Part shown: positions 1 through 64,000 of the stretch, piece by piece | Position numbering within the stretch: the stretch's first letter is position 1 | Layout: each line of letters opens with the position of its first letter | NCBI RefSeq assembly: GCF_039555755.1 | Contig: NZ_CP154631.1 | Location: forward strand, 3,534,001-3,598,000 | Length of the DNA stretch: 64,000 bases | From: Pseudomonas sediminis | GTDB lineage: Bacteria; Pseudomonadota; Gammaproteobacteria; Pseudomonadales; Pseudomonadaceae | Direction of reading: 5' to 3' | The notes under the pieces: model-generated | The model's input: only the letters and a program-made list of their open reading frames with translations | What the model was told of the DNA's origin: nothing | Databases searched by the model: none | Translations under genes and position numbers: made by a program

Positions 1-87
1 CTGGATGAGGTGCTGGCATTGCTGGGTCAGATCAAGGAAGCCTGGGACGCTATAGGTCCTGAGGTAGAGCCCGCAGCGGCACGTTAA
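1..87 (+). CDS. fliS: Flagellin export chaperone FliS, C-terminal end (partial)
   Basis: The window opens inside a reading frame that ends at a TAA at 85-87 and encodes the last 28 residues, including LDEVLALLGQIKEAWDAIG. This matches the last helix of the complete FliS-like protein encoded just downstream (LLEEVAALLREVKSGWDAIA), so two FliS paralogues stand in tandem. FliS binds the C-terminal helix of flagellin in the cytoplasm and keeps it unfolded for export. The start lies outside the window; identity rests on this tail and on position upstream of fliS2, fliT and fleQ, as in other pseudomonads. Confidence 0.75.
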   Translation: MDEVLALLGQIKEAWDAIGPEVEPAAAR

Positions 88-94
88 TTTCGCC

Positions 95-121
95 TAAAGC
101 TTTGCTTGTCAGAGCCGATAT
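95..121 (+). promoter_or_regulatory. Predicted FliA (sigma28) promoter for fliS2
   Basis: TAAA at 95-98, a 15-base spacer, then GCCGATAT at 114-121. This matches the sigma28 consensus TAAA-N15-GCCGATAA at all but the last base. It lies in the 70-base gap between fliS and the second fliS, 36 bases before the latter's ATG. It would give the chaperone genes a late, FliA-dependent start of their own. Confidence 0.75.
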
Positions 122-157
122 CTTGAGTATCAGCCAAACAGCAGAGCGAGAGCGATA

Positions 158-538
158 ATGAACGCAATGGCGGCCCTCCAGCAGTATCAGACCGTCAATA
201 CCCAGGTGCAGGCTTTTGAGGCCAGCCCTCACCGTCTTATTCAGATGTTGATGGAAGGTGGGTTGACCCGAATAGCTCAAGCGCGTGGCGCCATGGAGCG
301 CGGACAGACCGAACTGAAAGGCGAGTTGATCAGTAAGAGCATCGCCATCGTCGGCGGTCTGCGCGAGGCCCTTGATCACCGCCAGGGCGGCGAGCTGGCG
401 GCGAATCTGGATGGTCTGTACGAATATATGACGAGTCGGCTGCTGCAGGCCAATCGCAACAATGAGCCTGCACTGCTCGAAGAGGTCGCCGCGCTGCTTC
501 GCGAGGTTAAATCCGGTTGGGATGCCATTGCTCAGTAA
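158..538 (+). CDS. fliS: Second FliS-family flagellar chaperone
   Basis: Protein of 126 residues, the usual FliS length, almost wholly helical with no signal peptide. The N-terminal part has the FliS signature of a QYQTVNTQVQAFEASPHRLIQMLMEG type (Y near residue 10, then the PHRLIQMLMEG helix near 25-35). FliS proteins hold flagellin in an export-ready form and prevent early polymerisation in the cytoplasm. It is a paralogue of the partial fliS upstream; divergence between the two suggests they serve different clients or conditions. It has its own FliA-type promoter and is followed 24 bases later by the fliT-like gene. In P. aeruginosa a similar pair is found between fliD and fleQ. Confidence 0.85.
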   Translation: MNAMAALQQYQTVNTQVQAFEASPHRLIQMLMEGGLTRIAQARGAMERGQTELKGELISKSIAIVGGLREALDHRQGGELAANLDGLYEYMTSRLLQANRNNEPALLEEVAALLREVKSGWDAIAQ

Positions 539-562
539 GAGCATGGTTTTGGAGGGGAAATT

Positions 563-856
563 ATGAATGCCACCGTTCAGCGCCTGCAGGAAACCGGTTC
601 TGCCTTACGTGATGCCCTTGCCAAGCAGGACTGGGCCGCGATTGGCGAGCTGGATCTGCAATGCCGTATGGTAGTCGACGCTGCCATGGTAGATAGCCCT
701 GACGAAGAAGAACTGCGCAGTGGTTTGGAAAATCTGTTGTCGTTGTATCGAGAGCTGGTTAGCGTTTGTCAAACCGAGCAGCAACGAGTTGCTGGTGAGT
801 TGGTACAGTTAAACCAGTCTCGTCAGGGTGCCAAGGTGTATCAGCTTTTCGGCTAG
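563..856 (+). CDS. FliT-like flagellar chaperone (FleP-type protein)
   Basis: Small all-helical protein of 97 residues preceded by a strong ribosome site (GGAGGGG at 551-557). It has a heptad-rich pattern, an LDLQCRMVVDAAM segment near residues 30-42 and ends KVYQLFG. Size, position after fliS and before fleQ, and helical makeup fit the FliT/FleP family, which in enterics binds the filament cap protein FliD and, in some species, tunes the master regulator. In P. aeruginosa the gene at this place is named fleP. Function here is inferred mainly from position; sequence conservation in this family is weak. Confidence 0.65.
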   Translation: MNATVQRLQETGSALRDALAKQDWAAIGELDLQCRMVVDAAMVDSPDEEELRSGLENLLSLYRELVSVCQTEQQRVAGELVQLNQSRQGAKVYQLFG

Positions 857-1089
857 TCCGCCCATATCGACCGGGTTTATCCGCCAGGATTGGCTCGGCC
901 GTCGCTCCGTCTGTTCGTTTTCCTGCCTTCTTCCTCCGGCCCTCTTTTTTCGTCATTACAAGCAGCGTCTGAGTGAATTCCATATTTGGGTGAAAAGTTA
1001 CGCCATAAAATTGACTGGCTTCAATTTTTTGACTTTACTAGTGGCAAGTTGCCGGTGTGCGCCGAAGAACTGGCGTGCAATTTCCCTAA
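857..1089. other. Non-coding leader: ancestral fleQ upstream region, now cut off by the IS
   Basis: About 230 bases between the fliT-like stop and the left end of the IS element. No convincing gene is seen; short frames have no coding character. The right half is AT-rich (1000-1045) and carries the candidate promoter described separately. Removing the IS and one CTAA copy restores a 257-base fliT-fleQ intergenic region, so this is the former fleQ upstream region. Confidence 0.6.
1011..1039 (+). promoter_or_regulatory. Candidate sigma70 promoter of fleQ (now upstream of the IS)
   Basis: TTGACT at 1011-1016, a 17-base spacer, and TTTACT at 1034-1039 (4 of 6 matches to TATAAT). It is the best-spaced promoter-like pair in the AT-rich stretch before fleQ. 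fleQ is known to be a sigma70/Vfr-regulated class I gene. No sigma54-type site is seen here. The insertion places about 1.4 kb between this promoter and fleQ. Confidence 0.45.
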
Positions 1090-2413
1090 CAGCCTGTTGA
1101 AATTCGCCGCGATGATTACGTCCACTGCTTCTGGCAGCAGCGGTCGCGCTCGTTTACTTCCCGTTTAGGGCGCCAATCGATGGAAATAGCCCGATTTGGC
1201 GTGCTCCAGGCGCACCTTCCCCGTCAACGCGCTCATGCCATTGAGCCTGTAGCCAGCAACTTCGGCAGACGCACCAGGTTGCTTGCCGCCATGGCCAGCT
1301 GGAACAGCGCGTCGACACGCTCAAGTCCGCGTTGCTTCACCTGGCGCAGCCCGGCCGCCGCCTTGAGCCAGCCGAAGTGGGTTTCGATCCAGGCGCGAAT
1401 CTTCAGGCTCAGACCATAGCCGGCGTGGCGCGTGGTACGGCCATCGATGGCGCTGCGCCGACCATTGGTGTTCTGCGCAACATGGGGTGTCACGCCGAGG
1501 GCACGACAGGCGGCCACGAAGTCTGCCGTATCGTAAGCCTTGTCCGCAGCCAAGGTGCGTCGACGGCGACCACCCAGCTTGCTCAGCATCGCCAGCGCGG
1601 CTTCGCGTTCGCCACGGCCACAGGCCAGAGTCACATGAGCACTGCGCACCAGACCACTGCGGTGTTCCATCAGCACATGCCCCATGTAACTCAGCTGCGC
1701 GCCGGTCTTGTGGCTCTTTCGGTACAGCCGGGCATCCGGATCGCTGGTCGAGGCGTGGGTGTCGTTGCTGCGCTTGTGCCCCTTGAAGTCCGGCGGGGCA
1801 TTGCGTGGTCCGGGGCCTTGATCGTCTGGCGTATCGTCCTTGGGACGGAAACTCTTCTGAGAGGCCCAGGCTTGCAGCAATGTGCCGTCGACCGAGAAGT
1901 GCTCATCCGAGATCAGCCCCTGCTTCTCCGCCAGGCGTACCACCTCGCTCAGAAACCCGGCGGCCACTGCCTGGGCATTGAGGCGGTCACGATTCTTCGA
2001 GAAGACCGAGTGATCCCACACCGGGTCATCAATGGCCAGGCCGACGAACCAGCGGAACAGCAGGTTGTAGCCCAGCTGTTCCATCAGCATCCGCTCGCTG
2101 CGCAGCGAGTAGAACAACTGCAGCAACTGCGCCCGCATCAGCTTCTCGGGGGCGATCGAGGCGCGGCCGGTGTCGGCATACAAGGTGTCGAACAGGGCGC
2201 TCATCCGCTGCAGAGCGGTGTCTGCCAGCTTGCGGATGGCGCGCAGGGGGTGAGTCGCTGGCACGAAGTCATCGAGCTTGGCGACAGTGAACAAGGATTC
2301 CTGAGTGATATCGGCGCCACGCATGGAAAACGGGGTTCCCGGCAGATTGGAGCCAATATCGTAAACCTTACACAGCAAAGTCAGACAGGCCGTAGGCGAA
2401 TTTCAACAGGCTG
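1090..2413 (-). mobile_element. Complete IS5-family insertion sequence
   Basis: Element of 1324 bases bounded by perfect 19-base terminal inverted repeats, CAGCCTGTTGAAATTCGCC at 1090-1108 and its reverse complement at 2395-2413. It is flanked by a 4-base direct repeat CTAA at 1086-1089 and 2414-2417, the target duplication typical of the IS5 group. It holds one transposase gene on the minus strand, opposite to the flagellar genes. Intact ends, an intact frame and an exact duplication point to a recent insertion. It sits 28 bases upstream of the fleQ start codon. Confidence 0.95.
1233..2324 (-). CDS. IS5-family DDE transposase
   Basis: Protein of 363 residues starting at MRGADITQESLF. The frame is open further upstream to 2378, but this start is closest to the family's usual N-terminus. 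An N-terminal DUF772-type domain (LRAIRKLAD, then a RSERMLMEQLGYNLLFRWFVG segment) is followed by the DDE catalytic core: first Asp in FSVDGTLLQAW, second in LAADKAYDT, Glu in the C-terminal IETHFGWLK block. The linker near the middle is basic and Asp/Pro-rich. All three catalytic regions are present and there is no frameshift, so the enzyme is probably active. It would cut and paste the element at YTAR-like sites. Confidence 0.92.
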   Translation of the reverse strand: MRGADITQESLFTVAKLDDFVPATHPLRAIRKLADTALQRMSALFDTLYADTGRASIAPEKLMRAQLLQLFYSLRSERMLMEQLGYNLLFRWFVGLAIDDPVWDHSVFSKNRDRLNAQAVAAGFLSEVVRLAEKQGLISDEHFSVDGTLLQAWASQKSFRPKDDTPDDQGPGPRNAPPDFKGHKRSNDTHASTSDPDARLYRKSHKTGAQLSYMGHVLMEHRSGLVRSAHVTLACGRGEREAALAMLSKLGGRRRRTLAADKAYDTADFVAACRALGVTPHVAQNTNGRRSAIDGRTTRHAGYGLSLKIRAWIETHFGWLKAAAGLRQVKQRGLERVDALFQLAMAASNLVRLPKLLATGSMA

Positions 2414-2441
2414 CTAACTCCTCGGGTCAGACAAGCACAAG

Positions 2442-3917
2442 ATGTGGCGTGAAACCAAAATCCTGTTGATCGATGACAATGCTACGCGCCGCCACGAGTT
2501 GGCGATCATTCTGAGTTTTCTCGGGGAAGAGCATCTGGCTTGCACCAGTCAGGACTGGCGCACGGCAGTCACCGAACTGGGATCCAGTCGAGAAGTGCTC
2601 AGTGTCTTGCTGGGGGATGTGCAGTCCAAGGGCGGTGCGCTGGAGCTGACCAAGCAGATTGCCGGGTGGGATGAGTTTCTGCCCTTGCTGACAGTGGGTG
2701 ATGCCAGTGTTGCCGAGTGGCCGGAAGATTTGCGCAGGCGCGTGCTGGCCAGTCTGGAAACACCGCTCAGCTATAACAAGTTGCTCGACTCGCTGCATCG
2801 CGCCCAGGTCTACCGTGAAATGTACGACCAGGCGCGTGATCGTGGTCGGCAGCGCGAGCCCAATCTGTTCCGTAGCCTGGTGGGTACCAGTCGCGCCATT
2901 CAGCAGGTGCGGCAGATGATGCAGCAGGTTGCCGATACCGAGGCCAGCGTGTTGATCCTCGGTGAGTCCGGAACCGGTAAGGAAGTGGTGGCGCGCAATC
3001 TGCATTACCACTCCAAGCGTCGCGAGGCGCCGTTCGTGCCGGTCAACTGTGGGGCCATTCCGGCCGAGCTGCTCGAGAGCGAACTCTTCGGGCATGAGAA
3101 GGGTGCTTTTACCGGCGCCATCACCAGCCGGGCAGGGCGCTTTGAGTTGGCCAATGGCGGCACGCTGTTTCTCGATGAAATCGGTGACATGCCGCTGCCG
3201 ATGCAGGTCAAGCTACTGCGTGTGTTGCAGGAGCGCACTTTCGAGCGCGTCGGCAGTAACAAGACGCAGACTGCTGACGTGCGCATCATTGCCGCCACGC
3301 ACAAGAACCTAGAGAAGATGATCGAGGATGGCAGTTTCCGTGAGGATCTGTATTACCGCCTCAACGTCTTCCCGATCGAGATGGCGCCGCTGCGCGAGCG
3401 TATTGAAGATATCCCGCTGCTGATGAACGAGCTGATTTCGCGCATGGAGCACGAGAAGCGTGGCTCCATTCGCTTCAACTCGGCCGCCATCATGTCGCTG
3501 TGCCGCCACGATTGGGCAGGCAACGTGCGTGAGCTGGCTAACCTGGTGGAGCGCATGGCGATCATGCATCCCTATGGGGTGATCGGAGTTGGCGAGCTGC
3601 CGAAGAAATTTCGTCATGTCGATGACGAAGATGAGCAGCTTGCAGCCAGCTTGCGCGATGAAATGGAAGAGCGCGCTGCGATCATGGCAGGTCTACCGGG
3701 CCTCGATACGCCAGCCATGCTGCCGCCGGAGGGGCTGGATCTGAAGGACTACCTCGGTAATCTGGAGCAGGGCCTTATCCAGCAGGCGTTGGATGATGCG
3801 GGCGGTGTGGTGGCGCGTGCGGCTGAGCGCCTGCGTATTCGCCGTACCACGCTGGTCGAGAAGATGCGCAAGTACGGCATGAGCCGCCGCGAAGAGGATG
3901 GTCAGGACGAGGATTGA
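2442..3917 (+). CDS. fleQ: FleQ, master flagellar regulator, sigma54 enhancer-binding protein
   Basis: Protein of 491 residues. Residues 1-120 form a receiver-like domain, 145-380 the AAA+ sigma54 activation domain, and 440-485 a Fis-type helix-turn-helix. Visible are Walker A GESGTGKE (174-181), the sigma54-contact loop GAFTGA (221-226) and Walker [10 protein letters not shown] (241-249). The c-di-GMP pocket known from P. aeruginosa FleQ is kept: LFRS at 142-145, R185 and N186. The receiver has no Asp at the usual acceptor place (G58), although D59 follows. FleQ activates fleSR, fliE, fliL and flhA operons and controls exopolysaccharide genes according to c-di-GMP. The start MWRETK agrees with relatives. 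The IS element lies just upstream. No strong ribosome site is seen. Confidence 0.97.
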
Positions 3918-3954
3918 TTCCTCAGCCTCAGGCTAAGGAAACTCTGGAAAACTC

Positions 3955-4023
3955 GTCATTCCCGCGCAGGCGGGAATCCAGAACCTGCGAAACTCCTGGG
4001 CTCCCGCCTTCGCGGGAGTGACG
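3955..4023. repeat. Inverted pair of REP-like repeats behind fleQ
   Basis: Two copies of one palindromic repeat facing each other: GTCATTCCCGCGCAGGCGGG onward at 3955-3981 and the reverse version at 3996-4023. The core ATTCCC-N8-GGGAAT resembles the dRS3-type repeats of neisseriae. The same family recurs at 6877-6949 and 7369-7397, around the GIY-YIG gene. Confidence 0.8.
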
Positions 4024-4062
4024 GTAAGTAACTTTTTCAGAACATCCCTAACGCCGCAAAGA

Positions 4063-4100
4063 AAGCCGGAGCTTTGACGCAAGCTCCGGCTTCGTTTTTT
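4063..4100 (+). terminator. Intrinsic terminator after fleQ
   Basis: Perfect 12-base stem AAGCCGGAGCTT (4063-4074) / AAGCTCCGGCTT (4081-4092) with a 6-base loop, followed by CGTTTTTT. It separates fleQ from the fleSR operon. Confidence 0.9.
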
Positions 4101-4129
4101 CAAGTGTTTGATAAATAAGAATAAAAAAT

Positions 4130-4147
4130 TAGGCACGGGTATTGCTA
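4130..4147 (+). promoter_or_regulatory. Sigma54 promoter of fleSR
   Basis: AGGCACGGGTATTGCT: GG at 4132-4133, ten bases, GC at 4144-4145, with the TTGC element exact and GGCACG exact. It lies 53 bases before the fleS ATG, right after the fleQ terminator, as expected for a FleQ-activated class II operon. Confidence 0.88.
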
Positions 4148-4198
4148 AAGCTCTTGTATCCGACCGTCTTCTGACGGTGCGTCGTACGAGAGAAGCAG

Positions 4199-5413
4199 AT
4201 GGAAGCCAACCTTCGTCCTACCGAGTCAGCCGAGCCAAGCCTTGCAGCGCCGCTCGAACAAGCCAGTCGTGCAGGACTGGAGCAGGCCTTTGCCCTGTTC
4301 AATCAGATGTCCAACCAGCTCAGCGAGTCGTACAGCCTGCTCGAGGCGCGAGTCAATGAGCTGAAGGGACAGCTGGCACTGGTCAGCGCTCAGCGTATGC
4401 AGGAGCTGGCCGAGAAGGAACGTCTGGCGCATCGCCTGCAGAGCCTTTTGGATCTGCTGCCCGGTGGCGTGATCGTCATCGATGGTCAGGGTGTCGTGCG
4501 AGAGGCCAACCCCGTGGCCCGCGCGTTGCTTGGCCAGCCGCTGGTGGGCATGCTCTGGCGCCAGGTGATCGCGCGCAATTTTGCACCGCGCGAAGATGAT
4601 GGCCACGAAATATCCATGCGCGATGGACGTCGGTTATCCATCGCGACCCGTTCTCTGCATGGGGAACCGGGGCAGTTGGTTCTGCTGACTGACCTGACTG
4701 AAACCCGTCGCCTGCAGGATCAACTATCTCGTCATGAGCGTCTTTCGGCACTGGGGCGAATGGTCGCGTCCCTCGCACATCAGATTCGTACGCCTCTCTC
4801 TGCTGCGCTGCTCTATGCCAGTCATCTGAACGAGCAGGTGCTGCCTGCCGAGCAGCAGCAGCGCTTTGCTGGCCGCTTGAAGGAGCGCTTGCACGAGCTG
4901 GAAAATCAGGTGCGCGACATGCTGATCTTTGCCCGGGGTGAACTGCCGCTGCCGGATCGTTTGTCGCCAGTGGTGGTGTTCGATGCCTTGCGTGCTGCTG
5001 CCGAGGCTCACGTGGGCGATATGGCCGTGCGTTGGCAGTGCGATGTGCGCGACGGCGAGCTGCTGTGCAACCGCGACACCTTGGTCGGCACGGTGCTCAA
5101 CCTGATCGACAACGCCATTCAGGCCGCTGGGCGCGATGCGCGCCTGAAGATCCACCTGTATCGCCGCGCTAACCAGTTGCGCCTGTGCGTCAGTGACAAC
5201 GGGCCAGGGATGGACAAGGAAACCCTGGCGCGTCTGGGCGAACCCTTCTTTACCACCAAGACCACCGGAACCGGCCTCGGCCTGGCGGTGGTCAAGGCGG
5301 TGGCGCGCGCTCATCAGGGCCAGCTGCTGCTGCAATCACGTGCGGGGCGTGGTACCTGCGCCATCGTTTCTCTGCCGCTGCTTGATGCGGCGTCTCACTC
5401 GAATCAGGAGTAA
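4199..5413 (+). CDS. fleS: FleS, flagellar sensor histidine kinase
   Basis: Soluble kinase of 404 residues with no membrane segment. A coiled-coil start (about 20-80) leads into a PAS fold (82-170), then the phosphoacceptor helix SLAHQIRTPLSA with H194, and the catalytic domain with LIDNAIQAA (N box), DNGPGMD (G1) and TGLGLAVVKA (G2). It phosphorylates FleR, which then turns on class III genes for hook and basal body. The gene stops 3 bases before fleR, so the pair is one operon behind the sigma54 promoter at 4130. The ATG at 4199 follows GAGAGAAG and matches relatives in length. Confidence 0.95.
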   Translation: MEANLRPTESAEPSLAAPLEQASRAGLEQAFALFNQMSNQLSESYSLLEARVNELKGQLALVSAQRMQELAEKERLAHRLQSLLDLLPGGVIVIDGQGVVREANPVARALLGQPLVGMLWRQVIARNFAPREDDGHEISMRDGRRLSIATRSLHGEPGQLVLLTDLTETRRLQDQLSRHERLSALGRMVASLAHQIRTPLSAALLYASHLNEQVLPAEQQQRFAGRLKERLHELENQVRDMLIFARGELPLPDRLSPVVVFDALRAAAEAHVGDMAVRWQCDVRDGELLCNRDTLVGTVLNLIDNAIQAAGRDARLKIHLYRRANQLRLCVSDNGPGMDKETLARLGEPFFTTKTTGTGLGLAVVKAVARAHQGQLLLQSRAGRGTCAIVSLPLLDAASHSNQE

Positions 5414-5416
5414 CCC

Positions 5417-6829
5417 ATGGCTGCCAAAGTCCTGCTGGTTGAAGACGATCGCGCGCTGCGCGAAGCCCTGGCCGATACCCTGTGCCTGGGCGGACATGAT
5501 TATCGAGCCGTCGATTGCGCCGAGGCGGCCTTGGTAGCGTTGACCGAAGAGCCGTTCGGGCTGGTGGTCAGCGACGTCAACATGCCGGGTATGGATGGTC
5601 ATCAACTGCTGGCGCAGATCCGTAGTCGTTATCCGCAACTGCCGGTATTGCTGATGACGGCTTTCGGCGCGGTAGAGAGGGCGGTAGATGCCATCCGCCA
5701 GGGTGCCGCTGATTATCTGGTCAAGCCGTTCGAGCCGCGCACGCTGCTGGAGCTGGTGGCCAAGCACGCTCTCGGTAAATTGACGGCGGGGGATCGCGAT
5801 GGCCCGGTAGCGCTCGAGCCGGCCAGCGTGCAGTTGCTGGAGTTGGCGTCACGTGTGGCGCAGAGTGATTCGACGGTGATGATCACGGGTGAGTCGGGGA
5901 CCGGTAAGGAGGTGCTGGCGCGTTATATCCATCAGCAGTCGCCGCGCGCCTCTGGGCCTTTCATCGCCATCAACTGTGCGGCGATTCCCGACAACATGCT
6001 CGAGGCTACTTTGTTCGGGCATGAGAAGGGCGCGTTCACCGGTGCGATCACCGCTCAGCCGGGCAAGTTCGAGCTGGCCGATGGCGGGACCATCCTGCTC
6101 GACGAGATTTCCGAAATGCCGCTGGGGCTGCAGGCCAAATTGCTGCGTGTGCTGCAGGAGCGTGAGGTGGAACGGGTCGGGGCGCGCAAGCCAATCAACC
6201 TGGATATTCGCGTGCTGGCCACCAGCAACCGTGACTTGGCTAGCGAGGTTGCCGCAGGGCGCTTCCGCGAGGACCTCTATTATCGACTGTCGGTCTTCCC
6301 CTTGGCCTGGCGGCCGTTGCGTGAGCGGCCTGCCGACATTCTGCCGCTGGCCGAGCGGCTGCTGGCCAAGCACGTCAAAAAAATGAATCAGGCGCCGGTG
6401 CGCTTGTCAGAATCGGCCGCGCAGTGCCTGGTGCAGCATCAGTGGCCGGGCAACGTGCGTGAGCTGGACAACGCCATTCAACGTGCGCTGATTCTGCAGC
6501 AGGGCGGGGTGATTCAGGCGCAGGATCTGTGCCTGCACGCACCCATAGGTCAGACGGTGCAGAGCGCCGTGCCGCACCTGGCTGTGGTGCCGAGTATGGC
6601 CCCGCCGATGACGCAGGTCGAGCCACCGGTTGCGGTGGATTCCGGCGCGCTGGGCGAGGATCTTCGCCGTCGCGAGTTTCAGGTCATCATCGACACCCTG
6701 CGTGCCGAACGCGGTCGCCGCAAGGAAGCTGCCGAGCGCCTGGGTATCAGCCCGCGCACCCTGCGCTACAAGCTGGCGCAGATGCGTGATGCTGGTATGG
6801 ATGTCGAGGCTTACCTGTACGCCAGTTAG
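5417..6829 (+). CDS. fleR: FleR, sigma54-dependent flagellar response regulator
   Basis: Protein of 470 residues: receiver domain (1-120) with acidic pair D10/D11, phosphoacceptor D53 in SDVNMPGMDG and K105-type lysine in DYLVKPFEP; AAA+ domain with Walker [15 protein letters not shown] loop and a Walker B-type TILLDEIS; Fis-type helix-turn-helix at the end (RRKEAAERLGISPRTLRYKL). Phosphorylated by FleS, it opens sigma54 promoters of the class III flagellar genes. An Ala/Pro/Val-rich linker separates the core from the DNA-binding part. It is followed by REP repeats rather than by a clear terminator. Confidence 0.96.
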   Translation: MAAKVLLVEDDRALREALADTLCLGGHDYRAVDCAEAALVALTEEPFGLVVSDVNMPGMDGHQLLAQIRSRYPQLPVLLMTAFGAVERAVDAIRQGAADYLVKPFEPRTLLELVAKHALGKLTAGDRDGPVALEPASVQLLELASRVAQSDSTVMITGESGTGKEVLARYIHQQSPRASGPFIAINCAAIPDNMLEATLFGHEKGAFTGAITAQPGKFELADGGTILLDEISEMPLGLQAKLLRVLQEREVERVGARKPINLDIRVLATSNRDLASEVAAGRFREDLYYRLSVFPLAWRPLRERPADILPLAERLLAKHVKKMNQAPVRLSESAAQCLVQHQWPGNVRELDNAIQRALILQQGGVIQAQDLCLHAPIGQTVQSAVPHLAVVPSMAPPMTQVEPPVAVDSGALGEDLRRREFQVIIDTLRAERGRRKEAAERLGISPRTLRYKLAQMRDAGMDVEAYLYAS

Positions 6830-6876
6830 TTTTGCCTAGCTGTGCGGGGGAGAGGAGATACCGCTGACAGGGTGGC

Positions 6877-6949
6877 CTGGGTCCCCGCCTTCGCGGGGAT
6901 GACGATGATAGAAAAAACGAGGTCATCCCCCGCGAAGGCGGGGATCCAG
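6877..6949. repeat. Inverted pair of REP-like repeats before the GIY-YIG gene
   Basis: CTGGGTCCCCGCCTTCGCGG onward at 6877-6904 and the reverse orientation at 6921-6949. They belong to the same family as the repeats behind fleQ and at 7369. They lie between fleR and the GIY-YIG gene and could also serve as the transcript end of fleSR. Confidence 0.8.
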
Positions 6950-7064
6950 CCGCGGTGCTAAGGTTGTCTTGGCTTGTAGGAGCGATTTTTTTCGTTCGGG
7001 CTCAAATCAATCGCTGAATAGGCCTTCATGCCTATGGACGGCCCAATCTGCAAAGGACTGCAGC

Positions 7065-7394
7065 ATGAAACAACCCGCCGTTTACATTATGGCCAGTCAG
7101 CGTAATGGCACGCTCTATACCGGAGTTACAGCGGATCTGCTGCAGCGTGTCTGGCAGCATAGAGAGGGGGTCGTTGAGGGCTTTACACTCCGCTATGGAG
7201 TGAAGTTGCCGGTGTGGTACGAGCAGCATGAAAGTATGAGTGGCGCGATAGCCAGGGAGAAGGCGATCAAGAAATGGAATCGTGCCTGGAAGCTGCGCCT
7301 GATCGAAGAGCGAAATCCGCAATGGCAGGATCTCTGGTCGGAGATTGTTGGTGATTCTTCTCTTGCTGCTGGGTCCCCGCCTTCGCGGGGATGA
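7065..7394 (+). CDS. Stand-alone GIY-YIG nuclease domain protein
   Basis: Protein of 109 residues made of one GIY-YIG domain: VYIMAS (strand 1, the GIY-like part), GTLYTGVT (the YIG-like part, YTG), RVWQHRE (Arg of the active site), and a later REKAIKKWNRAWKLRLIEERNPQW block with the catalytic Glu region. The start at 7065 is chosen because AAAGGA at 7052-7057 stands just ahead; the frame is open further upstream but without a ribosome site. The last codons and stop lie inside a REP repeat, giving a low-complexity SPPSRG tail. It is not a flagellar protein. The UPF0213/YhbQ family is suspected of DNA-repair or repeat-linked roles, but its substrate here is unknown. Confidence 0.85.
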   Translation: MKQPAVYIMASQRNGTLYTGVTADLLQRVWQHREGVVEGFTLRYGVKLPVWYEQHESMSGAIAREKAIKKWNRAWKLRLIEERNPQWQDLWSEIVGDSSLAAGSPPSRG

Positions 7395-7397
7395 CGG
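7369..7397. repeat. REP-like repeat supplying the GIY-YIG stop codon
   Basis: CTGGGTCCCCGCCTTCGCGG followed by GGATGACGG, the same unit as at 6877. The TGA stop of the nuclease gene is at 7392-7394 within the unit. It leaves the gene bracketed by repeats of one family. Confidence 0.8.
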
Positions 7398-7450
7398 TAG
7401 TTATCCCATTTATCTGCGCGTCCTCGGTCTGATTCCCATAAGCCGCTTTG

Positions 7451-7467
7451 TTGGCACCCTTGTTGCT
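7451..7467 (+). promoter_or_regulatory. Sigma54 promoter of the fliE operon
   Basis: TTGGCACCCTTGTTGCT: GG at 7453-7454, ten bases, GC at 7465-7466. Both the -24 (TTGGCAC) and -12 (TTGCT) parts are consensus. It starts the fliEFGHIJ transcription unit 53 bases before the fliE ATG. Confidence 0.92.
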
Positions 7468-7519
7468 AATACCCCTGCATAGCGCCGCTAGTGTCAAAAA
7501 GCGGGCAGTGGAGGAAGTC

Positions 7520-7849
7520 ATGAGCCAAGGTGTCGAATTCAATCGCTTGATGCTGGAAATGCGTTCCATGCAGGCTGAGGCCATGGCGCGTCAGAAGCCT
7601 GCTGCGAGCGAGCCAGTGCAAGGGGCGCCGAGTTTCTCGGAAATGCTCGGCCAGGCGGTGAACAAGGTCAACGAGACCCAGCAGGCTTCCAATAAACTGG
7701 CCACCGCTTTCGAGATGGGGCAGAGCGGCGTCGATCTGACCGATGTGATGATCGCCTCGCAGAAAGCCAGCGTATCCTTCCAGGCCATGACCCAGGTGCG
7801 TAATAAGCTGGTCCAGGCTTATCAAGACATCATGCAGATGCCGGTCTGA
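7520..7849 (+). CDS. fliE: FliE, rod/MS-ring junction protein
   Basis: Protein of 109 residues, the usual FliE length. It has the conserved N-terminal helix, a middle [17 protein letters not shown] block and the C-terminal [25 protein letters not shown] region typical of FliE and related to axial proteins. FliE is exported early and joins the MS ring to the proximal rod. The ATG at 7520 is chosen because GGAGGA (7510-7515) precedes it; a longer frame to 7448 has no ribosome site and overlaps the promoter. It is first in its operon and ends 10 bases before fliF. Confidence 0.96.
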
Positions 7850-7859
7850 GGGTTGATTC

Positions 7860-9644
7860 ATGGCTGAAGCAGCAGTAGCAAACGTACCGGCCAAGGCCGA
7901 GTCAGGTGAGCCGAAGAAGCCCCTGCTGGGCCTTAGCTTCCTGGAAAATCTCGCGGAGATGTCGGTGCTGCGGCAGCTCGGCCTGTTGGTCGGTCTGGCT
8001 GCCAGCGTGGCTATCGGTTTTGCCGTGGTGCTCTGGTCGCAGCAGCCGGACTATCGCCCGCTCTATGGCAGCCTCAATGGAATGGACGCCACTCAGGTGG
8101 TGGAAACCCTCAACGCTGCGGGTATCAACTACACCGTCGAGCCCAACTCCGGCGCGTTGCTGGTCAAGGCCGACGATCTGAGCCGTGCGCGTATGCGCCT
8201 GGCTGCCGCTGGCGTGGCGCCGACCGATAACAGCGTCGGTTTTGAAATTCTCGACCGTGAGCAGGGTCTGGGTACCAGTCAGTTCATGGAGGCAACCCGT
8301 TATCGCCGCGGCCTTGAAGGCGAGTTGGCGCGCACGGTGGCCAGCCTCAATAACGTCAAAGCAGCGCGCGTGCATCTGGCGATGCCCAAGGCTTCCGTTT
8401 TCGTACGTGACGAGCGTAAGCCGTCTGCCTCGGTGCTTGTCGAGCTTTACCCGGGACGTGGGTTGGAGCCCAGTCAGGTCATGGCGATCGTCAATCTGGT
8501 GGCGACCAGTGTGCCTGAGCTGGACAAGGGGCAAGTCACGGTGGTCGACCAGAAGGGCAATCTGCTTTCCGATCAGCAGGAGCTGTCCGAGCTGACCATG
8601 GCTGGCAAGCAGTTCGACTACACCCGCCGTATGGAAACGCTGTTCACCCAGCGAGTGCACAACATTTTGCAGCCGGTGCTGGGCACCGGTCGCTACAAGG
8701 CCGAAGTGTCGGCTGATGTGGATTTCAGCTCGGTTGAATCCACTTCCGAAATGTTCAATCCGGATCAACCCGCGCTGCGCAGCGAGCAACAGGTCAACGA
8801 GCAGCGTCAGAGCAGTCTGCCGCCGCAAGGCGTGCCGGGCGCGCTGTCCAATCAACCGCCGGGCCCGGCTGCCGCTCCGCAGCAGGCTGCAGGCGCTGCC
8901 GCTCCGGCCGGTCCGATAGCGGCTGGTCAGCCGCTGGTCGATGCCAACGGTCAGCAGATCATGGATCCGGCCACCGGCCAGCCTATGCTCGCCCCGTATC
9001 CGGCCGACAAGCGTGAGCAGTCCACCCGCAATTTCGAGCTGGACCGTTCCATCAGCTACACCCGTCAGCAGCAGGGGCGCCTGCGTCGTCTGTCGGTGGC
9101 TGTGGTGGTGGACGACCAGGTACGTGTCGACCCGGCCACCGGCGAAAGCAGCCGGGTGCCTTGGACCGCCGATGACCTGGCGCGCTTCACTCGTCTGGTT
9201 CAGGATTCGGTGGGCTTCGATGCCAGTCGCGGCGACAGCGTCAGCGTGATCAACACGGCGTTCACCGCGTCGATGGGCGAGGAAATTCCGGATATTCCGT
9301 TCTACACCCAGCCCTGGTTCTGGGACATCGTCAAGCAGGTGCTTGGCGTCCTGTTCATCCTGGTGCTGGTGTTCGGCGTGTTGCGTCCGGTGCTCAACAA
9401 CATCACCGGCGGTGGCAGGGGCAAGGAACTGGCGGGCTCCGGTGATGTGGAGCTTGGCTCGATGGCAGGTCTGGATGGTGAGCTGTCCGATGACCGTGTC
9501 AGCCCTGGCGGCCCGCAGAGCATAATGTTGCCGAGCCCTAGTGAGGGGTATGATGCGCAACTGAACGCTATCAAGAGCCTAGTGGCGGAAGACCCTGGCC
9601 GCGTCGCCCAGGTCGTGAAAGAGTGGATCAACGCCGATGAGTGA
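7860..9644 (+). CDS. fliF: FliF, MS-ring protein
   Basis: Protein of 594 residues with a cytoplasmic start, a first membrane helix (about 38-60, LGLLVGLAASVAIGFAVVLW), the periplasmic YscJ/FliF ring-building region, a disordered Pro/Ala/Gln stretch near 320-375, and a second helix (about 485-510, QVLGVLFILVLVFGVLRPVL). The tail, rich in acidic residues and ending VAQVVKEWINADE, is the FliG-binding segment. FliF forms the MS ring, the base on which the switch and export gate assemble. It overlaps fliG by 8 bases, which suggests coupled translation of these tightly bound partners. Confidence 0.97.
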   Translation: MAEAAVANVPAKAESGEPKKPLLGLSFLENLAEMSVLRQLGLLVGLAASVAIGFAVVLWSQQPDYRPLYGSLNGMDATQVVETLNAAGINYTVEPNSGALLVKADDLSRARMRLAAAGVAPTDNSVGFEILDREQGLGTSQFMEATRYRRGLEGELARTVASLNNVKAARVHLAMPKASVFVRDERKPSASVLVELYPGRGLEPSQVMAIVNLVATSVPELDKGQVTVVDQKGNLLSDQQELSELTMAGKQFDYTRRMETLFTQRVHNILQPVLGTGRYKAEVSADVDFSSVESTSEMFNPDQPALRSEQQVNEQRQSSLPPQGVPGALSNQPPGPAAAPQQAAGAAAPAGPIAAGQPLVDANGQQIMDPATGQPMLAPYPADKREQSTRNFELDRSISYTRQQQGRLRRLSVAVVVDDQVRVDPATGESSRVPWTADDLARFTRLVQDSVGFDASRGDSVSVINTAFTASMGEEIPDIPFYTQPWFWDIVKQVLGVLFILVLVFGVLRPVLNNITGGGRGKELAGSGDVELGSMAGLDGELSDDRVSPGGPQSIMLPSPSEGYDAQLNAIKSLVAEDPGRVAQVVKEWINADE

Positions 9645-10653
9645 CAATCGCACTGCTACCAAGCTGAACAAGGTCGACAAGGCCGCGATTCTGCTGCTTT
9701 CGCTGGGCGAAACCGATGCCGCGCAGGTGTTGCGTCACCTCGGGCCGAAAGAGGTGCAGCGCGTCGGTGTGGCCATGGCTGGCATGCGTAACATTCATCG
9801 CGAGCAGGTTGAGCAGGTGATGGCCGAGTTCGTCGATATCGTCGGCGACCAGACCAGCCTCGGCGTAGGTTCCGATGCCTACATTCGCAAGATGCTCACC
9901 TCTGCGCTGGGTGAGGACAAGGCTGGTAATCTGATCGACCGCATCCTGCTGGGCGGCAGCACCAGTGGCCTGGACAGCCTCAAGTGGATGGAGCCGCGTG
10001 CTGTTGCCGACGTGATTCGCTACGAGCACCCGCAGATCCAGGCCATCGTCGTCGCCTATCTCGATCCGGACCAGGCCGGCGAAGTGCTCAGCCATTTCGA
10101 CCACAAGGTGCGCCTGGACATCATCCTGCGCGTGTCCTCGCTCAATACCGTGCAACCGTCCGCGCTCAGGGAACTCAACCAGATCCTGGAGAAGCAGTTC
10201 TCCGGCAGCGCCAACACCACGCGCGCCGCCATGGGCGGCGTCAAGCGTGCGGCGGACATCATGAACTTCCTCGACAGCTCGGTGGAAGGTCAACTGATGG
10301 ACTCCATCCGCGAAGTGGACGAAGACCTGTCGACACAGATCGAAGACCTCATGTTCGTTTTCGACAACCTGGCCGATGTCGACGACCGTGGCATCCAGGC
10401 GCTGATGCGCGAGGTCTCGTCCGAGGTGCTGGTACTGGCGCTCAAGGGGGCCGACGACGCCATCAAGGACAAGGTCTTCAAGAACATGTCCAAACGTGCG
10501 GCCGAGCTGCTGCGTGACGACCTGGAGGCCAAAGGGCCGGTGCGCGTCAGCGATGTCGAAGGGGCGCAGAAGGAAATTCTCACCATCGCCCGGCGCATGG
10601 CCGAAGCCGGAGAGATCGTGCTCGGCGGCAAGGGCGGCGAGGAGATGGTTTGA
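9637..10653 (+). CDS. fliG: FliG, motor switch protein
   Basis: Protein of 338 residues with the three FliG domains: N-terminal FliF-binding part (KAAILLLSLGE at about 10-20), middle domain with the EHPQ motif (near residue 128), and C-terminal torque domain (from about 230, with FVFDNLADVDDRGIQ, the charged helix facing MotA-type stators). FliG turns stator torque into rotor motion and takes part in direction switching. The stop at 10651-10653 is followed at once by the left end of a 268-base palindromic element that separates it from fliH. Confidence 0.97.
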   Translation: MSDNRTATKLNKVDKAAILLLSLGETDAAQVLRHLGPKEVQRVGVAMAGMRNIHREQVEQVMAEFVDIVGDQTSLGVGSDAYIRKMLTSALGEDKAGNLIDRILLGGSTSGLDSLKWMEPRAVADVIRYEHPQIQAIVVAYLDPDQAGEVLSHFDHKVRLDIILRVSSLNTVQPSALRELNQILEKQFSGSANTTRAAMGGVKRAADIMNFLDSSVEGQLMDSIREVDEDLSTQIEDLMFVFDNLADVDDRGIQALMREVSSEVLVLALKGADDAIKDKVFKNMSKRAAELLRDDLEAKGPVRVSDVEGAQKEILTIARRMAEAGEIVLGGKGGEEMV

Positions 10654-10921
10654 CAGGGTCTATTCCCGTTTCGCCACGGCCGCGCCGGAGCCAGTTTTTG
10701 CGCGGGGCAAGGCATGAGGAGAGAAGTTTGGTCATTCCAAATGAGCGACGAATAACGCCGCAGCGCGCAAAAACTGGCCCGGCCCTCCGGGTTGCGCGGC
10801 AAATGGCGCCATGCTGTGTTGCGGGACTTGGCAAGGGAGCAACCATTCCCTGCGTCCCGCGCCTTGCCTGGCGCCATTTGGCGCAGCAACGCGGCTCGCG
10901 TCGAAACGAGAATAGACCCTG
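10654..10921. repeat. MITE-like palindromic element exactly between fliG and fliH
   Basis: The element fills the whole gap from the base after the fliG stop to the base before the fliH ATG. Its ends are a 20-base inverted repeat with one mismatch (CAGGGTCTATTCCCGTTTCG at 10654-10673; complement at 10902-10921). Inside are two more paired arms: a perfect 14-base pair (10691-10704 with 10764-10777) and an 11-base pair (10801-10811 with 10869-10879). It encodes no recognisable protein. The RNA would fold as a multi-armed structure between two cotranscribed genes, and no good ribosome site for fliH remains. Confidence 0.85.
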
Positions 10922-11722
10922 ATGGCTGCCAAGGAGCCTGAGAGCGAGCTGATTCGCGCCAAGGATCTCGGCACGTTCGATCGCTGGGCGCTGCCCAGCT
11001 TCGACGCGCCGGGTGACGAACCGGCAGAAGCCGAGGCCGCTGCTGAAGAACATATGCAGCCTCCAGCTGAATCCGAGCAGCAGGACGCCGCACAGGTCGA
11101 AGAGGTCGCACTCGAAGATGTCAAACCACTGACGCTCGATGAACTCGAAGCCATTCGCCAGGATGCCTATAACGAAGGCTTCGCCACGGGCGAGAAGGAC
11201 GGCTTTCACGCCGGCCAGATCAAAGCCAAGCAAGAGGCTGACGCGGCCTTGGCGCTGAAGGTCGGCAGCCTGGAAAAACTCATGACGCAGTTGCTCGAGC
11301 CGATTGCCGAGCAGGATCAGCAAATGGAAGTGGCCATGGTACGTCTGGTCAGCCATATGGTGCGCGAGGTGATTCAGCGTGAGCTGAGCACTGACTCCAG
11401 TCAAATTCGCCAGGTGCTGCGCGAGGCGCTCAAACTGCTGCCAATGGGCGCGCAGAACGTGCGTATTCAGGTCAATCCGCAGGATTTCGAAACGATCAAG
11501 GCGCTACGCGAGCGTCATGAGGAAAGCTGGCGCATCCTCGAGGATGACAGCCTGCTGCCGGGTGGTTGCCGTATCGAGTCTGAGCATAGCCAGATCGACG
11601 CCAGCGTCGAGACGCGCATGGCGCAGGCACTCAAGCAATTGTTCGAACAGCAGCGTGCGCAGAGTACCCAGCCGCCGGAAGCGGACATCAACCTGGATCT
11701 GGACAGCGGCGATGCGCCTTGA
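10922..11722 (+). CDS. fliH: FliH, regulator of the flagellar export ATPase
   Basis: Protein of 266 residues. N-terminal [20 protein letters not shown] (about 9-28) holds the conserved Trp region that docks FliH to the switch and FlhA. An acidic linker follows (about 35-75), then a coiled coil and the C-terminal domain that binds FliI. It holds FliI inactive in the cytoplasm and brings it to the export gate. The start is fixed by homology. Its upstream region is the palindromic element, so initiation may depend on structure or on coupling. It overlaps fliI by 11 bases. Confidence 0.93.
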
Positions 11723-13058
11723 GCGGGTGAGCTTCGCCCGGCGTCTGGAGGGCTACAGCGACGCAATCAGCTTGCCCGGCCAGCCGATACTCGAGGGCCG
11801 TCTGTTACGCATGGTTGGCCTTACCCTGGAAGCCGAAGGCCTGCGTGCGGCCGTTGGCAGCCGTTGCCTGGTGATCAACGACGACAGTTACCACCCGGTT
11901 CAGGTCGAGGCCGAGGTGATGGGTTTCTCCGGGGGCAAGATCTATCTGATGCCGGCGGGCAGTCTGGCTGGTATTGCGCCTGGCGCACGCGTGGTGCCGC
12001 TACCCGATGCCGGGCGTTTGCCCATGGGCATGTCCATGCTAGGCCGAGTGCTCGACGGCACCGGCCGCGCCCTGGATGGCAAGGGCGGGATGAAGGCCGA
12101 GGACTGGGTACCGATGGATGGCCCTGCTATCAACCCGCTCAACCGCGACCCCATCAGCCAGCCGCTGGATGTTGGTATTCGTTCGATCAACGGTTTGCTT
12201 ACCGTCGGGCGTGGCCAGCGCTTGGGCCTGTTCGCCGGTACCGGCGTGGGCAAGTCCGTGTTGCTGGGCATGATGACCCGGTTCACCGAGGCCGAAATTA
12301 TCGTGGTTGGCCTGATCGGTGAGCGCGGGCGTGAGGTCAAGGAGTTCATCGACGAGATCCTCGGCGAGGAAGGCCTCAAGCGTTCCGTGGTGGTCGCTTC
12401 GCCGGCCGACGAGGCGCCGTTGATGCGTCTGCGCGCCGCGCAGTACTGCACGCGCATCGCCGAGTATTTCCGTGACAAGGGTAAGAACGTTCTGCTGTTG
12501 ATGGATTCGCTGACCCGCTATGCCCAGGCCCAGCGCGAAATCGCCCTGGCCATTGGTGAGCCGCCAGCGACCAAGGGCTACCCACCGTCGGTATTCGCCA
12601 AGCTGCCCAAACTGGTCGAGCGTGCCGGCAACGCCGAAGCCGGCGGCGGTTCGATCACCGCGTTCTACACCGTATTGAGTGAGGGGGATGACCAGCAGGA
12701 CCCCATCGCCGATGCTGCACGTGGTGTGCTCGACGGGCACTTCGTCCTGTCCCGGCGTCTGGCCGAGGAAGGGCACTATCCCGCTATCGATATCGAATCC
12801 TCGATTAGCCGGGTCATGCCTCAGGTGGTTCCGCCCGAGCAGCTCAAGCAGGCGCAGCGTTTCAAGCAGCTGTGGTCGCGCTACCAGCAGAGTCGCGATC
12901 TGATCAGCGTCGGTGCCTATGTTCCGGGCGGCGACGCGGATACCGATCAGGCCATCGCCCGTCAGCCGGTCATGGCTCAGTACCTGCGTCAGGGCCTCGA
13001 CGAGAACGTGTCAATGGCGCAGAGCCGCGAGCAGCTGGCCGGGGTGTTGGGACAGTGA
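11712..13058 (+). CDS. fliI: FliI, flagellar type III export ATPase
   Basis: Protein of 448 residues starting [18 protein letters not shown], chosen over the longer open frame because it matches relatives and overlaps the fliH end. It has an N-terminal beta barrel, then the RecA-like core with Walker [13 protein letters not shown], catalytic [10 protein letters not shown], Walker [17 protein letters not shown] and the [14 protein letters not shown] motif of the F1/T3SS ATPase family. It forms a hexamer below the export gate, releasing substrates from chaperones. It is followed by a palindromic repeat before fliJ. Confidence 0.96.
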
Positions 13059-13066
13059 CCTGTTGC

Positions 13067-13120
13067 CGTAGGGCGGGTGTAACTCGCCAGGGCGATCTGG
13101 CGGGTTGCACCAGCCCTACG
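13067..13120. repeat. Palindromic GTAGGGCGGGT-family repeat between fliI and fliJ
   Basis: CGTAGGGCGGGTGTAACTCG onward (13067-13089) faces TGGCGGGTTGCACCAGCCCT onward (13099-13120), an imperfect hairpin of about 22 bases per arm. The same family occurs at 46901-46952 and 52090-52142. It lies inside the operon, 9 bases before the fliJ ATG. Confidence 0.75.
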
Positions 13121-13128
13121 GGGCGCGG

Positions 13129-13578
13129 ATGAGCCTGAGCCGCGCAAAGCGTCTGCAGCCGGTCGTCGAGATGGCAGAAAAGGCCGAGCGCGAGGCCGCG
13201 CGCCAGCTCGGGCATTGCCAGGGTCTGGTCGGCCAGGCCGAAGCCAAGCTGGGTGAGCTGGAGCGTTTCCGTGGCGACTACCAGCAGCAGTGGATCAGCG
13301 AGGGCAGCAAGGGCGTTTCCGGCCAGTGGCTGATGAACTACCAGCGCTTTTTGTCACAGCTTGAAACCGCGGTCGGCCAGCAGCAGCAAAGTCTGGAGTG
13401 GCACCGCGCCAACCTGGAAAAGGTGCGTGCCGTTTGGCAGCAGCGCTATGCACGTCTCGAGGGGCTGCGCAAACTGGTGCAGCGCTATATCGATGAAGCC
13501 CGCTTGGCCGAGGACAAGCGCGAGCAGAAACTGCTCGACGAGCTGGCGCAGCGCTTGATAGACCGTGGCGAGCCCTGA
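13129..13578 (+). CDS. fliJ: FliJ, flagellar export chaperone-escort protein
   Basis: Protein of 149 residues that is one long antiparallel coiled coil rich in Gln, Glu, Lys and Arg, beginning MSLSRAKRLQPVVEMAEKAE. FliJ enters the FliI hexamer like the gamma stalk of F1 and links it to FlhA; it also recycles chaperones. The upstream part of the open frame is made of the palindromic repeat, so the ATG at 13129 is preferred. A gap of 85 bases follows before the hsbA-like gene. Confidence 0.93.
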   Translation: MSLSRAKRLQPVVEMAEKAEREAARQLGHCQGLVGQAEAKLGELERFRGDYQQQWISEGSKGVSGQWLMNYQRFLSQLETAVGQQQQSLEWHRANLEKVRAVWQQRYARLEGLRKLVQRYIDEARLAEDKREQKLLDELAQRLIDRGEP

Positions 13579-13663
13579 ATAGAGGTTGTTTCGTCGCCGG
13601 CCAAATGCTACACCTTCAGACGTGAATTGCCCTATCTGGCAGAGTCTCGACAAAGGAGTAGAC

Positions 13664-13969
13664 ATGGCCATTACCTCGCAGCCCTCGGCAGATGGGCAAG
13701 AGCTGACCATTGTGATTCGAGGACGCTTCGACTTCGCCTCCCACCAGGAATTTCGTGACGCCTATGAGCGCGTCAGCGTGACGCCCAAGCGCTATCAGGT
13801 CGACCTGCGTGACACCAGTTATCTGGATAGCTCGGCACTGGGGATGCTGCTGCTCTTGCGCGATCACGCAGGAGGCGATTCGGCGCAGATTAGCCTGCTC
13901 AACTGCAGCAGTGACGTGCGCAAGATCCTCGCCATCTCCAACTTCGAGCAGTTGTTCAAGATAAGCTGA
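13664..13969 (+). CDS. hsbA: HsbA-like anti-sigma factor antagonist (STAS domain)
   Basis: Protein of 101 residues, one STAS domain. The phosphorylated Ser region is clear: DTSYLDSSALGMLLLLRDH, with S56/S57 at the known site. In P. aeruginosa the partner HsbA binds FlgM when unphosphorylated and frees FliA, and in the other state engages the HsbD c-di-GMP path. The ATG follows AAAGGAG (13652-13658). It is immediately followed by the gene for its phosphatase/kinase (2 bases apart) and then by hptB, all inside the flagellar cluster between fliJ and fliK. Confidence 0.85.
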   Translation: MAITSQPSADGQELTIVIRGRFDFASHQEFRDAYERVSVTPKRYQVDLRDTSYLDSSALGMLLLLRDHAGGDSAQISLLNCSSDVRKILAISNFEQLFKIS

Positions 13970-13971
13970 GC

Positions 13972-15660
13972 ATGCCTGAGCGTCTTGCGATCCTGATTGC
14001 CGAGGACAACGCGGCCGACCGCATGCTGTTGTCCACCATCGTCAGTCGTCAGGGGCACCGCGTACTGACCGCCAGCAATGGTCTTGAGGCTGTCGCCCTG
14101 TTCGAGCAGGAGCGTCCGCATCTGGTCCTGATGGATGCGCTGATGCCGGTGATGGATGGCTTCGAGGCGGCGCGGCGGATCAAGGATCAGGCCGGCGAGG
14201 CGCTGGTGCTGATCATCTTTCTCACCTCGCTGACCGAGGGCGAGGCGCTGGTGCGCTGCCTGGAGGCCGGTGGCGACGACTTTCTCGCCAAGCCCTATAA
14301 CCGGGTGATACTCGAGGCCAAGATCAGGGCCATGGACCGCCTGCGCCGTCTGCACGATACGGTATTGCAGCAGCGCGACCTGATTGCCCTGCACAACGAG
14401 CATTTGCTGCATGAGCAACGCGTAGCCAAGGCGGTATTCGACAAGGTGGCACATTCTGGCTGCCTGGATGCGCCAAACATCCGCTACATGCAGTCGCCTT
14501 ATGCGCTGTTCAACGGTGATTTGTTACTGGCAGCCTACAAGCCGTCAGGTGGCATGCACGTGATGCTGGGTGATTTCACCGGTCATGGTTTGCCGGCGGC
14601 TATTGGCGCTATGCCGCTGGCCGAGGTGTTCTATGGCATGACCGCCAAAGGCCATGCGCTCGCCGAGATCCTTCGCGAGATCAACGCCAAGCTAAAGCGC
14701 ATCCTGCCGGTTGGGGTGTTCTGCTGCGCCACCTTGCTCAACATCAGCAGCAAGCGCGGGCTACTCGAGGTGTGGAATGGCGGGCTGCCGGATGGCTATC
14801 TGCTGCATGCCGATGGCCGTCCGCGTCAGCCATTGGTATCTCGCCATCTGCCGCTGGGGATTCTGGAGCCTGCGGCGTTCAGTGACCGTTGCGAGGTCTA
14901 TCCGCTAGCGCCAGGGGATCGCATCTTTCTGCTTAGCGACGGCGTGCTTGAGGCTAGTGACCAGCACGGCCAGTTGTTCGGCGAGGAGCGCCTGCTCCGG
15001 CTGTTGGAGGCCAATCGGCAGCCGCAGGCCTTGTTCGAGGAAATCCAGCAGGCGCTGGTGGCGTTCCGCGGCGAACAGCAGGACGATGTCAGCATGGTCC
15101 AGGTCGGTCTTGCCGAAGACGATGAGCGTCCCCGGCCGCTGGCCTTTGCCGATAGCGGCCAGGGCAGCGTGATGGACTGGTCGGCCAGTTTCGAGTTTCG
15201 TGCGCTGAGCCTGCGTCATTTCAATCCGCTGCCATTCTTGTTGCAGCTGCTGCTGGACGTACGGGCGTTGCGACCGCGTGGCGGCGAGCTGTATACCGTG
15301 CTCGCCGAGCTCTATTCCAATGCGTTGGAACATGGCGTGATGGGGCTGGATTCCTCGCTCAAACAGGATGCCAGCGGTTTTGCCGAGTACTACCGAGAGC
15401 GGCGTTTGCGTCTGGCGTCATTGCACGATGGCTATGTGCGCTTTCACCTGCAGATGCTCCCGGAGGGGAATGGCGGCCGCCTTATCGTCGGGATAGAGGA
15501 CAGCGGGCCTGGTTTCGATCCAGCCAGTGTCGTGGCACTGCGAGATGACGCGCTTTGCGGGCGCGGTCTGGCGCTGGTCCGTGAGCTGAGCGACGGTTTT
15601 GGTTGCGGCCCCGACGGACGGGGCGTCAGCGTGGAGTTTTGCTGGTCCGCTGAGGCATAA
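13972..15660 (+). CDS. hsbR: HsbR-like response regulator with PP2C phosphatase and kinase domains
   Basis: Protein of 562 residues in three parts: receiver (1-120; acidic E11/D12, acceptor D55 in LMDALMPVMDG, Lys in DFLAKPYN), PP2C/SpoIIE-type phosphatase (about 180-380; DFTGHGLPAA and the LLSDGVLEA motif), and a HATPase/anti-sigma kinase-like domain (about 420-560; ELYSNALEHGV N box, GIEDSGPGFD). It receives phosphate from HptB and sets the phosphorylation of the STAS partner HsbA. The arrangement and order fit the HptB-HsbR-HsbA switch that selects swimming or biofilm in P. aeruginosa. Confidence 0.87.
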   Translation: MPERLAILIAEDNAADRMLLSTIVSRQGHRVLTASNGLEAVALFEQERPHLVLMDALMPVMDGFEAARRIKDQAGEALVLIIFLTSLTEGEALVRCLEAGGDDFLAKPYNRVILEAKIRAMDRLRRLHDTVLQQRDLIALHNEHLLHEQRVAKAVFDKVAHSGCLDAPNIRYMQSPYALFNGDLLLAAYKPSGGMHVMLGDFTGHGLPAAIGAMPLAEVFYGMTAKGHALAEILREINAKLKRILPVGVFCCATLLNISSKRGLLEVWNGGLPDGYLLHADGRPRQPLVSRHLPLGILEPAAFSDRCEVYPLAPGDRIFLLSDGVLEASDQHGQLFGEERLLRLLEANRQPQALFEEIQQALVAFRGEQQDDVSMVQVGLAEDDERPRPLAFADSGQGSVMDWSASFEFRALSLRHFNPLPFLLQLLLDVRALRPRGGELYTVLAELYSNALEHGVMGLDSSLKQDASGFAEYYRERRLRLASLHDGYVRFHLQMLPEGNGGRLIVGIEDSGPGFDPASVVALRDDALCGRGLALVRELSDGFGCGPDGRGVSVEFCWSAEA

Positions 15661-15690
15661 TCCGGGCCTTGATGTTCAGGGAGTGACCCG

Positions 15691-16044
15691 GTGTCCGATA
15701 TCCATCTCGACGATGCCGTCCTGGCGGCGCTGCAGGACGTCATGGAAGACGAGTACCCGATCTTGCTCGATACCTTCGTTGCCGATTCCGAAGAGCGTTT
15801 GCGCCTGCTGCATCAGGCGCAGGCCGAGGATGATGCGCAGGGGCTGCGACTGGCTGCGCACAGCTTCAAGGGCAGTTGCAGCAATATGGGGGCGGTACTG
15901 TTGGCCAGCCTGTGCAAGGAACTGGAGGACGCCGGTCGGCGCGAGGCACTGGACTTGGCCCCGGCGCTGATCGAGCAGGTCGAGCGTGAGTTCGCCATCG
16001 TGCGCATCCTGTTCAAATCCGAGCGCCAGCGTTATCGCCTCTGA
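15691..16044 (+). CDS. hptB: HptB, histidine phosphotransfer protein
   Basis: Protein of 117 residues, all helical, with the Hpt motif AAHSFKGSCSNMGA and phosphoacceptor H57, the same residue number as in P. aeruginosa HptB. It starts with GTG at 15691. It would take phosphate from hybrid kinases (in P. aeruginosa RetS, ErcS', SagS, PA1611) and pass it to HsbR. It closes the three-gene cassette; a sigma54 promoter for fliK begins 16 bases after its stop. Confidence 0.88.
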   Translation: MSDIHLDDAVLAALQDVMEDEYPILLDTFVADSEERLRLLHQAQAEDDAQGLRLAAHSFKGSCSNMGAVLLASLCKELEDAGRREALDLAPALIEQVEREFAIVRILFKSERQRYRL

Positions 16045-16058
16045 TGCCTTTTCACGAG

Positions 16059-16075
16059 TTGGCCCGTCCTTTGCT
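16059..16075 (+). promoter_or_regulatory. Sigma54 promoter of fliK
   Basis: TTGGCCCGTCCTTTGCT: GG at 16061-16062, ten bases, GC at 16073-16074, with TTGG and TTTGCT at consensus. It lies between hptB and the fliK ATG (16112), so hook-length control would have its own RpoN-dependent start. Confidence 0.85.
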
Positions 16076-16111
16076 CTGATCCCGTCACGACCCATCAGAC
16101 GGAGAGCGTCC

Positions 16112-17338
16112 ATGTCCGCGTTGCCCGACCTAAGCCTGCAGGCTACGCCTGAGGTGAAGAGCAAAGCGAAGCAACCGGCCAAAGCGCCGGAACCCAGCAA
16201 GAACGGTGCTTCCAGCTTTGCCGATATGTATGCCAAGGAGCGTCAGACCAAGCCTGGCGAGCGTACTGGCAGTACCGATAAATCCAGCCAGGAGCAGAAG
16301 TCTGCTGCGTCTTCAGGAACGGCTGACACTGCTTCTTCTGCCGCCGAGCAGCCCGCGGTTGCCGCCCCCGGCAATTCCTTGCCGACCCAGGAGGGCGGTG
16401 AAGAGGAGCTCGACCCGTTGCTGGCGATGGCATTGGGCGGTATTCAGGTGCAAGTAGATGACGCTGCGGTAGCCCAGGACTCGCCGGAGTTGCCGGCGTT
16501 GGTGATTACCGGTGCCAATGCCAGTGTTGCGGATACTGCTGAGCCAGTGCTGGAGGAAGATGTTCTCGATCCGCTGGCGCAGCTCAAGCAGCCGGCAGAA
16601 GAAGCGGGCAAGGCGCAGTTGTCGCAAGATGCTGCGATCAAGAGCACGCGGGTGGCGACCAGCACGGACTTCGCTGCTGCCATGTCCGCTATGGGCAAGG
16701 GGGAGGAGGCGGCCGAGAGCACTGACGAGTCGGTGCTGGACCTGCCGCTGGAAAGCCTGGCCAAGGATGCCCTGGAAAGTCTCAAGGACAGCGTTCAGCC
16801 CAATCGCCCGGATCAGTTTGTCAGCAAGCTCAATGCGTTGACGCAGGCGCTCAATCATCAGGTAGGCGCCGCTCAGCGCACGCCGCTGGTGCCCGGCCAG
16901 CCGGTGGCCATGCATCAGGGGGGCTGGAGCGAGGCGGTTGTCGATCGCGTCATGTGGTTGTCCAGTCAGAACCTCAAGTCGGCTGAAATTCAACTGGACC
17001 CGGCGGAGTTGGGGCGCCTTGAAGTGCGGGTGAACCTATCCCAGGATCAGGCCCAGGTGACGTTCGCCAGCCCCAATGCCGGGGTGCGTGAAGCGTTGGA
17101 AGGGCAGATGCATCGTCTGCGTGAGCTGTTCGCGCAGCAAGGCATGAACCTGGCCGATGCCAACGTTTCCGATCAGTCGCTTAACCGCGGCTGGCAGGGG
17201 CAGGACGATGGCGGCCGTGGTGGTTCTGGCTCGCGTGATGATCTGCTTGCCAGTGACGAGCTGCAGCCGGGCGTCCATCAGGAAGTGCGCAGTGAGCGTT
17301 TGACCTCTGGCCGCGGGCTGGTCGACTACTACGCATAA
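16112..17338 (+). CDS. fliK: FliK, hook-length control protein
   Basis: Protein of 408 residues. The first 250 residues are Ala/Ser/Glu-rich and probably unfolded (the ruler part, with KAKQPAKAPEP near the start). The C-terminal Flg_hook domain (about 265-370) carries SAEIQLDPAELGRLEVRVNLSQDQAQVTFASPN, the switch that acts on FlhB at proper hook length. The tail is Gly/Asp/Arg-rich. The start at 16112 follows GGAGAG and fits homologues; the longer open frame overlaps hptB. A second FliK-like gene lies at 37701 on the other strand. Confidence 0.93.
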   Translation: MSALPDLSLQATPEVKSKAKQPAKAPEPSKNGASSFADMYAKERQTKPGERTGSTDKSSQEQKSAASSGTADTASSAAEQPAVAAPGNSLPTQEGGEEELDPLLAMALGGIQVQVDDAAVAQDSPELPALVITGANASVADTAEPVLEEDVLDPLAQLKQPAEEAGKAQLSQDAAIKSTRVATSTDFAAAMSAMGKGEEAAESTDESVLDLPLESLAKDALESLKDSVQPNRPDQFVSKLNALTQALNHQVGAAQRTPLVPGQPVAMHQGGWSEAVVDRVMWLSSQNLKSAEIQLDPAELGRLEVRVNLSQDQAQVTFASPNAGVREALEGQMHRLRELFAQQGMNLADANVSDQSLNRGWQGQDDGGRGGSGSRDDLLASDELQPGVHQEVRSERLTSGRGLVDYYA

Positions 17339-17392
17339 GTAGGGCTCAAACGCTGAGCAATGCCCGATTATCGGTGTTCCTCCGCTAGACTT

Positions 17393-17436
17393 GTATTCGC
17401 CCGGGTTGCCGAAAGGTGCCCGGGCGAATGCATTTT
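17393..17436 (+). terminator. Probable terminator after fliK
   Basis: Strong hairpin ATTCGCCCGGG (17395-17405) / CCCGGGCGAAT (17419-17429) with a 13-base loop, followed by GCATTTTG. The U run is short, so termination strength is uncertain. It divides fliK from the fliL operon. Confidence 0.65.
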
Positions 17437-17500
17437 GGGTGACAGCAAGTAGCTGGCGCTGTTAAATCCGCGCCCAGAGTTAGACAAGCCTGCTCATATG

Positions 17501-17517
17501 CTGGCATAACACTTGCT
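17501..17517 (+). promoter_or_regulatory. Sigma54 promoter of the fliL operon
   Basis: CTGGCATAACACTTGCT: GG at 17503-17504, ten bases, GC at 17515-17516. It lies 50 bases before the fliL ATG and just behind the hairpin after fliK. It would drive fliLMNOPQR-flhB, a FleQ-dependent class II unit in P. aeruginosa. Confidence 0.9.
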
Positions 17518-17566
17518 CTTAACCCTTTGAATGCGGAAAGAACTCCGATAGTGACGGATTATTGGC

Positions 17567-18088
17567 ATGGCTAAGAAAGAAGCGGCACCGGCTGCCGAAG
17601 GACAACCCGCCGGCAAGAGCAAGCTCAAACTCATCATCCTGATTGTGGTGGGTCTGCTTCTGGCCGTTGGCCTTTCCGTGGGCGGTACCTGGTTCATTCT
17701 CAGCAAGGGTGACAAGAGCGAGGATGCCAAACCGGCAGAGGCCGCCGCACCAGCAGCGCCAGTGCGCCAGCCAGCTGTCTATCAGGATCTGATGCCGGCC
17801 TTCGTGGTCAATTTCAATTACCAGAACCGTACCCGCTACCTGCAGGTCAGCATGGCCTTGATGAGCCGTGATACCGCCGGCATGGAGAAGCTCAAGGTGC
17901 ATATGCCGGTATTGCGTAACCGTCTGGTGATGTTGCTGTCCGGTCAGGATTTTGCCGCGCTGCAAACGCCGTTGGGCAAGGAAATGCTTCTGCAGCAGGC
18001 GCTGGCCAGCGTGCAGGAACTGGCGCAGAAGGAAACCGGCAGCACTGTGGTCGAGCAGGTGCTGTTCACCAATTTCGTGTTGCAGTAG
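17567..18088 (+). CDS. fliL: FliL, stator-associated basal body protein
   Basis: Protein of 173 residues with a Lys/Ala-rich cytoplasmic start, one membrane helix at about 22-45 (LKLIILIVVGLLLAVGLSVGGTWFIL), a Pro/Ala linker and a periplasmic FliL domain ending VVEQVLFTNFVLQ. FliL forms rings around the stator units and keeps them engaged. It is the first gene of the export-gate and switch operon and ends 12 bases before fliM. Confidence 0.94.
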   Translation: MAKKEAAPAAEGQPAGKSKLKLIILIVVGLLLAVGLSVGGTWFILSKGDKSEDAKPAEAAAPAAPVRQPAVYQDLMPAFVVNFNYQNRTRYLQVSMALMSRDTAGMEKLKVHMPVLRNRLVMLLSGQDFAALQTPLGKEMLLQQALASVQELAQKETGSTVVEQVLFTNFVLQ

Positions 18089-18100
18089 CGGGAGCCGAAG

Positions 18101-19072
18101 ATGGCCGTGCAAGACCTGCTTTCCCAGGACGAGATCGATGCGCTGTTGCATGGCGTCGATGACGGCCTGGTGGAAACCGAGGACGCAGCGGAGCCGGGGA
18201 GCGTCAAACAGTACGACCTGACCAGTCAGGATCGTATCGTCCGTGGGCGCATGCCGACCCTGGAGATGATCAACGAGCGCTTTGCTCGTTATACCCGCAT
18301 CAGCATGTTCAACCTGTTGCGTCGCTCGGCTGACGTCGCCGTCGGTGGTGTGCAGGTGATGAAATTCGGCGAATACGTGCACTCGTTGTACGTGCCTACC
18401 AGCCTCAACCTGGTGAAGATGAAGCCGCTGCGCGGCACCGGTCTGTTCATTCTCGACGCCAAGCTGGTGTTCAAACTGGTGGACAACTTCTTCGGCGGCG
18501 ATGGGCGCCATGCCAAGATCGAAGGCCGTGAGTTCACGCCAACCGAACTGCGTGTCGTGCGTATGGTGCTGGATCAGGCGTTCGTCGACCTGCGTGAAGC
18601 CTGGCACGCCGTTATGGATATCAACTTCGAGTACGTCAACTCCGAGGTCAACCCGGCGCTGGCCAACATCGTCAGCCCCAGCGAAGTAGTGGTGGTGTCC
18701 ACCTTCCATATCGAGCTCGACGGCGGTGGTGGCGACCTGCACATCACCATGCCGTACTCGATGATCGAGCCGATCCGCGAAATGCTCGATGCCGGTTTCC
18801 AATCCGATGTCGACGATCAGGACGAGCGCTGGATCAAGGCCCTGCGCGAGGACATCCTCGATGTCAGCGTGCCGCTGGCCGCCACCGTCGCCCGCCGCCA
18901 GTTGAAGCTGCGTGACATCCTGCATATGCAGCCGGGTGATGTGATCCCCGTGGAATTGCCGGACAACGTGGTCATGCGCGCCAATGGCGTGCCGACCTTC
19001 AAGGTCAAGCTGGGAGCGCACAAGGGCAATCTGGCCCTGCAGGTGCTGGAACCAATCGAACGCCAACGCTGA
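18101..19072 (+). CDS. fliM: FliM, motor switch protein and CheY target
   Basis: Protein of 323 residues. The N-terminal CheY-binding peptide LSQDEIDALL is at residues 7-16; the middle CheC-like domain and the C-terminal SpoA domain (with RQLKLRDILHMQPGDVIPVEL) follow. FliM sits between FliG and FliN in the C ring; CheY-P binding at the N-terminal peptide starts reversal. It is followed by a 71-base gap before fliN. The same short motif recurs in FliN, CheZ and CheA in this window (see findings). Confidence 0.97.
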   Translation: MAVQDLLSQDEIDALLHGVDDGLVETEDAAEPGSVKQYDLTSQDRIVRGRMPTLEMINERFARYTRISMFNLLRRSADVAVGGVQVMKFGEYVHSLYVPTSLNLVKMKPLRGTGLFILDAKLVFKLVDNFFGGDGRHAKIEGREFTPTELRVVRMVLDQAFVDLREAWHAVMDINFEYVNSEVNPALANIVSPSEVVVVSTFHIELDGGGGDLHITMPYSMIEPIREMLDAGFQSDVDDQDERWIKALREDILDVSVPLAATVARRQLKLRDILHMQPGDVIPVELPDNVVMRANGVPTFKVKLGAHKGNLALQVLEPIERQR

Positions 19073-19143
19073 GGCGTTGGTAACTCTCCGGGGCTGACAA
19101 AGCCCGACGTGAACGAAAAGCAGAAGCCAGGCGAGGAATCACG

Positions 19144-19620
19144 ATGGCAGACGAAGAAAACACCTCCCCCGAGGAACAGGCACTGGCCGATGAATGGGCC
19201 GCAGCGCTGGCCGAGGCAGGTGATGCCGATCAGGACGATATCGATGCCATGCTCGCAGGGCAGGGGGCTGCTCAGGCAGCGCCACCGGCCGCACCGCGTG
19301 CACCGATGGAAGAGTTCGGCAGCGCACCGCCTCCCGGCAATCTGCCGGTCAATCTGGATGGCCCCAATCTGGATGTGATCCTGGATATTCCAGTGTCCAT
19401 CTCCATGGAAGTGGGCAACACCGATATCACTATCCGTAATCTGCTGCAGCTCAATCAGGGCTCGGTGATCGAGCTGGATCGTCTGGCCGGTGAGCCGCTC
19501 GATGTGCTGGTCAACGGCACGTTGATCGCTCATGGCGAAGTGGTGGTGGTCAACGAGAAGTTCGGCATTCGCCTGACCGACGTGATCAGCCCCAGCGAAC
19601 GTATCAAGAAGCTGCGCTGA
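19144..19620 (+). CDS. fliN: FliN, motor switch protein
   Basis: Protein of 158 residues with a long acidic N-terminal arm and a C-terminal SpoA domain (about 75-155: VSISMEVGNTDITIRNLLQLNQGSVIELDRLAGEPLDVLVNG). The arm contains DQDDIDAML at 29-37, a short motif like the CheY-binding peptide of FliM. FliN forms the bottom of the C ring and docks FliH-FliI. The ATG at 19144 follows GAGGAA. It stops 2 bases before fliO. Confidence 0.95.
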   Translation: MADEENTSPEEQALADEWAAALAEAGDADQDDIDAMLAGQGAAQAAPPAAPRAPMEEFGSAPPPGNLPVNLDGPNLDVILDIPVSISMEVGNTDITIRNLLQLNQGSVIELDRLAGEPLDVLVNGTLIAHGEVVVVNEKFGIRLTDVISPSERIKKLR

Positions 19621-19622
19621 CC

Positions 19623-20054
19623 ATGGCTCGTCTTCTCGCTCTGTTTCTCAGCATGCCTCTGGCGGCCATGGCTGCCGAGCCCGCCGGCAAGGCAGCGACT
19701 CCCATGGCTGGCAGCGACATAGCCGGTCAGCTCGGCCAGTTGCTGCTCGGCTTGTTGCTGGTGATCGGTTTGATCTTCCTGCTCGCCTGGCTGCTGCGCC
19801 GTGTGCAGCAACTGAATCCGAAGGGCGGACAGGTGATCAAGCTGTTGTCGAGCCAGGCGCTCGGCCCGCGTGATCGCCTGGTACTGGTGCAGGTAGGCAA
19901 CGAGCAGATTTTGCTGGGGCTGTCCGCTGGGCGCATTACCCCGCTGCACGTGCTCAAGGAGCCAGTGCATCTGGCCGATGCCGAGCAGGCCACGCCAGAG
20001 TTCGCCCTGCGCCTGATGGAGCTGATGGGCAAGGATCAGAAGGACAAATCCTGA
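19623..20054 (+). CDS. fliO: FliO, export-gate assembly factor
   Basis: Protein of 143 residues with a signal-like start ([17 protein letters not shown]), one membrane helix at about 37-60 ([25 protein letters not shown]) and a short SpoA-like cytoplasmic domain. FliO helps build the FliP-FliR core complex and is not part of the final gate. Its TGA shares one base with the fliP ATG, so translation is coupled. Confidence 0.9.
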
Positions 20055-20839
20055 TGCTGCGTTTGTTGCTGGTGCTGGTGCTGAGCCTCGCCGCTTCTCT
20101 GGCGTTCGCCGAGGACCCTCCTGCAGGCAATTCGCTGATCCAGACGGGCAGCAGCCCGTTGTCGATCCCCGCCATCACCCTGTCCACCGACGCCCAGGGG
20201 CAGCAGGAATACTCGGTCAGCCTGCAGATTCTGCTGATCATGACGGCGCTGAGTTTCATTCCGGCGTTCGTCATGCTGATGACCAGCTTCACACGGATCA
20301 TCATCGTCTTCTCCATCCTGCGTCAGGCCCTGGGTCTGCAGCAGACGCCGTCCAACCAGATACTGGTCGGCCTGGCGCTGTTTCTGACGATGTTCATCAT
20401 GGCGCCGATTTTCGACCGGATAAACACCGATGCGCTGCAGCCTTATCTGAACGAGGAGATCGTCGCTCAGGAGGCGCTGACACGGGCAGAGGTACCAATC
20501 CGCGACTTCATGCTGGCACAGACTCGTGAGAGTGACCTGGCGCTGTTCGTTCGTTTGTCCAAGCGTACCGACCTGGCCGGTGTCGAAGACGTGCCGTTGA
20601 CCATTCTGGTGCCGGCGTTCGTCACCTCCGAGTTGAAGACCGCTTTCCAGATCGGCTTCATGATCTTCATTCCGTTTTTGATCATCGACATGGTGGTCGC
20701 CAGTATCCTCATGGCGATGGGGATGATGATGTTGTCGCCACTGATCATCTCATTGCCATTCAAGATCATGCTGTTCGTCCTGGTTGACGGCTGGGCGCTG
20801 ATCATGGGCACCTTGGCCGCCAGTTTCGGCACCATATAG
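20054..20839 (+). CDS. fliP: FliP, core export-gate subunit
   Basis: Protein of 261 residues with a cleavable signal peptide ([19 protein letters not shown]), as in enteric FliP, and four membrane segments. The signature [28 protein letters not shown] and the C-terminal [13 protein letters not shown] are present. Five FliP subunits with FliQ and FliR form the helical entry of the export channel. It overlaps fliO and is 11 bases from fliQ. Confidence 0.96.
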
Positions 20840-20850
20840 CGAGGCCTTTG

Positions 20851-21120
20851 ATGACTCCCGAGGTAGCGGTTGACCTGTTTCGCGAAGCGCTCTGGCTGAT
20901 CGTGCTGATCGTCGGTCTGGCGGTGGTGCCAAGCCTGATTGTCGGTCTGATGGTTGCCATGTTCCAGGCTGCCACGCAGATCAACGAACAAACGCTGAGC
21001 TTTTTGCCACGCCTGATGGTGATGCTGATCACGCTGATCTGGGCCGGCCCCTGGCTGGTGAGTCAGCTGATGGAGTACACCCAGACGTTGATCCAGAACA
21101 TTCCGTACCTCATCGGTTGA
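20851..21120 (+). CDS. fliQ: FliQ, export-gate subunit
   Basis: Protein of 89 residues, the family's normal length, starting MTPEVAVDLFREAL. Two long membrane hairpin helices (about 15-40 and 52-75) flank the conserved FQAATQINEQTLSFLPRL loop. Four copies pack around the FliP5-FliR core. The ATG at 20851 is preferred over a TTG one codon earlier. Confidence 0.95.
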   Translation: MTPEVAVDLFREALWLIVLIVGLAVVPSLIVGLMVAMFQAATQINEQTLSFLPRLMVMLITLIWAGPWLVSQLMEYTQTLIQNIPYLIG

Positions 21121-21133
21121 GGGGCTGGGCGCG

Positions 21134-21910
21134 ATGCTGGAGTTGAGCAACGAGCAGATCAGCGGCTGGGTCGGCCAGTTTCTGCTGCCGTTGTTTCGCA
21201 TCGCCGCGATGTTGATGGTGATGCCCATCATCGGTACCCAGCTGGTGCCGAACCGCGTACGCCTCTATCTGGCGCTGGCCATCAGTGTGGTGCTGGTGCC
21301 GACGCTACCACCTATGCCGCAGGTCGATGCCTTGAGCCTGCGTAGTCTGCTGCTGATCCTCGAACAGGTGCTGATCGGCGCCATGTTCGGCTTTATTCTG
21401 CAGTTGTTCTTTCATCTGTTCGCCGTCGCTGGGCAGATCATCGCCATGCAGATGGGCCTGGGGTTCGCCTCCATGGTCGACCCCACCAATGGTGTGTCGG
21501 TGCCGGTGCTTGGCCAGTTCATGCTGATGTTGGTGACCTTGCTGTTTCTGGCCATCAACGGCCATCTGGTGGTGCTGGAAATTCTGGCGGAAAGCTTCGT
21601 CACGCTGCCGTCCGGGCAAGGGCTGATGGTCAATCATTACTGGGAGCTGGCTGGCAAACTGGGCTGGGTGATCGGCGCCGGCCTGTTGTTGACGCTGCCC
21701 ATGGTCACCGCGCTGCTGGTGATCAACCTGGCGTTTGGCGTGATGACGCGCGCCGCGCCGCAACTGAACATCTTTTCCATCGGCTTCCCCCTGACCCTGG
21801 CCATGGGCCTGGTGATTTTCTGGGTGGGGCTTTCCGATTTCGGCAACCTGTTCCAGGCGCTGGCCAGCGAAGCCCTGCAACAGCTGAGCGAATTCGCTCT
21901 TGTGAGGTAG
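21134..21910 (+). CDS. fliR: FliR, export-gate subunit
   Basis: Protein of 258 residues with about six hydrophobic segments and no signal peptide; it includes the FGFILQLFFHLFAVAGQIIAMQMGLGFA region and PQLNIFSIGFPLTLAMGL typical of FliR/SpaR/YscT. One FliR closes the helical FliP5 ring and touches FlhB. It is 13 bases after fliQ and 2 before flhB. Confidence 0.96.
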   Translation: MLELSNEQISGWVGQFLLPLFRIAAMLMVMPIIGTQLVPNRVRLYLALAISVVLVPTLPPMPQVDALSLRSLLLILEQVLIGAMFGFILQLFFHLFAVAGQIIAMQMGLGFASMVDPTNGVSVPVLGQFMLMLVTLLFLAINGHLVVLEILAESFVTLPSGQGLMVNHYWELAGKLGWVIGAGLLLTLPMVTALLVINLAFGVMTRAAPQLNIFSIGFPLTLAMGLVIFWVGLSDFGNLFQALASEALQQLSEFALVR

Positions 21911-21912
21911 CG

Positions 21913-23049
21913 ATGGCCGAAAGCGAGAGCGGCGCTGACAAGAGCGAGGAACCCACAGGCAAGCGACTTGAAGAGTCGCGCAAGAAAGGCCAGATCGCTC
22001 GGTCCAAGGAACTCAACACGGTGGCGGTGACGCTCACCGGCACTGTCGCCCTGATCATTTTCGGCGCCTACATGGGCAATGTGTTGATGGATGTCATGCG
22101 CGGCAATTTCAGCTTGCCGCGCGATGTGCTGATGAGCGAACGCAGCATGGCGCTTTATCTGCTGGCTTCGGGCAAGCAGGCATTGCTGGCGGTGCAACCC
22201 TTTTTCATTGCGTTGTTGATCGCCTCCATCGCTGGCCCCATCGCGCTCGGGGGGTGGTTGTTCTCTGCCGAGGCGCTGCAACCCAAAGCCAGCCGGATGA
22301 ACCCATTGGCGGGTCTCAAACGCATGTTCTCGGTTCAGGCGTTGGTCGAGTTGCTCAAGGCTCTGGCCAAGTTTCTGGTAATCCTTGCGGTAGCGCTGGT
22401 AGTGCTTTCGGTGGACCAGGACGATCTGCTGGCCATTGCCAACGAGCCCGTCGAGCCCGCCATTCTGCATAGCCTGAAGGTTGTCGGCTGGAGTGCGTTC
22501 TGGCTGTCCTGCGGGCTTATCCTGATCGCCGCGGTGGATGTGCCGTTCCAGCTGTGGAGTCACAAGCAGAAGTTGATGATGACCAAGCAGGAAGTGCGCG
22601 ACGAGTACAAGGACACCGAGGGCAAGCCCGAAGTCAAAGGACGTATTCGCCAGTTGCAGCGGGAAATGGCCGAACGTCGGATGATGCAAGCCGTGCCGCA
22701 GGCTGACGTGGTCATCACCAACCCGACGCACTTCGCCGTAGCGCTCAAGTACGACCCGGAGAAGGGGAGCGCACCGGTGTTGCTGGCAAAGGGCGGCGAC
22801 TTCCTGGCGCTGAAAATTCGCGAGATCGCCCAGGAGCACAAGGTGATGGTGCTGGAGTCCCCGGCATTGGCCCGTGCGGTGTATTACTCCACCGAGCTGG
22901 ACCAGGAAATTCCTGCTGGCCTGTATCTGGCCGTGGCTCAAGTGCTGGCCTACGTCTATCAGCTTCGTCAGTACCAGGCCGGCAAGGGCAAGCGCCCAGG
23001 CCCGCTGCCGGACTTCCCGATCCCGGCGGATCTACGCCGCGACTCTTAG
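21913..23049 (+). CDS. flhB: FlhB, export-gate substrate-specificity switch
   Basis: Protein of 378 residues with an N-terminal KRLEESRKKGQIARSKE basic segment, four membrane helices, and the cytoplasmic domain carrying the self-cleaving NPTH at residues 270-273. Cleavage and contact with FliK switch export from hook to filament proteins. The tail is Pro-rich. It is the last gene of the fliL operon. A stand-alone copy of its post-NPTH domain is encoded at 37354-37704. Confidence 0.97.
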   Translation: MAESESGADKSEEPTGKRLEESRKKGQIARSKELNTVAVTLTGTVALIIFGAYMGNVLMDVMRGNFSLPRDVLMSERSMALYLLASGKQALLAVQPFFIALLIASIAGPIALGGWLFSAEALQPKASRMNPLAGLKRMFSVQALVELLKALAKFLVILAVALVVLSVDQDDLLAIANEPVEPAILHSLKVVGWSAFWLSCGLILIAAVDVPFQLWSHKQKLMMTKQEVRDEYKDTEGKPEVKGRIRQLQREMAERRMMQAVPQADVVITNPTHFAVALKYDPEKGSAPVLLAKGGDFLALKIREIAQEHKVMVLESPALARAVYYSTELDQEIPAGLYLAVAQVLAYVYQLRQYQAGKGKRPGPLPDFPIPADLRRDS

Positions 23050-23077
23050 GGCGTGTAGCGCGCTGTCGTGTCACTTC

Positions 23078-23093
23078 TGGAACGCTTCTTGCC
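23078..23093 (+). promoter_or_regulatory. Sigma54 promoter of flhA
   Basis: TGGAACGCTTCTTGCC: GG at 23079-23080, ten bases, GC at 23091-23092. One mismatch (A for C) is present in the TGGCAC part; TTGC is exact. It is in the 100-base gap between flhB and flhA and would open the flhA-flhF-fleN unit. Confidence 0.8.
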
Positions 23094-23150
23094 ATGACCT
23101 CTCTAGGGCGCACTTTCGCGTCAAAAGATTGAATGGCTTGGGGTAGGGAC

Positions 23151-25280
23151 GTGGCAGTAGATCGAGCACAGTTAATCGGTGAAGTGCGCAGCAACCTGGC
23201 AGGCTTGCGCCATGGCAACCTGGGCATTCCGCTGTTGCTGCTGGTCATGCTCGGCATGGTCATGCTGCCGATCCCGGCGTTCCTGCTCGATGTGCTGTTC
23301 ACCTTCAGCATCGCCCTGTCGATCGTCGTCCTGCTGGTCAGCATCTACGCCCTGCGACCGCTGGATTTCGCCGTGTTCCCCACCATCCTGCTGGCGGCGA
23401 CGCTGCTGCGCCTGGCGCTGAACGTGGCGTCCACGCGCGTGGTGCTGCTCAACGGTCACGAGGGGCATGGCGCGGCGGGGCAGGTGATCCAGGCCTTCGG
23501 CGAGGTGGTGATCGGCGGCAACTACGTGGTCGGTATCGTGGTGTTCGCCATCCTCATGATCATCAACTTCGTGGTGGTCACCAAGGGTGCCGGGCGTATC
23601 TCCGAAGTGAGCGCGCGTTTCACCCTGGATGCCATGCCCGGCAAGCAGATGGCCATCGACGCCGACCTCAATGCCGGCCTCATCGACCAGGTCGAGGCCA
23701 AGAAGCGCCGCAGCGAAGTGGCGCAGGAGGCCGACTTCTACGGTTCCATGGACGGTGCCAGCAAGTTCGTCCGCGGTGACGCCATCGCCGGCTTGCTGAT
23801 CCTGTTCATCAACCTCATCGGCGGTATCGCCATCGGCGTGCTGCAGCACAGCCTGGCCTTCTCCGACGCCGGCAAGGTCTACACCCTGCTGACCATCGGT
23901 GACGGCCTGGTGGCGCAGATTCCTTCCCTGTTGCTGTCCACGGCAGCGGCGGTGATGGTGACCCGCGTGTCCACCTCCGAGGACATGGGCGCGCAGGTCA
24001 ACCGGCAGATGTTCGCCTCGCCGCGTGCGCTGGCCGTGGCCGCAGCGATCATGATCGCCATGGGCCTGGTGCCGGGCATGCCGCACTTTTCCTTCATCGG
24101 CCTGGGCCTGATCGCCGCCGGTGGCGCGTACTGGATCGCCCATCGCCAGCGCAAGGCCAAGGAAGAGGAGGTCAAGGAGGTCCAGCGTCAGCAGGAGCTG
24201 CTGCCGGCGCAGAAGGCCCAGGAGGTCAAGGAACTGGGCTGGGATGACGTCACCCCGGTGGACATGGTCGGCCTGGAGGTGGGCTATCGCCTGATTCCGC
24301 TGGTCGATCGCAACCAGGGCGGCCAACTGCTGGCGCGGATCAAGGGCGTGCGCAAGAAGCTCTCGCAGGAAATGGGCTTTCTCATGCCCTCGGTGCACAT
24401 CCGCGATAACCTCGACCTGGCGCCCAACGCCTATCGCCTGACGCTGATGGGCGTCAGCGTCGCCGAGGCGGAGGTCTATCCCGACCGGGAACTGGCGATC
24501 AACCCCGGCCAGGTGTTCGGCCCGCTCAATGGGATCGCCGCCAAGGATCCGGCGTTCGGCCTGGAGGCGGTATGGATCGACCCCAGCCAGCGTGATCAGG
24601 CGCAATCGCTCGGCTACACCGTGGTCGACGCCAGTACGGTGGTCGCGACTCACCTCAACCAGATCCTGCACAAGCACGCCCACGAGTTGCTCGGTCACGA
24701 GGAAGTGCAACAGCTCATGCAGTTGCTGGCCAAGAGCTCGCCCAAGCTGGCCGAGGAGCTGGTGCCGGGGCTGGTGTCGCTGTCGACCCTGCTCAAGGTG
24801 TTGCAGGCACTGCTGCAGGAGCAGGTGCCGGTACGCGATATCCGCACCATCGCCGAGGCGATCGCCAACGTCGCGCCGAAGAGTCAAGATCCCGCCGCGA
24901 TGGTCGCCGCAGTCCGCGTGTCGCTGGCCCGCGCAATCGTGCAAAGCATTGTGGGACTAGAGCCGGAGCTGCCTGTGATCACCCTGGAGCCAAGGTTGGA
25001 ACAGATATTGCTGAACAGTCTGCAGAAGGCCGGTCAGGGCAGCGAGGATGGCATCCTCCTCGAGCCCGGCATGGCTGAAAAGCTGCAGCGTTCCCTGGTG
25101 GATGCGGCGCAGCGCCAGGAAATGCTCGGCAAACCGGTGATCCTGCTGGTGGCCGGTCCGATCCGGGCGATGCTCTCGCGCTTCGCGCGGCTGGCGGTAC
25201 CCAGCATGCACGTGCTGGCGTACCAGGAAATTCCGGACAACAAGCAGGTCACCATAGTCGCTACGGTTGGCCAGAACTGA
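23151..25280 (+). CDS. flhA: FlhA, export-gate protein
   Basis: Protein of 709 residues from a GTG at 23151 (MAVDRAQLIGEV); an ATG six codons earlier (23133) is possible but has no ribosome site, whereas GTAGGGA precedes the GTG. The N-terminal half has about eight membrane helices with the FHIPEP region (RISEVSARFTLDAMPGKQMAIDADLNAGLID), and the C-terminal half forms the nonameric docking ring. FlhA couples the proton force to export and binds FliI, FliJ and chaperone complexes. flhF follows after 11 bases. Confidence 0.96.
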   Translation: MAVDRAQLIGEVRSNLAGLRHGNLGIPLLLLVMLGMVMLPIPAFLLDVLFTFSIALSIVVLLVSIYALRPLDFAVFPTILLAATLLRLALNVASTRVVLLNGHEGHGAAGQVIQAFGEVVIGGNYVVGIVVFAILMIINFVVVTKGAGRISEVSARFTLDAMPGKQMAIDADLNAGLIDQVEAKKRRSEVAQEADFYGSMDGASKFVRGDAIAGLLILFINLIGGIAIGVLQHSLAFSDAGKVYTLLTIGDGLVAQIPSLLLSTAAAVMVTRVSTSEDMGAQVNRQMFASPRALAVAAAIMIAMGLVPGMPHFSFIGLGLIAAGGAYWIAHRQRKAKEEEVKEVQRQQELLPAQKAQEVKELGWDDVTPVDMVGLEVGYRLIPLVDRNQGGQLLARIKGVRKKLSQEMGFLMPSVHIRDNLDLAPNAYRLTLMGVSVAEAEVYPDRELAINPGQVFGPLNGIAAKDPAFGLEAVWIDPSQRDQAQSLGYTVVDASTVVATHLNQILHKHAHELLGHEEVQQLMQLLAKSSPKLAEELVPGLVSLSTLLKVLQALLQEQVPVRDIRTIAEAIANVAPKSQDPAAMVAAVRVSLARAIVQSIVGLEPELPVITLEPRLEQILLNSLQKAGQGSEDGILLEPGMAEKLQRSLVDAAQRQEMLGKPVILLVAGPIRAMLSRFARLAVPSMHVLAYQEIPDNKQVTIVATVGQN

Positions 25281-25291
25281 GGTAAAGGGTC

Positions 25292-26602
25292 ATGCAGGTC
25301 AAACGCTTCTTCGCCGCCGATATGCGGACCGCCATGAAACTGGTGCGTGACGAACTGGGCGCCGATGCCTCGATCATCGGCAACCGCCGCGTGGCTGGCG
25401 GTGTGGAGCTGACGGCTGCGCTGGATTACCAGGCGCCGGCCCCGGCACGCCCGAACCCGGCGCTGGAAGCCGAATTGCGCAAGACCCAGGCGCGCATCGC
25501 CAGCGCCCAGGCCGAGCTGACCACCCGTGCCGAACAGGATGCCGGCAAGGATCGCCAGTTGTTCGCCAACGAGTCGCTGCTGGCGCCCGAGCTGCCGGCG
25601 ACGCCGGTCAAGCCGCAGCGCCCGCTCGAGGCGCCTGTCGCCGCTGCACCGGCGGTCGATCCCCGGGCCCTGGACGCGATGCGCTTCGAGCTGCATGGCC
25701 TGCGTGAGCTGATCGAAGTCCAGCTGGGGTCCATCGCCTGGGGGCAGTTGCAGAATCGTCGTCCGCAGCAGGCCAACCTCTGGCGCCGCCTGCAGCGCAT
25801 GGGCCTGTCGGCCGAGCTGTCGCAAGCCCTGCTGAGCAAGGTGGCCGGTGTGGCCGAGCCGCGTCAGGCCTGGCGCATGCTGCTGGCCCACCTGGCTCAC
25901 GCGATCAGGACGCCCAAGGTCGAGCCGCTGGAAGAGGGTGGGGTGATCGCCCTGGTCGGTCCGGCCGGCATGGGCAAGACCACCACGCTGGCCAAGCTGG
26001 CTGCGCGCTACGTGCTTAAGTACGGCGCGCAGCAGGTCGCTCTGGTGAGCATGGACAGCTATCGTATTGGCGCACAGGAGCAACTGAAGACGCTTGGGCG
26101 TATCCTTGGCGTATCGGTGACCCAGGTCGATCCCGGTCAGTCTCTGCTGCAGGCTCTGACGCCGCTGGCCAAGAAACGCGTGGTGCTGGTCGACACCGCA
26201 GGCCTGCCGGGTAACGATCCGGCACTGCGTCTGCAGCTGGAGAGCCTGGCGTCGCCACGCATCAAGTCGAAGAATTATCTGGTTTTGGCGGCAACGAGTC
26301 AGAACCAAGTGCTCAAGGCGGCCTACCATAGTTACAAGCGCTGCGGACTTTCTGGTTGCATACTGACCAAGCTGGACGAGGCTGCGAGCCTGGGCGAGGT
26401 ATTGGGTCTGGCTATAGGCCAGCATCTGCCGGTAGCCTATGTGACAGACGGGCCGCGCATTCCGGATGACCTGCAGGTACCGCGCAGCCACCAGCTGGTC
26501 AGCCGCGCAGTGGGCCTGCAGTCTGCGGAGGAGCCGAGTGAGGACGCCATGGCGCAGTTGTTCGCCGGGCTCTATCACCAGCCCGCGCAGCGCGCCGGCT
26601 GA
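25292..26602 (+). CDS. flhF: FlhF, polar-site SRP-type GTPase
   Basis: Protein of 436 residues: an N-terminal basic/variable region with QVKRFFAADMRTAMKLVRDELGADASII, an NG GTPase core from about 160 with P-loop GPAGMGKTTTLAKLAARY, a DSYRIGAQEQL switch, DTAGLPGNDP and TKLDEAASLGE (the TKLD G4 motif). FlhF marks the old pole and places the first MS ring, giving one polar flagellum. It acts against FleN, encoded next. Confidence 0.96.
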   Translation: MQVKRFFAADMRTAMKLVRDELGADASIIGNRRVAGGVELTAALDYQAPAPARPNPALEAELRKTQARIASAQAELTTRAEQDAGKDRQLFANESLLAPELPATPVKPQRPLEAPVAAAPAVDPRALDAMRFELHGLRELIEVQLGSIAWGQLQNRRPQQANLWRRLQRMGLSAELSQALLSKVAGVAEPRQAWRMLLAHLAHAIRTPKVEPLEEGGVIALVGPAGMGKTTTLAKLAARYVLKYGAQQVALVSMDSYRIGAQEQLKTLGRILGVSVTQVDPGQSLLQALTPLAKKRVVLVDTAGLPGNDPALRLQLESLASPRIKSKNYLVLAATSQNQVLKAAYHSYKRCGLSGCILTKLDEAASLGEVLGLAIGQHLPVAYVTDGPRIPDDLQVPRSHQLVSRAVGLQSAEEPSEDAMAQLFAGLYHQPAQRAG

Positions 26603-26603
26603 A

Positions 26604-26619
26604 CGGCGACAATGTTGCA
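26604..26619 (+). promoter_or_regulatory. Possible weak sigma54 site before fleN
   Basis: CGGCGACAATGTTGCA: GG at 26605-26606, ten bases, GC at 26617-26618. The -12 part (TTGCA) fits but the -24 part is CGGCGA, not TGGCAC. It may be chance; it sits just past the flhF stop, 74 bases before fleN. Confidence 0.3.
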
Positions 26620-26691
26620 CCCTCTCGCGCATGAGCGCGGGAGTGAACGGCCTGATGGTCAAGTCGAAGTTAGACAAGGTGTAGAAAGAAC

Positions 26692-27522
26692 ATGGGTATG
26701 CATCCCGTACAGGTGATTGCGGTGACCGGCGGCAAGGGTGGCGTCGGCAAGACCAATGTGTCGGTGAATCTGTCCATGGCCCTGGCCGACCTCGGTCGGC
26801 GGGTGATGCTGATGGACGCCGACCTGGGGCTGGCCAACGTCGACGTGCTGCTGGGGCTCACACCCAAGCGCACCCTGGCCGATGTGATCGCCGGCGAGTG
26901 CGATCTGCGTGACGTGCTGCTGCAGGGGCCGGGCGGCATTCGCATCGTGCCGGCCGCGTCGGGCACGCAGAGCATGGTCAGCCTCACGCCGATGCAGCAT
27001 GCCGGGCTGATCCAGGCATTCAGCGACATCAGCGAAAACCTCGATGTCCTGGTGATCGACACCGCCGCCGGTATCGGCGATGCGGTGGTCAGCTTCGTCC
27101 GGGCGGCGCAGGAAATCCTCGTGGTGGTGTGCGACGAACCGACCTCCATCACCGATGCCTACGCCCTGATCAAGCTGCTCAACCGTGACCATGGCATCAG
27201 CCGTTTCCGCGTCCTGGCCAACATGGCTCACAGTCCGCAGGAAGGGCGCAATCTCTTTGCTAAGCTGACCAAGGTGACGGATCGTTTTCTTGATGTCGCC
27301 CTGCAGTATGTCGGCGCCGTGCCCTACGACGAGTGCGTGCGCAAGGCCGTGCAGAAGCAGCGTGCCGTCTATGAGGCGTTCCCACGATCCAAGTGCGCCC
27401 TGGCGTTCAAGGCGATTGCTCAGAAGGTCGACACCTGGCCGTTGCCGGCCAACCCCCGCGGCCATCTGGAGTTCTTCGTCGAGCGTCTGGTGCAGCAACC
27501 GACGGCTGACAGTGCCGTATGA
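26692..27522 (+). CDS. fleN: FleN, flagellar number regulator (MinD/ParA ATPase)
   Basis: Protein of 276 residues with the deviant Walker A KGGVGKT at 15-21, MDADLGLANVDVLLG (switch region) and VLVIDTAAG (Walker B). FleN binds FleQ and lowers its ATPase, which limits flagella to one per cell. It also joins FleQ in c-di-GMP control. Its last codon overlaps the fliA start (ATGA). Confidence 0.96.
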   Translation: MGMHPVQVIAVTGGKGGVGKTNVSVNLSMALADLGRRVMLMDADLGLANVDVLLGLTPKRTLADVIAGECDLRDVLLQGPGGIRIVPAASGTQSMVSLTPMQHAGLIQAFSDISENLDVLVIDTAAGIGDAVVSFVRAAQEILVVVCDEPTSITDAYALIKLLNRDHGISRFRVLANMAHSPQEGRNLFAKLTKVTDRFLDVALQYVGAVPYDECVRKAVQKQRAVYEAFPRSKCALAFKAIAQKVDTWPLPANPRGHLEFFVERLVQQPTADSAV

Positions 27523-28265
27523 CAGCAGCTTCTGGACTTCGTATGTACAACAAGGCGCAGGCGCAGGACTCCCAGCACCAGTTGATCGAGCGCTATGCCT
27601 CCCTGGTCAAGCGCATCGCCTACCACCTGCTGGCACGCCTGCCAGCCAGCGTGCAGGTCGATGATCTGATCCAGGCGGGGATGATCGGGCTGCTCGAGGC
27701 CTCGCGCAAATACGACTCCAGCAAGGGTGCCAGTTTCGAAACCTTCGCCGGCATCCGCATTCGCGGTGCCATGCTCGACGAGGTACGCAAGGGCGATTGG
27801 GCGCCGCGTTCCGTGCACCGTAACAGCCGTATGGTCAGCGATGCGATTCGTGCAGTCGAAGCCCGAACCGGGCGCGACGCTAAAGATCACGAGGTTGCTG
27901 CCGAACTCCAATTGAGTCTGGAGGATTACTACGGCATTCTTGGCGACACTTTGGGCAGCCGCCTGTTCAGCTTCGACGACCTCTTGCAGGATGGCGAGCA
28001 CGGCGGGTTGCACGAAGACGCCGGGCACACCCACCTCGAACCTTCGCGGGACCTCGAAGACGAACGCTTTCAGGCGGCTTTGGCCGAGGCCATCGCCGGT
28101 TTGCCCGAGCGTGAACGTCTCGTGCTGGCGCTGTATTACGATGAAGAACTGAACTTGAAAGAAATCGGTGAAGTGCTGGGGGTTAGCGAGTCACGTGTGA
28201 GCCAACTGCACAGTCAGTGCGCGGCACGCCTGCGCTCGCGACTGAGTGAATGGCGCGCAGGCTGA
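27519..28265 (+). CDS. fliA: FliA (RpoF), flagellar sigma factor sigma28
   Basis: Protein of 248 residues with sigma70 region 2 (LVKRIAYHLLARLPASVQVDDLIQAGMIGLLEA and FAGIRIRGAMLDEVRKGDWAPRSVHR), region 3 and region 4 (LVLALYYDEELNLKEIGEVLGVSESRVSQLHSQCAARLR). It directs the late genes (flagellin, chemotaxis) and is held by FlgM until the hook is complete. It overlaps fleN by 4 bases. Two sites fitting its consensus occur in this window (95-121 and 35471-35498). Confidence 0.97.
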   Translation: MTAASGLRMYNKAQAQDSQHQLIERYASLVKRIAYHLLARLPASVQVDDLIQAGMIGLLEASRKYDSSKGASFETFAGIRIRGAMLDEVRKGDWAPRSVHRNSRMVSDAIRAVEARTGRDAKDHEVAAELQLSLEDYYGILGDTLGSRLFSFDDLLQDGEHGGLHEDAGHTHLEPSRDLEDERFQAALAEAIAGLPERERLVLALYYDEELNLKEIGEVLGVSESRVSQLHSQCAARLRSRLSEWRAG

Positions 28266-28302
28266 ACAGCGGCGTACTCGCAGGCGGAAGCGGTTTCTCG
28301 AT

Positions 28303-28329
28303 TAAAGGACGTAGTTGCAAGCGCAATAC
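28303..28329 (+). promoter_or_regulatory. Weak FliA-like site before cheY
   Basis: TAAA at 28303-28306, fifteen bases, then CGCAATAC, which shares only about half of GCCGATAA. The position between fliA and cheY suits a chemotaxis promoter, but the match is poor. Confidence 0.25.
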
Positions 28330-28365
28330 GTTTGGGACTGTACGGAGGTCGACTTGGACAAGAAC

Positions 28366-28740
28366 ATGAAAATCCTCATCGTTGACGATTTCTCGACGAT
28401 GCGACGGATCATCAAGAACCTCTTGCGGGACTTGGGTTTCACCAACACCGCAGAAGCCGATGACGGCACGTCGGCGCTGCCGATGCTGCAGAGCGGCAGC
28501 TTCGACTTTCTGGTGACCGACTGGAACATGCCCGGCATGACCGGTATCGACTTGCTGCGCGCCGTTCGCGCCGACGAGCGTCTCAAGCACCTGCCGGTGC
28601 TGATGGTGACCGCCGAAGCCAAGCGCGACCAGATCATCGAGGCGGCTCAGGCCGGCGTGAATGGCTACGTGGTCAAACCCTTCACCGCCCAGGTGCTGAA
28701 GGAAAAGATCGAGAAGATCTTCGAGCGAGTCAACGGCTGA
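28366..28740 (+). CDS. cheY: CheY, chemotaxis response regulator
   Basis: Single receiver domain of 124 residues: acidic pocket D7/D8, phosphoacceptor D52 in [14 protein letters not shown] switch (MVTAEA) and K in YVVKPFTA. Phosphorylated by CheA, it binds FliM and reverses the motor. The ATG at 28366 gives the conserved [10 protein letters not shown] start. However GGAGG at 28344-28348 is correctly spaced for a TTG at 28354, which would add four residues (MDKN); this longer form may be the real product. cheZ follows. Confidence 0.95.
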
Positions 28741-28759
28741 TGTCGGCCGCGAGGGTGCT

Positions 28760-29548
28760 ATGGAACATGATGACTCCACGATGGGTGACCTCGAGTCGAC
28801 CCTGAAAAACAACGCCCGTGACCTGGTCGATAGCCTCGAACAAGGCAATTTCGGCGCCGCGGTGCAACTGATCAACGAACTCAACAAGGTCCGTGATCGC
28901 GGGCTCTATCACGAGGTCGGCAAGCTGACCCGTGAGCTGCACAACGCCATCGTCAACTTTCAGATCGACCCGCGCATGCCGCATGCGCAGGAGCTGTCGC
29001 AGATCGCCGATGCGACCGAACGCCTGAACTACGTCGTTACCCAGACCGAGAGGGCGGCTAACCGCACCATGGACCTGGTGGAGCAGAGCGCTCCGCTGGT
29101 CAATGACCTGAGCGATGAGGCGCAGAGCCTGAGCGCCGAATGGGGCCGTTTCATGCGTCGCGAGATGGGCGCCGAAGGGTTCCGCGAGCTGGCCAAGCGC
29201 GTCGAGCTGTTCCTGGCGCGCAGTGAGCGTGACGGCGCCAAACTGTCCAATCACCTCAACGACATTCTGCTGGCGCAGGACTATCAGGACCTCACCGGGC
29301 AGGTGATCAAGCGGGTCACCCAGCTGGTGACCGAGGTGGAAGGCAACCTGCTCAAGCTGATGCTGATGGCCAGCCAGGTCGACCGTTTTGCCGGCATTCA
29401 GCATGACCACGAAGCGTTGCGTGCCGAACAGGAAAAAATAAAAGAGCCATCGCGGGGTGAAGGTCCGCAGATTCATGCCGATAAGCGTGATGACGTTGCC
29501 TCCAGTCAGGACGATGTCGACGACCTGCTGTCCAGCCTAGGGTTCTAA
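28760..29548 (+). CDS. cheZ: CheZ, CheY-P phosphatase
   Basis: Protein of 262 residues forming a long helical hairpin; the catalytic Gln region is DILLAQDYQDLTGQVIKR (about 170-188). The C-terminal CheY-binding peptide SQDDVDDLLSSLGF closes the protein, closely like the E. coli CheZ tail. CheZ ends the tumble/reversal signal by speeding loss of phosphate from CheY. It is 12 bases upstream of cheA. Confidence 0.95.
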   Translation: MEHDDSTMGDLESTLKNNARDLVDSLEQGNFGAAVQLINELNKVRDRGLYHEVGKLTRELHNAIVNFQIDPRMPHAQELSQIADATERLNYVVTQTERAANRTMDLVEQSAPLVNDLSDEAQSLSAEWGRFMRREMGAEGFRELAKRVELFLARSERDGAKLSNHLNDILLAQDYQDLTGQVIKRVTQLVTEVEGNLLKLMLMASQVDRFAGIQHDHEALRAEQEKIKEPSRGEGPQIHADKRDDVASSQDDVDDLLSSLGF

Positions 29549-29560
29549 GGAGCACACAAT

Positions 29561-31813
29561 ATGAGCTTCGGCGCCGATGAAGAGATCCTCCAGGACTTCC
29601 TGGTAGAGGCCGGCGAGATTCTCGAACAGTTGTCCGAGCAGTTGGTCGAGCTGGAAAGCCGGCCGGACGACATGAACCTGCTCAACGCCATCTTTCGCGG
29701 TTTCCATACCGTCAAGGGCGGAGCGGGCTTCCTCCAGCTCAACGAGCTGGTGGAGTGCTGCCACATAGCCGAGAACGTGTTCGACATCCTGCGCAAGGGT
29801 GAGCGTCGCGTCGACTCGGAGCTGATGGACGTGGTGCTCGAGGCTCTTGATGCAGTCAACGGCATGTTCGGCGAGGTGCGCGAGCGCCGCGAGCCGACGC
29901 CTGCCACGCCGGAACTGCTGGCCGCGCTGGCGCGCCTGGCTGAACCGGCTGGTGCCGAGCCGGCGCCTGCGCCGGTCGTGGCAGCCGCGCCGGAACCCGA
30001 GCCGGAGCCTGAGCCGGTTGCGGCTGCTGCGGCATCCGGCGACATCACCGACAGCGAGTTCGAACAGCTGCTCGACGCCCTGGGCGATGCCCCGGCCGTG
30101 GAAGCGGCGGCGCCTGCCAGTGACGACATCACCGACGACGAGTTCGAGTCGCTGCTCGACCAGTTGCATGGCAAGGGGCAGTTCAGTGGCCCGGTCGAGA
30201 CGCCTGCCAGCACCGCCAGTGCTGCCGCACCGGCGCCGGCGCCTGCCAGTGACGACATCACCGACGATGAATTCGAGGCGTTGCTCGACCAGCTGCACGG
30301 CAAGGGGCAGTTCTCCGGCCCGGCCGAAACCGCCGCGCCAGCCGTCGCTGCCAGCGAACCGCCGGCGCCTGCCGGTGATGACATCACCGACGACGAGTTC
30401 GAGTCGCTGCTCGATCAGTTGCACGGCAAGGGCAAGTTCGTGCCGCCGAGTGAGCCGGCTGCTCCCGCTCCGGCAGCGAAACCGGCTGCACCTGTAGCCA
30501 AGCCCGCCGCAGCGGCCAAAGCTGCTGCACCTGCTGCACCTGCTGCGCCCGCCAAGCCGGCCGCTCCAGCCAAGGCCGAGCCCGCTGCTGGCCGCGCCGC
30601 AGCCGCGCCGGCACCTGCTGGTGACAAGGCACCGGCGGCGAGCGAAGCGGAAACCACCGTACGCGTCGACACCGCGCGCCTCGACGAGATCATGAACATG
30701 GTCGGCGAGCTGGTGCTGGTGCGTAACCGCCTGGTACGCCTGGGTCTCAACAGCGGCGATGAGGCGATGTCCAAGGCGGTGTCGAACCTCGACGTGGTCA
30801 CTGCGGACCTGCAGACCTCGGTGATGAAGACCCGCATGCAGCCGATCAAGAAGGTGTTCGGCCGCTTCCCGCGTCTGGTCCGCGATCTGGCGCGCAACCT
30901 GAAGAAAGAGATCAACCTCGAGCTGGTGGGCGAAGAGACCGACCTCGACAAGAACCTCGTCGAGGCCCTGGCCGACCCGCTGGTGCACTTGGTGCGCAAC
31001 GCCGTCGACCATGGCGTGGAAACGCCGGAGGAGCGCGAGAAGGCCGGCAAGGCCCGTGCCGGTCGTGTGGTGCTGTCCGCCGAGCAGGAAGGGGATCACA
31101 TCCTGCTGTCGATCACCGACGACGGCAAGGGCATGGATGCCGACGTGCTGCGCGCCAAGGCCGTGGAAAAGGGCCTGCTGGACAAGGACGCGGCGGATCG
31201 CCTGAACGAGTTCGAATGCTACAACCTGATCTTCGCCCCGGGCTTCTCGACCAAGACCGAGATTTCCGACGTGTCCGGCCGTGGTGTCGGCATGGATGTG
31301 GTCAAGACCAAGATCACCCAGCTCAACGGCACGGTGAACGTGTTCTCGCAGAAGGGTCAGGGCTCGAAGATCATCATCAAGGTGCCGCTGACCCTGGCGA
31401 TCATGCCCACGCTGATGGTGATGCTGGAAAACCAGGCATTCGCCTTCCCGCTGGTCAACGTCAACGAGATCTTCCACCTCGACCTGTCGCGCACCAACGT
31501 GGTCGATGGCCAGGAAGTGGTGATCGTGCGTGACAAGGCGCTGCCGCTGTTCTATCTCAAGCGTTGGCTGGTACCGCAGGCCTTCCAGGAGGAACAGCGC
31601 GAAGGTCACGTGGTGATCCTCACCGTGGGCAGCCAGCGCATCGGTTTTGTCGTCGATCAATTGGTGGGTCAGGAAGAAGTGGTAATCAAGCCACTGGGCA
31701 AGATGCTGCAGGGCACTCCGGGCATGTCCGGGGCGACCATCACCGGCGACGGTCGCATCGCGCTGATTCTCGACGTACCGAGCATGCTCAAGCGCTACGC
31801 TCGGCGTTTCTGA
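29561..31813 (+). CDS. cheA: CheA, chemotaxis histidine kinase with repeated short motifs in place of P2
   Basis: Protein of 750 residues. P1 Hpt domain (1-105) has H49 in FRGFHTVKGGAG. Residues about 110-365 are a Pro/Ala-rich, unstructured stretch with no folded P2 domain; it holds four copies of an ITDDEFExLLDxL motif starting at residues 161, 188, 231 and 273. P3 dimerisation (TARLDEIMNMVGELVLVRNRL), P4 kinase (VRNAVDHGVE, DDGKGMD, GRGVGMDVVK) and P5 CheW-like domain follow. CheA phosphorylates CheY and CheB under receptor control. The start follows AAGGAG. Confidence 0.96.
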   Translation: MSFGADEEILQDFLVEAGEILEQLSEQLVELESRPDDMNLLNAIFRGFHTVKGGAGFLQLNELVECCHIAENVFDILRKGERRVDSELMDVVLEALDAVNGMFGEVRERREPTPATPELLAALARLAEPAGAEPAPAPVVAAAPEPEPEPEPVAAAAASGDITDSEFEQLLDALGDAPAVEAAAPASDDITDDEFESLLDQLHGKGQFSGPVETPASTASAAAPAPAPASDDITDDEFEALLDQLHGKGQFSGPAETAAPAVAASEPPAPAGDDITDDEFESLLDQLHGKGKFVPPSEPAAPAPAAKPAAPVAKPAAAAKAAAPAAPAAPAKPAAPAKAEPAAGRAAAAPAPAGDKAPAASEAETTVRVDTARLDEIMNMVGELVLVRNRLVRLGLNSGDEAMSKAVSNLDVVTADLQTSVMKTRMQPIKKVFGRFPRLVRDLARNLKKEINLELVGEETDLDKNLVEALADPLVHLVRNAVDHGVETPEEREKAGKARAGRVVLSAEQEGDHILLSITDDGKGMDADVLRAKAVEKGLLDKDAADRLNEFECYNLIFAPGFSTKTEISDVSGRGVGMDVVKTKITQLNGTVNVFSQKGQGSKIIIKVPLTLAIMPTLMVMLENQAFAFPLVNVNEIFHLDLSRTNVVDGQEVVIVRDKALPLFYLKRWLVPQAFQEEQREGHVVILTVGSQRIGFVVDQLVGQEEVVIKPLGKMLQGTPGMSGATITGDGRIALILDVPSMLKRYARRF

Positions 31814-31821
31814 TGGTTTTG

Positions 31822-31845
31822 CGGCACGGGCCGAAGCCCGTGCCG
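31822..31845 (+). promoter_or_regulatory. Perfect hairpin between cheA and cheB
   Basis: Ten-base perfect stem CGGCACGGGC (31822-31831) / GCCCGTGCCG (31836-31845) with a CGAA loop and no U run. It ends a few bases before the cheB ribosome site AGGAG. It may stop RNA decay or set the cheA:cheB ratio rather than terminate. Confidence 0.55.
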
Positions 31846-31858
31846 TCTAGGAGTGTTT

Positions 31859-32983
31859 ATGACTGTCAAGGTCTTGGTGGTGGACGATTCCGGCTTCTTC
31901 CGCCGGCGTGTTTCGGAAATTCTGTCTGCCGATTCCAGTATTCAGGTGGTAGGGACGGCCACCAACGGACGTGAAGCCATCGATCAGGCATTGGCGCTCA
32001 AGCCCGATGTGATCACCATGGATTACGAGATGCCGATGATGGACGGCATCACTGCGGTTCGAAACATCATGCAGCGCTGCCCGACGCCAGTGTTGATGTT
32101 CTCTTCGCTGACCCACGAAGGCGCCCGCGTGACGCTTGATGCGTTGGACGCCGGTGCGGTGGATTTTCTGCCGAAGAACTTCGAAGACATCTCGCGTAAC
32201 CCTGAGAAGGTCAAGCAGATGCTCTGCGAGAAGGTGCATAGCATCGCGCGCAGCAACCGTCGTTTCAGCTCGGCTGCGGTGGCTCCGGCGCCGACTGCGG
32301 CGAGCCCGAGTGCGGCGCCGATTAGTCGCCCGGCCGTTTCGACGCGGCCTGCGGTTCCCGTTCCCGCAGCTCCTGCACGTACCGGTGGTGGGGCAGCGGT
32401 TTCGTCTGCACCCAAGCGCAAGGCTTACAAACTGGTGGCCATTGGCACCTCTACTGGTGGCCCGGTGGCGCTGCAGCGTGTATTGACACAGCTGCCAGCC
32501 AACTTCCCGGCACCGCTGGTGCTGATCCAGCACATGCCAGCGGCCTTCACCAAGGCCTTCGCCGAGCGCCTGGACAAGCTGTGCCGCATTCAGGTCAAGG
32601 AGGCTGAGGACGGCGATATTCTGCGCCCTGGCCTGGCGCTGCTGGCGCCTGGTGGCAAGCAGATGATGGTCGATGCGCGCGGCGCGATAAAAATCCTGCC
32701 GGGTGACGAGCGCCTCAACTACAAACCCTGCGTCGATATCACCTTCGGCTCGGCCGCCAAGTCCTATGGCGACAAGGTGCTTGCCGTGGTGCTGACCGGC
32801 ATGGGCGCCGACGGCCGTGAGGGCGCGCGCCTGCTCAAGCAGGGCGGCAGTCAGGTGTGGGCGCAGGACGAGGCCAGTTGCGTGATCTATGGCATGCCCA
32901 TGGCCGTGGTCAAGGCCAATCTGGCGGATGCCGTCTATGGCCTGGATGACATCGGCCGGCACCTGACCGAGGCTTGCCAGTGA
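31859..32983 (+). CDS. cheB: CheB, receptor methylesterase
   Basis: Protein of 374 residues: receiver domain with D9/D10 and acceptor D55 in [12 protein letters not shown]; an Ala/Pro linker (about 140-185); C-terminal methylesterase with the catalytic Ser in AIGTSTGGP, His in LIQHMPAAF and Asp in [10 protein letters not shown]. It removes methyl groups from receptors to reset adaptation. The ATG at 31859 is placed 5 bases after AGGAG; a GTG two codons upstream overlaps that site. No cheR is present in the window. Confidence 0.95.
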
Positions 32984-33008
32984 CCCAGGTTAAGTGTGGA
33001 ACCCGCGC

Positions 33009-33749
33009 ATGGATGTACTGAGCCTAATCGGCGTCATCCTGGCGTTCGTCGCCATTCTGGGTGGCAATTACCTGGAAGGGGGCAGCGCCGGAGCGTTGCT
33101 CAACGGTCCGGCGGCGCTGATCGTCATCGGTGGCACATTGGGCGCGGCTTTTCTGCAGGCGCCGGTGCAGGTGTTCAAGCGCGCGATGAGCATCATGCGC
33201 TGGATATTTTTCCCGCCTCGTATCGATCTGGTAGGTGGCATCAATCGTGTGACCGGCTGGAGCATGGTGGCGCGCAAGGAAGGCCTGCTCGGTCTCGAGG
33301 CGGTGGCCGATGCCGAGCCTGACCCTTATGCGCGCAAAGGCCTGCAGTTGCTGGTCGATGGCGCCGAGCCGGAATCCATTCGTAGCATTCTCGAGGTCGA
33401 TCTCTATACCCAGGAGGTGCGCGATTTCCAGGCTGCAAAGGTGTTCGAGAGCATGGGCGGCTATGCGCCGACCATTGGCATCATCGGCGCGGTAATGGGC
33501 CTGATCCACGTGATGGGGAACCTGGCTGATCCCAGCATGCTCGGCAGTGGCATTGCCGTGGCGTTCGTTGCCACCATCTACGGTGTCGGTTTTGCCAACC
33601 TGCTGCTGCTACCGATAGGCAACAAGCTCAAGTCCATCGCGCTGCGCCAGTCGCGTTACCGCGAGATGCTCCTCGAAGGCATCCTGTCCATCGCCGAGGG
33701 TGAGAATCCGCGCTCCATCGAACTGAAGCTGCAAGGCTTCATGGACTGA
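33009..33749 (+). CDS. motC: MotC, MotA-type stator subunit
   Basis: Protein of 246 residues with four membrane helices (about 1-20, 28-50, 145-170, 178-200), the PomA/MotA family pattern and proline P-type residues in GYAPTIGIIGAVMGLIHVM. With MotD it makes the second stator set of pseudomonads (beside MotAB), giving swarming and high-load torque. The start MDVLSLIG matches relatives; the frame is open a little upstream without support. The next gene is motD. Confidence 0.95.
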   Translation: MDVLSLIGVILAFVAILGGNYLEGGSAGALLNGPAALIVIGGTLGAAFLQAPVQVFKRAMSIMRWIFFPPRIDLVGGINRVTGWSMVARKEGLLGLEAVADAEPDPYARKGLQLLVDGAEPESIRSILEVDLYTQEVRDFQAAKVFESMGGYAPTIGIIGAVMGLIHVMGNLADPSMLGSGIAVAFVATIYGVGFANLLLLPIGNKLKSIALRQSRYREMLLEGILSIAEGENPRSIELKLQGFMD

Positions 33750-33761
33750 TGGAGGTATGGC

Positions 33762-34571
33762 ATGGCGCGCAGGCGGCATCATGAGGAGCACGAGAATCAC
33801 GAGCGTTGGCTGGTCTCCTATGCCGACTTCATCACCTTGCTGTTCGCCTTTTTCGTGGTGATGTACTCGATTTCCTCGATCAACGAAGGCAAGTACAAGA
33901 TCCTCTCGGAGTCACTGACAGGCGTGTTCAATCAGCCTGATCGCTCGATCAAGCCGATCCCGGTCGGTGAGGAGCGGCCGCGCACCAGTGAGCCTGATAA
34001 CACCTCGAAGGACGACCCCAGTTCGGATTCGACCCTGCAAAGCATCGCCTCCAGCGTGCGTGAGGCCTTTGGCGACCTGATCCAGAGCGATCAGCTGACC
34101 GTGCGCGGCAACGAGATGTGGATCGAGATCGAGCTCAGCTCCAGTCTGCTCTTTCCTAGCGGCGATGCGATTCCGAACAATCAGGCTTTCGATATTATCG
34201 AGAAGGTGGCCAAAATCCTGGCGCCTTACCAGAATCCGGTCAAGGTCGAGGGGTTCACCGATAACCTGCCGATCCAGACTGCCCAGTATCCGACCAACTG
34301 GGAGCTGTCTTCGGCGCGCGCCTCAAGCATCGTGCGTATGCTGGCCATGGATGGCGTCGACCCTTCGCGCCTGGCCGCAGTGGGGTATGGCGAATTCCAG
34401 CCGGTGGCCGACAATGCTACCGCAGAGGGTAGGGGGCGAAACCGTCGGGTCGTGCTGGTGATTTCCCGCAATCTCGACACGCGACGTGGCGCTGGCAGCG
34501 CCGCAACCCAGCAGTCCGATGCTGGCACGCAACCTGCACCGGCGTCTGCGTCGGGGGTTCCACAGTCGTGA
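33762..34571 (+). CDS. motD: MotD, MotB-type stator subunit
   Basis: Protein of 269 residues: a short, charged His/Glu/Arg-rich cytoplasmic start, one membrane helix with the proton-carrying Asp in WLVSYADFITLLFAFFVVMYS (D near residue 22), and a C-terminal OmpA-type peptidoglycan domain (VEGFTDNLPIQTAQYPTNWELSSARASSIVR). It anchors the stator to the wall. GGAGG precedes the start. The tail is Ala/Gln/Pro rich. Confidence 0.95.
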   Translation: MARRRHHEEHENHERWLVSYADFITLLFAFFVVMYSISSINEGKYKILSESLTGVFNQPDRSIKPIPVGEERPRTSEPDNTSKDDPSSDSTLQSIASSVREAFGDLIQSDQLTVRGNEMWIEIELSSSLLFPSGDAIPNNQAFDIIEKVAKILAPYQNPVKVEGFTDNLPIQTAQYPTNWELSSARASSIVRMLAMDGVDPSRLAAVGYGEFQPVADNATAEGRGRNRRVVLVISRNLDTRRGAGSAATQQSDAGTQPAPASASGVPQS

Positions 34572-34653
34572 GCCGTCAAATCCTAGTCGCCTGCTGCGTG
34601 CGTGCGACAGCCATTCTCGGCCTGAGCGCCTCTTGCCGGGAGGATGAGAGAAG

Positions 34654-35442
34654 ATGAAAGTCTGGGCAGTAGCCAATCAGAAGGGCGGGGTCGGCAAGAC
34701 CACCACCTCCATCGCGCTGGCAGGCCTGTTGGCCGATGCCGGCAAGCGCGTGATCGTCGTCGATCTCGACCCGCATGGGTCGATGACCAGCTATTTCGGT
34801 CATGATCCCGATACGCTGGAGCACAGTTGCTTCGATCTGTTCCTGCATCAGGGCAATGTGCCGCAGGGCCTGCCCAAGCAACTGCTGCACAGCACCAGTC
34901 ACGAGAATATCTCCCTGTTGCCGTCGAGCACCGCGCTGGCCACGCTCGAGCGCCAGTCGCCAGGGCAGAATGGCTTGGGGCTGGTGATCGCCAAGAGCCT
35001 GGCGCAGCTGTGGGAGGATTTCGATCACGCCATCATCGACAGCCCGCCCTTGCTCGGCGTACTGATGGTCAACGCCCTGGCGGCGAGCCAGCAACTGGCG
35101 ATACCGGTGCAGACTGAATTCCTCGCAGTGAAAGGCCTGGAGCGCATGATCACCACGCTGGCGATGATCAATCGCTCGCGTAAGCAGGCTTTGCCTTACA
35201 CCATCGTGCCGACGCTGTTCGACCGCCGCACCCAGGCGTCCATGAGTACGCTGCGGCTACTGCGCAACACTTACCCTGAGCACCTGTGGCCGGCTTACAT
35301 TCCGGTCGACACGCGCTTGCGTGATGCCAGCCGGGCTGGGCGCACGCCTTCGCAGTTCGATGCGAACAGCCGTGGCGTCATCGCCTACCGAGCGCTGCTC
35401 AAGCATCTGTTGAGTCATCAGCCGGCGGCGCAGGTGGCTTGA
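34654..35442 (+). CDS. parC: ParC, ParA-like ATPase for chemotaxis array positioning
   Basis: Protein of 262 residues with Walker A KGGVGKTTT at 10-18 and a VVDLDPHGSMTSYFG switch; family ParA/MinD. In vibrios and pseudomonads the ParC/ParP pair, coded beside cheA and cheW, brings signalling arrays to the flagellated pole and passes them to daughter cells. Its place between motD and parP supports this over plasmid partition. GGGAGGATGAGAGAAG lies just ahead of the ATG. Confidence 0.88.
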   Translation: MKVWAVANQKGGVGKTTTSIALAGLLADAGKRVIVVDLDPHGSMTSYFGHDPDTLEHSCFDLFLHQGNVPQGLPKQLLHSTSHENISLLPSSTALATLERQSPGQNGLGLVIAKSLAQLWEDFDHAIIDSPPLLGVLMVNALAASQQLAIPVQTEFLAVKGLERMITTLAMINRSRKQALPYTIVPTLFDRRTQASMSTLRLLRNTYPEHLWPAYIPVDTRLRDASRAGRTPSQFDANSRGVIAYRALLKHLLSHQPAAQVA

Positions 35443-35470
35443 AATGAGCGTCTGTGTTGAACTGCGACAC

Positions 35471-35498
35471 TCAAGTCGGAGCATGCCGCGGCCGATAG
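35471..35498 (+). promoter_or_regulatory. Predicted FliA (sigma28) promoter before parP
   Basis: TCAAG at 35471-35475, fifteen bases, then GCCGATAG at 35491-35498. The -10 part matches 7 of 8 and TCAAG is the usual -35 form in pseudomonads; the spacer is one base longer than in the fliS2 site. It is 31 bases before the parP ATG. Confidence 0.6.
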
Positions 35499-35528
35499 GC
35501 TGTCAAGATCTTATTCCGGGTTCCAGTC

Positions 35529-36302
35529 ATGAGTCGTAACCTCGCCACCGCTACGCGTTCCCAGCTGGCTCTGCAGTCCTACCTCGATGGGCTGCTGCAG
35601 GAAGCTGCCGCCGAACTGGAGATGTCCGTCAGTCTGGACGAGTTCGAGGCCGCGGTGCTCGAGGAGCAGGTGCGCGATGCACGCCTGGTCGAGCCGGTCG
35701 CATTGGCCGTTGCGCCGGTGGAGTTGCTTGCGCCGGTGCAGGCGCCGGTGATCGAAGAGGCTCCGCCGGAAGTTGCCATCCTTGCCGAGCTGGCGCCGCA
35801 ACCGGCTGCCTTGCTGGCCGATGGTCGTCCGACCTGGGCCGAGGAGCCCTTCGAGTGCCTGTTGTTCGACGTGGCCGGGTTGACCCTGGCCGTGCCGCTG
35901 ATTTGCCTGGGCTCGATCTATCCGCTCGAAGGACAGGAACTGACGCCGCTGTTTGGTCAGCCGGATTGGTTTCTTGGCATCCTGCCGAGCCAGGCCGGTA
36001 ACCTGAAAGTACTGGATACAGCCCGTTGGGTGATGCCAGACCGTTATCGCGAGGACTTCCGCGAAGGCCTTCAATACGTGATTTCCGTGCAGGGCTACGA
36101 GTGGGGGTTGGCGGTGCATCAGGTCAGCCGCTCGATTCGCCTGGACCCGAGCGAGGTCAAGTGGCGCAGCCAGCGTACCCAGCGGCCCTGGCTGGCCGGT
36201 ACGGTGATCGAGCACATGTGCGCGCTGCTCGATGTGGCTGCGTTGGCCGAGCTGATCGCCAGCGGTGCGGCGAAACGCCTGAATGGCGGAAAACTGCATT
36301 GA
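35529..36302 (+). CDS. parP: ParP, CheW-domain protein linking arrays to ParC
   Basis: Protein of 257 residues: a Val/Ala/Glu/Pro-rich N-terminal arm (1-105) and a CheW-like domain (about 110-250, FECLLFDVAGLTLAVPLICLGSIYPLEG). ParP joins ParC to CheA through an array integration surface in the CheW fold, keeping arrays at the pole. It follows parC, with an FliA-type promoter in between, and lies ahead of cheW. Confidence 0.87.
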   Translation: MSRNLATATRSQLALQSYLDGLLQEAAAELEMSVSLDEFEAAVLEEQVRDARLVEPVALAVAPVELLAPVQAPVIEEAPPEVAILAELAPQPAALLADGRPTWAEEPFECLLFDVAGLTLAVPLICLGSIYPLEGQELTPLFGQPDWFLGILPSQAGNLKVLDTARWVMPDRYREDFREGLQYVISVQGYEWGLAVHQVSRSIRLDPSEVKWRSQRTQRPWLAGTVIEHMCALLDVAALAELIASGAAKRLNGGKLH

Positions 36303-36397
36303 GAATTGGTGGGCCTGTGCCAACGGGCTCTATAGTTAATGACAAGCGGGTCGACCCGCACATGCCGCACTGAGCGGTTTTTGACGAGGCTAGGGAC

Positions 36398-36877
36398 ATG
36401 AAGAAAAGTTCTGCACAGGGTGCCGAAGATCCGATTCTGCAGTGGGTGACCTTTCGCCTGGACAACGAGACCTACGGCATCAACGTGATGCAGGTTCAGG
36501 AAGTCCTGCGCTACACCGAGATCGCCCCGGTGCCGGGTGCACCTAGCTACGTGCTGGGCATCATCAACCTGCGCGGCAACGTGGTGACCGTGATCGATAC
36601 CCGCCAGCGCTTCGGCCTGGGTTCGGCGCCGGTGACCGACAACACCCGTATCGTCATCATCGAGGCGGACAAACAAGTGGTCGGCATCCTGGTCGACAGT
36701 GTGGCCGAAGTGGTCTACCTGCGTCAGTCCGAGATCGAGACTGCACCGAATGTCGGCAACGACGAGTCGGCCAAGTTCATCCAGGGCGTGTGCAACAAGA
36801 ACGGCGAACTGCTGATTCTGGTCGAGCTGGACAAGATGATGTCCGAGGAAGAGTGGTCGGAGCTGGAGAGCATCTGA
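36398..36877 (+). CDS. cheW: CheW, receptor-kinase coupling protein
   Basis: Protein of 159 residues, one CheW domain: QWVTFRLDNETYGINVMQVQEVLRYTEIAPVPGAPSYVLGIINLRGNVVTVIDTR is the standard start of the fold. It bridges chemoreceptors and CheA P5. It stands 95 bases after parP and 3 before the DUF2802 gene. Confidence 0.96.
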   Translation: MKKSSAQGAEDPILQWVTFRLDNETYGINVMQVQEVLRYTEIAPVPGAPSYVLGIINLRGNVVTVIDTRQRFGLGSAPVTDNTRIVIIEADKQVVGILVDSVAEVVYLRQSEIETAPNVGNDESAKFIQGVCNKNGELLILVELDKMMSEEEWSELESI

Positions 36878-36880
36878 GCC

Positions 36881-37294
36881 ATGTCCGAATTCGCCATGCT
36901 TGCCGCGGCTCTGGCCTTCGTGGCGCTGCTATGCGTGGCCCTGGGCATCGTCTGCAAAGGCCTGTACCGCAACCAGCAACGCCTGCTGGACGAACAGGCC
37001 AAGCGTGACGCCGTGCGCGATGCACGGATCAGGGAACTGAGTAAACGTCTCGACGCCTACCTGACCGGCAGCATTCGTATGGGCGAAGAGCTGCATGAGC
37101 TACGCCGTGTGGTGGCGCCGCTGCCGGACAAGGTCAGCCAGATCGAGCAGCGCGATCCCAACAGTCTGTCCTTCACCCAGGCCGCTCGCCTGGTTGGCAT
37201 GGGCGCCAGCGTCGACGATCTCACCCAGTCCTGCGGCCTCAGCACGGCCGAGGCCGAGCTGATCAGCCGGCTGCATCGACCCAAGAAAGCCTAA
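36881..37294 (+). CDS. DUF2802 membrane protein
   Basis: Protein of 137 residues with one N-terminal membrane helix (about 4-28), a coiled coil (30-80) and a C-terminal helix-turn-helix-like part (QAARLVGMGASVDDLTQSCGLSTAEAELISRLHR) of the DUF2802 family. It regularly closes the cheW end of pseudomonad chemotaxis operons, only 3 bases after cheW. The family has no proven role; the turn-helix part may bind a partner rather than DNA because the protein is membrane-tethered. Confidence 0.85.
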   Translation: MSEFAMLAAALAFVALLCVALGIVCKGLYRNQQRLLDEQAKRDAVRDARIRELSKRLDAYLTGSIRMGEELHELRRVVAPLPDKVSQIEQRDPNSLSFTQAARLVGMGASVDDLTQSCGLSTAEAELISRLHRPKKA

Positions 37295-37353
37295 GCGCTG
37301 CGGCTGCGAAGCTCTTTTCTGCCGGTCACTCAACGCGTTCTGGTGGTTTCCCA

Positions 37354-37704
37354 TTAATCGGCACTCGGCCCACTCAGGCGGGGAAGTGGCGGGGTGACGT
37401 CGCGCTCGCTTTCCTGTGCCGGAGTGAAACCCTCCGGTGTCTTGCCCTGCAGGTGCCAGGCGAAGGCGATGATCTCGGCAATGCAGCGATACAGTGCGTC
37501 AGGAATGGCGTCGCCCAGTTCGAGGCGCGCCAGCAGACGCACCAACTCGGCATTTTCATAGATCGGTACTTCGTATTCGCGAGCGATGGCGAGGATGGCT
37601 TCGGCCAGTTCATCATCACCCTTGGCGCTGAGTATTGGTGCGTTTTGCCCGTCATAGTTGAGGGCGATGGCCTGACGCGCTTCGGACTGCGGCTTGCGGC
37701 TCAT
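37354..37704 (-). CDS. Free-standing FlhB C-terminal domain protein (EscU/YscU/HrcU family)
   Basis: Protein of 116 residues. RQAIALNYDGQNAPILSAKGDD aligns with the FlhB segment right after its NPTH site (FAVALKYDPEKGSAPVLLAKGGD), and AREYEVPIYENAELVRLLARLELGDAIPDALYRCIAEIIAFAW with the rest of that domain. It therefore equals the FlhB fragment made by self-cleavage, without membrane part or NPTH. Similar proteins (FlhX-like) can replace the native fragment in some bacteria. Its ATG overlaps the stop of the FliK-like gene, so both are made together. A Pro-rich tail follows the domain. Confidence 0.85.
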   Translation of the reverse strand: MSRKPQSEARQAIALNYDGQNAPILSAKGDDELAEAILAIAREYEVPIYENAELVRLLARLELGDAIPDALYRCIAEIIAFAWHLQGKTPEGFTPAQESERDVTPPLPRLSGPSAD

Positions 37705-39230
37705 GCGGTTTCGTCCACCCAGCGTTGTTCCAGCGAGGTTTTCGGTCCTTGCGGTGGCATGCCCTGGCTGCAGGCCAGTTCGCCAACCTCCAGTCCTGCG
37801 GCTAGCAGGCGCTTACGCAGGTTGCCCAGCTCGGCGGTGATCAGCGATGCGGTATTGGCGCGTTCGGCCCACAGTTGGCTGGAGAGGCTGCCGCGCAGTA
37901 GTTGAGCGCGAACCTGCAGCGGGCCAAGATGATCGAGGTCGAAGGCCAGTTCCACGCGCCAGAGCGTTTCCTTCTGCTCCGCTTTCTCCGCCTTGCCACT
38001 GTCTTCGCGCTGCAGTTTGATCTGCAGTGGAATCACTTCCTGCTGGTGGCGCATGGGCAGCTCCAGCTGCCAGGTGGTCAGCAGGTTGCCGTTGGCATCC
38101 ACCTGGGTTTGCGCCAGGCTCGATAGCTGATGGGTCTGCAGCCGTGAGACGGCTGCAGCGGCCAGCTTCAGCAGGGTTTCCAGGTCGGCTTCGCCATCCA
38201 TGTTCTGCAGCAAGCGCGAGGGCAGGGGAAAGGTCAGCGCCTGTTGGCGTGCTGAGCCGGCAGCGCCTGCCCCGAGCAGTTGCCGAGCCAGGTTGGGCAA
38301 GTTCTGGTTGAGGACGTTCTGCAGGCCCGCAAGGGGGCCGGAGACTCCTGGCAACTGCGGCATCAGCTGGGCGATCAGGCGCAGCAGGTTGGCTTTCAGG
38401 TCCTGCGGCAATGAGCCGGTCTGGCCCTGCAGCAGTTTGGCTTCGAGCAGCACACCGCTGCCTTCGAGTGCCTGCGCGAGGCCTTTGGCGGTACTCAGCT
38501 GGGTGCTATCGGGGAGGCCGGCAAGCAGCTTGTCGATACTGCCGCGCAGCGCCTCATCGCCACCGCTCAGGTTCTGCAGGCCCTTGAACAAGCCCTCCAG
38601 TGACGCCTGGCGATTCTGCTGGGCGGCCAGTTGCTGGCCCAGTACCAACTGATCGAGGCGGCCGCTGAGTGGCAGAAAGGCGAGGCTCTGGCTGCCTTGT
38701 ACCTGCGCGCTGAGCAGGCTGCCGAGCGGCAGATTCAAGGGGCTGTCGATGGCCAGCTTGTTGCCCGCCAGCGGAGTGTTGAGCAGGTTGACCACCAGGC
38801 GATAGATCGTCTGCGCATTCTGTGTCGGCAGTGGGGCGTTGCTGACGACCTTGCCCTGCACCAGCGTACCGGGGGGCAGTTGCTGCAGGTCGAGGCTGGT
38901 CAGCGGCTTGTCACCGCCAGCCTGCAAGGCCAGCGCCAGGCGAGTCTCGGACAGTGCGGTGACCACCAGCGCGCTGCCCTGAGCCAGCGGCCTGGGGCTC
39001 TCGGCTTGCAGAGTCGCCTGCTTGCCGCCTGCGAGGGTCAGTTTGAGCAGCAGCTGGAAGCTTTGCGCTTGTTCGCGAATCGCCACGACTTCGGCCTTGG
39101 CGCTTTCGCCGGCCGCCAGCATGCCTTCCAGTGGCTGCAACAGGCGCACGGCCATGTCTGCCGCCGTCGCAGTGTTGCGAATCACCGGTACGGAAGGGGG
39201 AAGCGGGCGTGGGCTGCTGATTTCGCTCAT
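37701..39230 (-). CDS. FliK-like hook-length-control family protein
   Basis: Protein of 509 residues, Leu/Gln-rich. The C-terminal part (about 380-490, with LPMRHQQEVIPLQIKLQRED and LDHLGPLQVRAQLLRGSLSSQLWAERANTASLI) matches the Flg_hook domain of FliK; the rest is helical and low in complexity. There is no signal peptide. Coupling to a free FlhB C-terminal domain suggests the pair works as a second specificity-switch module or modifies the main FliK-FlhB one. It is convergent to the chemotaxis operon and divergent from ccmA. Confidence 0.8.
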   Translation of the reverse strand: MSEISSPRPLPPSVPVIRNTATAADMAVRLLQPLEGMLAAGESAKAEVVAIREQAQSFQLLLKLTLAGGKQATLQAESPRPLAQGSALVVTALSETRLALALQAGGDKPLTSLDLQQLPPGTLVQGKVVSNAPLPTQNAQTIYRLVVNLLNTPLAGNKLAIDSPLNLPLGSLLSAQVQGSQSLAFLPLSGRLDQLVLGQQLAAQQNRQASLEGLFKGLQNLSGGDEALRGSIDKLLAGLPDSTQLSTAKGLAQALEGSGVLLEAKLLQGQTGSLPQDLKANLLRLIAQLMPQLPGVSGPLAGLQNVLNQNLPNLARQLLGAGAAGSARQQALTFPLPSRLLQNMDGEADLETLLKLAAAAVSRLQTHQLSSLAQTQVDANGNLLTTWQLELPMRHQQEVIPLQIKLQREDSGKAEKAEQKETLWRVELAFDLDHLGPLQVRAQLLRGSLSSQLWAERANTASLITAELGNLRKRLLAAGLEVGELACSQGMPPQGPKTSLEQRWVDETA

Positions 39231-39346
39231 GGGCTCTCACGTATCTGATGGCGTACTGCTTCACGAGTACAGCCTGAGGCTGATTTGCCTGCCACAGATT
39301 AACACCCTGTCGAAAATGCTGACTGCGGGGACAGTGGCGCGCCATG

Positions 39347-39352
39347 TATAAT
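39347..39352 (+). promoter_or_regulatory. Consensus -10 box before the ccm operon
   Basis: TATAAT, perfect, 82 bases before the ccmA ATG in a 203-base divergent gap. No good -35 box is seen at 16-18 bases; CTGACT lies too far. It is the best start candidate for ccmABCDEFGHI. Confidence 0.5.
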
Positions 39353-39433
39353 GCCGCCCGCTGCGCATAGTAGTTCCGGCACTCTTCAGTATAGCGGCCG
39401 GAGCACCGTCGACTTTAACCCTGCCAGGTATCG

Positions 39434-40078
39434 ATGACCCGTCCCGTTCCCCTTCTCGAAGCCGTGGCGCTCAGCTGTGAGCGGGACTGGCGCATGCTTT
39501 TCGAGCAGTTGCACTTCGCCCTGCAGCCGGGCGACATGTTGCAGATCAGCGGCCCCAACGGTAGCGGCAAGACCAGCTTGCTACGGCTGATCGCGGGCCT
39601 GCGTCAGCCGACCTCCGGTGACATCCTCCTGCAGGGTCAAGCCCTGGCCGAGCAGCGCAGCGAGTTGGCGCGCAACCTGTTGTGGATTGGCCATGCCGCC
39701 GGCATCAAGGGCCTGCTGAGCGCCGAAGAGAACCTGGCCTGGCTCTGCGCGCTGCATCGTCCGGCGAGTCGCGAGGCGATCTGGCAGGCGCTGGAAGCGG
39801 TCGGCCTGCGCGGTTTCGAGGACGTTCCCTGTCATACCCTGTCGGCCGGCCAACAGCGCCGTGTCGCGCTGGCACGCCTTTATCTGGCCGATACACCCCC
39901 GCTGTGGGTGCTCGATGAGCCGTTCACTGCACTGGACAAGAGTGGCGTGGCGCAACTCGAAGCGCACTTGGCCGGCCATTGCGAACGTGGGGGTGTCGTG
40001 GTGCTGACCACTCACCACAGTCTGCAACGCACTCCGGCGACCTATCGCGATCTGGATCTGGGGCAGTACGCCGCATGA
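39434..40078 (+). CDS. ccmA: CcmA, ATPase of the heme-exporter-like ABC complex
   Basis: Protein of 214 residues with Walker [10 protein letters not shown], the ABC signature [16 protein letters not shown] and Walker [14 protein letters not shown]. With CcmB (and CcmC/D) it frees holo-CcmE from the complex using ATP. Its TGA overlaps the ccmB ATG. It opens the operon, with almost every later junction overlapping. Confidence 0.96.
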
Positions 40079-40746
40079 GCAACGTTTTCACACAGCTGCT
40101 GTCGCGCGAAATGCGCCTGCTCGCTCGCCGTCCGTCCGATCTGGCCAACCCGCTGGTGTTCTTCGCCATCGTCATCGCGCTGTTCCCGCTGGCGGTGGGA
40201 CCAGAGACGCAATTGTTGCAAACCCTTTCCCCTGGCCTGGTCTGGGTCGCGGCGCTTTTGGCCGTGCTGCTCTCGCTGGACGGGCTTTTCCGCAGTGATT
40301 TCGAGGACGGCTCGCTCGAACAGTGGGTCCTTTCGTCGCACCCCCTGCCTCTTCTGGTGTTGGCCAAGGTGCTGGCACACTGGCTATTCAGTGGGTTGGC
40401 GCTGGTGCTGCTGGCGCCCTTGCTGGCGCTGATGCTCGGCTTGCCCGGGCGTTGCCTGCCGGTGTTGCTGATTTCCCTGCTACTCGGCACCCCGGTGCTG
40501 AGCCTGCTCGGTGCGGTGGGCGCGGCGCTCACCGTCGGTCTCAAGCGCGGCGGTCTGCTGCTGGCGCTGCTGATTCTGCCGCTGTACATCCCGGTGCTGA
40601 TTCTTGGCAGCGGGGCGTTGCAGGCGGCCCTGCAAGGACTGCCGGCTACCGGCCATCTGTTATGGCTGGCCAGCCTCACTGCATTGGCGGTGACCCTGAC
40701 ACCTTTTGCGATTGCCGCCGGTCTGACCATCAGCGTCGGCGAATAA
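40075..40746 (+). CDS. ccmB: CcmB, ABC membrane subunit
   Basis: Protein of 223 residues with six membrane helices, no signal peptide, and the CcmB opening [26 protein letters not shown]. The start at 40075 overlaps ccmA; a longer open frame lies within ccmA. It is the membrane partner of CcmA in system I cytochrome c maturation. Confidence 0.95.
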
Positions 40747-40811
40747 CAACGAACCGTGATTGACCTCTGAACCGGGCAACCGCCGGATCAGGCCTGAATA
40801 ATGAGTCGAGC

Positions 40812-41567
40812 ATGAACTGGACGTGGTTTCACAAATGGGGTTCGCCCAAGTGGTTCTATGAGATGAGTGGCCGCTGGCTGCCCTGGCTCAGCATCGCTGC
40901 CGTGTTGCTGAGCGCCGCTGGCCTGATCTGGGGCCTGGCGTTCGCGCCGCCGGATTACCAGCAGGGCAACAGCTTTCGCATCATCTACATCCACGTTCCT
41001 GCCGCCTTTCTCGCTCAGTCCATCTACGTGACGCTGGCCGTTGCTGGCCTGGTCGGCCTGGTCTGGAAGATGAAGCTGGCCGACGTCGCCGTGCAACAGG
41101 CAGCCCCCATCGGCGCCTGGATGACTGCCATCGCACTGCTCACCGGCGCCATCTGGGGCAAGCCGACCTGGGGCACCTACTGGGTCTGGGATGCGCGCCT
41201 GACCTCGATGCTGATCCTGCTGTTCCTCTACTTCGGCGTCATCGCCCTGGGCAACGCCATCAGCAACCGCGACAGCGCCGCCAAGGCCTGCGCCGTGCTG
41301 GCCATCGTCGGCGTGGTCAACATTCCGATCATCAAGTACTCGGTGGAGTGGTGGAACTCGCTGCACCAGACCGCCACTTTCAAGATCACCGAAAAGCCGG
41401 CGATGCCGGTGGAAATGTGGCTGCCGCTACTGCTGGCGGTGTTGGGTTTCTACTGTTTCTTCGGCGCCGTGCTGCTCTATCGCATGCGTCTGGAAGTGCT
41501 CAAGCGCGAAGCGCGCAGCAGCTGGGTGAAAGCCGAAGTGCAGCGTCTGGTGGAGGGCAAGGCATGA
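40812..41567 (+). CDS. ccmC: CcmC, heme handling protein
   Basis: Protein of 251 residues with six membrane helices and the periplasmic tryptophan motif [13 protein letters not shown] between conserved histidines (IYIHVPAAF and the EWWNSLHQ loop). It binds heme and hands it to CcmE. The ccmD ATG overlaps its stop. Confidence 0.96.
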
Positions 41568-41740
41568 GTTTTTCGTCCTTTGCCGAATTCCTCGCCATGG
41601 GTACCCATGGCCCCTACGTCTGGAGCGCCTACGGCATCAGCCTGGCAATCCTAGCGTTGAATGTGGTGCTGCCGATATTGGCACGCCGCCGTTACCTGCA
41701 AGACGAGGCGCGCCGTTTGCGCCGGGAGAAGTCGAAGTGA
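41564..41740 (+). CDS. ccmD: CcmD, small heme-exporter subunit
   Basis: Protein of 58 residues with one membrane helix (about 17-40, [22 protein letters not shown]) and a very basic tail ([18 protein letters not shown]), the standard CcmD form. It joins the CcmC-CcmE complex and helps release of holo-CcmE. It overlaps both ccmC and ccmE. Confidence 0.93.
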
Positions 41741-42225
41741 ATCCGGTTCGCAAGAAACGTCTGTACATCGTTCTGGCCATCCTCTGCGGCGTGAGCATCG
41801 CCGTGGCACTGGCGCTGACCGCCCTGCAGGAGAACATCAATCTGTTCTACACCCCGACGCAGATCGCCAACGGCGAGGCACCGGTCGATACCCGTATCCG
41901 TGCCGGCGGCCTGGTGGAAGAGGGCTCGGTGAAGCGTTCCGCCGATACTCTGGAAGTCGACTTCGTCGTCACCGACGGCGCTCACGGAGTGACCATTCGC
42001 TACCACGGCATCCTCCCGGATCTGTTCCGTGAAGGGCAGGGCATCGTCGCCCTGGGCCGGGTCAATGAACAAGGCGTGCTGGTAGCCGACGAGGTGCTGG
42101 CCAAGCACGACGAGAATTACATGCCGCCTGAAGTCATGCAGGCGCTGGAAAAGAGCGGAATGATGCAGAAGCACAATGAGGCCAATGCTGCCAAACAGGG
42201 CTATCAGCAGGAGAGTGCACAATGA
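41737..42225 (+). CDS. ccmE: CcmE, periplasmic heme chaperone
   Basis: Protein of 162 residues with a GTG start at 41737, a basic N-terminus, one membrane helix (about 7-28) and the OB-fold. The heme-binding His and Tyr are in the [11 protein letters not shown] motif (HxxxY). It carries heme from CcmC to CcmF. The last four bases overlap the ccmF start. Confidence 0.95.
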
Positions 42226-44195
42226 TCCCCGAGCTCGGCCATCTGGCGATGATCCTGGCGCTGTGCCTGTGTCTGGTACAGGCGACGCTGCCGCTGATCG
42301 GTGCCTGGCGTGGTGACCACCAGTGGATGAGCCTGGCGCAGCCGGCAGCCTGGGGTCAGTTCGCCTTTTTGCTGTTCTCCTTCATCTGCCTGACCTATGC
42401 CTTCATGGTCGACGATTTCTCCGTCGCCTACGTGGCCAACAACTCCAACAGCGCGCTGCCCTGGTACTACAAGTTCAGCGCGGTGTGGGGCGCGCACGAA
42501 GGCTCCTTGCTGCTGTGGGCCTTGATCCTGGCCGGCTGGACCTTCGCCGTGGCGATTTTCTCGCGCCATCTGCCGGAAGAAATGCTTGCACGCGTGTTGG
42601 CGGTGATGGGCATGATCAGTGTCGGCTTCCTGCTGTTCCTGATCGTTACCTCCAATCCCTTCGAGCGCCTGCTGCCGAACTCGCCAGCGGATGGCCGCGA
42701 CCTCAACCCGCTGCTGCAGGACTTCGGCCTGATCGTGCATCCGCCGATGCTGTACATGGGCTATGTCGGTTTCTCGGTGGCTTTCGCCTTCGCCATTGCC
42801 GCCTTGCTCGGCGGCAAGCTGGACGCCGCCTGGGCGCGCTGGTCGCGTCCGTGGACCATCATCGCCTGGGCCTTCCTCGGCATCGGTATCGCCCTCGGCT
42901 CCTGGTGGGCCTACTACGAGCTTGGCTGGGGTGGCTGGTGGTTCTGGGACCCGGTAGAGAACGCGTCCTTCATGCCCTGGTTGGTGGGCACCGCGTTGAT
43001 TCACTCCCTCGCCGTGACCGAGAAACGCGGGGTGTTCAAGAGCTGGACCGTACTGCTGGCCATCGCCGCCTTCTCCTTGAGCTTGCTGGGCACCTTCTTG
43101 GTTCGCTCTGGCGTACTGACTTCGGTACACGCCTTTGCTACCGATCCGGAGCGCGGCGTGTTCATCCTCGCTTTCCTGTTGGTGGTGGTGGGTGGTTCGC
43201 TGGCGTTGTTCGCCGTGCGCGCACCGGTGGTCAAGAGCCAGGTCGGCTTTGGCCTGTGGTCGCGTGAGACGCTGCTGTTGGTCAACAACATCGTGCTGGT
43301 GGTGTCGGCCGCGATGATTCTGCTCGGCACCCTCTACCCGTTGGTGCTCGATGCGCTGACCGGCGCCAAGCTGTCGGTTGGCCCGCCATACTTCAACGCG
43401 TTGTTCCTGCCGCTGATGGCACTGCTGATGGCGGTGATCAGCGTTGGCGTACTGGTGCGCTGGAAGGATACCCCGCTGAAATGGCTGGGCAGCATGTTGG
43501 CGCCGGTACTGGTGGCCAGTGTGGTCCTGGCGGTCATCGCCACCTTCTTGCATGGTGATTTCCACTGGGCTGTACTGGCCGTCTGCCTGCTGGCCTTCTG
43601 GGTAATCCTCGCCGGCGTGCGTGACATCCTCGACAAGACGCGCCACAAGGGTCTGATCAAGGGGCTGCCGAGCCTGAGCCGCAGCTACTGGGGGATGCAG
43701 ATGGCGCACCTGGGTTTCGCTGTGTGCGCCCTGGGCGTGGTGCTCACCAGCCTTGGCAGCTACGAGCGCGACCTGCGTATGGCGCCGGGGGATTCCGTGG
43801 AGCTGGCCGGCTATCGCTTCCAGTTCGACGGCGCCGTGCATCACGAGGGCCCCAACTTCATTTCCGACAAGGGCACGGTACGTGTGTTCGATGGCGAGCG
43901 ACAGATCAAGGTACTGCACCCGGAGAAGCGCCTGTACACCGTGCAGCAGGCAACCATGACCGAGGCGGGCATCGATGCTGGCTTCACTCGCGACCTGTTC
44001 GTCGCCCTCGGCGAGCCACTGGAGCAGGGCGCCTGGGCCGTACGCATTCACATCAAGCCGTTCGTCCGCTGGATCTGGCTGGGTGCGTTGCTGATGGGCT
44101 TCGGTGGCTTCCTCGCCGCGGCTGACAAGCGCTACCGGATCAAGGTCAGAACCCGCGTGCGCGAAGCCCTTGGCATGCAGGAGGCCAGCGCATGA
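42222..44195 (+). CDS. ccmF: CcmF, cytochrome c heme lyase subunit
   Basis: Protein of 657 residues with about 15 membrane helices, the tryptophan-rich motif [18 protein letters not shown] (near residues 230-250) and conserved His regions. Together with CcmH/CcmI it attaches heme to CxxCH of apocytochromes. It overlaps ccmE and ccmG. Confidence 0.96.
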
Positions 44196-44734
44196 GACGC
44201 CTGCTCCTGCTGTTGCCGCTGCTGGCTTTTCTGGCGATCGCCGTATTCCTCTATCGCGGCCTGTTCCTCGATCCATCCGAACTGCCTTCGGCGCTGATCG
44301 GCAAGCCGTTCCCGGCTTTCAGCCTGCCGTCGCTGGACGATCCCGAGCGCACCCTCAGCGAGGCCGACATCAAGGGCCGGCCTGCGCTGGTCAACGTCTG
44401 GGCCACCTGGTGCCCGGCCTGCCGCCACGAGCATCCGGTGCTGAACAAGCTGGCCGAGGCCGGTGTGGTGATCCATGGGGTCAACTACAAGGATCAGCGC
44501 GAACCGGCGCAGAAGTGGTTGCGCGACCTGCACAACCCCTATCAGCTCAATATCGAAGATGCCAAGGGCAGCCTCGGTCTGGACCTGGGCGTATACGGCG
44601 CGCCGGAGACCTTCTTCGTCGATGCCAAGGGCATCATTCGCCACAAGTTCGTCGGCACCATCGACGAGCGCGTCTGGCGCGAGCAGCTGGCGCCGATCTA
44701 TCGAGAATTGGTCGACGAGGCACAGGCACCATGA
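44192..44734 (+). CDS. ccmG: CcmG (DsbE), periplasmic thioredoxin-like reductase
   Basis: Protein of 180 residues with an uncleaved N-terminal anchor (LLLLLPLLAFLAIAVFLYRG) and a thioredoxin fold with the active site WATWCPACRHEHP. It reduces the cysteines of apocytochrome c before heme attachment. It overlaps ccmF and ccmH by four bases each. Confidence 0.95.
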   Translation: MRRLLLLLPLLAFLAIAVFLYRGLFLDPSELPSALIGKPFPAFSLPSLDDPERTLSEADIKGRPALVNVWATWCPACRHEHPVLNKLAEAGVVIHGVNYKDQREPAQKWLRDLHNPYQLNIEDAKGSLGLDLGVYGAPETFFVDAKGIIRHKFVGTIDERVWREQLAPIYRELVDEAQAP

Positions 44735-45366
44735 AAACTACTGCGCTCGATCATGCTGCGTTGAAAACAGGCTGGAGCGCCAGCCCGGTCAAATGCTCAT
44801 TTACAACTTGTAAACTCCGCTTCTTCGCCTGCTTTCGCCTTGCCTGCTCTTCGCTCGCGACGTTTTCACGGCGCCTGCCTAAACGTCTGTTGATTTCTGC
44901 CGGTCTGGCGCTTGGTCTGTTGGCCAGCGCGCATGCCGCCATCGATACCTTCGAGTTCGCCAATGAGGCCGAGCGCCAGCGTTATCGCAATCTGGTCGAA
45001 GAGCTGCGTTGCCCGAAGTGCCAGAACCAGAACATCGCCGATTCCGATGCGCCGATCGCCATGGACCTGCGCAACGAGATCTACCGCTTGCTCGAAGCGG
45101 GCAAGAGTAACGACGAGATCATCGATTTCCTGGTCTCGCGCTATGGCGACTTCGTGCTCTACAAGCCACCGCTGACCAGCCGCACGCTGCTGCTTTGGTA
45201 TGGCCCGGCCGGCCTGCTGGTACTGGGGTTCGGCGTGCTTGGAGTGATCGTTCTGCGTCGCCGCAGCGAGCAGAAGAATCGCCCAGCCGCTGGCCTCTCC
45301 GCCGATGAGCAGGCGCGCCTCGCCGCGTTGCTCGAACAAGCCTCTCAGGACAAGAAAGACCGATGA
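44731..45366 (+). CDS. ccmH: CcmH with an inserted N-terminal extension
   Basis: Protein of 211 residues. The family part starts at a signal peptide ([19 protein letters not shown]) and then has the [15 protein letters not shown] active site (RCxxC), a membrane helix and a short tail. The first 50 residues are not family sequence: after the ATG that overlaps ccmG, 147 bases (44734-44880) stand before codons AAA CGT CTG, which would give a normal MKRLLISAG start without them. The extension contains several Cys and Arg. CcmH reduces apocytochrome and works with CcmG and CcmI. A TTG start near 44890 is an alternative. Confidence 0.88.
44734..44880 (+). repeat. 147-base insert in the ccmH start
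   Basis: Non-family sequence inserted in frame between the first and second codons of ccmH. AAAAC follows the ATG and AAAC stands at the right junction, which may be a short duplication. Its 147 bases are exactly 49 codons, without a stop. The sequence looks like a pseudomonad intergenic repeat (from memory only); no second copy is seen in this window. Confidence 0.6.
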
Positions 45367-46574
45367 TCGATTTCTGGTTGCCCGCCGGGCTGCTGTTGCT
45401 GACTGCACTGGCGTTTCTGCTGATTCCGGTTCTGCGTATTCGCAAGCTGCAGGCCGAAGAAGACCGTACCGCACTCAACGTCACCCTCTATCAGGAGCGC
45501 CTGCAGGAGCTGGAAAACCAGCGTCAGGCCGGCGTACTCGATGAAGCGCAGATGGAGGCCGGCCGCGCCGAAGCGGCGCGCGAGCTGCTCGATGACACCG
45601 AAGGCGTGCAGCGCCGCAGCAGCGTGCTTGGCGGCAAGATTCCGTTGGTCTCGGCGCTGCTGGTACCCGTGCTGGGCGTGGCTCTGTACCTGCATTGGGG
45701 CGCCATCGATCAGGTCGAGCAGACTCGCCAGCTGGCCGCTGCGCAGCCGCAGAGCATCGAGGAAATGACTGCGCGTCTGGAGCAGACTGTCCAGCAGCAG
45801 CCAGACTCCGCCGAGGCCTGGTACTTCCTCGGCCGTACCTACATGGCGCAGGAGCGTGCTGGCGATGCCGCCAAGGCGTTCGAGCGTGCCGTGGAGATTG
45901 CCGGGCGAGCCCCGGAACTGCTCGGCCAGTGGGCGCAGGCGCTGTACTTCGCTGAAGGCAAGCAGTGGAGCGAGCAGATGCAGACGCTCACCGACGAAGC
46001 GCTGAAGGCCGACCCGCAAGAGGTCACCAGCCTGGGCCTGCTTGGTATCGCCGCTTATGAAAACCAGCGCTATGCTGATGCCGTGCGTTACTGGGAGCGC
46101 CTGGTCGCCGTGCTGCCGGAGCAGGACCCGTCGCGCGCGGCTATCGCCGGTGGTATCGAGCGCGCCCGTCAGCAGATGGGCGAGGGCGAGCAGCCCAGTG
46201 CGGCAGCAGCGCCGAGTGCCAAGGTGCATGCGTTGGAGGTCAGCGTGTCGCTGTCGCCCGAGGTGCAGCAGAACGTGCAGCCGGGCGATGCCGTATTCGT
46301 CTTCGCCCGAGCACTCAGTGGCCCGCCGATGCCGCTGGCAGTCAAACGCCTGAAGGTCTCCGACCTGCCGGTGCAGATCAGCCTTTCCGATGTGGATGCG
46401 ATGATGCCCGAACTGAAGATTTCCCGATTCGACCAGGTGCAACTGGTGGCACGTGTATCCCGTGCGGGTAACGCCACCCAGGGCGAATGGACCGGCCAGA
46501 CTGGCCCGGTCGCCAACACCGCCCGTGACGTTCAGGCGCTGCTGATCGACAGCCGCGACGGGCAGACCCAGTGA
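45363..46574 (+). CDS. ccmI: CcmI (CycH), apocytochrome chaperone
   Basis: Protein of 403 residues: N-terminal membrane helix (about 3-22), a coiled region (30-90), a second helix (about 98-117), then TPR repeats ([34 protein letters not shown] and following) and a C-terminal beta domain. It binds the C-terminus of apocytochrome c and presents it to CcmF/CcmH. It overlaps ccmH and the next gene. Confidence 0.94.
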
Positions 46575-46897
46575 AGCGTCTGGTGCTGGCCTGCGCACTC
46601 GGGCTCGGCCTGAGTGGCTGCGTACTGCAGCAACCGAGCGCGCCGGTGGGTGACTTGCCACCGGTACAGCAGCCATCGCACCCGCGCTATGCGCCGCCGC
46701 CTGGGGTGAAGAGCCACTGGAATCCGGGACTGGGCGTCTATGTAGTCGAAGGCGCACGTGATCTGTACTACCGCGAGCGCATCTTCTACCGCTGGGACGG
46801 CGGCTGGAGCTGGTCTTCGCAAGCCGGCGGGCCGTGGAAGGAAACCGACAGCTCTGGCATTCCGCCGGGGTTGTTTCGTCAGTATCAGAACCGCTGA
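46571..46897 (+). CDS. Small lipoprotein at the end of the ccm operon
   Basis: Protein of 108 residues from a GTG at 46571 that overlaps the ccmI stop. It has a lipoprotein signal with lipobox LSGC (Cys near residue 17), a Pro-rich stretch, then a compact Trp/Tyr-rich domain ([28 protein letters not shown]). No function is known to me. The overlap with ccmI shows co-expression with cytochrome c maturation; the tail domain resembles other small YXWDG-type envelope lipoproteins only in composition. Confidence 0.8.
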
Positions 46898-46900
46898 TCG

Positions 46901-46952
46901 CGTAGGGCGGGTGAAACCTGCAAATCGACCTGGCAGGTCGCACTCACCTTAC
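46901..46952. repeat. Palindromic GTAGGGCGGGT-family repeat after the ccm operon
   Basis: CGTAGGGCGGGTGAAACCTG onward (46901-46921) faces a diverged arm ending CTCACCTTAC (46932-46952). Same family as 13067 and 52090 but decayed. Confidence 0.65.
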
Positions 46953-46962
46953 AACCGCATAT

Positions 46963-46990
46963 GAAAACGGCGCCCGAAGGCGCCGTTTTC
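46963..46990. terminator. Bidirectional intrinsic terminator
   Basis: Twelve-base perfect stem GAAAACGGCGCC (46963-46974) / GGCGCCGTTTTC (46979-46990), loop CGAA, with A and T runs on both sides. It serves the convergent ccm operon and the DASS transporter gene. Confidence 0.9.
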
Positions 46991-47008
46991 GTTGGTTGTG
47001 ATCCGTGC

Positions 47009-48466
47009 TCAATGCGCCCAGATCATGCCCACCAGCAGATAGCAGATCAGCGTCACCAGCACCACGCCGAACAGGTTGAGGACGAAACCCGCCTTGATCA
47101 TCGACTGTATCTTCATATGCCCGGTGCCGAACACGATGGCATTGGGCGGCGTCGCCACTGGCATCATGAAGGCGCAACTGGCAGCGATGGCGGCAGGAAT
47201 CGCCAGCAGCTCGGCCGGCATGCCCTGCGAGACGGCCAATGCCCCCAGCAGCGGCAGGAAGGCTGCTGCGGTGGCAGTGTTGGAGGTGACTTCGGTGAGG
47301 AAGATGATCACCAGCACCACCACGCCGATCATCGCGATCACCGGCAGGGCGCCCAGCGCCCCCAGGCTCTGTGCGATCCATTCGGCCAGGCCGGTGCTGC
47401 GAATCACGCCCGCCAGCGACAGGCCGCCGCCGAACAGCAGCAGCACGCCCCAGGGCAGTTTGCTGGCGCTTTCCCAGTTCATCAGGAACACGCGCTGTTT
47501 GACGTCCACCGGAATCATGAACAGCGCCAGCGCCGCAGCAATGGCGATGCTGGTGTCGTTGACGCCGGGCACCCAGCCGGAGATCAGCGGCTGGAATACC
47601 CAGGCCAGCGCGGTAGTGACAAACACCAGCGCCACCAGCTTCTCGCCACGGCTCAGTGGTCCGAGTTCGGCCAGCTCGCTACGGATCAGTTGCGTGCTGT
47701 CATGACCGGCCAGGTTGAAACCACCACGGGTCAGCCACCACCAGATGAACGCTAGCATGATCACGGCTACTGGCACGCCGAGCAGCATCCACTGGCCGAA
47801 GCCGATCTGTACGTCATAGTTGTCGGCGAGGAAGGCGGCCAGCAAGGCATTCGGTGGGGTACCGATCAGCGTGGCGATGCCACCGACACTGGCGGCGTAG
47901 GCAATCGCCAGCAGCAAGGCAGTGGCGAAGCGCTCACGATCGGCTTCGCCGGTGCTCTTCTCGCTGGTGAGCATGCCGATTACCGAAAGGCCGATAGGCA
48001 GCATCATGATGGTGGTGGCAGTGTTGCTCACCCACATGCTGAGAAAGGCCGTGGCCATCATGAAACCAGCGATCTGCCGGCTCGGCTTGCTGCCCATGGC
48101 CAGCAGCGTCATCAGTGCGATGCGCTTGTGCAGGTTCCAGCGCTCCATGGCCAGGCCCAGGACGAAACCACCGAGGAACAGGTAGATGGTCGGGTTGGCG
48201 TAGGGCGCGGTGGCGGCATTGAGACTGTCGATGCCCAGCGCCGGGATCAACAGGATCGGCAGCAGCGAAGTGGCCGGGATCGGAATGGCTTCGGTCGACC
48301 ACCAGGTGGCCATCAGCAGGGTCAGGCCGATGGTGGCCCAGGCGGTGCTGGAGAGGCCGGCTGGCGGCTCGGTGACCAGGCAGACGAGCAGTAGCAAGGG
48401 GCCCAGAATCAGACCAATCCAGGCAGCCTTGGCAGGTGCGGTGGATTCATTGGTGGTAACGGCCAT
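47009..48466 (-). CDS. DASS (SLC13) family sodium/anion symporter
   Basis: Protein of 485 residues with about 12 membrane helices. The two repeated signature regions are present: SNTATTIMMLPIGLSVIG (first SNT motif, about 148-165) and EVTSNTATAAAFLPLLGAL (second SNT motif, about 400-418), as well as the hairpin YANPTIYLFLGGFVLGLAMERW. Members carry dicarboxylates, citrate or sulfate with sodium; the substrate cannot be told from the sequence. It stands alone between a terminator and the potassium channel gene. Confidence 0.9.
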   Translation of the reverse strand: MAVTTNESTAPAKAAWIGLILGPLLLLVCLVTEPPAGLSSTAWATIGLTLLMATWWSTEAIPIPATSLLPILLIPALGIDSLNAATAPYANPTIYLFLGGFVLGLAMERWNLHKRIALMTLLAMGSKPSRQIAGFMMATAFLSMWVSNTATTIMMLPIGLSVIGMLTSEKSTGEADRERFATALLLAIAYAASVGGIATLIGTPPNALLAAFLADNYDVQIGFGQWMLLGVPVAVIMLAFIWWWLTRGGFNLAGHDSTQLIRSELAELGPLSRGEKLVALVFVTTALAWVFQPLISGWVPGVNDTSIAIAAALALFMIPVDVKQRVFLMNWESASKLPWGVLLLFGGGLSLAGVIRSTGLAEWIAQSLGALGALPVIAMIGVVVLVIIFLTEVTSNTATAAAFLPLLGALAVSQGMPAELLAIPAAIAASCAFMMPVATPPNAIVFGTGHMKIQSMIKAGFVLNLFGVVLVTLICYLLVGMIWAH

Positions 48467-48549
48467 GGCGCGCTTCCTTTAGCTAAAAAGTCGGGCTTTA
48501 TAGCCCACAGGGCGACTTTATGACCACGCGCTGGCCAATCGGTTTTGCT

Positions 48550-49428
48550 TCAGTCTGTTTCAGGTGTGTTTTGCGTCGACGCTGACGGCTCGACCGGTCT
48601 GCTGAACAGCGGTCCACCGCAGCGGCTACAGAAGGCCGCGCTGTACTCGTGACGGTTCTTGCGACAATGCGGGCAGTCATGCTCTATCAGCCCGTCCTGG
48701 CGCATGGCGTTGGCCAGTTCGGCGGTGAAAATACCGGTAGGCACGGCGATGATCGAGTAGCCGGTGATCATCACCAGCGTAGCGAGCATCTGGCCTACGG
48801 GAGTTTGCGGAGTGATGTCGCCGAAACCTACGGTGGTCAGCGTCACCACCGCCCAGTAGATACCAGTAGGAATGCTGGTGAAGCCATTGGCTGGGCCTTC
48901 GATGACGTACATCAGCGCGCCATACACGGTGACCAGGGTCGAGACGCACACCAGAAACACCACGATCTTCTGCTTGCTGCCGCGCAGCGCTACCAGCAGG
49001 AAGTTGGCTTGGGTCAGGTACTGGCGCAGCTTGAGCACACGGAAGATACGGATCATGCGGATGACGCGGACGATCATCAGGTACTGCGCATCGGCGAACA
49101 CCAACGCCAGGATCGCAGGCAGCACTGCGAGCAGATCCACCAGGCCGAAGAAACTGAAGGCATAGCGCATCGGCTTGGGCGAGCTGTACAGGCGCAAGCC
49201 GTACTCGATGGCGAACAGCGCGGTGAAAAACCACTCCAGCGCGCCGAACACAGCAGCGTGCTGGTTGTGGAAGTGCTCGATGCTGTCGAGCATCACCACC
49301 ACCAGGCTGGCAAGGATGGTCACCAGCAGCCAGTTGTCGAAGCGCTGAGCGGCCGGCGTGCTGGTTTCGAAGATGATGATGTAGAGGCGTTGGCGCCAGC
49401 TCTGCCGGTTTTCCATGGCAAGGTCCAA
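48550..49428 (-). CDS. Voltage-gated-like potassium channel with C-terminal zinc ribbon
   Basis: Protein of 292 residues with six membrane helices; S4 shows spaced arginines (IVRVIRMIRIFRVLKLRQY), followed by the pore loop and selectivity filter TLTTVGFGD and the S6 helix. The tail has CPHC and CSRC pairs (near 253-256 and 270-273) typical of a zinc ribbon. It would pass K+ in the inner membrane. An internal ATG four codons later (49416) is also possible. The extra zinc-binding tail is uncommon in simple Kv-type proteins and may sense metal or redox state. Confidence 0.88.
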   Translation of the reverse strand: MDLAMENRQSWRQRLYIIIFETSTPAAQRFDNWLLVTILASLVVVMLDSIEHFHNQHAAVFGALEWFFTALFAIEYGLRLYSSPKPMRYAFSFFGLVDLLAVLPAILALVFADAQYLMIVRVIRMIRIFRVLKLRQYLTQANFLLVALRGSKQKIVVFLVCVSTLVTVYGALMYVIEGPANGFTSIPTGIYWAVVTLTTVGFGDITPQTPVGQMLATLVMITGYSIIAVPTGIFTAELANAMRQDGLIEHDCPHCRKNRHEYSAAFCSRCGGPLFSRPVEPSASTQNTPETD

Positions 49429-49503
49429 ATCAAGCGAAAGGGCACAGCCTAGGCAGGAAGGCGGAGTAAGGGCAAGGCCGTAGTTGTGCTTGCTGCTCTG
49501 TTC

Positions 49504-49887
49504 TCAATCCCCTTCCAGCGAAGACTCCTCCCGCGGATCACTCAGCACGAAGGTTTCACCTATGGCCGCTGTAATCCGCGCGGTGCCCAGATTGAGTAGC
49601 TGCCACTGCCATTCACCGTAACGGGTGCTCAAGATTCCATGGGCATGGCAGGGGCCGTGGAGGTACCAGGCGTGCTCCTGGCTGTGGGTGATGAGGAGGT
49701 CGTGACGCAGGAAATCGGCGACCAATGCTTCGCTGACCTTGAAGCTATGGCAGTTGTCTTGCGCCGGGCCGAGTCCATCTGCGATCACCACGATATCGCT
49801 GACCGGGCCAATCAGGCTCGGGTTTGACTCTGCGCAGGTCGTAGCGGTTGCCAGTAGCAAGCTGAGGCCGAGAGTTCGTCTGTCCAT
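49504..49887 (-). CDS. Small exported protein of unknown function
   Basis: Protein of 127 residues with a probable signal peptide (RRTLGLSLLLATATTCAES). The mature part has two Cys (in DNCHSF and GPCHAHG), a Trp/His-rich middle (HAWYLHGPCHAHGILSTRYGEWQW) and an acidic end. I do not recognise the family. Its nearest neighbour on the same strand is the urea-transporter-like gene upstream; no link in function is evident. Confidence 0.6.
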   Translation of the reverse strand: MDRRTLGLSLLLATATTCAESNPSLIGPVSDIVVIADGLGPAQDNCHSFKVSEALVADFLRHDLLITHSQEHAWYLHGPCHAHGILSTRYGEWQWQLLNLGTARITAAIGETFVLSDPREESSLEGD

Positions 49888-49923
49888 GTTCCGCGCGCTC
49901 CCTTTGCGGTCGGTTGCGCGATT

Positions 49924-50310
49924 CTAGAACGTCGGGGTGCTGTCCTTGACTGCCTTTTGCCAACTTTGTGCACCGGCCCTGATCAGCCAGCAGGCGAGGA
50001 TGAAGGGCATGGTCAGGGCAGGTAGGCCCAGGGCGCTGAAACCGGGCTGCAGCAGGCCGAGCAGGATGCCGTAATAGCCATACAGGCCGATGGCGATATC
50101 GGCGGGCGGGTAGCCGCGGCGTTGCGCGAGTAGCATCGAGGTCAGGCCGCCGAGCAGGGCGCCGGGCAGCAGGTCAGGGGCGCCGATGAGGATGGCGATC
50201 AGCACCAGCAGGCCGCAGCCGGGGTGCTGTTGCAGGAAGATCTGGGAGAAGCCATTGAGCAGGGCGCGCAGGCTTTGCAGGGCAGGGTGTGAGGTTATTA
50301 GTCGAGGCAT
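49924..50310 (-). CDS. Half-length urea-transporter-like membrane protein
   Basis: Protein of 128 residues from the ATG at 50310. The parts LNGFSQIFLQQHPGCGLLVLIAIL, PGALLGGLTSMLLAQRRGY and IGLYGYYGILLGLL are those of the first half of UT-type urea channels, and LPALTMPFILACWLIRAG resembles the segment ending a UT half. Normal UT proteins have two such halves (about 290 residues or more); here only one is left and no second half is visible next to it. It may be a truncated gene, an internal deletion, or a half-size form that pairs. The frame upstream of 50310 is repeat DNA. Confidence 0.6.
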   Translation of the reverse strand: MPRLITSHPALQSLRALLNGFSQIFLQQHPGCGLLVLIAILIGAPDLLPGALLGGLTSMLLAQRRGYPPADIAIGLYGYYGILLGLLQPGFSALGLPALTMPFILACWLIRAGAQSWQKAVKDSTPTF

Positions 50311-50342
50311 GTTGTCTGTGCCAAGAGAGCCTTCTCCCCCAG

Positions 50343-50368
50343 CCCCTCTCCCGCAAGCGGGAGAGGGG
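50343..50368. repeat. Palindromic CCCCTCTCCCGC repeat
   Basis: Perfect 12-base arms CCCCTCTCCCGC / GCGGGAGAGGGG with a 2-base loop. Same family as the hairpins at 53602 and 53677. Confidence 0.8.
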
Positions 50369-50395
50369 AGCCGTCCGTGTCGCTTGGAGGAGGTA

Positions 50396-50469
50396 CGTAG
50401 GGTGTGCCGTGCGCACCGCCAACGAGACGCAAGGTGCGCATGGACTAGGCGGCCCCGCGACACCCTACG
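50396..50469. repeat. Palindromic CGTAGGGTGYGC repeat
   Basis: CGTAGGGTGTGCCGTGCGCA at the left and GACACCCTACG at the right, with an inner GGTGCGCA arm. The 320-base region between the UT-like gene and pyk (50311-50631) consists mostly of this and its neighbours; no gene is seen in it. Confidence 0.7.
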
Positions 50470-50551
50470 AATCAATACAACGCGCAGCCCGTACGAAATC
50501 CGGGGCACAGGGTCAGAGCATTCCCCGGATTTAATCCGAGCTACGGAGCTG

Positions 50552-50618
50552 TGTAGGGCGCCCCGTGCGCACCTTTTATTCGTGCGTACGGCTTTCGGTG
50601 CGCATGGCGCACCCTACA
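50552..50618. repeat. Palindromic TGTAGGGCGCCCCGTGCGC repeat
   Basis: TGTAGGGCGCCCCGTGCGCA on the left (50552 onward) and GGTGCGCATGGCGCACCCTA on the right (to 50618). It lies 14 bases beyond the pyk stop and could act in transcript ending. Confidence 0.75.
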
Positions 50619-50631
50619 GGAGCAGCTCGGC

Positions 50632-52047
50632 TCAATGCAGCGTTTCGATCCTCAGGCTGTTGGTGCTGCCGGGTTGGCCGAAGGGTTCACCGGCGGTGAT
50701 CACCACGGTTTCGCCACGTTGGGCCATGCCCTGGGCCTGGGCGATTTCCAGCGCTGTGCTGGTGACTTCCTCGACCTTGCGCAGGCGTTCGTTGACCACT
50801 GAATAGATGCCCCAGGCCACGGTCAGGCGCCGCGCCGTGGTCAGGCTCGGCGTGAGGCTCAGGATTGGCGCCTTGGGCCGCTCGCGCGAGGCGCGCAGGC
50901 TGCTGGCACCGGACTCGGTGTAGTTAACCAATGCGGCGACCGGCAGGATCGAGCTTATACGGCGGATGGCGCAGCTGATGGCGTCGCTGGCGGTGGCCTC
51001 GGCCTGCGGACGGCCGACGTCGAGCTGGCTCTGGTAGTCCGGGCCGTTTTCCACCTGGCGGATGATCTTGCTCATCATCTGCACGGTTTCCAGCGGATAG
51101 TCGCCGGAGGCGGTTTCGGCCGACAGCATTACCGCATCGGCGCCTTCGGCCACGGCGTTGGCCACGTCGGTGACTTCGGCGCGGGTCGGCGCCGGGGAGA
51201 AACGCATGGATTCGAGCATCTGCGTAGCCACGACCACCGGGCGGCCCAGTTGGCGGCAGGTGCGCACGATGTCTTTCTGGATACGCGGCACGTTCTCTGC
51301 CGGTACTTCCACGCCCAGGTCACCGCGCGCCACCATGATGGCGTCGCACAGCTTGGCGATTTCCTCCAGGTGGATCAACGCCGACGGCTTCTCGATCTTG
51401 GCCATGAGGAAGGCCTTGCCGCCGATCAGTTCGCGGGCTTCGACGATGTCCTCGGGGCGCTGCACGAAGGACAGCGCGACCCAGTCCACACCCAGCTCCA
51501 GGCCGAAGGTCAGGTCGCGGCGGTCTTTCTCGGTCAGCGGCGACAGCTGCAGCACGGCCTCGGGTACGTTGACGCCCTTGCGGTCGGACAGTTCGCCACC
51601 GGCGATCACTTCGGTGATCACGGCATCATTCTGCTTGGCAGTCACTTTCAGGCGCAGGCGGCCGTCGTCCAGCAGCAGGCTCATGCCCGGTTGCAGGGCC
51701 TCGATGATTTCCGGGTGGGGCAGGTTGACCCGCTTTGCGTCACCGGGCGTCTTGTCCAGATCCAGGCGCAGGCTCTGGCCGTTGACCAGTTGCACCTTGC
51801 CTTCGGCAAAGCGGCCGACGCGCAGCTTCGGCCCCTGCAGGTCCATGAGGATGCCGATGGGCTGGTTCAGCTCGCGCTCCACTTCGCGCACCCACTGGTG
51901 GCGCTGGGCGTGATCGGCGTGTTCGCCGTGGCTGAAGTTGAGGCGAAACAGGTTGACCCCGGCTTCCACCAGTTGGCGGATGTGTGCGGCATCGCGGATG
52001 GCCGGGCCGAGGGTGGCGAGGATTTTCACTTTCTTGTCGGGAGTCAT
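50632..52047 (-). CDS. pyk: Pyruvate kinase
   Basis: Protein of 471 residues of the type II pyruvate kinase family: KILATLGPA (start), LFRLNFSHGEHADH, the substrate motif LMAKIEKPSALIHL (catalytic Lys), MVARGDLGVEVP and ADAVMLSAETASGDYP. It makes pyruvate and ATP from phosphoenolpyruvate. The start MTPDKKVKI is preferred by homology over an ATG six codons earlier. As the last gene of the gcl pathway block it would carry glycerate-derived carbon into pyruvate. Confidence 0.96.
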   Translation of the reverse strand: MTPDKKVKILATLGPAIRDAAHIRQLVEAGVNLFRLNFSHGEHADHAQRHQWVREVERELNQPIGILMDLQGPKLRVGRFAEGKVQLVNGQSLRLDLDKTPGDAKRVNLPHPEIIEALQPGMSLLLDDGRLRLKVTAKQNDAVITEVIAGGELSDRKGVNVPEAVLQLSPLTEKDRRDLTFGLELGVDWVALSFVQRPEDIVEARELIGGKAFLMAKIEKPSALIHLEEIAKLCDAIMVARGDLGVEVPAENVPRIQKDIVRTCRQLGRPVVVATQMLESMRFSPAPTRAEVTDVANAVAEGADAVMLSAETASGDYPLETVQMMSKIIRQVENGPDYQSQLDVGRPQAEATASDAISCAIRRISSILPVAALVNYTESGASSLRASRERPKAPILSLTPSLTTARRLTVAWGIYSVVNERLRKVEEVTSTALEIAQAQGMAQRGETVVITAGEPFGQPGSTNSLRIETLH

Positions 52048-52089
52048 CTGGCAGACCTTGGTCATGAGTTTTGTTGATGGCGTTGCGGA

Positions 52090-52142
52090 GTAGGGCGGGT
52101 GCAACCCGCCACCAACGCTTTGGCGGGTTGCACCCGCCCTAC
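52090..52142. repeat. Palindromic GTAGGGCGGGT repeat giving the glycerate kinase stop codon
   Basis: GTAGGGCGGGTGCAACCCGC onward (52090-52111) and TGGCGGGTTGCACCCGCCCT onward (52121-52142): 22-base perfect arms. The TAG stop of the glycerate kinase gene is part of the right arm. Confidence 0.85.
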
Positions 52143-53443
52143 AGGGAGGAGCCCGGTGGTTCTGCACCTGCAGTTTCCAAGGTTGCGAGGATCAGAATGG
52201 CGCGGAAATCGTTGACGTTGGTACGGGTCGGGCCGGTGACGATCAGCTCGTCGAGGGCGGCGAAGTAGCCATAGCCGTTGTTGTCGTCCAGCTCGTCGCG
52301 GGCGCTCAGGCCCTTGATGCCGGCGCGGGCGTAGCTGTAGGGCGTCATGATGGCGCCGGCGTTGTCTTCGGAGCCGTCGATGCCGTCGGTATCACCGGCC
52401 AGCGCGTAGACGCCGGGCAGGCCCTTGAGGCTGTCGGTCAGGCTCAGGAGGAATTCGGCGTTGCGCCCGCCACGGCCGTTACCGCGCACGGTGACCGTGG
52501 TTTCGCCGCCGGAGAGGATTACGCAGGGCGGTTTGATCGGCTGGCCGTGCAGCTGCACCTGGCGGGCGATGCCGGCATGCACCTTGGCCACGTCGCGCGA
52601 CTCGCCTTCCAGGTCGCCGAGGATCAGCACCGGGAAACCGGCGGCTTCAGCCTTGGCCGCGGCGGCGTCGAGCGACTGCTGCGGGGTGGCGATCAATTGG
52701 AAGTGGCTACGAGCGAGTACCGGATCGCCGGGCTTGACCGTTTCCGAGCGTGGGTCCTGCAGCCAGCTGCGTACGTTGGCCGGGATGTCGATGGCGTAGC
52801 GGGCAAGAATCGCCAGGGCTTCGGCCGAGGTGGTCGGGTCGCCCACGGTGGGGCCGGAGGCAATCACCGTGGCTTCGTCGCCGGGCACGTCGGAGATGGC
52901 GTAGGTGTACACGGTGGCCGGCCAGCAAGCCTTGGCCAGACGACCGCCCTTGATCGCCGAGAGGTGCTTGCGTACGCAGTTCATCTCGCCGATGGTGGCG
53001 CCGGATTTGAGCAGGGCCTTGTTGATCGCCTGCTTGTCTTTGAGGCTGATGCCCTCGGCCGGTAGCGCCAGCAGCGAGGAGCCACCACCGGAGAGAAGGA
53101 AGATCACGCGGTCGTCTTCGCTGAGGTTCGACACCAGCTCCAGCACGCGACGCGCGACACGCTCGCTGGCATCGTCCGGCACCGGGTGTGCGGCTTCGAC
53201 CACTTCGATTTTCTTGCAGTCAGCGCCGTGCTCGTAGCGGGTCACCACCAGGCCGCTGACCTCGCCTTGCCATTCCTGCTCGATCACCTCGGCCATTGCC
53301 GCTGCGGCCTTGCCGGCGCCAATGACGATGACGCGGCCACTGCGGTCGGCGGGCAGATGATCGGCCAGCACCTGGCGCGGATGTGCGGCAGTGATGGCGG
53401 TAGCGAATAGGTCGCGCAGCAGGCGTTGCGGGTCGAAGGTCAT
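52139..53443 (-). CDS. ttuD: Glycerate kinase (TtuD/MOFRL type)
   Basis: Protein of 434 residues: DUF4147 N-terminal domain (VIVIGAGKAAAAMAEVIEQEW; LLSGGGSSLLALPAEGI) and C-terminal MOFRL domain (SGGETTVTVRGNGRGGRNAEFLLSL; AGDTDGIDGSEDNAGA). It phosphorylates D-glycerate, product of GlxR, to 2-phosphoglycerate. The start MTFDPQRLLRDLF follows a purine-rich site. The last residues (AGAEPPGSSL) run into a palindromic repeat, which supplies the stop; the native C-terminus may have been replaced. Confidence 0.93.
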   Translation of the reverse strand: MTFDPQRLLRDLFATAITAAHPRQVLADHLPADRSGRVIVIGAGKAAAAMAEVIEQEWQGEVSGLVVTRYEHGADCKKIEVVEAAHPVPDDASERVARRVLELVSNLSEDDRVIFLLSGGGSSLLALPAEGISLKDKQAINKALLKSGATIGEMNCVRKHLSAIKGGRLAKACWPATVYTYAISDVPGDEATVIASGPTVGDPTTSAEALAILARYAIDIPANVRSWLQDPRSETVKPGDPVLARSHFQLIATPQQSLDAAAAKAEAAGFPVLILGDLEGESRDVAKVHAGIARQVQLHGQPIKPPCVILSGGETTVTVRGNGRGGRNAEFLLSLTDSLKGLPGVYALAGDTDGIDGSEDNAGAIMTPYSYARAGIKGLSARDELDDNNGYGYFAALDELIVTGPTRTNVNDFRAILILATLETAGAEPPGSSL

Positions 53444-53601
53444 GGCGATGTTCTCTTGTTCTGGGGGTGACGCTGGATGATCGTTCCCGCGTCCGCGTGG
53501 TAACGCCTGGGGAGTGGAATCGACCGACCTGGCAATCGGGTGGTGACACCTCCTGCCAGGAAGGTCGAAAGGGTGGGCCAGAAGCAAAGCCCCTCTCCCT
53601 A

Positions 53602-53627
53602 ACCCTCTCCCATAAATGGGAGAGGGG
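53602..53627. repeat. Palindromic CCCTCTCCC repeat
   Basis: CCCTCTCCCATAAATGGGAG onward, arms of about 11 bases. It stands with the next repeat in the 278-base gap between glycerate kinase and glxR, where no gene is seen. Confidence 0.75.
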
Positions 53628-53676
53628 ACTGGTTTGGCGTACGCCGAAAATCGGTATAACGCCGAGCTGCTTGTCT

Positions 53677-53702
53677 CCCCTCTCCCGCATGCGGGAGAGG
53701 GG
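53677..53702. repeat. Palindromic CCCCTCTCCCGC repeat
   Basis: Perfect 26-base palindrome of CCCCTCTCCCGCA / TGCGGGAGAGGGG, 20 bases past the glxR stop. Same family as 50343. Confidence 0.8.
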
Positions 53703-53721
53703 CAGGGGAGAGGGCGCTCTT

Positions 53722-54612
53722 TTACTCGCCGCGGATATTGAAGTTGGCCATATGCTCCAGACCCTTGATCAGGCCGGAATGGTCCCAACCGCTGCCGCCG
53801 AGGGCCGCGCAGGTGCTGAACACTTGCTGGGCGTTGGCGGTGTTGGGCAGGTTCAGGCCCAGTTCGCGAGCGCCGGACAGCGCCAGGTTGAGGTCCTTCT
53901 GGTGCAGGCTGATGCGGAAGCCCGGATCGAAGGTGCCCTTGATCATGCGCTCGCCGTGTACTTCGAGGATTTTCGAGCCGGCGAAGCCCCCCATCAGCGC
54001 TTCACGCACCTTGGCTGGATCGGCGCCGTTCTTGGCGGCGAACAGCAGAGCTTCGGCCACTGCCTGGATGTTCAGCGCGACGATGATCTGGTTGGCCACC
54101 TTGGCGGTCTGGCCGTCGCCGTTGCCGCCGACGCGGGTGATGTTCTTGCCCATGGCCTGGAACAGCGGCAGGGCGCGTTCGAAGGCATTCGGGCAGCCAC
54201 CGACCATGATCGACAGGGTCGCGGCCTTGGCACCAACTTCACCACCGGACACCGGGGCGTCCAGGTAGGTGGCGCCGGTGGCCTTGATCTTCTCGGCGAA
54301 GGTCTTGGTCGCGGTGGGGGAGATCGAGCTCATGTCGATCACTACCTTGCCGGCGCCAACGCCCGCAGCAACGCCATCGGCGCGGAACAGCACGTCTTCG
54401 ACCTGCGGGGTGTCGGGCACCATGACGATGATGAATTCGGCTTCCTGGGCGACTTCCTTCGGGTTGGCCAGGGCGATGCCGTTGTCGCCAACCAGGTCGG
54501 CCGGGGCCTTGTCGAAGTGCTCGGAGAAGAACAGGGTGTGGCCGCCTTTCTGCAGGTTCTGCGCCATGGGTTTGCCCATGATGCCGGTGCCGATGAATCC
54601 GATTTTAGCCAT
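53722..54612 (-). CDS. glxR: Tartronate semialdehyde reductase
   Basis: Protein of 296 residues of the 3-hydroxyisobutyrate dehydrogenase family: Rossmann start KIGFIGTGIMGKPMAQNL, substrate loop LDAPVSGGEVGAKAATLSIMVGG and the catalytic Lys region GDGQTAKVANQIIVALNIQ. It reduces tartronate semialdehyde, made by Gcl, to D-glycerate with NAD(P)H. Next to hyi on one side and glycerate kinase on the other, which secures the assignment. Confidence 0.95.
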   Translation of the reverse strand: MAKIGFIGTGIMGKPMAQNLQKGGHTLFFSEHFDKAPADLVGDNGIALANPKEVAQEAEFIIVMVPDTPQVEDVLFRADGVAAGVGAGKVVIDMSSISPTATKTFAEKIKATGATYLDAPVSGGEVGAKAATLSIMVGGCPNAFERALPLFQAMGKNITRVGGNGDGQTAKVANQIIVALNIQAVAEALLFAAKNGADPAKVREALMGGFAGSKILEVHGERMIKGTFDPGFRISLHQKDLNLALSGARELGLNLPNTANAQQVFSTCAALGGSGWDHSGLIKGLEHMANFNIRGE

Positions 54613-54638
54613 GAGAGATTGCTCCTGAAGAGTGGGGC

Positions 54639-55421
54639 TCAGATTGCGTTGTGTGCTTTCATCCAGCCGAGGCCGGCAGCGGTGGTGGTTGCCGGCTTGT
54701 ATTCACAGCCGATCCAGCCCTGGTAGCCGATGCGATCCAGGTGCTCGAAGAGGAAGCGGTAGTTGATCTCGCCAGTGCCCGGCTCGTTGCGGCCCGGGTT
54801 ATCGGCCAGCTGCACGTGGTTGATGGCGGCCAGGTTGCTTTCAACCGTACGGGCCAGGTCACCTTCCATGATCTGCATGTGGTAGATGTCGTACTGCAGA
54901 TACAGGTTGGTGCTGCCGACCTTGTCGCGGATGTCCAGCGCCTGCTTGGTGTTGTTCAGGTAGAAGCCAGGGATGTCGTGAGTGTTGATGGCTTCCATGA
55001 CCAGGCGAATGCCGGCGCCAGCCAGCTTGTCAGCGGCGTAGCGCAGGTTGTCGACGAAGGTCTTCTCGACGGTGGCGCAGTCCACGCCCTGCGGGCGGAT
55101 GCCGGCCAGGCAGTTGATCTGCTTGTTGCCCAGCACCTTGGCGTAGGCGATGGCCTTGTTGACGCCAGCGCGAAATTCCTCGACGCGGTCCGGGTGGCAG
55201 GCGATGCCGCGCTCACCCTTGCCCCAGTCGCCGGCGGGCAGGTTGAACAGCACCTGTTCCAGCTTGTTGGCATCCAGGCGGGCCTTGATCTCTTCTACCG
55301 CGAAGTCATAGGGGAAGAGGTATTCCACGCCGCTGAAACCGGCTTCGGCGGCAGCGGCGAAACGGTCCAGAAAGTCCACTTCGGTGAACAGCATGGATAG
55401 GTTGGCAGCAAAACGGGGCAT
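54639..55421 (-). CDS. hyi: Hydroxypyruvate isomerase
   Basis: Protein of 260 residues, TIM-barrel of the Hyi family: MPRFAANLSMLFTEVDFLDRF at the start, GFSGVEYLFPYDF, and the metal-binding Glu/His residues in MEAINTHDIPGF, QYDIYHMQIMEGD and HVQLADNPGRNEPGTGEINY. It interconverts hydroxypyruvate and tartronate semialdehyde. AAGGAG precedes the ATG at 55421. Confidence 0.95.
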   Translation of the reverse strand: MPRFAANLSMLFTEVDFLDRFAAAAEAGFSGVEYLFPYDFAVEEIKARLDANKLEQVLFNLPAGDWGKGERGIACHPDRVEEFRAGVNKAIAYAKVLGNKQINCLAGIRPQGVDCATVEKTFVDNLRYAADKLAGAGIRLVMEAINTHDIPGFYLNNTKQALDIRDKVGSTNLYLQYDIYHMQIMEGDLARTVESNLAAINHVQLADNPGRNEPGTGEINYRFLFEHLDRIGYQGWIGCEYKPATTTAAGLGWMKAHNAI

Positions 55422-55448
55422 GGTTGGCTCCTTGTCGTGGTGCAATTT

Positions 55449-55513
55449 CGTAGGGTGCGCCGTGCGCACCTGGTGGTACGCGCTCATATGGCGGTGCGCG
55501 TGGCGCACCCTAC
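55449..55513. repeat. Palindromic CGTAGGGTGCGC repeat between gcl and hyi
   Basis: CGTAGGGTGCGCCGTGCGCA onward (55449-55470) faces GGTGCGCGTGGCGCACCCTA onward (55493-55513). It fills most of the 95-base gcl-hyi junction. Confidence 0.8.
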
Positions 55514-55516
55514 TGA

Positions 55517-57292
55517 TCAGTCGAGCAGCGAGATGGCGGTCGGGGCGTCGACGCCGCGCTCGGCCAGTTCCTCGAACTCGTTGATGGCGTTGATCTCGGT
55601 GCCCATGGAGATGTTGGTGACACGCTCCAGGATGATCTCCACCACCACCGGTACGCGGTGCTCGGCCATCAGGCGCTTGGCTTCGGCGAAGGCGTTCTGC
55701 AGCTCGTTCGGGTCGAACACGCGGATCGCCTTGCAGCCCAGACCCTCGACTACCGCGACGTGGTCGACGCCGTAACCGTTGAGCTCCGGCGCGTTGATGT
55801 TCTCGAACGCCAGTTGCACGCAGTAATCGATGTCGAAGCTGCGCTGCGCCTGACGGATCAGACCCAGGTAGGAGTTGTTCACCAGCACGTGGATGTAGGG
55901 CAGGTTGAACTGCGCACCGACGGCCAGCTCCTCGATCATGAACTGGAAGTCATAGTCGCCAGACAGTGCCACGACCTGACGCTGCGGGTCGGCCTTGACC
56001 ACACCCAGGGCTGCCGGAATGGTCCAGCCCAGCGGACCGGCCTGGCCGCAGTTGATCCAGTGACGCGGCTTGTACACGTGCAGGAACTGAGCACCGGCGA
56101 TCTGCGACAGACCGATGGTGCTGACGTAGCAAGTGTCCTTGCCGAAGGCTTCGTTCATCTCTTCGTAAACGCGCTGCGGTTTGGCCGGCACGTTGTCGAA
56201 GTGGGTCTTGCGCTGCAGGGTACGCTTGCGCTCGCGGCAGGACTCGACCCAGGCACTGCGATCTTTCAGCTTGCCGGCGGCTTTCCACTCGCGGGCTACT
56301 TCGAGGAAGGCGTCCAGTGCTTTGCCTGCGTCGGAGGCGATGCCCAGATCCGGGTTGAACACACGGCCAATCTGCGTCGGTTCGATGTCGACGTGGATGA
56401 ACTTGCGGCCTTCGGTGTAGACGTCGACTGAACCGGTGTGGCGGTTAGCCCAGCGGTTGCCGATGCCGAATACCAGGTCAGAAGCGAGCAGGGTAGCGTT
56501 GCCGTAACGGTGCGAGGTCTGCAGACCGACCATGCCGACCATCAGCTTGTGATCGTCAGGGATCGCGCCCCAGCCCATCAGCGTCGGCACTACCGGCACG
56601 CCGGTCAATTCGGCGAATTCGACCAGTTTGTCCGCCGCATCGGCATTGAAGATACCGCCACCAGCGACCAGCAGCGGGCGCTCGGCCTCGTTGAGCATGG
56701 CGATGGCTTTCTCGGCCTGGACGCGGCTGGTGCTCGGCTTGGCCACCGGCAGCGGCTCGTAGGCGTCGATGTCGAATTCGATCTCGGCCATCTGTACGTC
56801 GAACGGCAGGTCGATCAGCACCGGGCCAGGACGGCCACTGCGCATTTCATGGAACGCACGCTGGAAGGCGCGCGGCACTTGGCCGGGCTCCATCGCGGTG
56901 GTGGCCCACTTGGTCACCGGACCGACGATGCTGGTGATGTCGACTGCCTGGAAATCTTCCTTGTGCATACGGGCACGCGGCGCCTGGCCGGTGATGCACA
57001 GAATCGGGATGGAGTCGGCTGAGGCCGAGTACAGGCCGGTGACCATATCAGTGCCGGCAGGGCCGGAGGTGCCGATGCACACGCCGATATTGCCGGCATT
57101 GGTGCGGGTATAACCCTCGGCCATGTGCGAAGCGCCTTCGACGTGACGGGCCAGGACGTGATCGATGCCACCGAGTTTCTTCAGTGCGGCATACAGGGGG
57201 TTGATGGCAGCGCCGGGGACGCCGAACGCGATATCAACGCCTTCGCGACGCATCACCAGTACGGCTGCCTCGATTGCTCTCATTCTGGCCAT
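55517..57292 (-). CDS. gcl: Glyoxylate carboligase (tartronate semialdehyde synthase)
   Basis: Protein of 591 residues, ThDP-dependent: [14 protein letters not shown] and [16 protein letters not shown] at the N-terminus, FAD-type middle domain, and the ThDP motif near [31 protein letters not shown]51 stands where other ThDP enzymes have Glu, as in E. coli Gcl. It joins two glyoxylate to tartronate semialdehyde and CO2. The start at 57292 has AGAGGA six bases ahead; an ATG two codons upstream touches that site. Divergent from the LysR gene. Confidence 0.97.
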
Positions 57293-57366
57293 GACCATTC
57301 CTCTCGAATCGGTTGTTTTTTGTTGAGGGAGAGGATGACCGCTGGGCGAAAGAGGGGGAATTGATG

Positions 57367-57400
57367 GATACTTCAGTTCTGTCGATATCTGGAGTATCGA
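57367..57400. promoter_or_regulatory. Operator-like dyads between gcl and the LysR gene
   Basis: GATACTTCAG (57367-57376) pairs with CTGGAGTATC (57389-57398) with one mismatch, and an overlapping TCGATA (57382) / TATCGA (57395) pair reaches the base before the LysR ATG. This fits a LysR-type site for divergent control and self-repression. A related dyad lies before the GlcG-like gene. Confidence 0.55.
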
Positions 57401-58315
57401 ATGGACCGTCATACCCTTATCCGTAGTTTCGTTCTGGTTGCCGACAACGGCAGCTTCGCTTCGGCCGCCCTCAGTGAGGGCGTGACGCCCGTGGTGATGG
57501 GGCGGCGGCTGGATGCGCTGGAGCAACACCTGGGCGTCAAGCTGATGCACCGCTCCACGCGCGGGCTGCAATTGACCGACCTGGGCGAGCAGTACCTGGA
57601 GCGTGCCCGCAACCTGCTCAAGGAGTTCGACGAGGCCGACGCCAGCGTTGCGCGTGGTGGCAAGTCGGTGCGCGGGCATCTGGTGGTGTCCGCGCCGGCG
57701 GCGTTCGGTCGACGCCATATCGCGCCCCATGCACCGGCGTTCCTGGCGCAATACCCAGACCTCAAGCTGTCGTTCAACTTTACCGACAGCGTGGTGGATC
57801 TGGTGCGTCAGGGCTACGACATGGGCATTCGTATCGGTGAGGTCACCGACCCCAACTACGTGGCGCTCAAGCTGTTTCCCAATCGCCGAGTGGTCTGTGG
57901 CGCGCCCAGTTACTTCGAGCTGCATGGCGTGCCGCGCAGCCTCGAAGACCTGGCGCTGCACAACTGCCTGGCGTTCAACCTGCAGGGCGGTCAGCAGCGC
58001 GGTTGGACCTTCCTGCGTGACGGCCGACAGGTGGCGGTGAAGGTGGCTGGCAACCTCGACTGCAACGATGGCGAGCTGCTCTATAGCTGGGTCAAGCAGG
58101 GGCTGGGGATCGGCTGGCGCTCCACCTGGGAGATCCAGGCCGAGCTGAAAGCGGGCGAGTTGGTGACGGTGCTCGACGAGTACGCTCTGCCAGCCTACGA
58201 CATCCAGGCGGTGTTCCCGCAGCAGCGTTATCTGCCGGCCAAGGTGCGTTTCTTCATTGATTATCTGAAAGGCATCTACAACACGCCGGGCTACTGGGAA
58301 GCCCGTCATGGGTGA
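57401..58315 (+). CDS. LysR-family transcription regulator of the gcl locus
   Basis: Protein of 304 residues with an N-terminal winged helix ([57 protein letters not shown]) and a LysR substrate-binding domain (about 90-290). It is divergent from gcl with 108 bases between the starts, the usual layout for a pathway regulator; the inducer may be glyoxylate or a purine-derived metabolite, which the sequence does not show. The helix is typical of the LTTR subgroup with HRSTR after the wing. Confidence 0.88.
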
Positions 58316-58317
58316 GG

Positions 58318-58330
58318 AGTATTCGATACT
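58318..58330. promoter_or_regulatory. Second operator-like dyad before the GlcG-like gene
   Basis: AGTATTCGATACT, five-base perfect arms around TCG, directly after the LysR stop in an AT-rich stretch. It shares GAGTAT and CGATACTT strings with the dyads at 57367-57400. A weak promoter pair (TTGATT 58344-58349, TAAATT 58366-58371) follows it. Confidence 0.45.
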
Positions 58331-58488
58331 TTAATTGAGTTATTTGATTTTATTTGTTGTGCACATAAATTGTTTTAATTGTGTTCGATTGTTGTAATCG
58401 GTTCCTCCTTCGGCTATTTCATAGGGCGTTTCTGATGCCGCGCACTTGTGTGTGGATGCCCGTATCTGCAGTTTTGGAGATTGCCTCT

Positions 58489-58923
58489 GTGAGTAGCCTT
58501 AACCTGAATGTCGCTTTGAACATCACTCTCAATGCCCTGGCCGTGGGGCGGGAGATAAAGGCGGCGCCGCTGACAGTGGCGGTGTTGGATGCCGGTGGAC
58601 ACTTGATCAGCCTGCAGCGCGAGGACGGCGCCAGCCTGCTGCGCCCGCAGATCGCCATTGGCAAGGCCTGGGGTGCATTGGCCCTGGGCAAGGGCTCGCG
58701 GCTGATCGCTGCCGACGCGCAGCAACGTCCGGCGTTCATCGGTGCGGTCGACAACCTGGCGCAGGGCAGCCTGATCCCGGCACCGGGCGGGGTTCTGATT
58801 CGTGACGAGCGCGGCGAGGTGATTGGTGCCGTCGGTATCACCGGCGACGCCTCGGATATCGATGAGCAGTGTGCGGTGAGTGCGCTGGAGTCGCTGGGTC
58901 TGCAGGCGGATGCAGGGGTATAG
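58489..58923 (+). CDS. GlcG/HbpS-like DUF336 protein
   Basis: Protein of 144 residues from a GTG at 58489, which GGAGA (58476-58480) precedes at proper spacing; longer frames lack a site. The GlcG family core is seen: PLTVAVLDAGGHLISLQREDGA, IAIGKAWGALALGKGSR and GGVLIRDERGEVIGAVGITGDASDIDEQCA. Such proteins accompany glycolate/glyoxylate genes and bind small ligands or heme; the reaction, if any, is unknown. In P. aeruginosa a homologue follows gcl. Confidence 0.85.
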   Translation: MSSLNLNVALNITLNALAVGREIKAAPLTVAVLDAGGHLISLQREDGASLLRPQIAIGKAWGALALGKGSRLIAADAQQRPAFIGAVDNLAQGSLIPAPGGVLIRDERGEVIGAVGITGDASDIDEQCAVSALESLGLQADAGV

Positions 58924-59199
58924 GGTTCAAGAGCAGCCGCAGGGCTGACCGGATCGCCGGCCGCTGGTAGCGACGCGAACAGTCATCCATTGCAACGGCG
59001 TACTGCTGCGCGAGTACGCCCTACGGGATGTGGTCTGAAGGCCGAAGCTGGGCGTGATATCTCAGTGCAGGCGTTGGGCGGACTCAGCGAGCGCCAGCGA
59101 GCAGTCCGCCTTTACCTGGAATGGCGTACGGCGCTCGAGCGCTCGGCGTATAACGCCCTACGGTGACGGATGTCGGGAAACCCTACAATGGACAGCCAC
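58924..59199. other. Non-coding stretch with decayed repeats
   Basis: Short GTACGCCCTACGG-like pieces are scattered here (near 59010 and 59150). No gene, terminator or promoter is clear. It separates the convergent GlcG-like and TetR genes. Confidence 0.5.
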
Positions 59200-59844
59200 T
59201 TAGGCGCTGGTCACCAACTCGGATGCCTTCGATGGCATCGGGCTGACGTCGCAGCCTTTGAGCACCAGGCGAATGATGGTCTGCGCGGCGGCTTCGTAGT
59301 CGGCATCGTCCAGGCTGGCCTTGCCGGTGACGGTGGATATCTGCCAGTCGAAATCGGCGTAGGTCTGGGTCGCCGCCCAGATGCTGAACAGCAGGTGGTG
59401 CGGGTCGACCTGCGCCATCTGTCGTTGATCGATCCAGCGCTGGATGCAGGCAATATTGTGCTTGGCCTGGGCGTTGAGCTGTTCGGTCTGTTCCGGTGAC
59501 AGGTGTGGCGCACCGTGCATGATCTCGCTGGCGAATACCTTGGAGGCGTGAGGTAGTTCGCGGGAGATACGGATCTTCGAGCGGATGTAGGCGGTCAGCA
59601 CTTCGCTCGGATGGCCCGGCTGGTTGAAGGGGGCAGAGGCGGCCAGCAGTGGCTCGATGATGCTTTCCAGGACCTCGCGGTAGAGGTTTTCCTTGGACTT
59701 GAAGTAGTAGTAGACGTTGGGTTTGGGCAGGCCTGCCTTGGCCGCAATGTCACTGGTCTTGGTGGCGGCGAAGCCCTTGTCGGCGAACTCCTCGCTGGCT
59801 GCGCGCAGGATGAGCTCTTTGTTACGCTCGCGGATGCTGGTCAT
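59200..59844 (-). CDS. RutR-like TetR-family regulator
   Basis: Protein of 214 residues: TetR helix-turn-helix at the start (LILRAASEEFADKGFAATKTSDIAAKAGLPKPNVYYYFKSKENLY) and a C-terminal domain very like RutR (IRISRELPHASKVFASEIMHGAPHL; DPHHLLFSIWAATQTYADF). RutR senses uracil/thymine in E. coli and controls pyrimidine and purine use. The start MTSIRERNKELI is chosen over an upstream ATG. It is divergent from moaA, with a RutR-like box between them. Confidence 0.88.
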   Translation of the reverse strand: MTSIRERNKELILRAASEEFADKGFAATKTSDIAAKAGLPKPNVYYYFKSKENLYREVLESIIEPLLAASAPFNQPGHPSEVLTAYIRSKIRISRELPHASKVFASEIMHGAPHLSPEQTEQLNAQAKHNIACIQRWIDQRQMAQVDPHHLLFSIWAATQTYADFDWQISTVTGKASLDDADYEAAAQTIIRLVLKGCDVSPMPSKASELVTSA

Positions 59845-59945
59845 AAGGCCCTGTGATTTGCTCTGCCGCCGGGCGGCGGTCGGGCATGGTAGCACCGGCT
59901 TTGCGCGAGGCTCAAGGCAGCGGCCACGGGCTGCTCAGCGCTTAA

Positions 59946-59961
59946 CTGACTCCGTGGTCAA
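59946..59961. promoter_or_regulatory. RutR-like operator between the TetR gene and moaA
   Basis: CTGACTCCGTGGTCAA matches the RutR box TTGACCA-NN-TGGTCAA at 11 of 14 fixed bases. It is the kind of site expected for the adjacent RutR-like protein. Next to it (59962-59980) a second near-palindrome ATTTCTGTATACAAGAAAT is seen. Confidence 0.5.
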
Positions 59962-60057
59962 ATTTCTGTATACAAGAAATCGCTTTTCTGTTTCTATCGC
60001 GCACAGCGTTATCCATGACATAAAAGTCTCGGCTCGTGACGCTGCAGGAGACCTACC

Positions 60058-61053
60058 GTGAACACCCATCAGCTCGTCGATCCCTTCGGTCGGCGCATCA
60101 CCTATCTGCGTTTGTCGGTGACCGATCGCTGCGATTTTCGCTGCACCTACTGCATGAGCGAAGATATGCAGTTCGCGCCGCGCGCGCAGATTCTCAGTCT
60201 GGAAGAACTCTACGCCGTGGCCGATGCCTTCATCGGGCTGGGCGTGCGGCGTATCCGCATCACTGGTGGCGAGCCGCTGGTGCGCAAGAACCTGCTGAGC
60301 CTGCTGCAGCGCCTGGGTGAGCGTGTCGAGCTGGATGACCTGGCGATCACCACCAATGGCTCGCAACTGGCAGAGATGGCTGCACCGTTGCGCGCGGCTG
60401 GCGTTCGGCGCCTGAATATCAGCCTGGATTCCCTGCAGCGCGAACGCTTTGCCGCCTTTACCCGGCGCGACAAGCTCGATCAGGTGCTGGCTGGTATCGA
60501 GGCAGCACGCGCGGCCGGCTTCGAGCGGATCAAGCTCAACAGCGTGGTGCAGAGCGGGCGCAATGACGACGAGGTGCTGGATCTGGTCGAGTTCGCCATC
60601 GAGCGCGGCCTGGACATCAGCTTCATCGAGGAAATGCCGCTGGGCAGCGTGGTCAGCCACAGCCGCGAGCAAACCTTCTGCTCCAGCGACGAGGTGCGTC
60701 AGCGCATCGAACAGCGGCATGCGCTGGTGCGCAGCAGCAAGGTTACCGGTGGCCCATCGCGCTACTGGCAGGTGCTCGGTACGCAGACCCAGGTAGGGTT
60801 CATCTCGCCACATAGCCACAACTTCTGCGGCGACTGCAACCGTGTGCGGGTCACCGCCGAGGGCAAGTTGGTGCTCTGCCTTGGCCATGACAACGCGCTG
60901 GATCTCAAGCGCCTGTTGCGGGCACATCCGGGTGACGGCGAGCGCCTGCGCCAGGCGTTGATCGAGGCGCTGCGGCTCAAACCCGAGCGGCACCATTTCG
61001 CCACCGACGAGCAGGTGCAGGTGGTGCGCTTCATGAGCATGACCGGCGGTTAG
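60058..61053 (+). CDS. moaA: MoaA, GTP 3',8-cyclase (molybdenum cofactor)
   Basis: Protein of 331 residues from a GTG at 60058 with GGAG ahead. It is a radical SAM enzyme: CxxxCxxC at C25/C29/C32 (CDFRCTYC), GGEPLVRKN SAM-binding region, and the second iron-sulfur site FCGDCN with a later Cys (VLCLG). It ends in the usual GG (SMTGG), needed for activity. It makes the cyclic pterin precursor of Moco. In P. aeruginosa a second moaA stands in this place; purine breakdown by xanthine dehydrogenase, a Moco enzyme, would explain the link. Confidence 0.96.
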   Translation: MNTHQLVDPFGRRITYLRLSVTDRCDFRCTYCMSEDMQFAPRAQILSLEELYAVADAFIGLGVRRIRITGGEPLVRKNLLSLLQRLGERVELDDLAITTNGSQLAEMAAPLRAAGVRRLNISLDSLQRERFAAFTRRDKLDQVLAGIEAARAAGFERIKLNSVVQSGRNDDEVLDLVEFAIERGLDISFIEEMPLGSVVSHSREQTFCSSDEVRQRIEQRHALVRSSKVTGGPSRYWQVLGTQTQVGFISPHSHNFCGDCNRVRVTAEGKLVLCLGHDNALDLKRLLRAHPGDGERLRQALIEALRLKPERHHFATDEQVQVVRFMSMTGG

Positions 61054-61126
61054 TGTCGCGATACGAATAATCTGTTGCCTATGGGCCGAGACCGCCACAT
61101 CAATTACAGCAGGCTGCACAGTCCTT

Positions 61127-61200
61127 GTAGGAGCCGCGCCCCGCGGCGAATGGGCCGGTTCAGGCGACTGAAAAGCTTCGCCCCGAGGCGGGGCTCCTAC
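61127..61200. repeat. Palindromic GTAGGAGC repeat
   Basis: GTAGGAGCCGCGCCCCGCGG onward faces CTTCGCCCCGAGGCGGGGCT onward, outer arms GTAGGAGC / GCTCCTAC. A half copy (TGTAGGAGCGA) is seen near 6975. The 230-base gap after moaA holds nothing else. Confidence 0.75.
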
Positions 61201-61286
61201 TCAGGCCTGCGCCTGAGCGACATCTTATGCCTGACGCGACACTAAGCCCTCACCGCAATCTCAAAACAACAATAAGGAGGCTCTCA

Positions 61287-61535
61287 ATGCAGCCCGTACG
61301 ACTGTGCCTGTTTTCCACCATTCTGCTGACGCCCGCTGCCCTGGCGCACCTACGTGGTTGGCGTCGAGGACCTGCCATTCGCCCCGCACTACTGCCTCGA
61401 TGGCGAAGGTCAGTACCGTGGCTTCGCTCATGAGGTGCTGGATGCCTTCGCCGTCGATAGCGGGGTTAGCCTGAGCTACAAGGCGTTGCCGGTGGATCAG
61501 TTGTTGCCGGCCCTGCAGCGCGGCGAGATCTCCCC
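61287..61535 (+). pseudogene. Broken periplasmic solute-binding protein gene
   Basis: AAGGAGG and ATG at 61287 open a signal peptide (RLCLFSTILLTPAALA), then the frame shifts near 61345: the family sequence TYVVGVEDLPFAPHYCLDGE and HEVLDAFAVDSGVSLSYKALPVDQLLPALQRGE continues one frame over. It is of the SBP type 3 (amino-acid-binding) kind. After about 61535 the sequence turns into an intron fragment, so most of the gene is lost. Both a frameshift and a truncation are present. Confidence 0.8.
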
Positions 61536-61794
61536 AGGTAAGAACGCACTCCTTCTCTGCACAACCGCCGGATCTACGCCACTTAGCCTTGATCACCAGA
61601 GCTTTGCGGTTTCTTGCCCGCTCGCCCTGCTCCATAGCGCCTTCTATCCGGTTCTGGTTCATCGGCTCGCAGATTACGCTCCACGCTTCCTCCCCACGCT
61701 CGGTCACCCTCACGCAGTTGCGCTTCAATTCGTTCGCTGTGATCAACTTACGGCGGGACTTGCACCCGCAGGAGTGCGCCCATGCTGGGCGCAC
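61536..61794 (-). mobile_element. Truncated group II intron, 5' part
   Basis: Read on the minus strand, the sequence starts GTGCGCCCAGCATGGGCGCA and goes on to GCGGGTGCAAGTCCCGCC, the start and early domain I of a bacterial group II intron (GUGYG start). It begins directly after the T run of a terminator hairpin (61798-61833), the target preference of class C introns. Only about 260 bases are left; no maturase gene and no domain V/VI are present. The right limit is approximate. Confidence 0.7.
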
Positions 61795-61796
61795 AA

Positions 61797-61833
61797 GAAA
61801 AAGGGGGAAGGGCGCGAGCGCCATCCCCCTTTT
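61797..61833 (-). terminator. Terminator of the Tsx-like gene
   Basis: Minus-strand hairpin of GGGGG and GGCGC arms (pairs 61825-61829 with 61803-61807, 61818-61822 with 61811-61815) with small internal loops, followed by TTTTTCTT. It is about 50 bases past the stop of the outer-membrane channel gene. Confidence 0.75.
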
Positions 61834-61883
61834 ACCCGGCCGCCGTCCCTACCCGATGTCGGCCAAGTTCGTTGCGACAGCGG

Positions 61884-62744
61884 TCAGAAGTGATACTTGA
61901 CCAGTGCCTGCACGGCGGTCTGGTCAAAACGATCGTCCGACCCATCCACCGGTTTCACGCCGTACTTGGCGCGCCACATGTTGATTTCGGTGCCCACGTA
62001 AAGCTGACGCTCTTTGCCGAACAGGGCCTTGCCCGCATCCCACTTGACCTGGATCGAGGAGCCGACCGAGGTCTGGGTGCCGGCGTCGCGAGACGGCGAG
62101 CGCCAGTCGACGAAGCCGTCGACGAGGAAGTCCTGCTCGCCGAGGCTGAACGGGTAGGCCGCGCTGACGGTCAGCTGGGTCGCGTAGCCGTTGCTATTGC
62201 TGTCGGCGAAGAAGGTGTGGTTGTTGATCTTCACCTGATACAGGTTGGTCTTGAAGTAGGTGAAGCCGGGTACTTCCCAGTCCAGGCCAATACCGTAGAG
62301 GTAGTTCTCGGGGCCAGGGCCACCGTTGCCTTTCTCATAGGTGAAGGCAGCGAAGACGTCCTTGATCGGACCGGCGGCCAGCTTCTGTCCGGTCAGCCAG
62401 CTCAGGCTGACGCGCGGGGAGAACTCCATGTAGTAGAAGGAATCCTTGTCGTGCTGACGGAAGCTGCCGTTGTCGAAGCTGCCGCGCGTCTGCACGTTGT
62501 CTGCGCGGATGTAGTCGAGAAAGTAGAAGATGTCGCCCCAGGCCCAGCCGCTGGCGTGCTCGAAGGTGAAGGTGGTCTGGGTGCGCTGTTCTTCGCCGTT
62601 GAAGTTCATGCGCTGGAAGTTCTCGCCGTACAGGTAGGACAGGCTGTTGTCCTGCCAGTAGAGCAGGTCGCCAGCGAGTGCTTGCTGGCCGGAGAACAAT
62701 CCGGCTGACAGGGCGAGGCAGTGGGGCAGATGCTTGAGTTTCAT
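61884..62744 (-). CDS. Tsx/OmpK-like outer-membrane nucleoside channel
   Basis: Protein of 286 residues with a signal peptide (LPHCLALSAGLFSGQQALAG) and a beta-barrel of the Channel_Tsx family: DLLYWQDNSLSYLYGENF start, alternating aromatic strands, and a C-terminal Phe (ALVKYHF) for barrel assembly. Tsx proteins pass nucleosides and related compounds across the outer membrane. Its place beside an NCS2 purine permease suggests a purine or urate uptake pair. Confidence 0.87.
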   Translation of the reverse strand: MKLKHLPHCLALSAGLFSGQQALAGDLLYWQDNSLSYLYGENFQRMNFNGEEQRTQTTFTFEHASGWAWGDIFYFLDYIRADNVQTRGSFDNGSFRQHDKDSFYYMEFSPRVSLSWLTGQKLAAGPIKDVFAAFTYEKGNGGPGPENYLYGIGLDWEVPGFTYFKTNLYQVKINNHTFFADSNSNGYATQLTVSAAYPFSLGEQDFLVDGFVDWRSPSRDAGTQTSVGSSIQVKWDAGKALFGKERQLYVGTEINMWRAKYGVKPVDGSDDRFDQTAVQALVKYHF

Positions 62745-62820
62745 CGGTTTTCCTTATTGTTGGCGTGCAAGCGTGCGTCTCCCGGCAGCGTGCCGCCGGG
62801 AGTTGGTTCTAAGTCAGGGA

Positions 62821-64000
62821 TCAGCTGGGTCGGGCGGCCGGGTCGAGGTCGCGGCTGAGCGTCTTGAGGCTGTCGTCGTCGCTGGCTACATCGTCCGGGC
62901 GGTTCTGCAGCACGGTGTGCAGGTGCGCCTCGGGGTCGTAGTCGTCTTCCTCGACTTCGTGGTTCTCGTCGGGCAGGAAGATGTTTAGCACGATGGCACT
63001 GAAGGCGCCGATGGTGATGGGCGAGCCGAAGATATTCTTCAGTACGTCCGGCATGTGCGAGAGCACGTCCGGTACGCCGGCCATGCCCAGGCCGAGGCCC
63101 AGGGAAATGGCCACGATCAGCACGTTGCGGCGGTGCAGGCCGGCTTCGCTGAGAATCTTGATGCCGGCCACCGCAACGGTGCCGAACATGATCAGGGTCG
63201 CGCCACCGAGCACGGGCTTGGGCATCATCTGCAACACCGCGCCGACCACCGGGAACAGGCCCAGCAGCACCAGGATGCCGGCGATGTAGAAGCCCACATG
63301 GCGGCTGGCTACGCCCGTGAGCTGAATCACTCCGTTGTTCTGGCTGAAGGTTGTCATCGGCAAGCTGTTGAACATGGCGGCGACTGCCGAGTTGCAGCCG
63401 TCGGCCAGCACCCCTGATTTGATCCGGCGCATGTATACCGGCCCTTTGACCGGCTGCTTGGAGATGATCGAGTTGGCGGTCAGGTCGCCTGCTGTTTCCA
63501 GTGGAGTGATCAGGAAGATCACGGCGATGGGCACGAAGGCGATCCAGTCGAAGCCGAAGCCGTACTTGAATGGCTGCGGCACGCTGATCAGCGGTACCTC
63601 GGCCATGTTGGCGAAGTCCACCCGGCCGGTGAACCAGGCAACGGCGAAGCCCAGGGTCAGGCCGATGATCACGGCAGAAAGGCGCAGCACCTGTGACGAG
63701 GCACGGTTGAGCAGGACGATGGTGCCCAGCACCAGGCCGCCGAGGGCCAGATGGTGCAGGGCGCCGAGATCCGGCGCGCCATAGCCGCCGGCCAGATCGG
63801 TCATGCCCACCTTGATCAGTGACAAGCCCATCAGGCAGATGATGGTGCCGGTGACCACCGGGGTGATGACCTTGCGCAGCTTGTTGATGAATTGGCTGAA
63901 GGCAATCTCGACGAAGGCGGCGCAGAAGCAGATGCCGAACAGTGTGGCGAGTATCTCTTCCTCACTGGCGCCACGCCCCTTGACGATGAAGCCGGCGCTG
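62821..64000 (-). CDS. NCS2 nucleobase/urate permease, C-terminal part (runs off the window)
   Basis: Open from the window end to a stop at 62821; at least 392 residues. The family core is present: FVEIAFSQFINKLRKVITPVVTG, FDWIAFVPIAVIFLITPLETAGDLTANS (signature Glu in the ETAGD motif) and MFNSLPMTTFSQNNGVIQLTGVASRHVG. Eight or more membrane helices are in view, then an acidic tail (HEVEEDDYDPEAH). The SQNNGVIQLTG sequence is that of the xanthine/urate (XanP/UacT) branch. In P. aeruginosa the gene at this place is a purine transporter (PA1507). Confidence 0.93.
   Translation of the reverse strand, partial: SAGFIVKGRGASEEEILATLFGICFCAAFVEIAFSQFINKLRKVITPVVTGTIICLMGLSLIKVGMTDLAGGYGAPDLGALHHLALGGLVLGTIVLLNRASSQVLRLSAVIIGLTLGFAVAWFTGRVDFANMAEVPLISVPQPFKYGFGFDWIAFVPIAVIFLITPLETAGDLTANSIISKQPVKGPVYMRRIKSGVLADGCNSAVAAMFNSLPMTTFSQNNGVIQLTGVASRHVGFYIAGILVLLGLFPVVGAVLQMMPKPVLGGATLIMFGTVAVAGIKILSEAGLHRRNVLIVAISLGLGLGMAGVPDVLSHMPDVLKNIFGSPITIGAFSAIVLNIFLPDENHEVEEDDYDPEAHLHTVLQNRPDDVASDDDSLKTLSRDLDPAARPS

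Follow-up and report, generated by a model that had tools for sequence, protein, structure and literature searches.

Four tandem repeats lie between P1 and P3 in the CheA of the window

The DNA analysed here, referred to as the window, is a 64,000-nt stretch of a 4.6-Mb Pseudomonas chromosome. It contains a cheY-cheZ-cheA-cheB operon with parC, parP and cheW nearby. We use F6 as the presumed class name for the CheA of this operon type, an assignment made from gene order and not with the classifier. All window coordinates given below are on the + strand. The cheA gene (29561–31813) encodes a protein of 750 residues for which the open reading frame, the Pfam matches and the lack of P2 throughout its class indicate a P1-linker-P3-P4-P5 arrangement. 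A Pfam search found Hpt (P1, PF01627, residues 8–99, 29582–29857), H-kinase_dim (P3, PF02895, residues 365–424, 30653–30832), HATPase_c and CheW domains. No match to a P2 or CheY-binding domain, a family that we take to be PF07194, was obtained for this protein with Pfam.

The stretch from P1 to P3 is 265 residues long and contains four copies of the motif DITD[DS]EFExLLDxL, which start at residues 161, 189, 232 and 274. Repeat 1 (DITDSEFEQLLDAL, residues 161–174, 30041–30082) lacks HGKG and is followed by GDAP. Repeat 2 (DITDDEFESLLDQL, residues 189–206 with its tail, 30125–30178), repeat 3 (DITDDEFEALLDQL, residues 232–249, 30254–30307) and repeat 4 (DITDDEFESLLDQL again, residues 274–291, 30380–30433) all run into HGKG. 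An Ala/Pro/Lys-rich tether (30434–30652) connects repeat 4 to P3. The translation bears out what the sequence-only reading had claimed, namely four DITDDEFExLLDxL copies between P1 and P3, three of them with HGKG. In the DNA, the repeats appear as four 57-nt copies spaced by 84, 129 and 126 nt. Repeats 2 to 4 each sit inside a 129-nt unit; compared with the first unit, the next two show 79% and 71% identity, and a shorter DNA copy precedes all three.

Among the matches listed, the closest named CheA is that of Pseudomonas khazarica (99%). The only other H-kinase_dim match of this genome (C1:2212338–2212529, locus L002) is located inside a ChpA-like open frame of 2443 residues.

The repeats mark a class of CheA

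H-kinase_dim matches were listed in 56 genomes of the order and 184 genomes of the taxonomic class. Among those with a P3-P5 core near that of the window CheA (more than 420 bits), a subset of 73 CheAs from gammaproteobacterial genomes, hereafter the class, was selected on the strength of the match and the length of the frame, blind to the repeats. CheZ is present in the fetched stretch at 71 of the 73 loci. A repeat profile detected at least one copy in every one of the 73 proteins at thresholds of 8, 12 and 20. At threshold 8, the 206 sites were distributed as one copy in 4 CheAs, two in 17, three in 40 and four in 12; at threshold 12 (202 sites), the corresponding numbers were 4, 20, 38 and 11. 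With the same profile, no repeat was found in 45 CheAs of other types, nor in 67 further non-class CheAs (27 new loci from a phylum search and 40 places picked outside the class). Three or four copies are also present in each of ten more class CheAs that were read separately and do not enter the figures above. Three copies were observed in the CheA of locus L299, whose best named match is the CheA of Vibrio kanaloae (97%), and four at all 80 loci kept from at least 585 relatives (Pseudomonas, Stutzerimonas and MAGs), a biased set in that two of its six search patterns were the repeat itself. These data show that the repeats mark a class of CheA and are not special to the window CheA. The view that they are an oddity of Pseudomonas was discarded on the strength of the 73 blind-picked CheAs.

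Shuffling each of the 73 class linkers 20 times gave best profile scores whose 99th percentile was 3.5 and which reached 11.3 at most. The lowest-scoring sites accepted at threshold 8 could thus be due to chance; 95% of the 198 copies behind the repeat profile score at least 29. A relaxed pattern accepting Ile, Leu, Val, Met or Phe matched 71 of the 73 class CheAs versus 0.04 expected from shuffles. It matched none of the 45 other CheAs (0.18 expected) and none of the 67 further ones (0.24 expected from shuffles). No general substitution of P2 by FliM-like peptides was thus seen among those 67 proteins, counted whatever their P2 content.

An alignment was built from the window CheA and 64 of the 73 class CheAs; all 65 possess the Hpt, dimerisation, HATPase_c and CheW domains of a CheA histidine kinase. 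Between P1 and P3, only repeat 4 has invariant columns, namely E279, F280 and L284. Near-invariant columns are found in repeats 3 and 4 and in a short segment after P1, several of them falling in repeat 3. When the window linker was aligned with 30 others, conservation was again seen in repeats 3 and 4, and in addition at a Leu beside P1 and at a Pro of the tether. In the class linkers, the median distance between copies is 42 residues, and the 13-residue repeat core has a mean net charge of -5. These linkers are rich in Ala (19%), Glu and Pro (11%), and Trp and Cys both stand at 0.0%. Phe is found at 205 of the 206 repeat sites, a figure that is to some extent predetermined, as the copies used to train the profile came from a Phe-requiring pattern. 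The shuffle scores and the conserved columns rule out chance or low complexity as the origin of the repeats.

These alignments also bear on the suggestion that the repeats are SHOCT-like self-association helices, or mere spacers lengthening the tether. Pfam SHOCT (PF09851) does match 44 of the 65 aligned members at E≤0.01, including the window CheA, where the match is above the Pfam cut-off. However, only profile positions 11–26 of 28, about half of the profile, are matched in the window CheA, and invariant residues are unexpected in spacers, so we regard this explanation as very improbable. SHOCT identity as such is ruled out by the half-profile match, which falls short of full length, and the SHOCT call on CheA repeats is probably a mislabel. 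Among the 25 NCBIfam families shown for CheA, none covers the repeats, with the exception of the best stretch of CheA_Halo, which starts at residue 269.

The P2 domain is missing from the class

A P2-linker profile matched 41 of 45 other CheA linkers versus none of the 73 class linkers (E≤0.001); the 23 control linkers from which it was built are all among the 41. The four linkers that it missed are those of L002 (ChpA-like) and L128 and the short ones of L084 and L096, and the same four were left out of the control-linker set used for the comparison of halves described below. Pfam P2 models matched 0 of 65 class members but just 2 of 44 controls, and are too weak to decide. Searched against the PDB, the control-linker profile retrieved six sequences at E values of 1 or less; each is named CheA, and 6s1k ranks first (4.8e-5). 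The chains 1fwp, 1ffs, 1a0o and 1eay, which we take to be P2 structures, were matched at E values of 0.007–0.16. A profile of 31 class linkers retrieved from the PDB a single unrelated chain (E 0.63) and no CheA, and the window linker alone gave no PDB match. In profile-profile comparisons, halves of the control-linker set matched each other at 100%, versus 1.2% for class against control linkers (0.2 and 0.5% in another run); E. coli P2 matched the control linkers weakly by hhalign (probability 5.9%, P 0.0064).

The absence of P2 proposed by the sequence-only reading is thus well supported: the P2 profile, the profile-profile comparison and the PDB searches, in which only the controls matched CheA, together rule out a P2 hidden elsewhere in the linker. 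It is likewise well supported, as judged from these sequence comparisons, that class CheAs are not classical five-domain kinases bearing P2. P2 (PF09078) and the repeats both sit between P1 and P3 and have a presumed job in CheY docking, but P2 is a folded domain, unlike the short tandem peptides, which have no P2 profile match. The other-type CheAs of L084 and L096, with linkers of 140 and 139 residues, have neither a P2-profile match nor repeats. Some CheAs outside the class may therefore lack both, which speaks against the necessity of a CheY dock.

About 52% of CheAs are without P2 according to a domain survey whose available text describes the loss of P2 as well as unstructured linkers and makes no mention of such peptides (PMC10542144). 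In the accessible parts of two other papers, the CheA of P. putida is treated as having a CheY-binding P2 domain, against a P2-less reading (PMC11978298), and the ParP-binding region called LID is placed between P2 and P3 of V. cholerae CheA (PMC7534058). No paper on CheA repeats of this kind appears among the open-licence papers that the searches listed.

The repeats resemble the CheY-binding peptide of FliM

Three further peptides of the window were found where the sequence-only reading had located them: LSQDEIDALL in FliM (residues 7–16, 18119–18148) and SQDDVDDLLSSLGF at the C-terminus of CheZ (29504–29545), both of the CheY-binding type, and the FliM-like DQDDIDAML in FliN (residues 29–37, 19228–19254). 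The 328 ORFs of the window were scanned with a CheA-repeat profile built from repeats of other genomes, in which the Phe column had been pooled beforehand, by choice, to FILVM. The N-terminus of FliM was the top non-CheA match (18.5, the next being 9.5), and none of 9810 shuffled ORFs equalled its score. The FliN and CheZ peptides were in the top ten, yet their scores were reached by 90 and 112 of the 9810 shuffles. The proposed resemblance to all three peptides consequently stands for FliM, and is within noise for CheZ and FliN. With one hydrophobic column pooled, the CheA repeats conform to the FliM-type motif and carry Phe at the Ile/Val position.

Of 32 genomes searched, 31 yielded FliM, and its N-terminus reads [LI]L[ST]Q[DE]E[IV]DALL at 28 of 30 loci, a wrong frame having been taken at the other two. 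CheZ tails (n=57) mostly read QD[DE]VD[DE]LLSSLGF. A codon pattern approximating [ST]Q[DE][DE][IV][DE]xLL has two matches in the 4.6-Mb genome, one in FliM and one in CheZ, and its backward control has none. The FliM peptide and the CheA repeat have in common the N-cap, the acidic residues and the hydrophobic-x-x-L-L spacing. The CheA repeat differs by its Phe for Ile, its DxL extension, its HGxG tail, its several copies and its location in a kinase and not in the motor. The CheZ tail shares the LLxxL ending, but has Val for Phe and is a single C-terminal copy. Since Phe in the CheA repeats replaces the Ile/Val of FliM and the Val of CheZ, the partner or the affinity may differ. The FliN peptide lies near the N-terminus and could provide the switch complex with a second site for CheY.

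The presumed ligand is encoded by cheY (28366–28740, starting at an inner ATG), as judged from the ORF and from a comparison of its pocket with that of E. coli CheY. FliM, CheZ and P2 are all taken to use the α4-β5-α5 face of CheY. The positions compared, which we take to form the pocket, were 90, 91, 92, 95, 99, 103, 106, 111, 115, 116, 119 and 122. I95, A99, Y106, F111, L116 and K119 are as in E. coli in all 58 proteins (57 class CheYs and that of the window), and K91 and K122 in 57 and 56 of them. Differences from E. coli are found at position 92, mostly Arg, and at position 103, Val in 57 proteins; positions 90 and 115 vary. The EIDALL motif of FliM is described as the binding site for CheY-P in the text available from PMC9126983, and the title of a reference cited in PMC3774744 states that the surfaces of CheY recognized by CheA, FliM and CheZ overlap.

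A different role of the repeats has to be weighed here: they might serve as a sink or in feedback, by binding CheY-P or a receiver domain (that of CheB or CheV), and would then not dock the substrate. The preference of FliM-type peptides for phosphorylated CheY fits a substrate dock poorly, unless it is altered by the Phe. Moreover, P2 is said in the available text of PMC10542144 to bind CheB besides CheY. Against this stands the lack of CheB in the fetched stretch at L160 and L161, where the CheAs have one strong copy each, although CheB could lie elsewhere in these genomes. We consider such a sink or feedback role improbable.

The repeats are kept in genomes without a detected ParP

The window also encodes a putative ParA-type ATPase with an N-terminal KGGVGKTT nucleotide-binding motif (parC, 34654–35442, identified as an ORF) and a protein with a CheW-like C-terminal domain (PF01584; parP, 35529–36302), a candidate rival ligand for the repeats. 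Both have relatives at other loci, and their names are carried over by us from the Vibrio system. In the N-terminal part of ParP, LDEFEAAVLEEQ is reminiscent of the CheA repeat. ParC- and ParP-like genes are present in the window Pseudomonas and also at loci L307 and L003-L006, in contrast to a statement in the available part of PMC12410967 that P. aeruginosa has no related ParC/ParP genes.

In Vibrio, ParP binds the LID of CheA (PMC7534058, PMC5706961), a region described in the accessible text as lying ahead of P3 and as occurring solely in CheAs of systems with ParC/ParP (PMC5706961). The repeats might therefore be the LID, binding the CheW-like domain of ParP and holding arrays at the pole, and have nothing to do with CheY. 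Several observations are in line with this: ParP and ParC are both in the window, little besides the repeats is conserved in the class linkers, and the LID, like the repeats, precedes P3 in CheAs encoded by operons of this type, the Vibrio CheA of L299 having three copies.

The profile search for ParP covered 24 genomes, of which 20 were selected for the lack of a clear ParP at the locus and 4 served as positive controls. Twelve of the 24 gave a match of at least 57 bits. ParP was not detected in nine genomes carrying eight family labels (G009, G226, G106, G191, G056, G193, G062, G149 and G078), in which profile matches were no better than those of CheW (32–41 bits) and no ParP was seen at the locus. 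G200, G196 and G175 were left out of this set since they have an ORF near ParC that is possibly a diverged ParP, a kind of gene that the profile can miss. At L160, L161, L180 and L192, ParC is directly followed by CheW with no ParP between them, and L147 has a weak ParC-like frame ahead of CheW. Neither ParC nor ParP was seen at L178 and L183, and the ParC trace at L179 is a single 27-bit match upstream of cheY. L194 is truncated where its contig ends, so that its ParP absence comes from the genome search only. At L160 and L161, CheA directly precedes ParC and CheW, and the one strong repeat has no HGxG.

All nine ParP-less genomes keep the repeats, with 1–4 copies and in each case at least one copy scoring at least 29. 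HGxG is kept in 7 of the 9 loci versus 35 of 38 loci with ParP. The mean number of copies without versus with ParP was 2.22 versus 2.89 at threshold 8 (p=0.018), 2.0 versus 2.84 at threshold 12 (p=0.001) and 2.0 versus 2.74 at threshold 20 (p=0.005), by Mann-Whitney tests that ignore kinship. Retention of the repeats in all nine genomes indicates that ParP is not their sole partner, and the lower copy number points to a role of ParP for some copies. ParP binding, which the sequence-only reading had offered as an alternative, thus fails as the only function and survives as a possible function of some copies. Unlike the LID as described, the repeats are not restricted to systems with ParC/ParP, even if some of the nine genomes do have ParC. 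The likeness of the repeats to a CheY ligand, FliM, and the absence of P2 from the class kinases also argue against a role limited to ParP, which we consider unlikely. The LID may well include one or more of the repeats.

A putative peptide dock for CheY

CheY docking remains the reading that we prefer and that we hold to be fairly probable from the sequences compared: the tandem peptides would replace P2 as docks for CheY in a disordered tether between P1 and P3. Each repeat, once bound, would form an acidic amphipathic helix, predicted to have a T/S N-cap, an F-L-L-L stripe at i, i+3, i+4 and i+7 and a Gly-rich end. The repeats would take the place of the folded P2 and bind the basic α4-β5-α5 face of CheY, raising its local concentration beside the phosphorylated histidine of P1 and presumably speeding phosphotransfer, with several copies adding avidity. 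Where ParP exists, one or more copies might also serve as its dock. A broader proposal, which we advance with considerable doubt, is that the whole kinase class, including Pseudomonas and Vibrio, swapped P2 for FliM-like peptides that double as the ParP-binding LID, in which case CheY docking and pole tethering would compete for one set of sites.

The domain survey of CheAs offers no substitute for P2 in its available text (PMC10542144). Should the repeats be docks for CheY, many gammaproteobacteria would rely in their main kinases on peptide avidity and not on a domain, and one type of peptide would be common to the kinase, the phosphatase and the motor. The naming of a P2 in Vibrio or Pseudomonas CheA, as it appears in the accessible parts of PMC7534058 and PMC11978298, would then need revision. 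The repeats also open a direct way to ask what the LID is.
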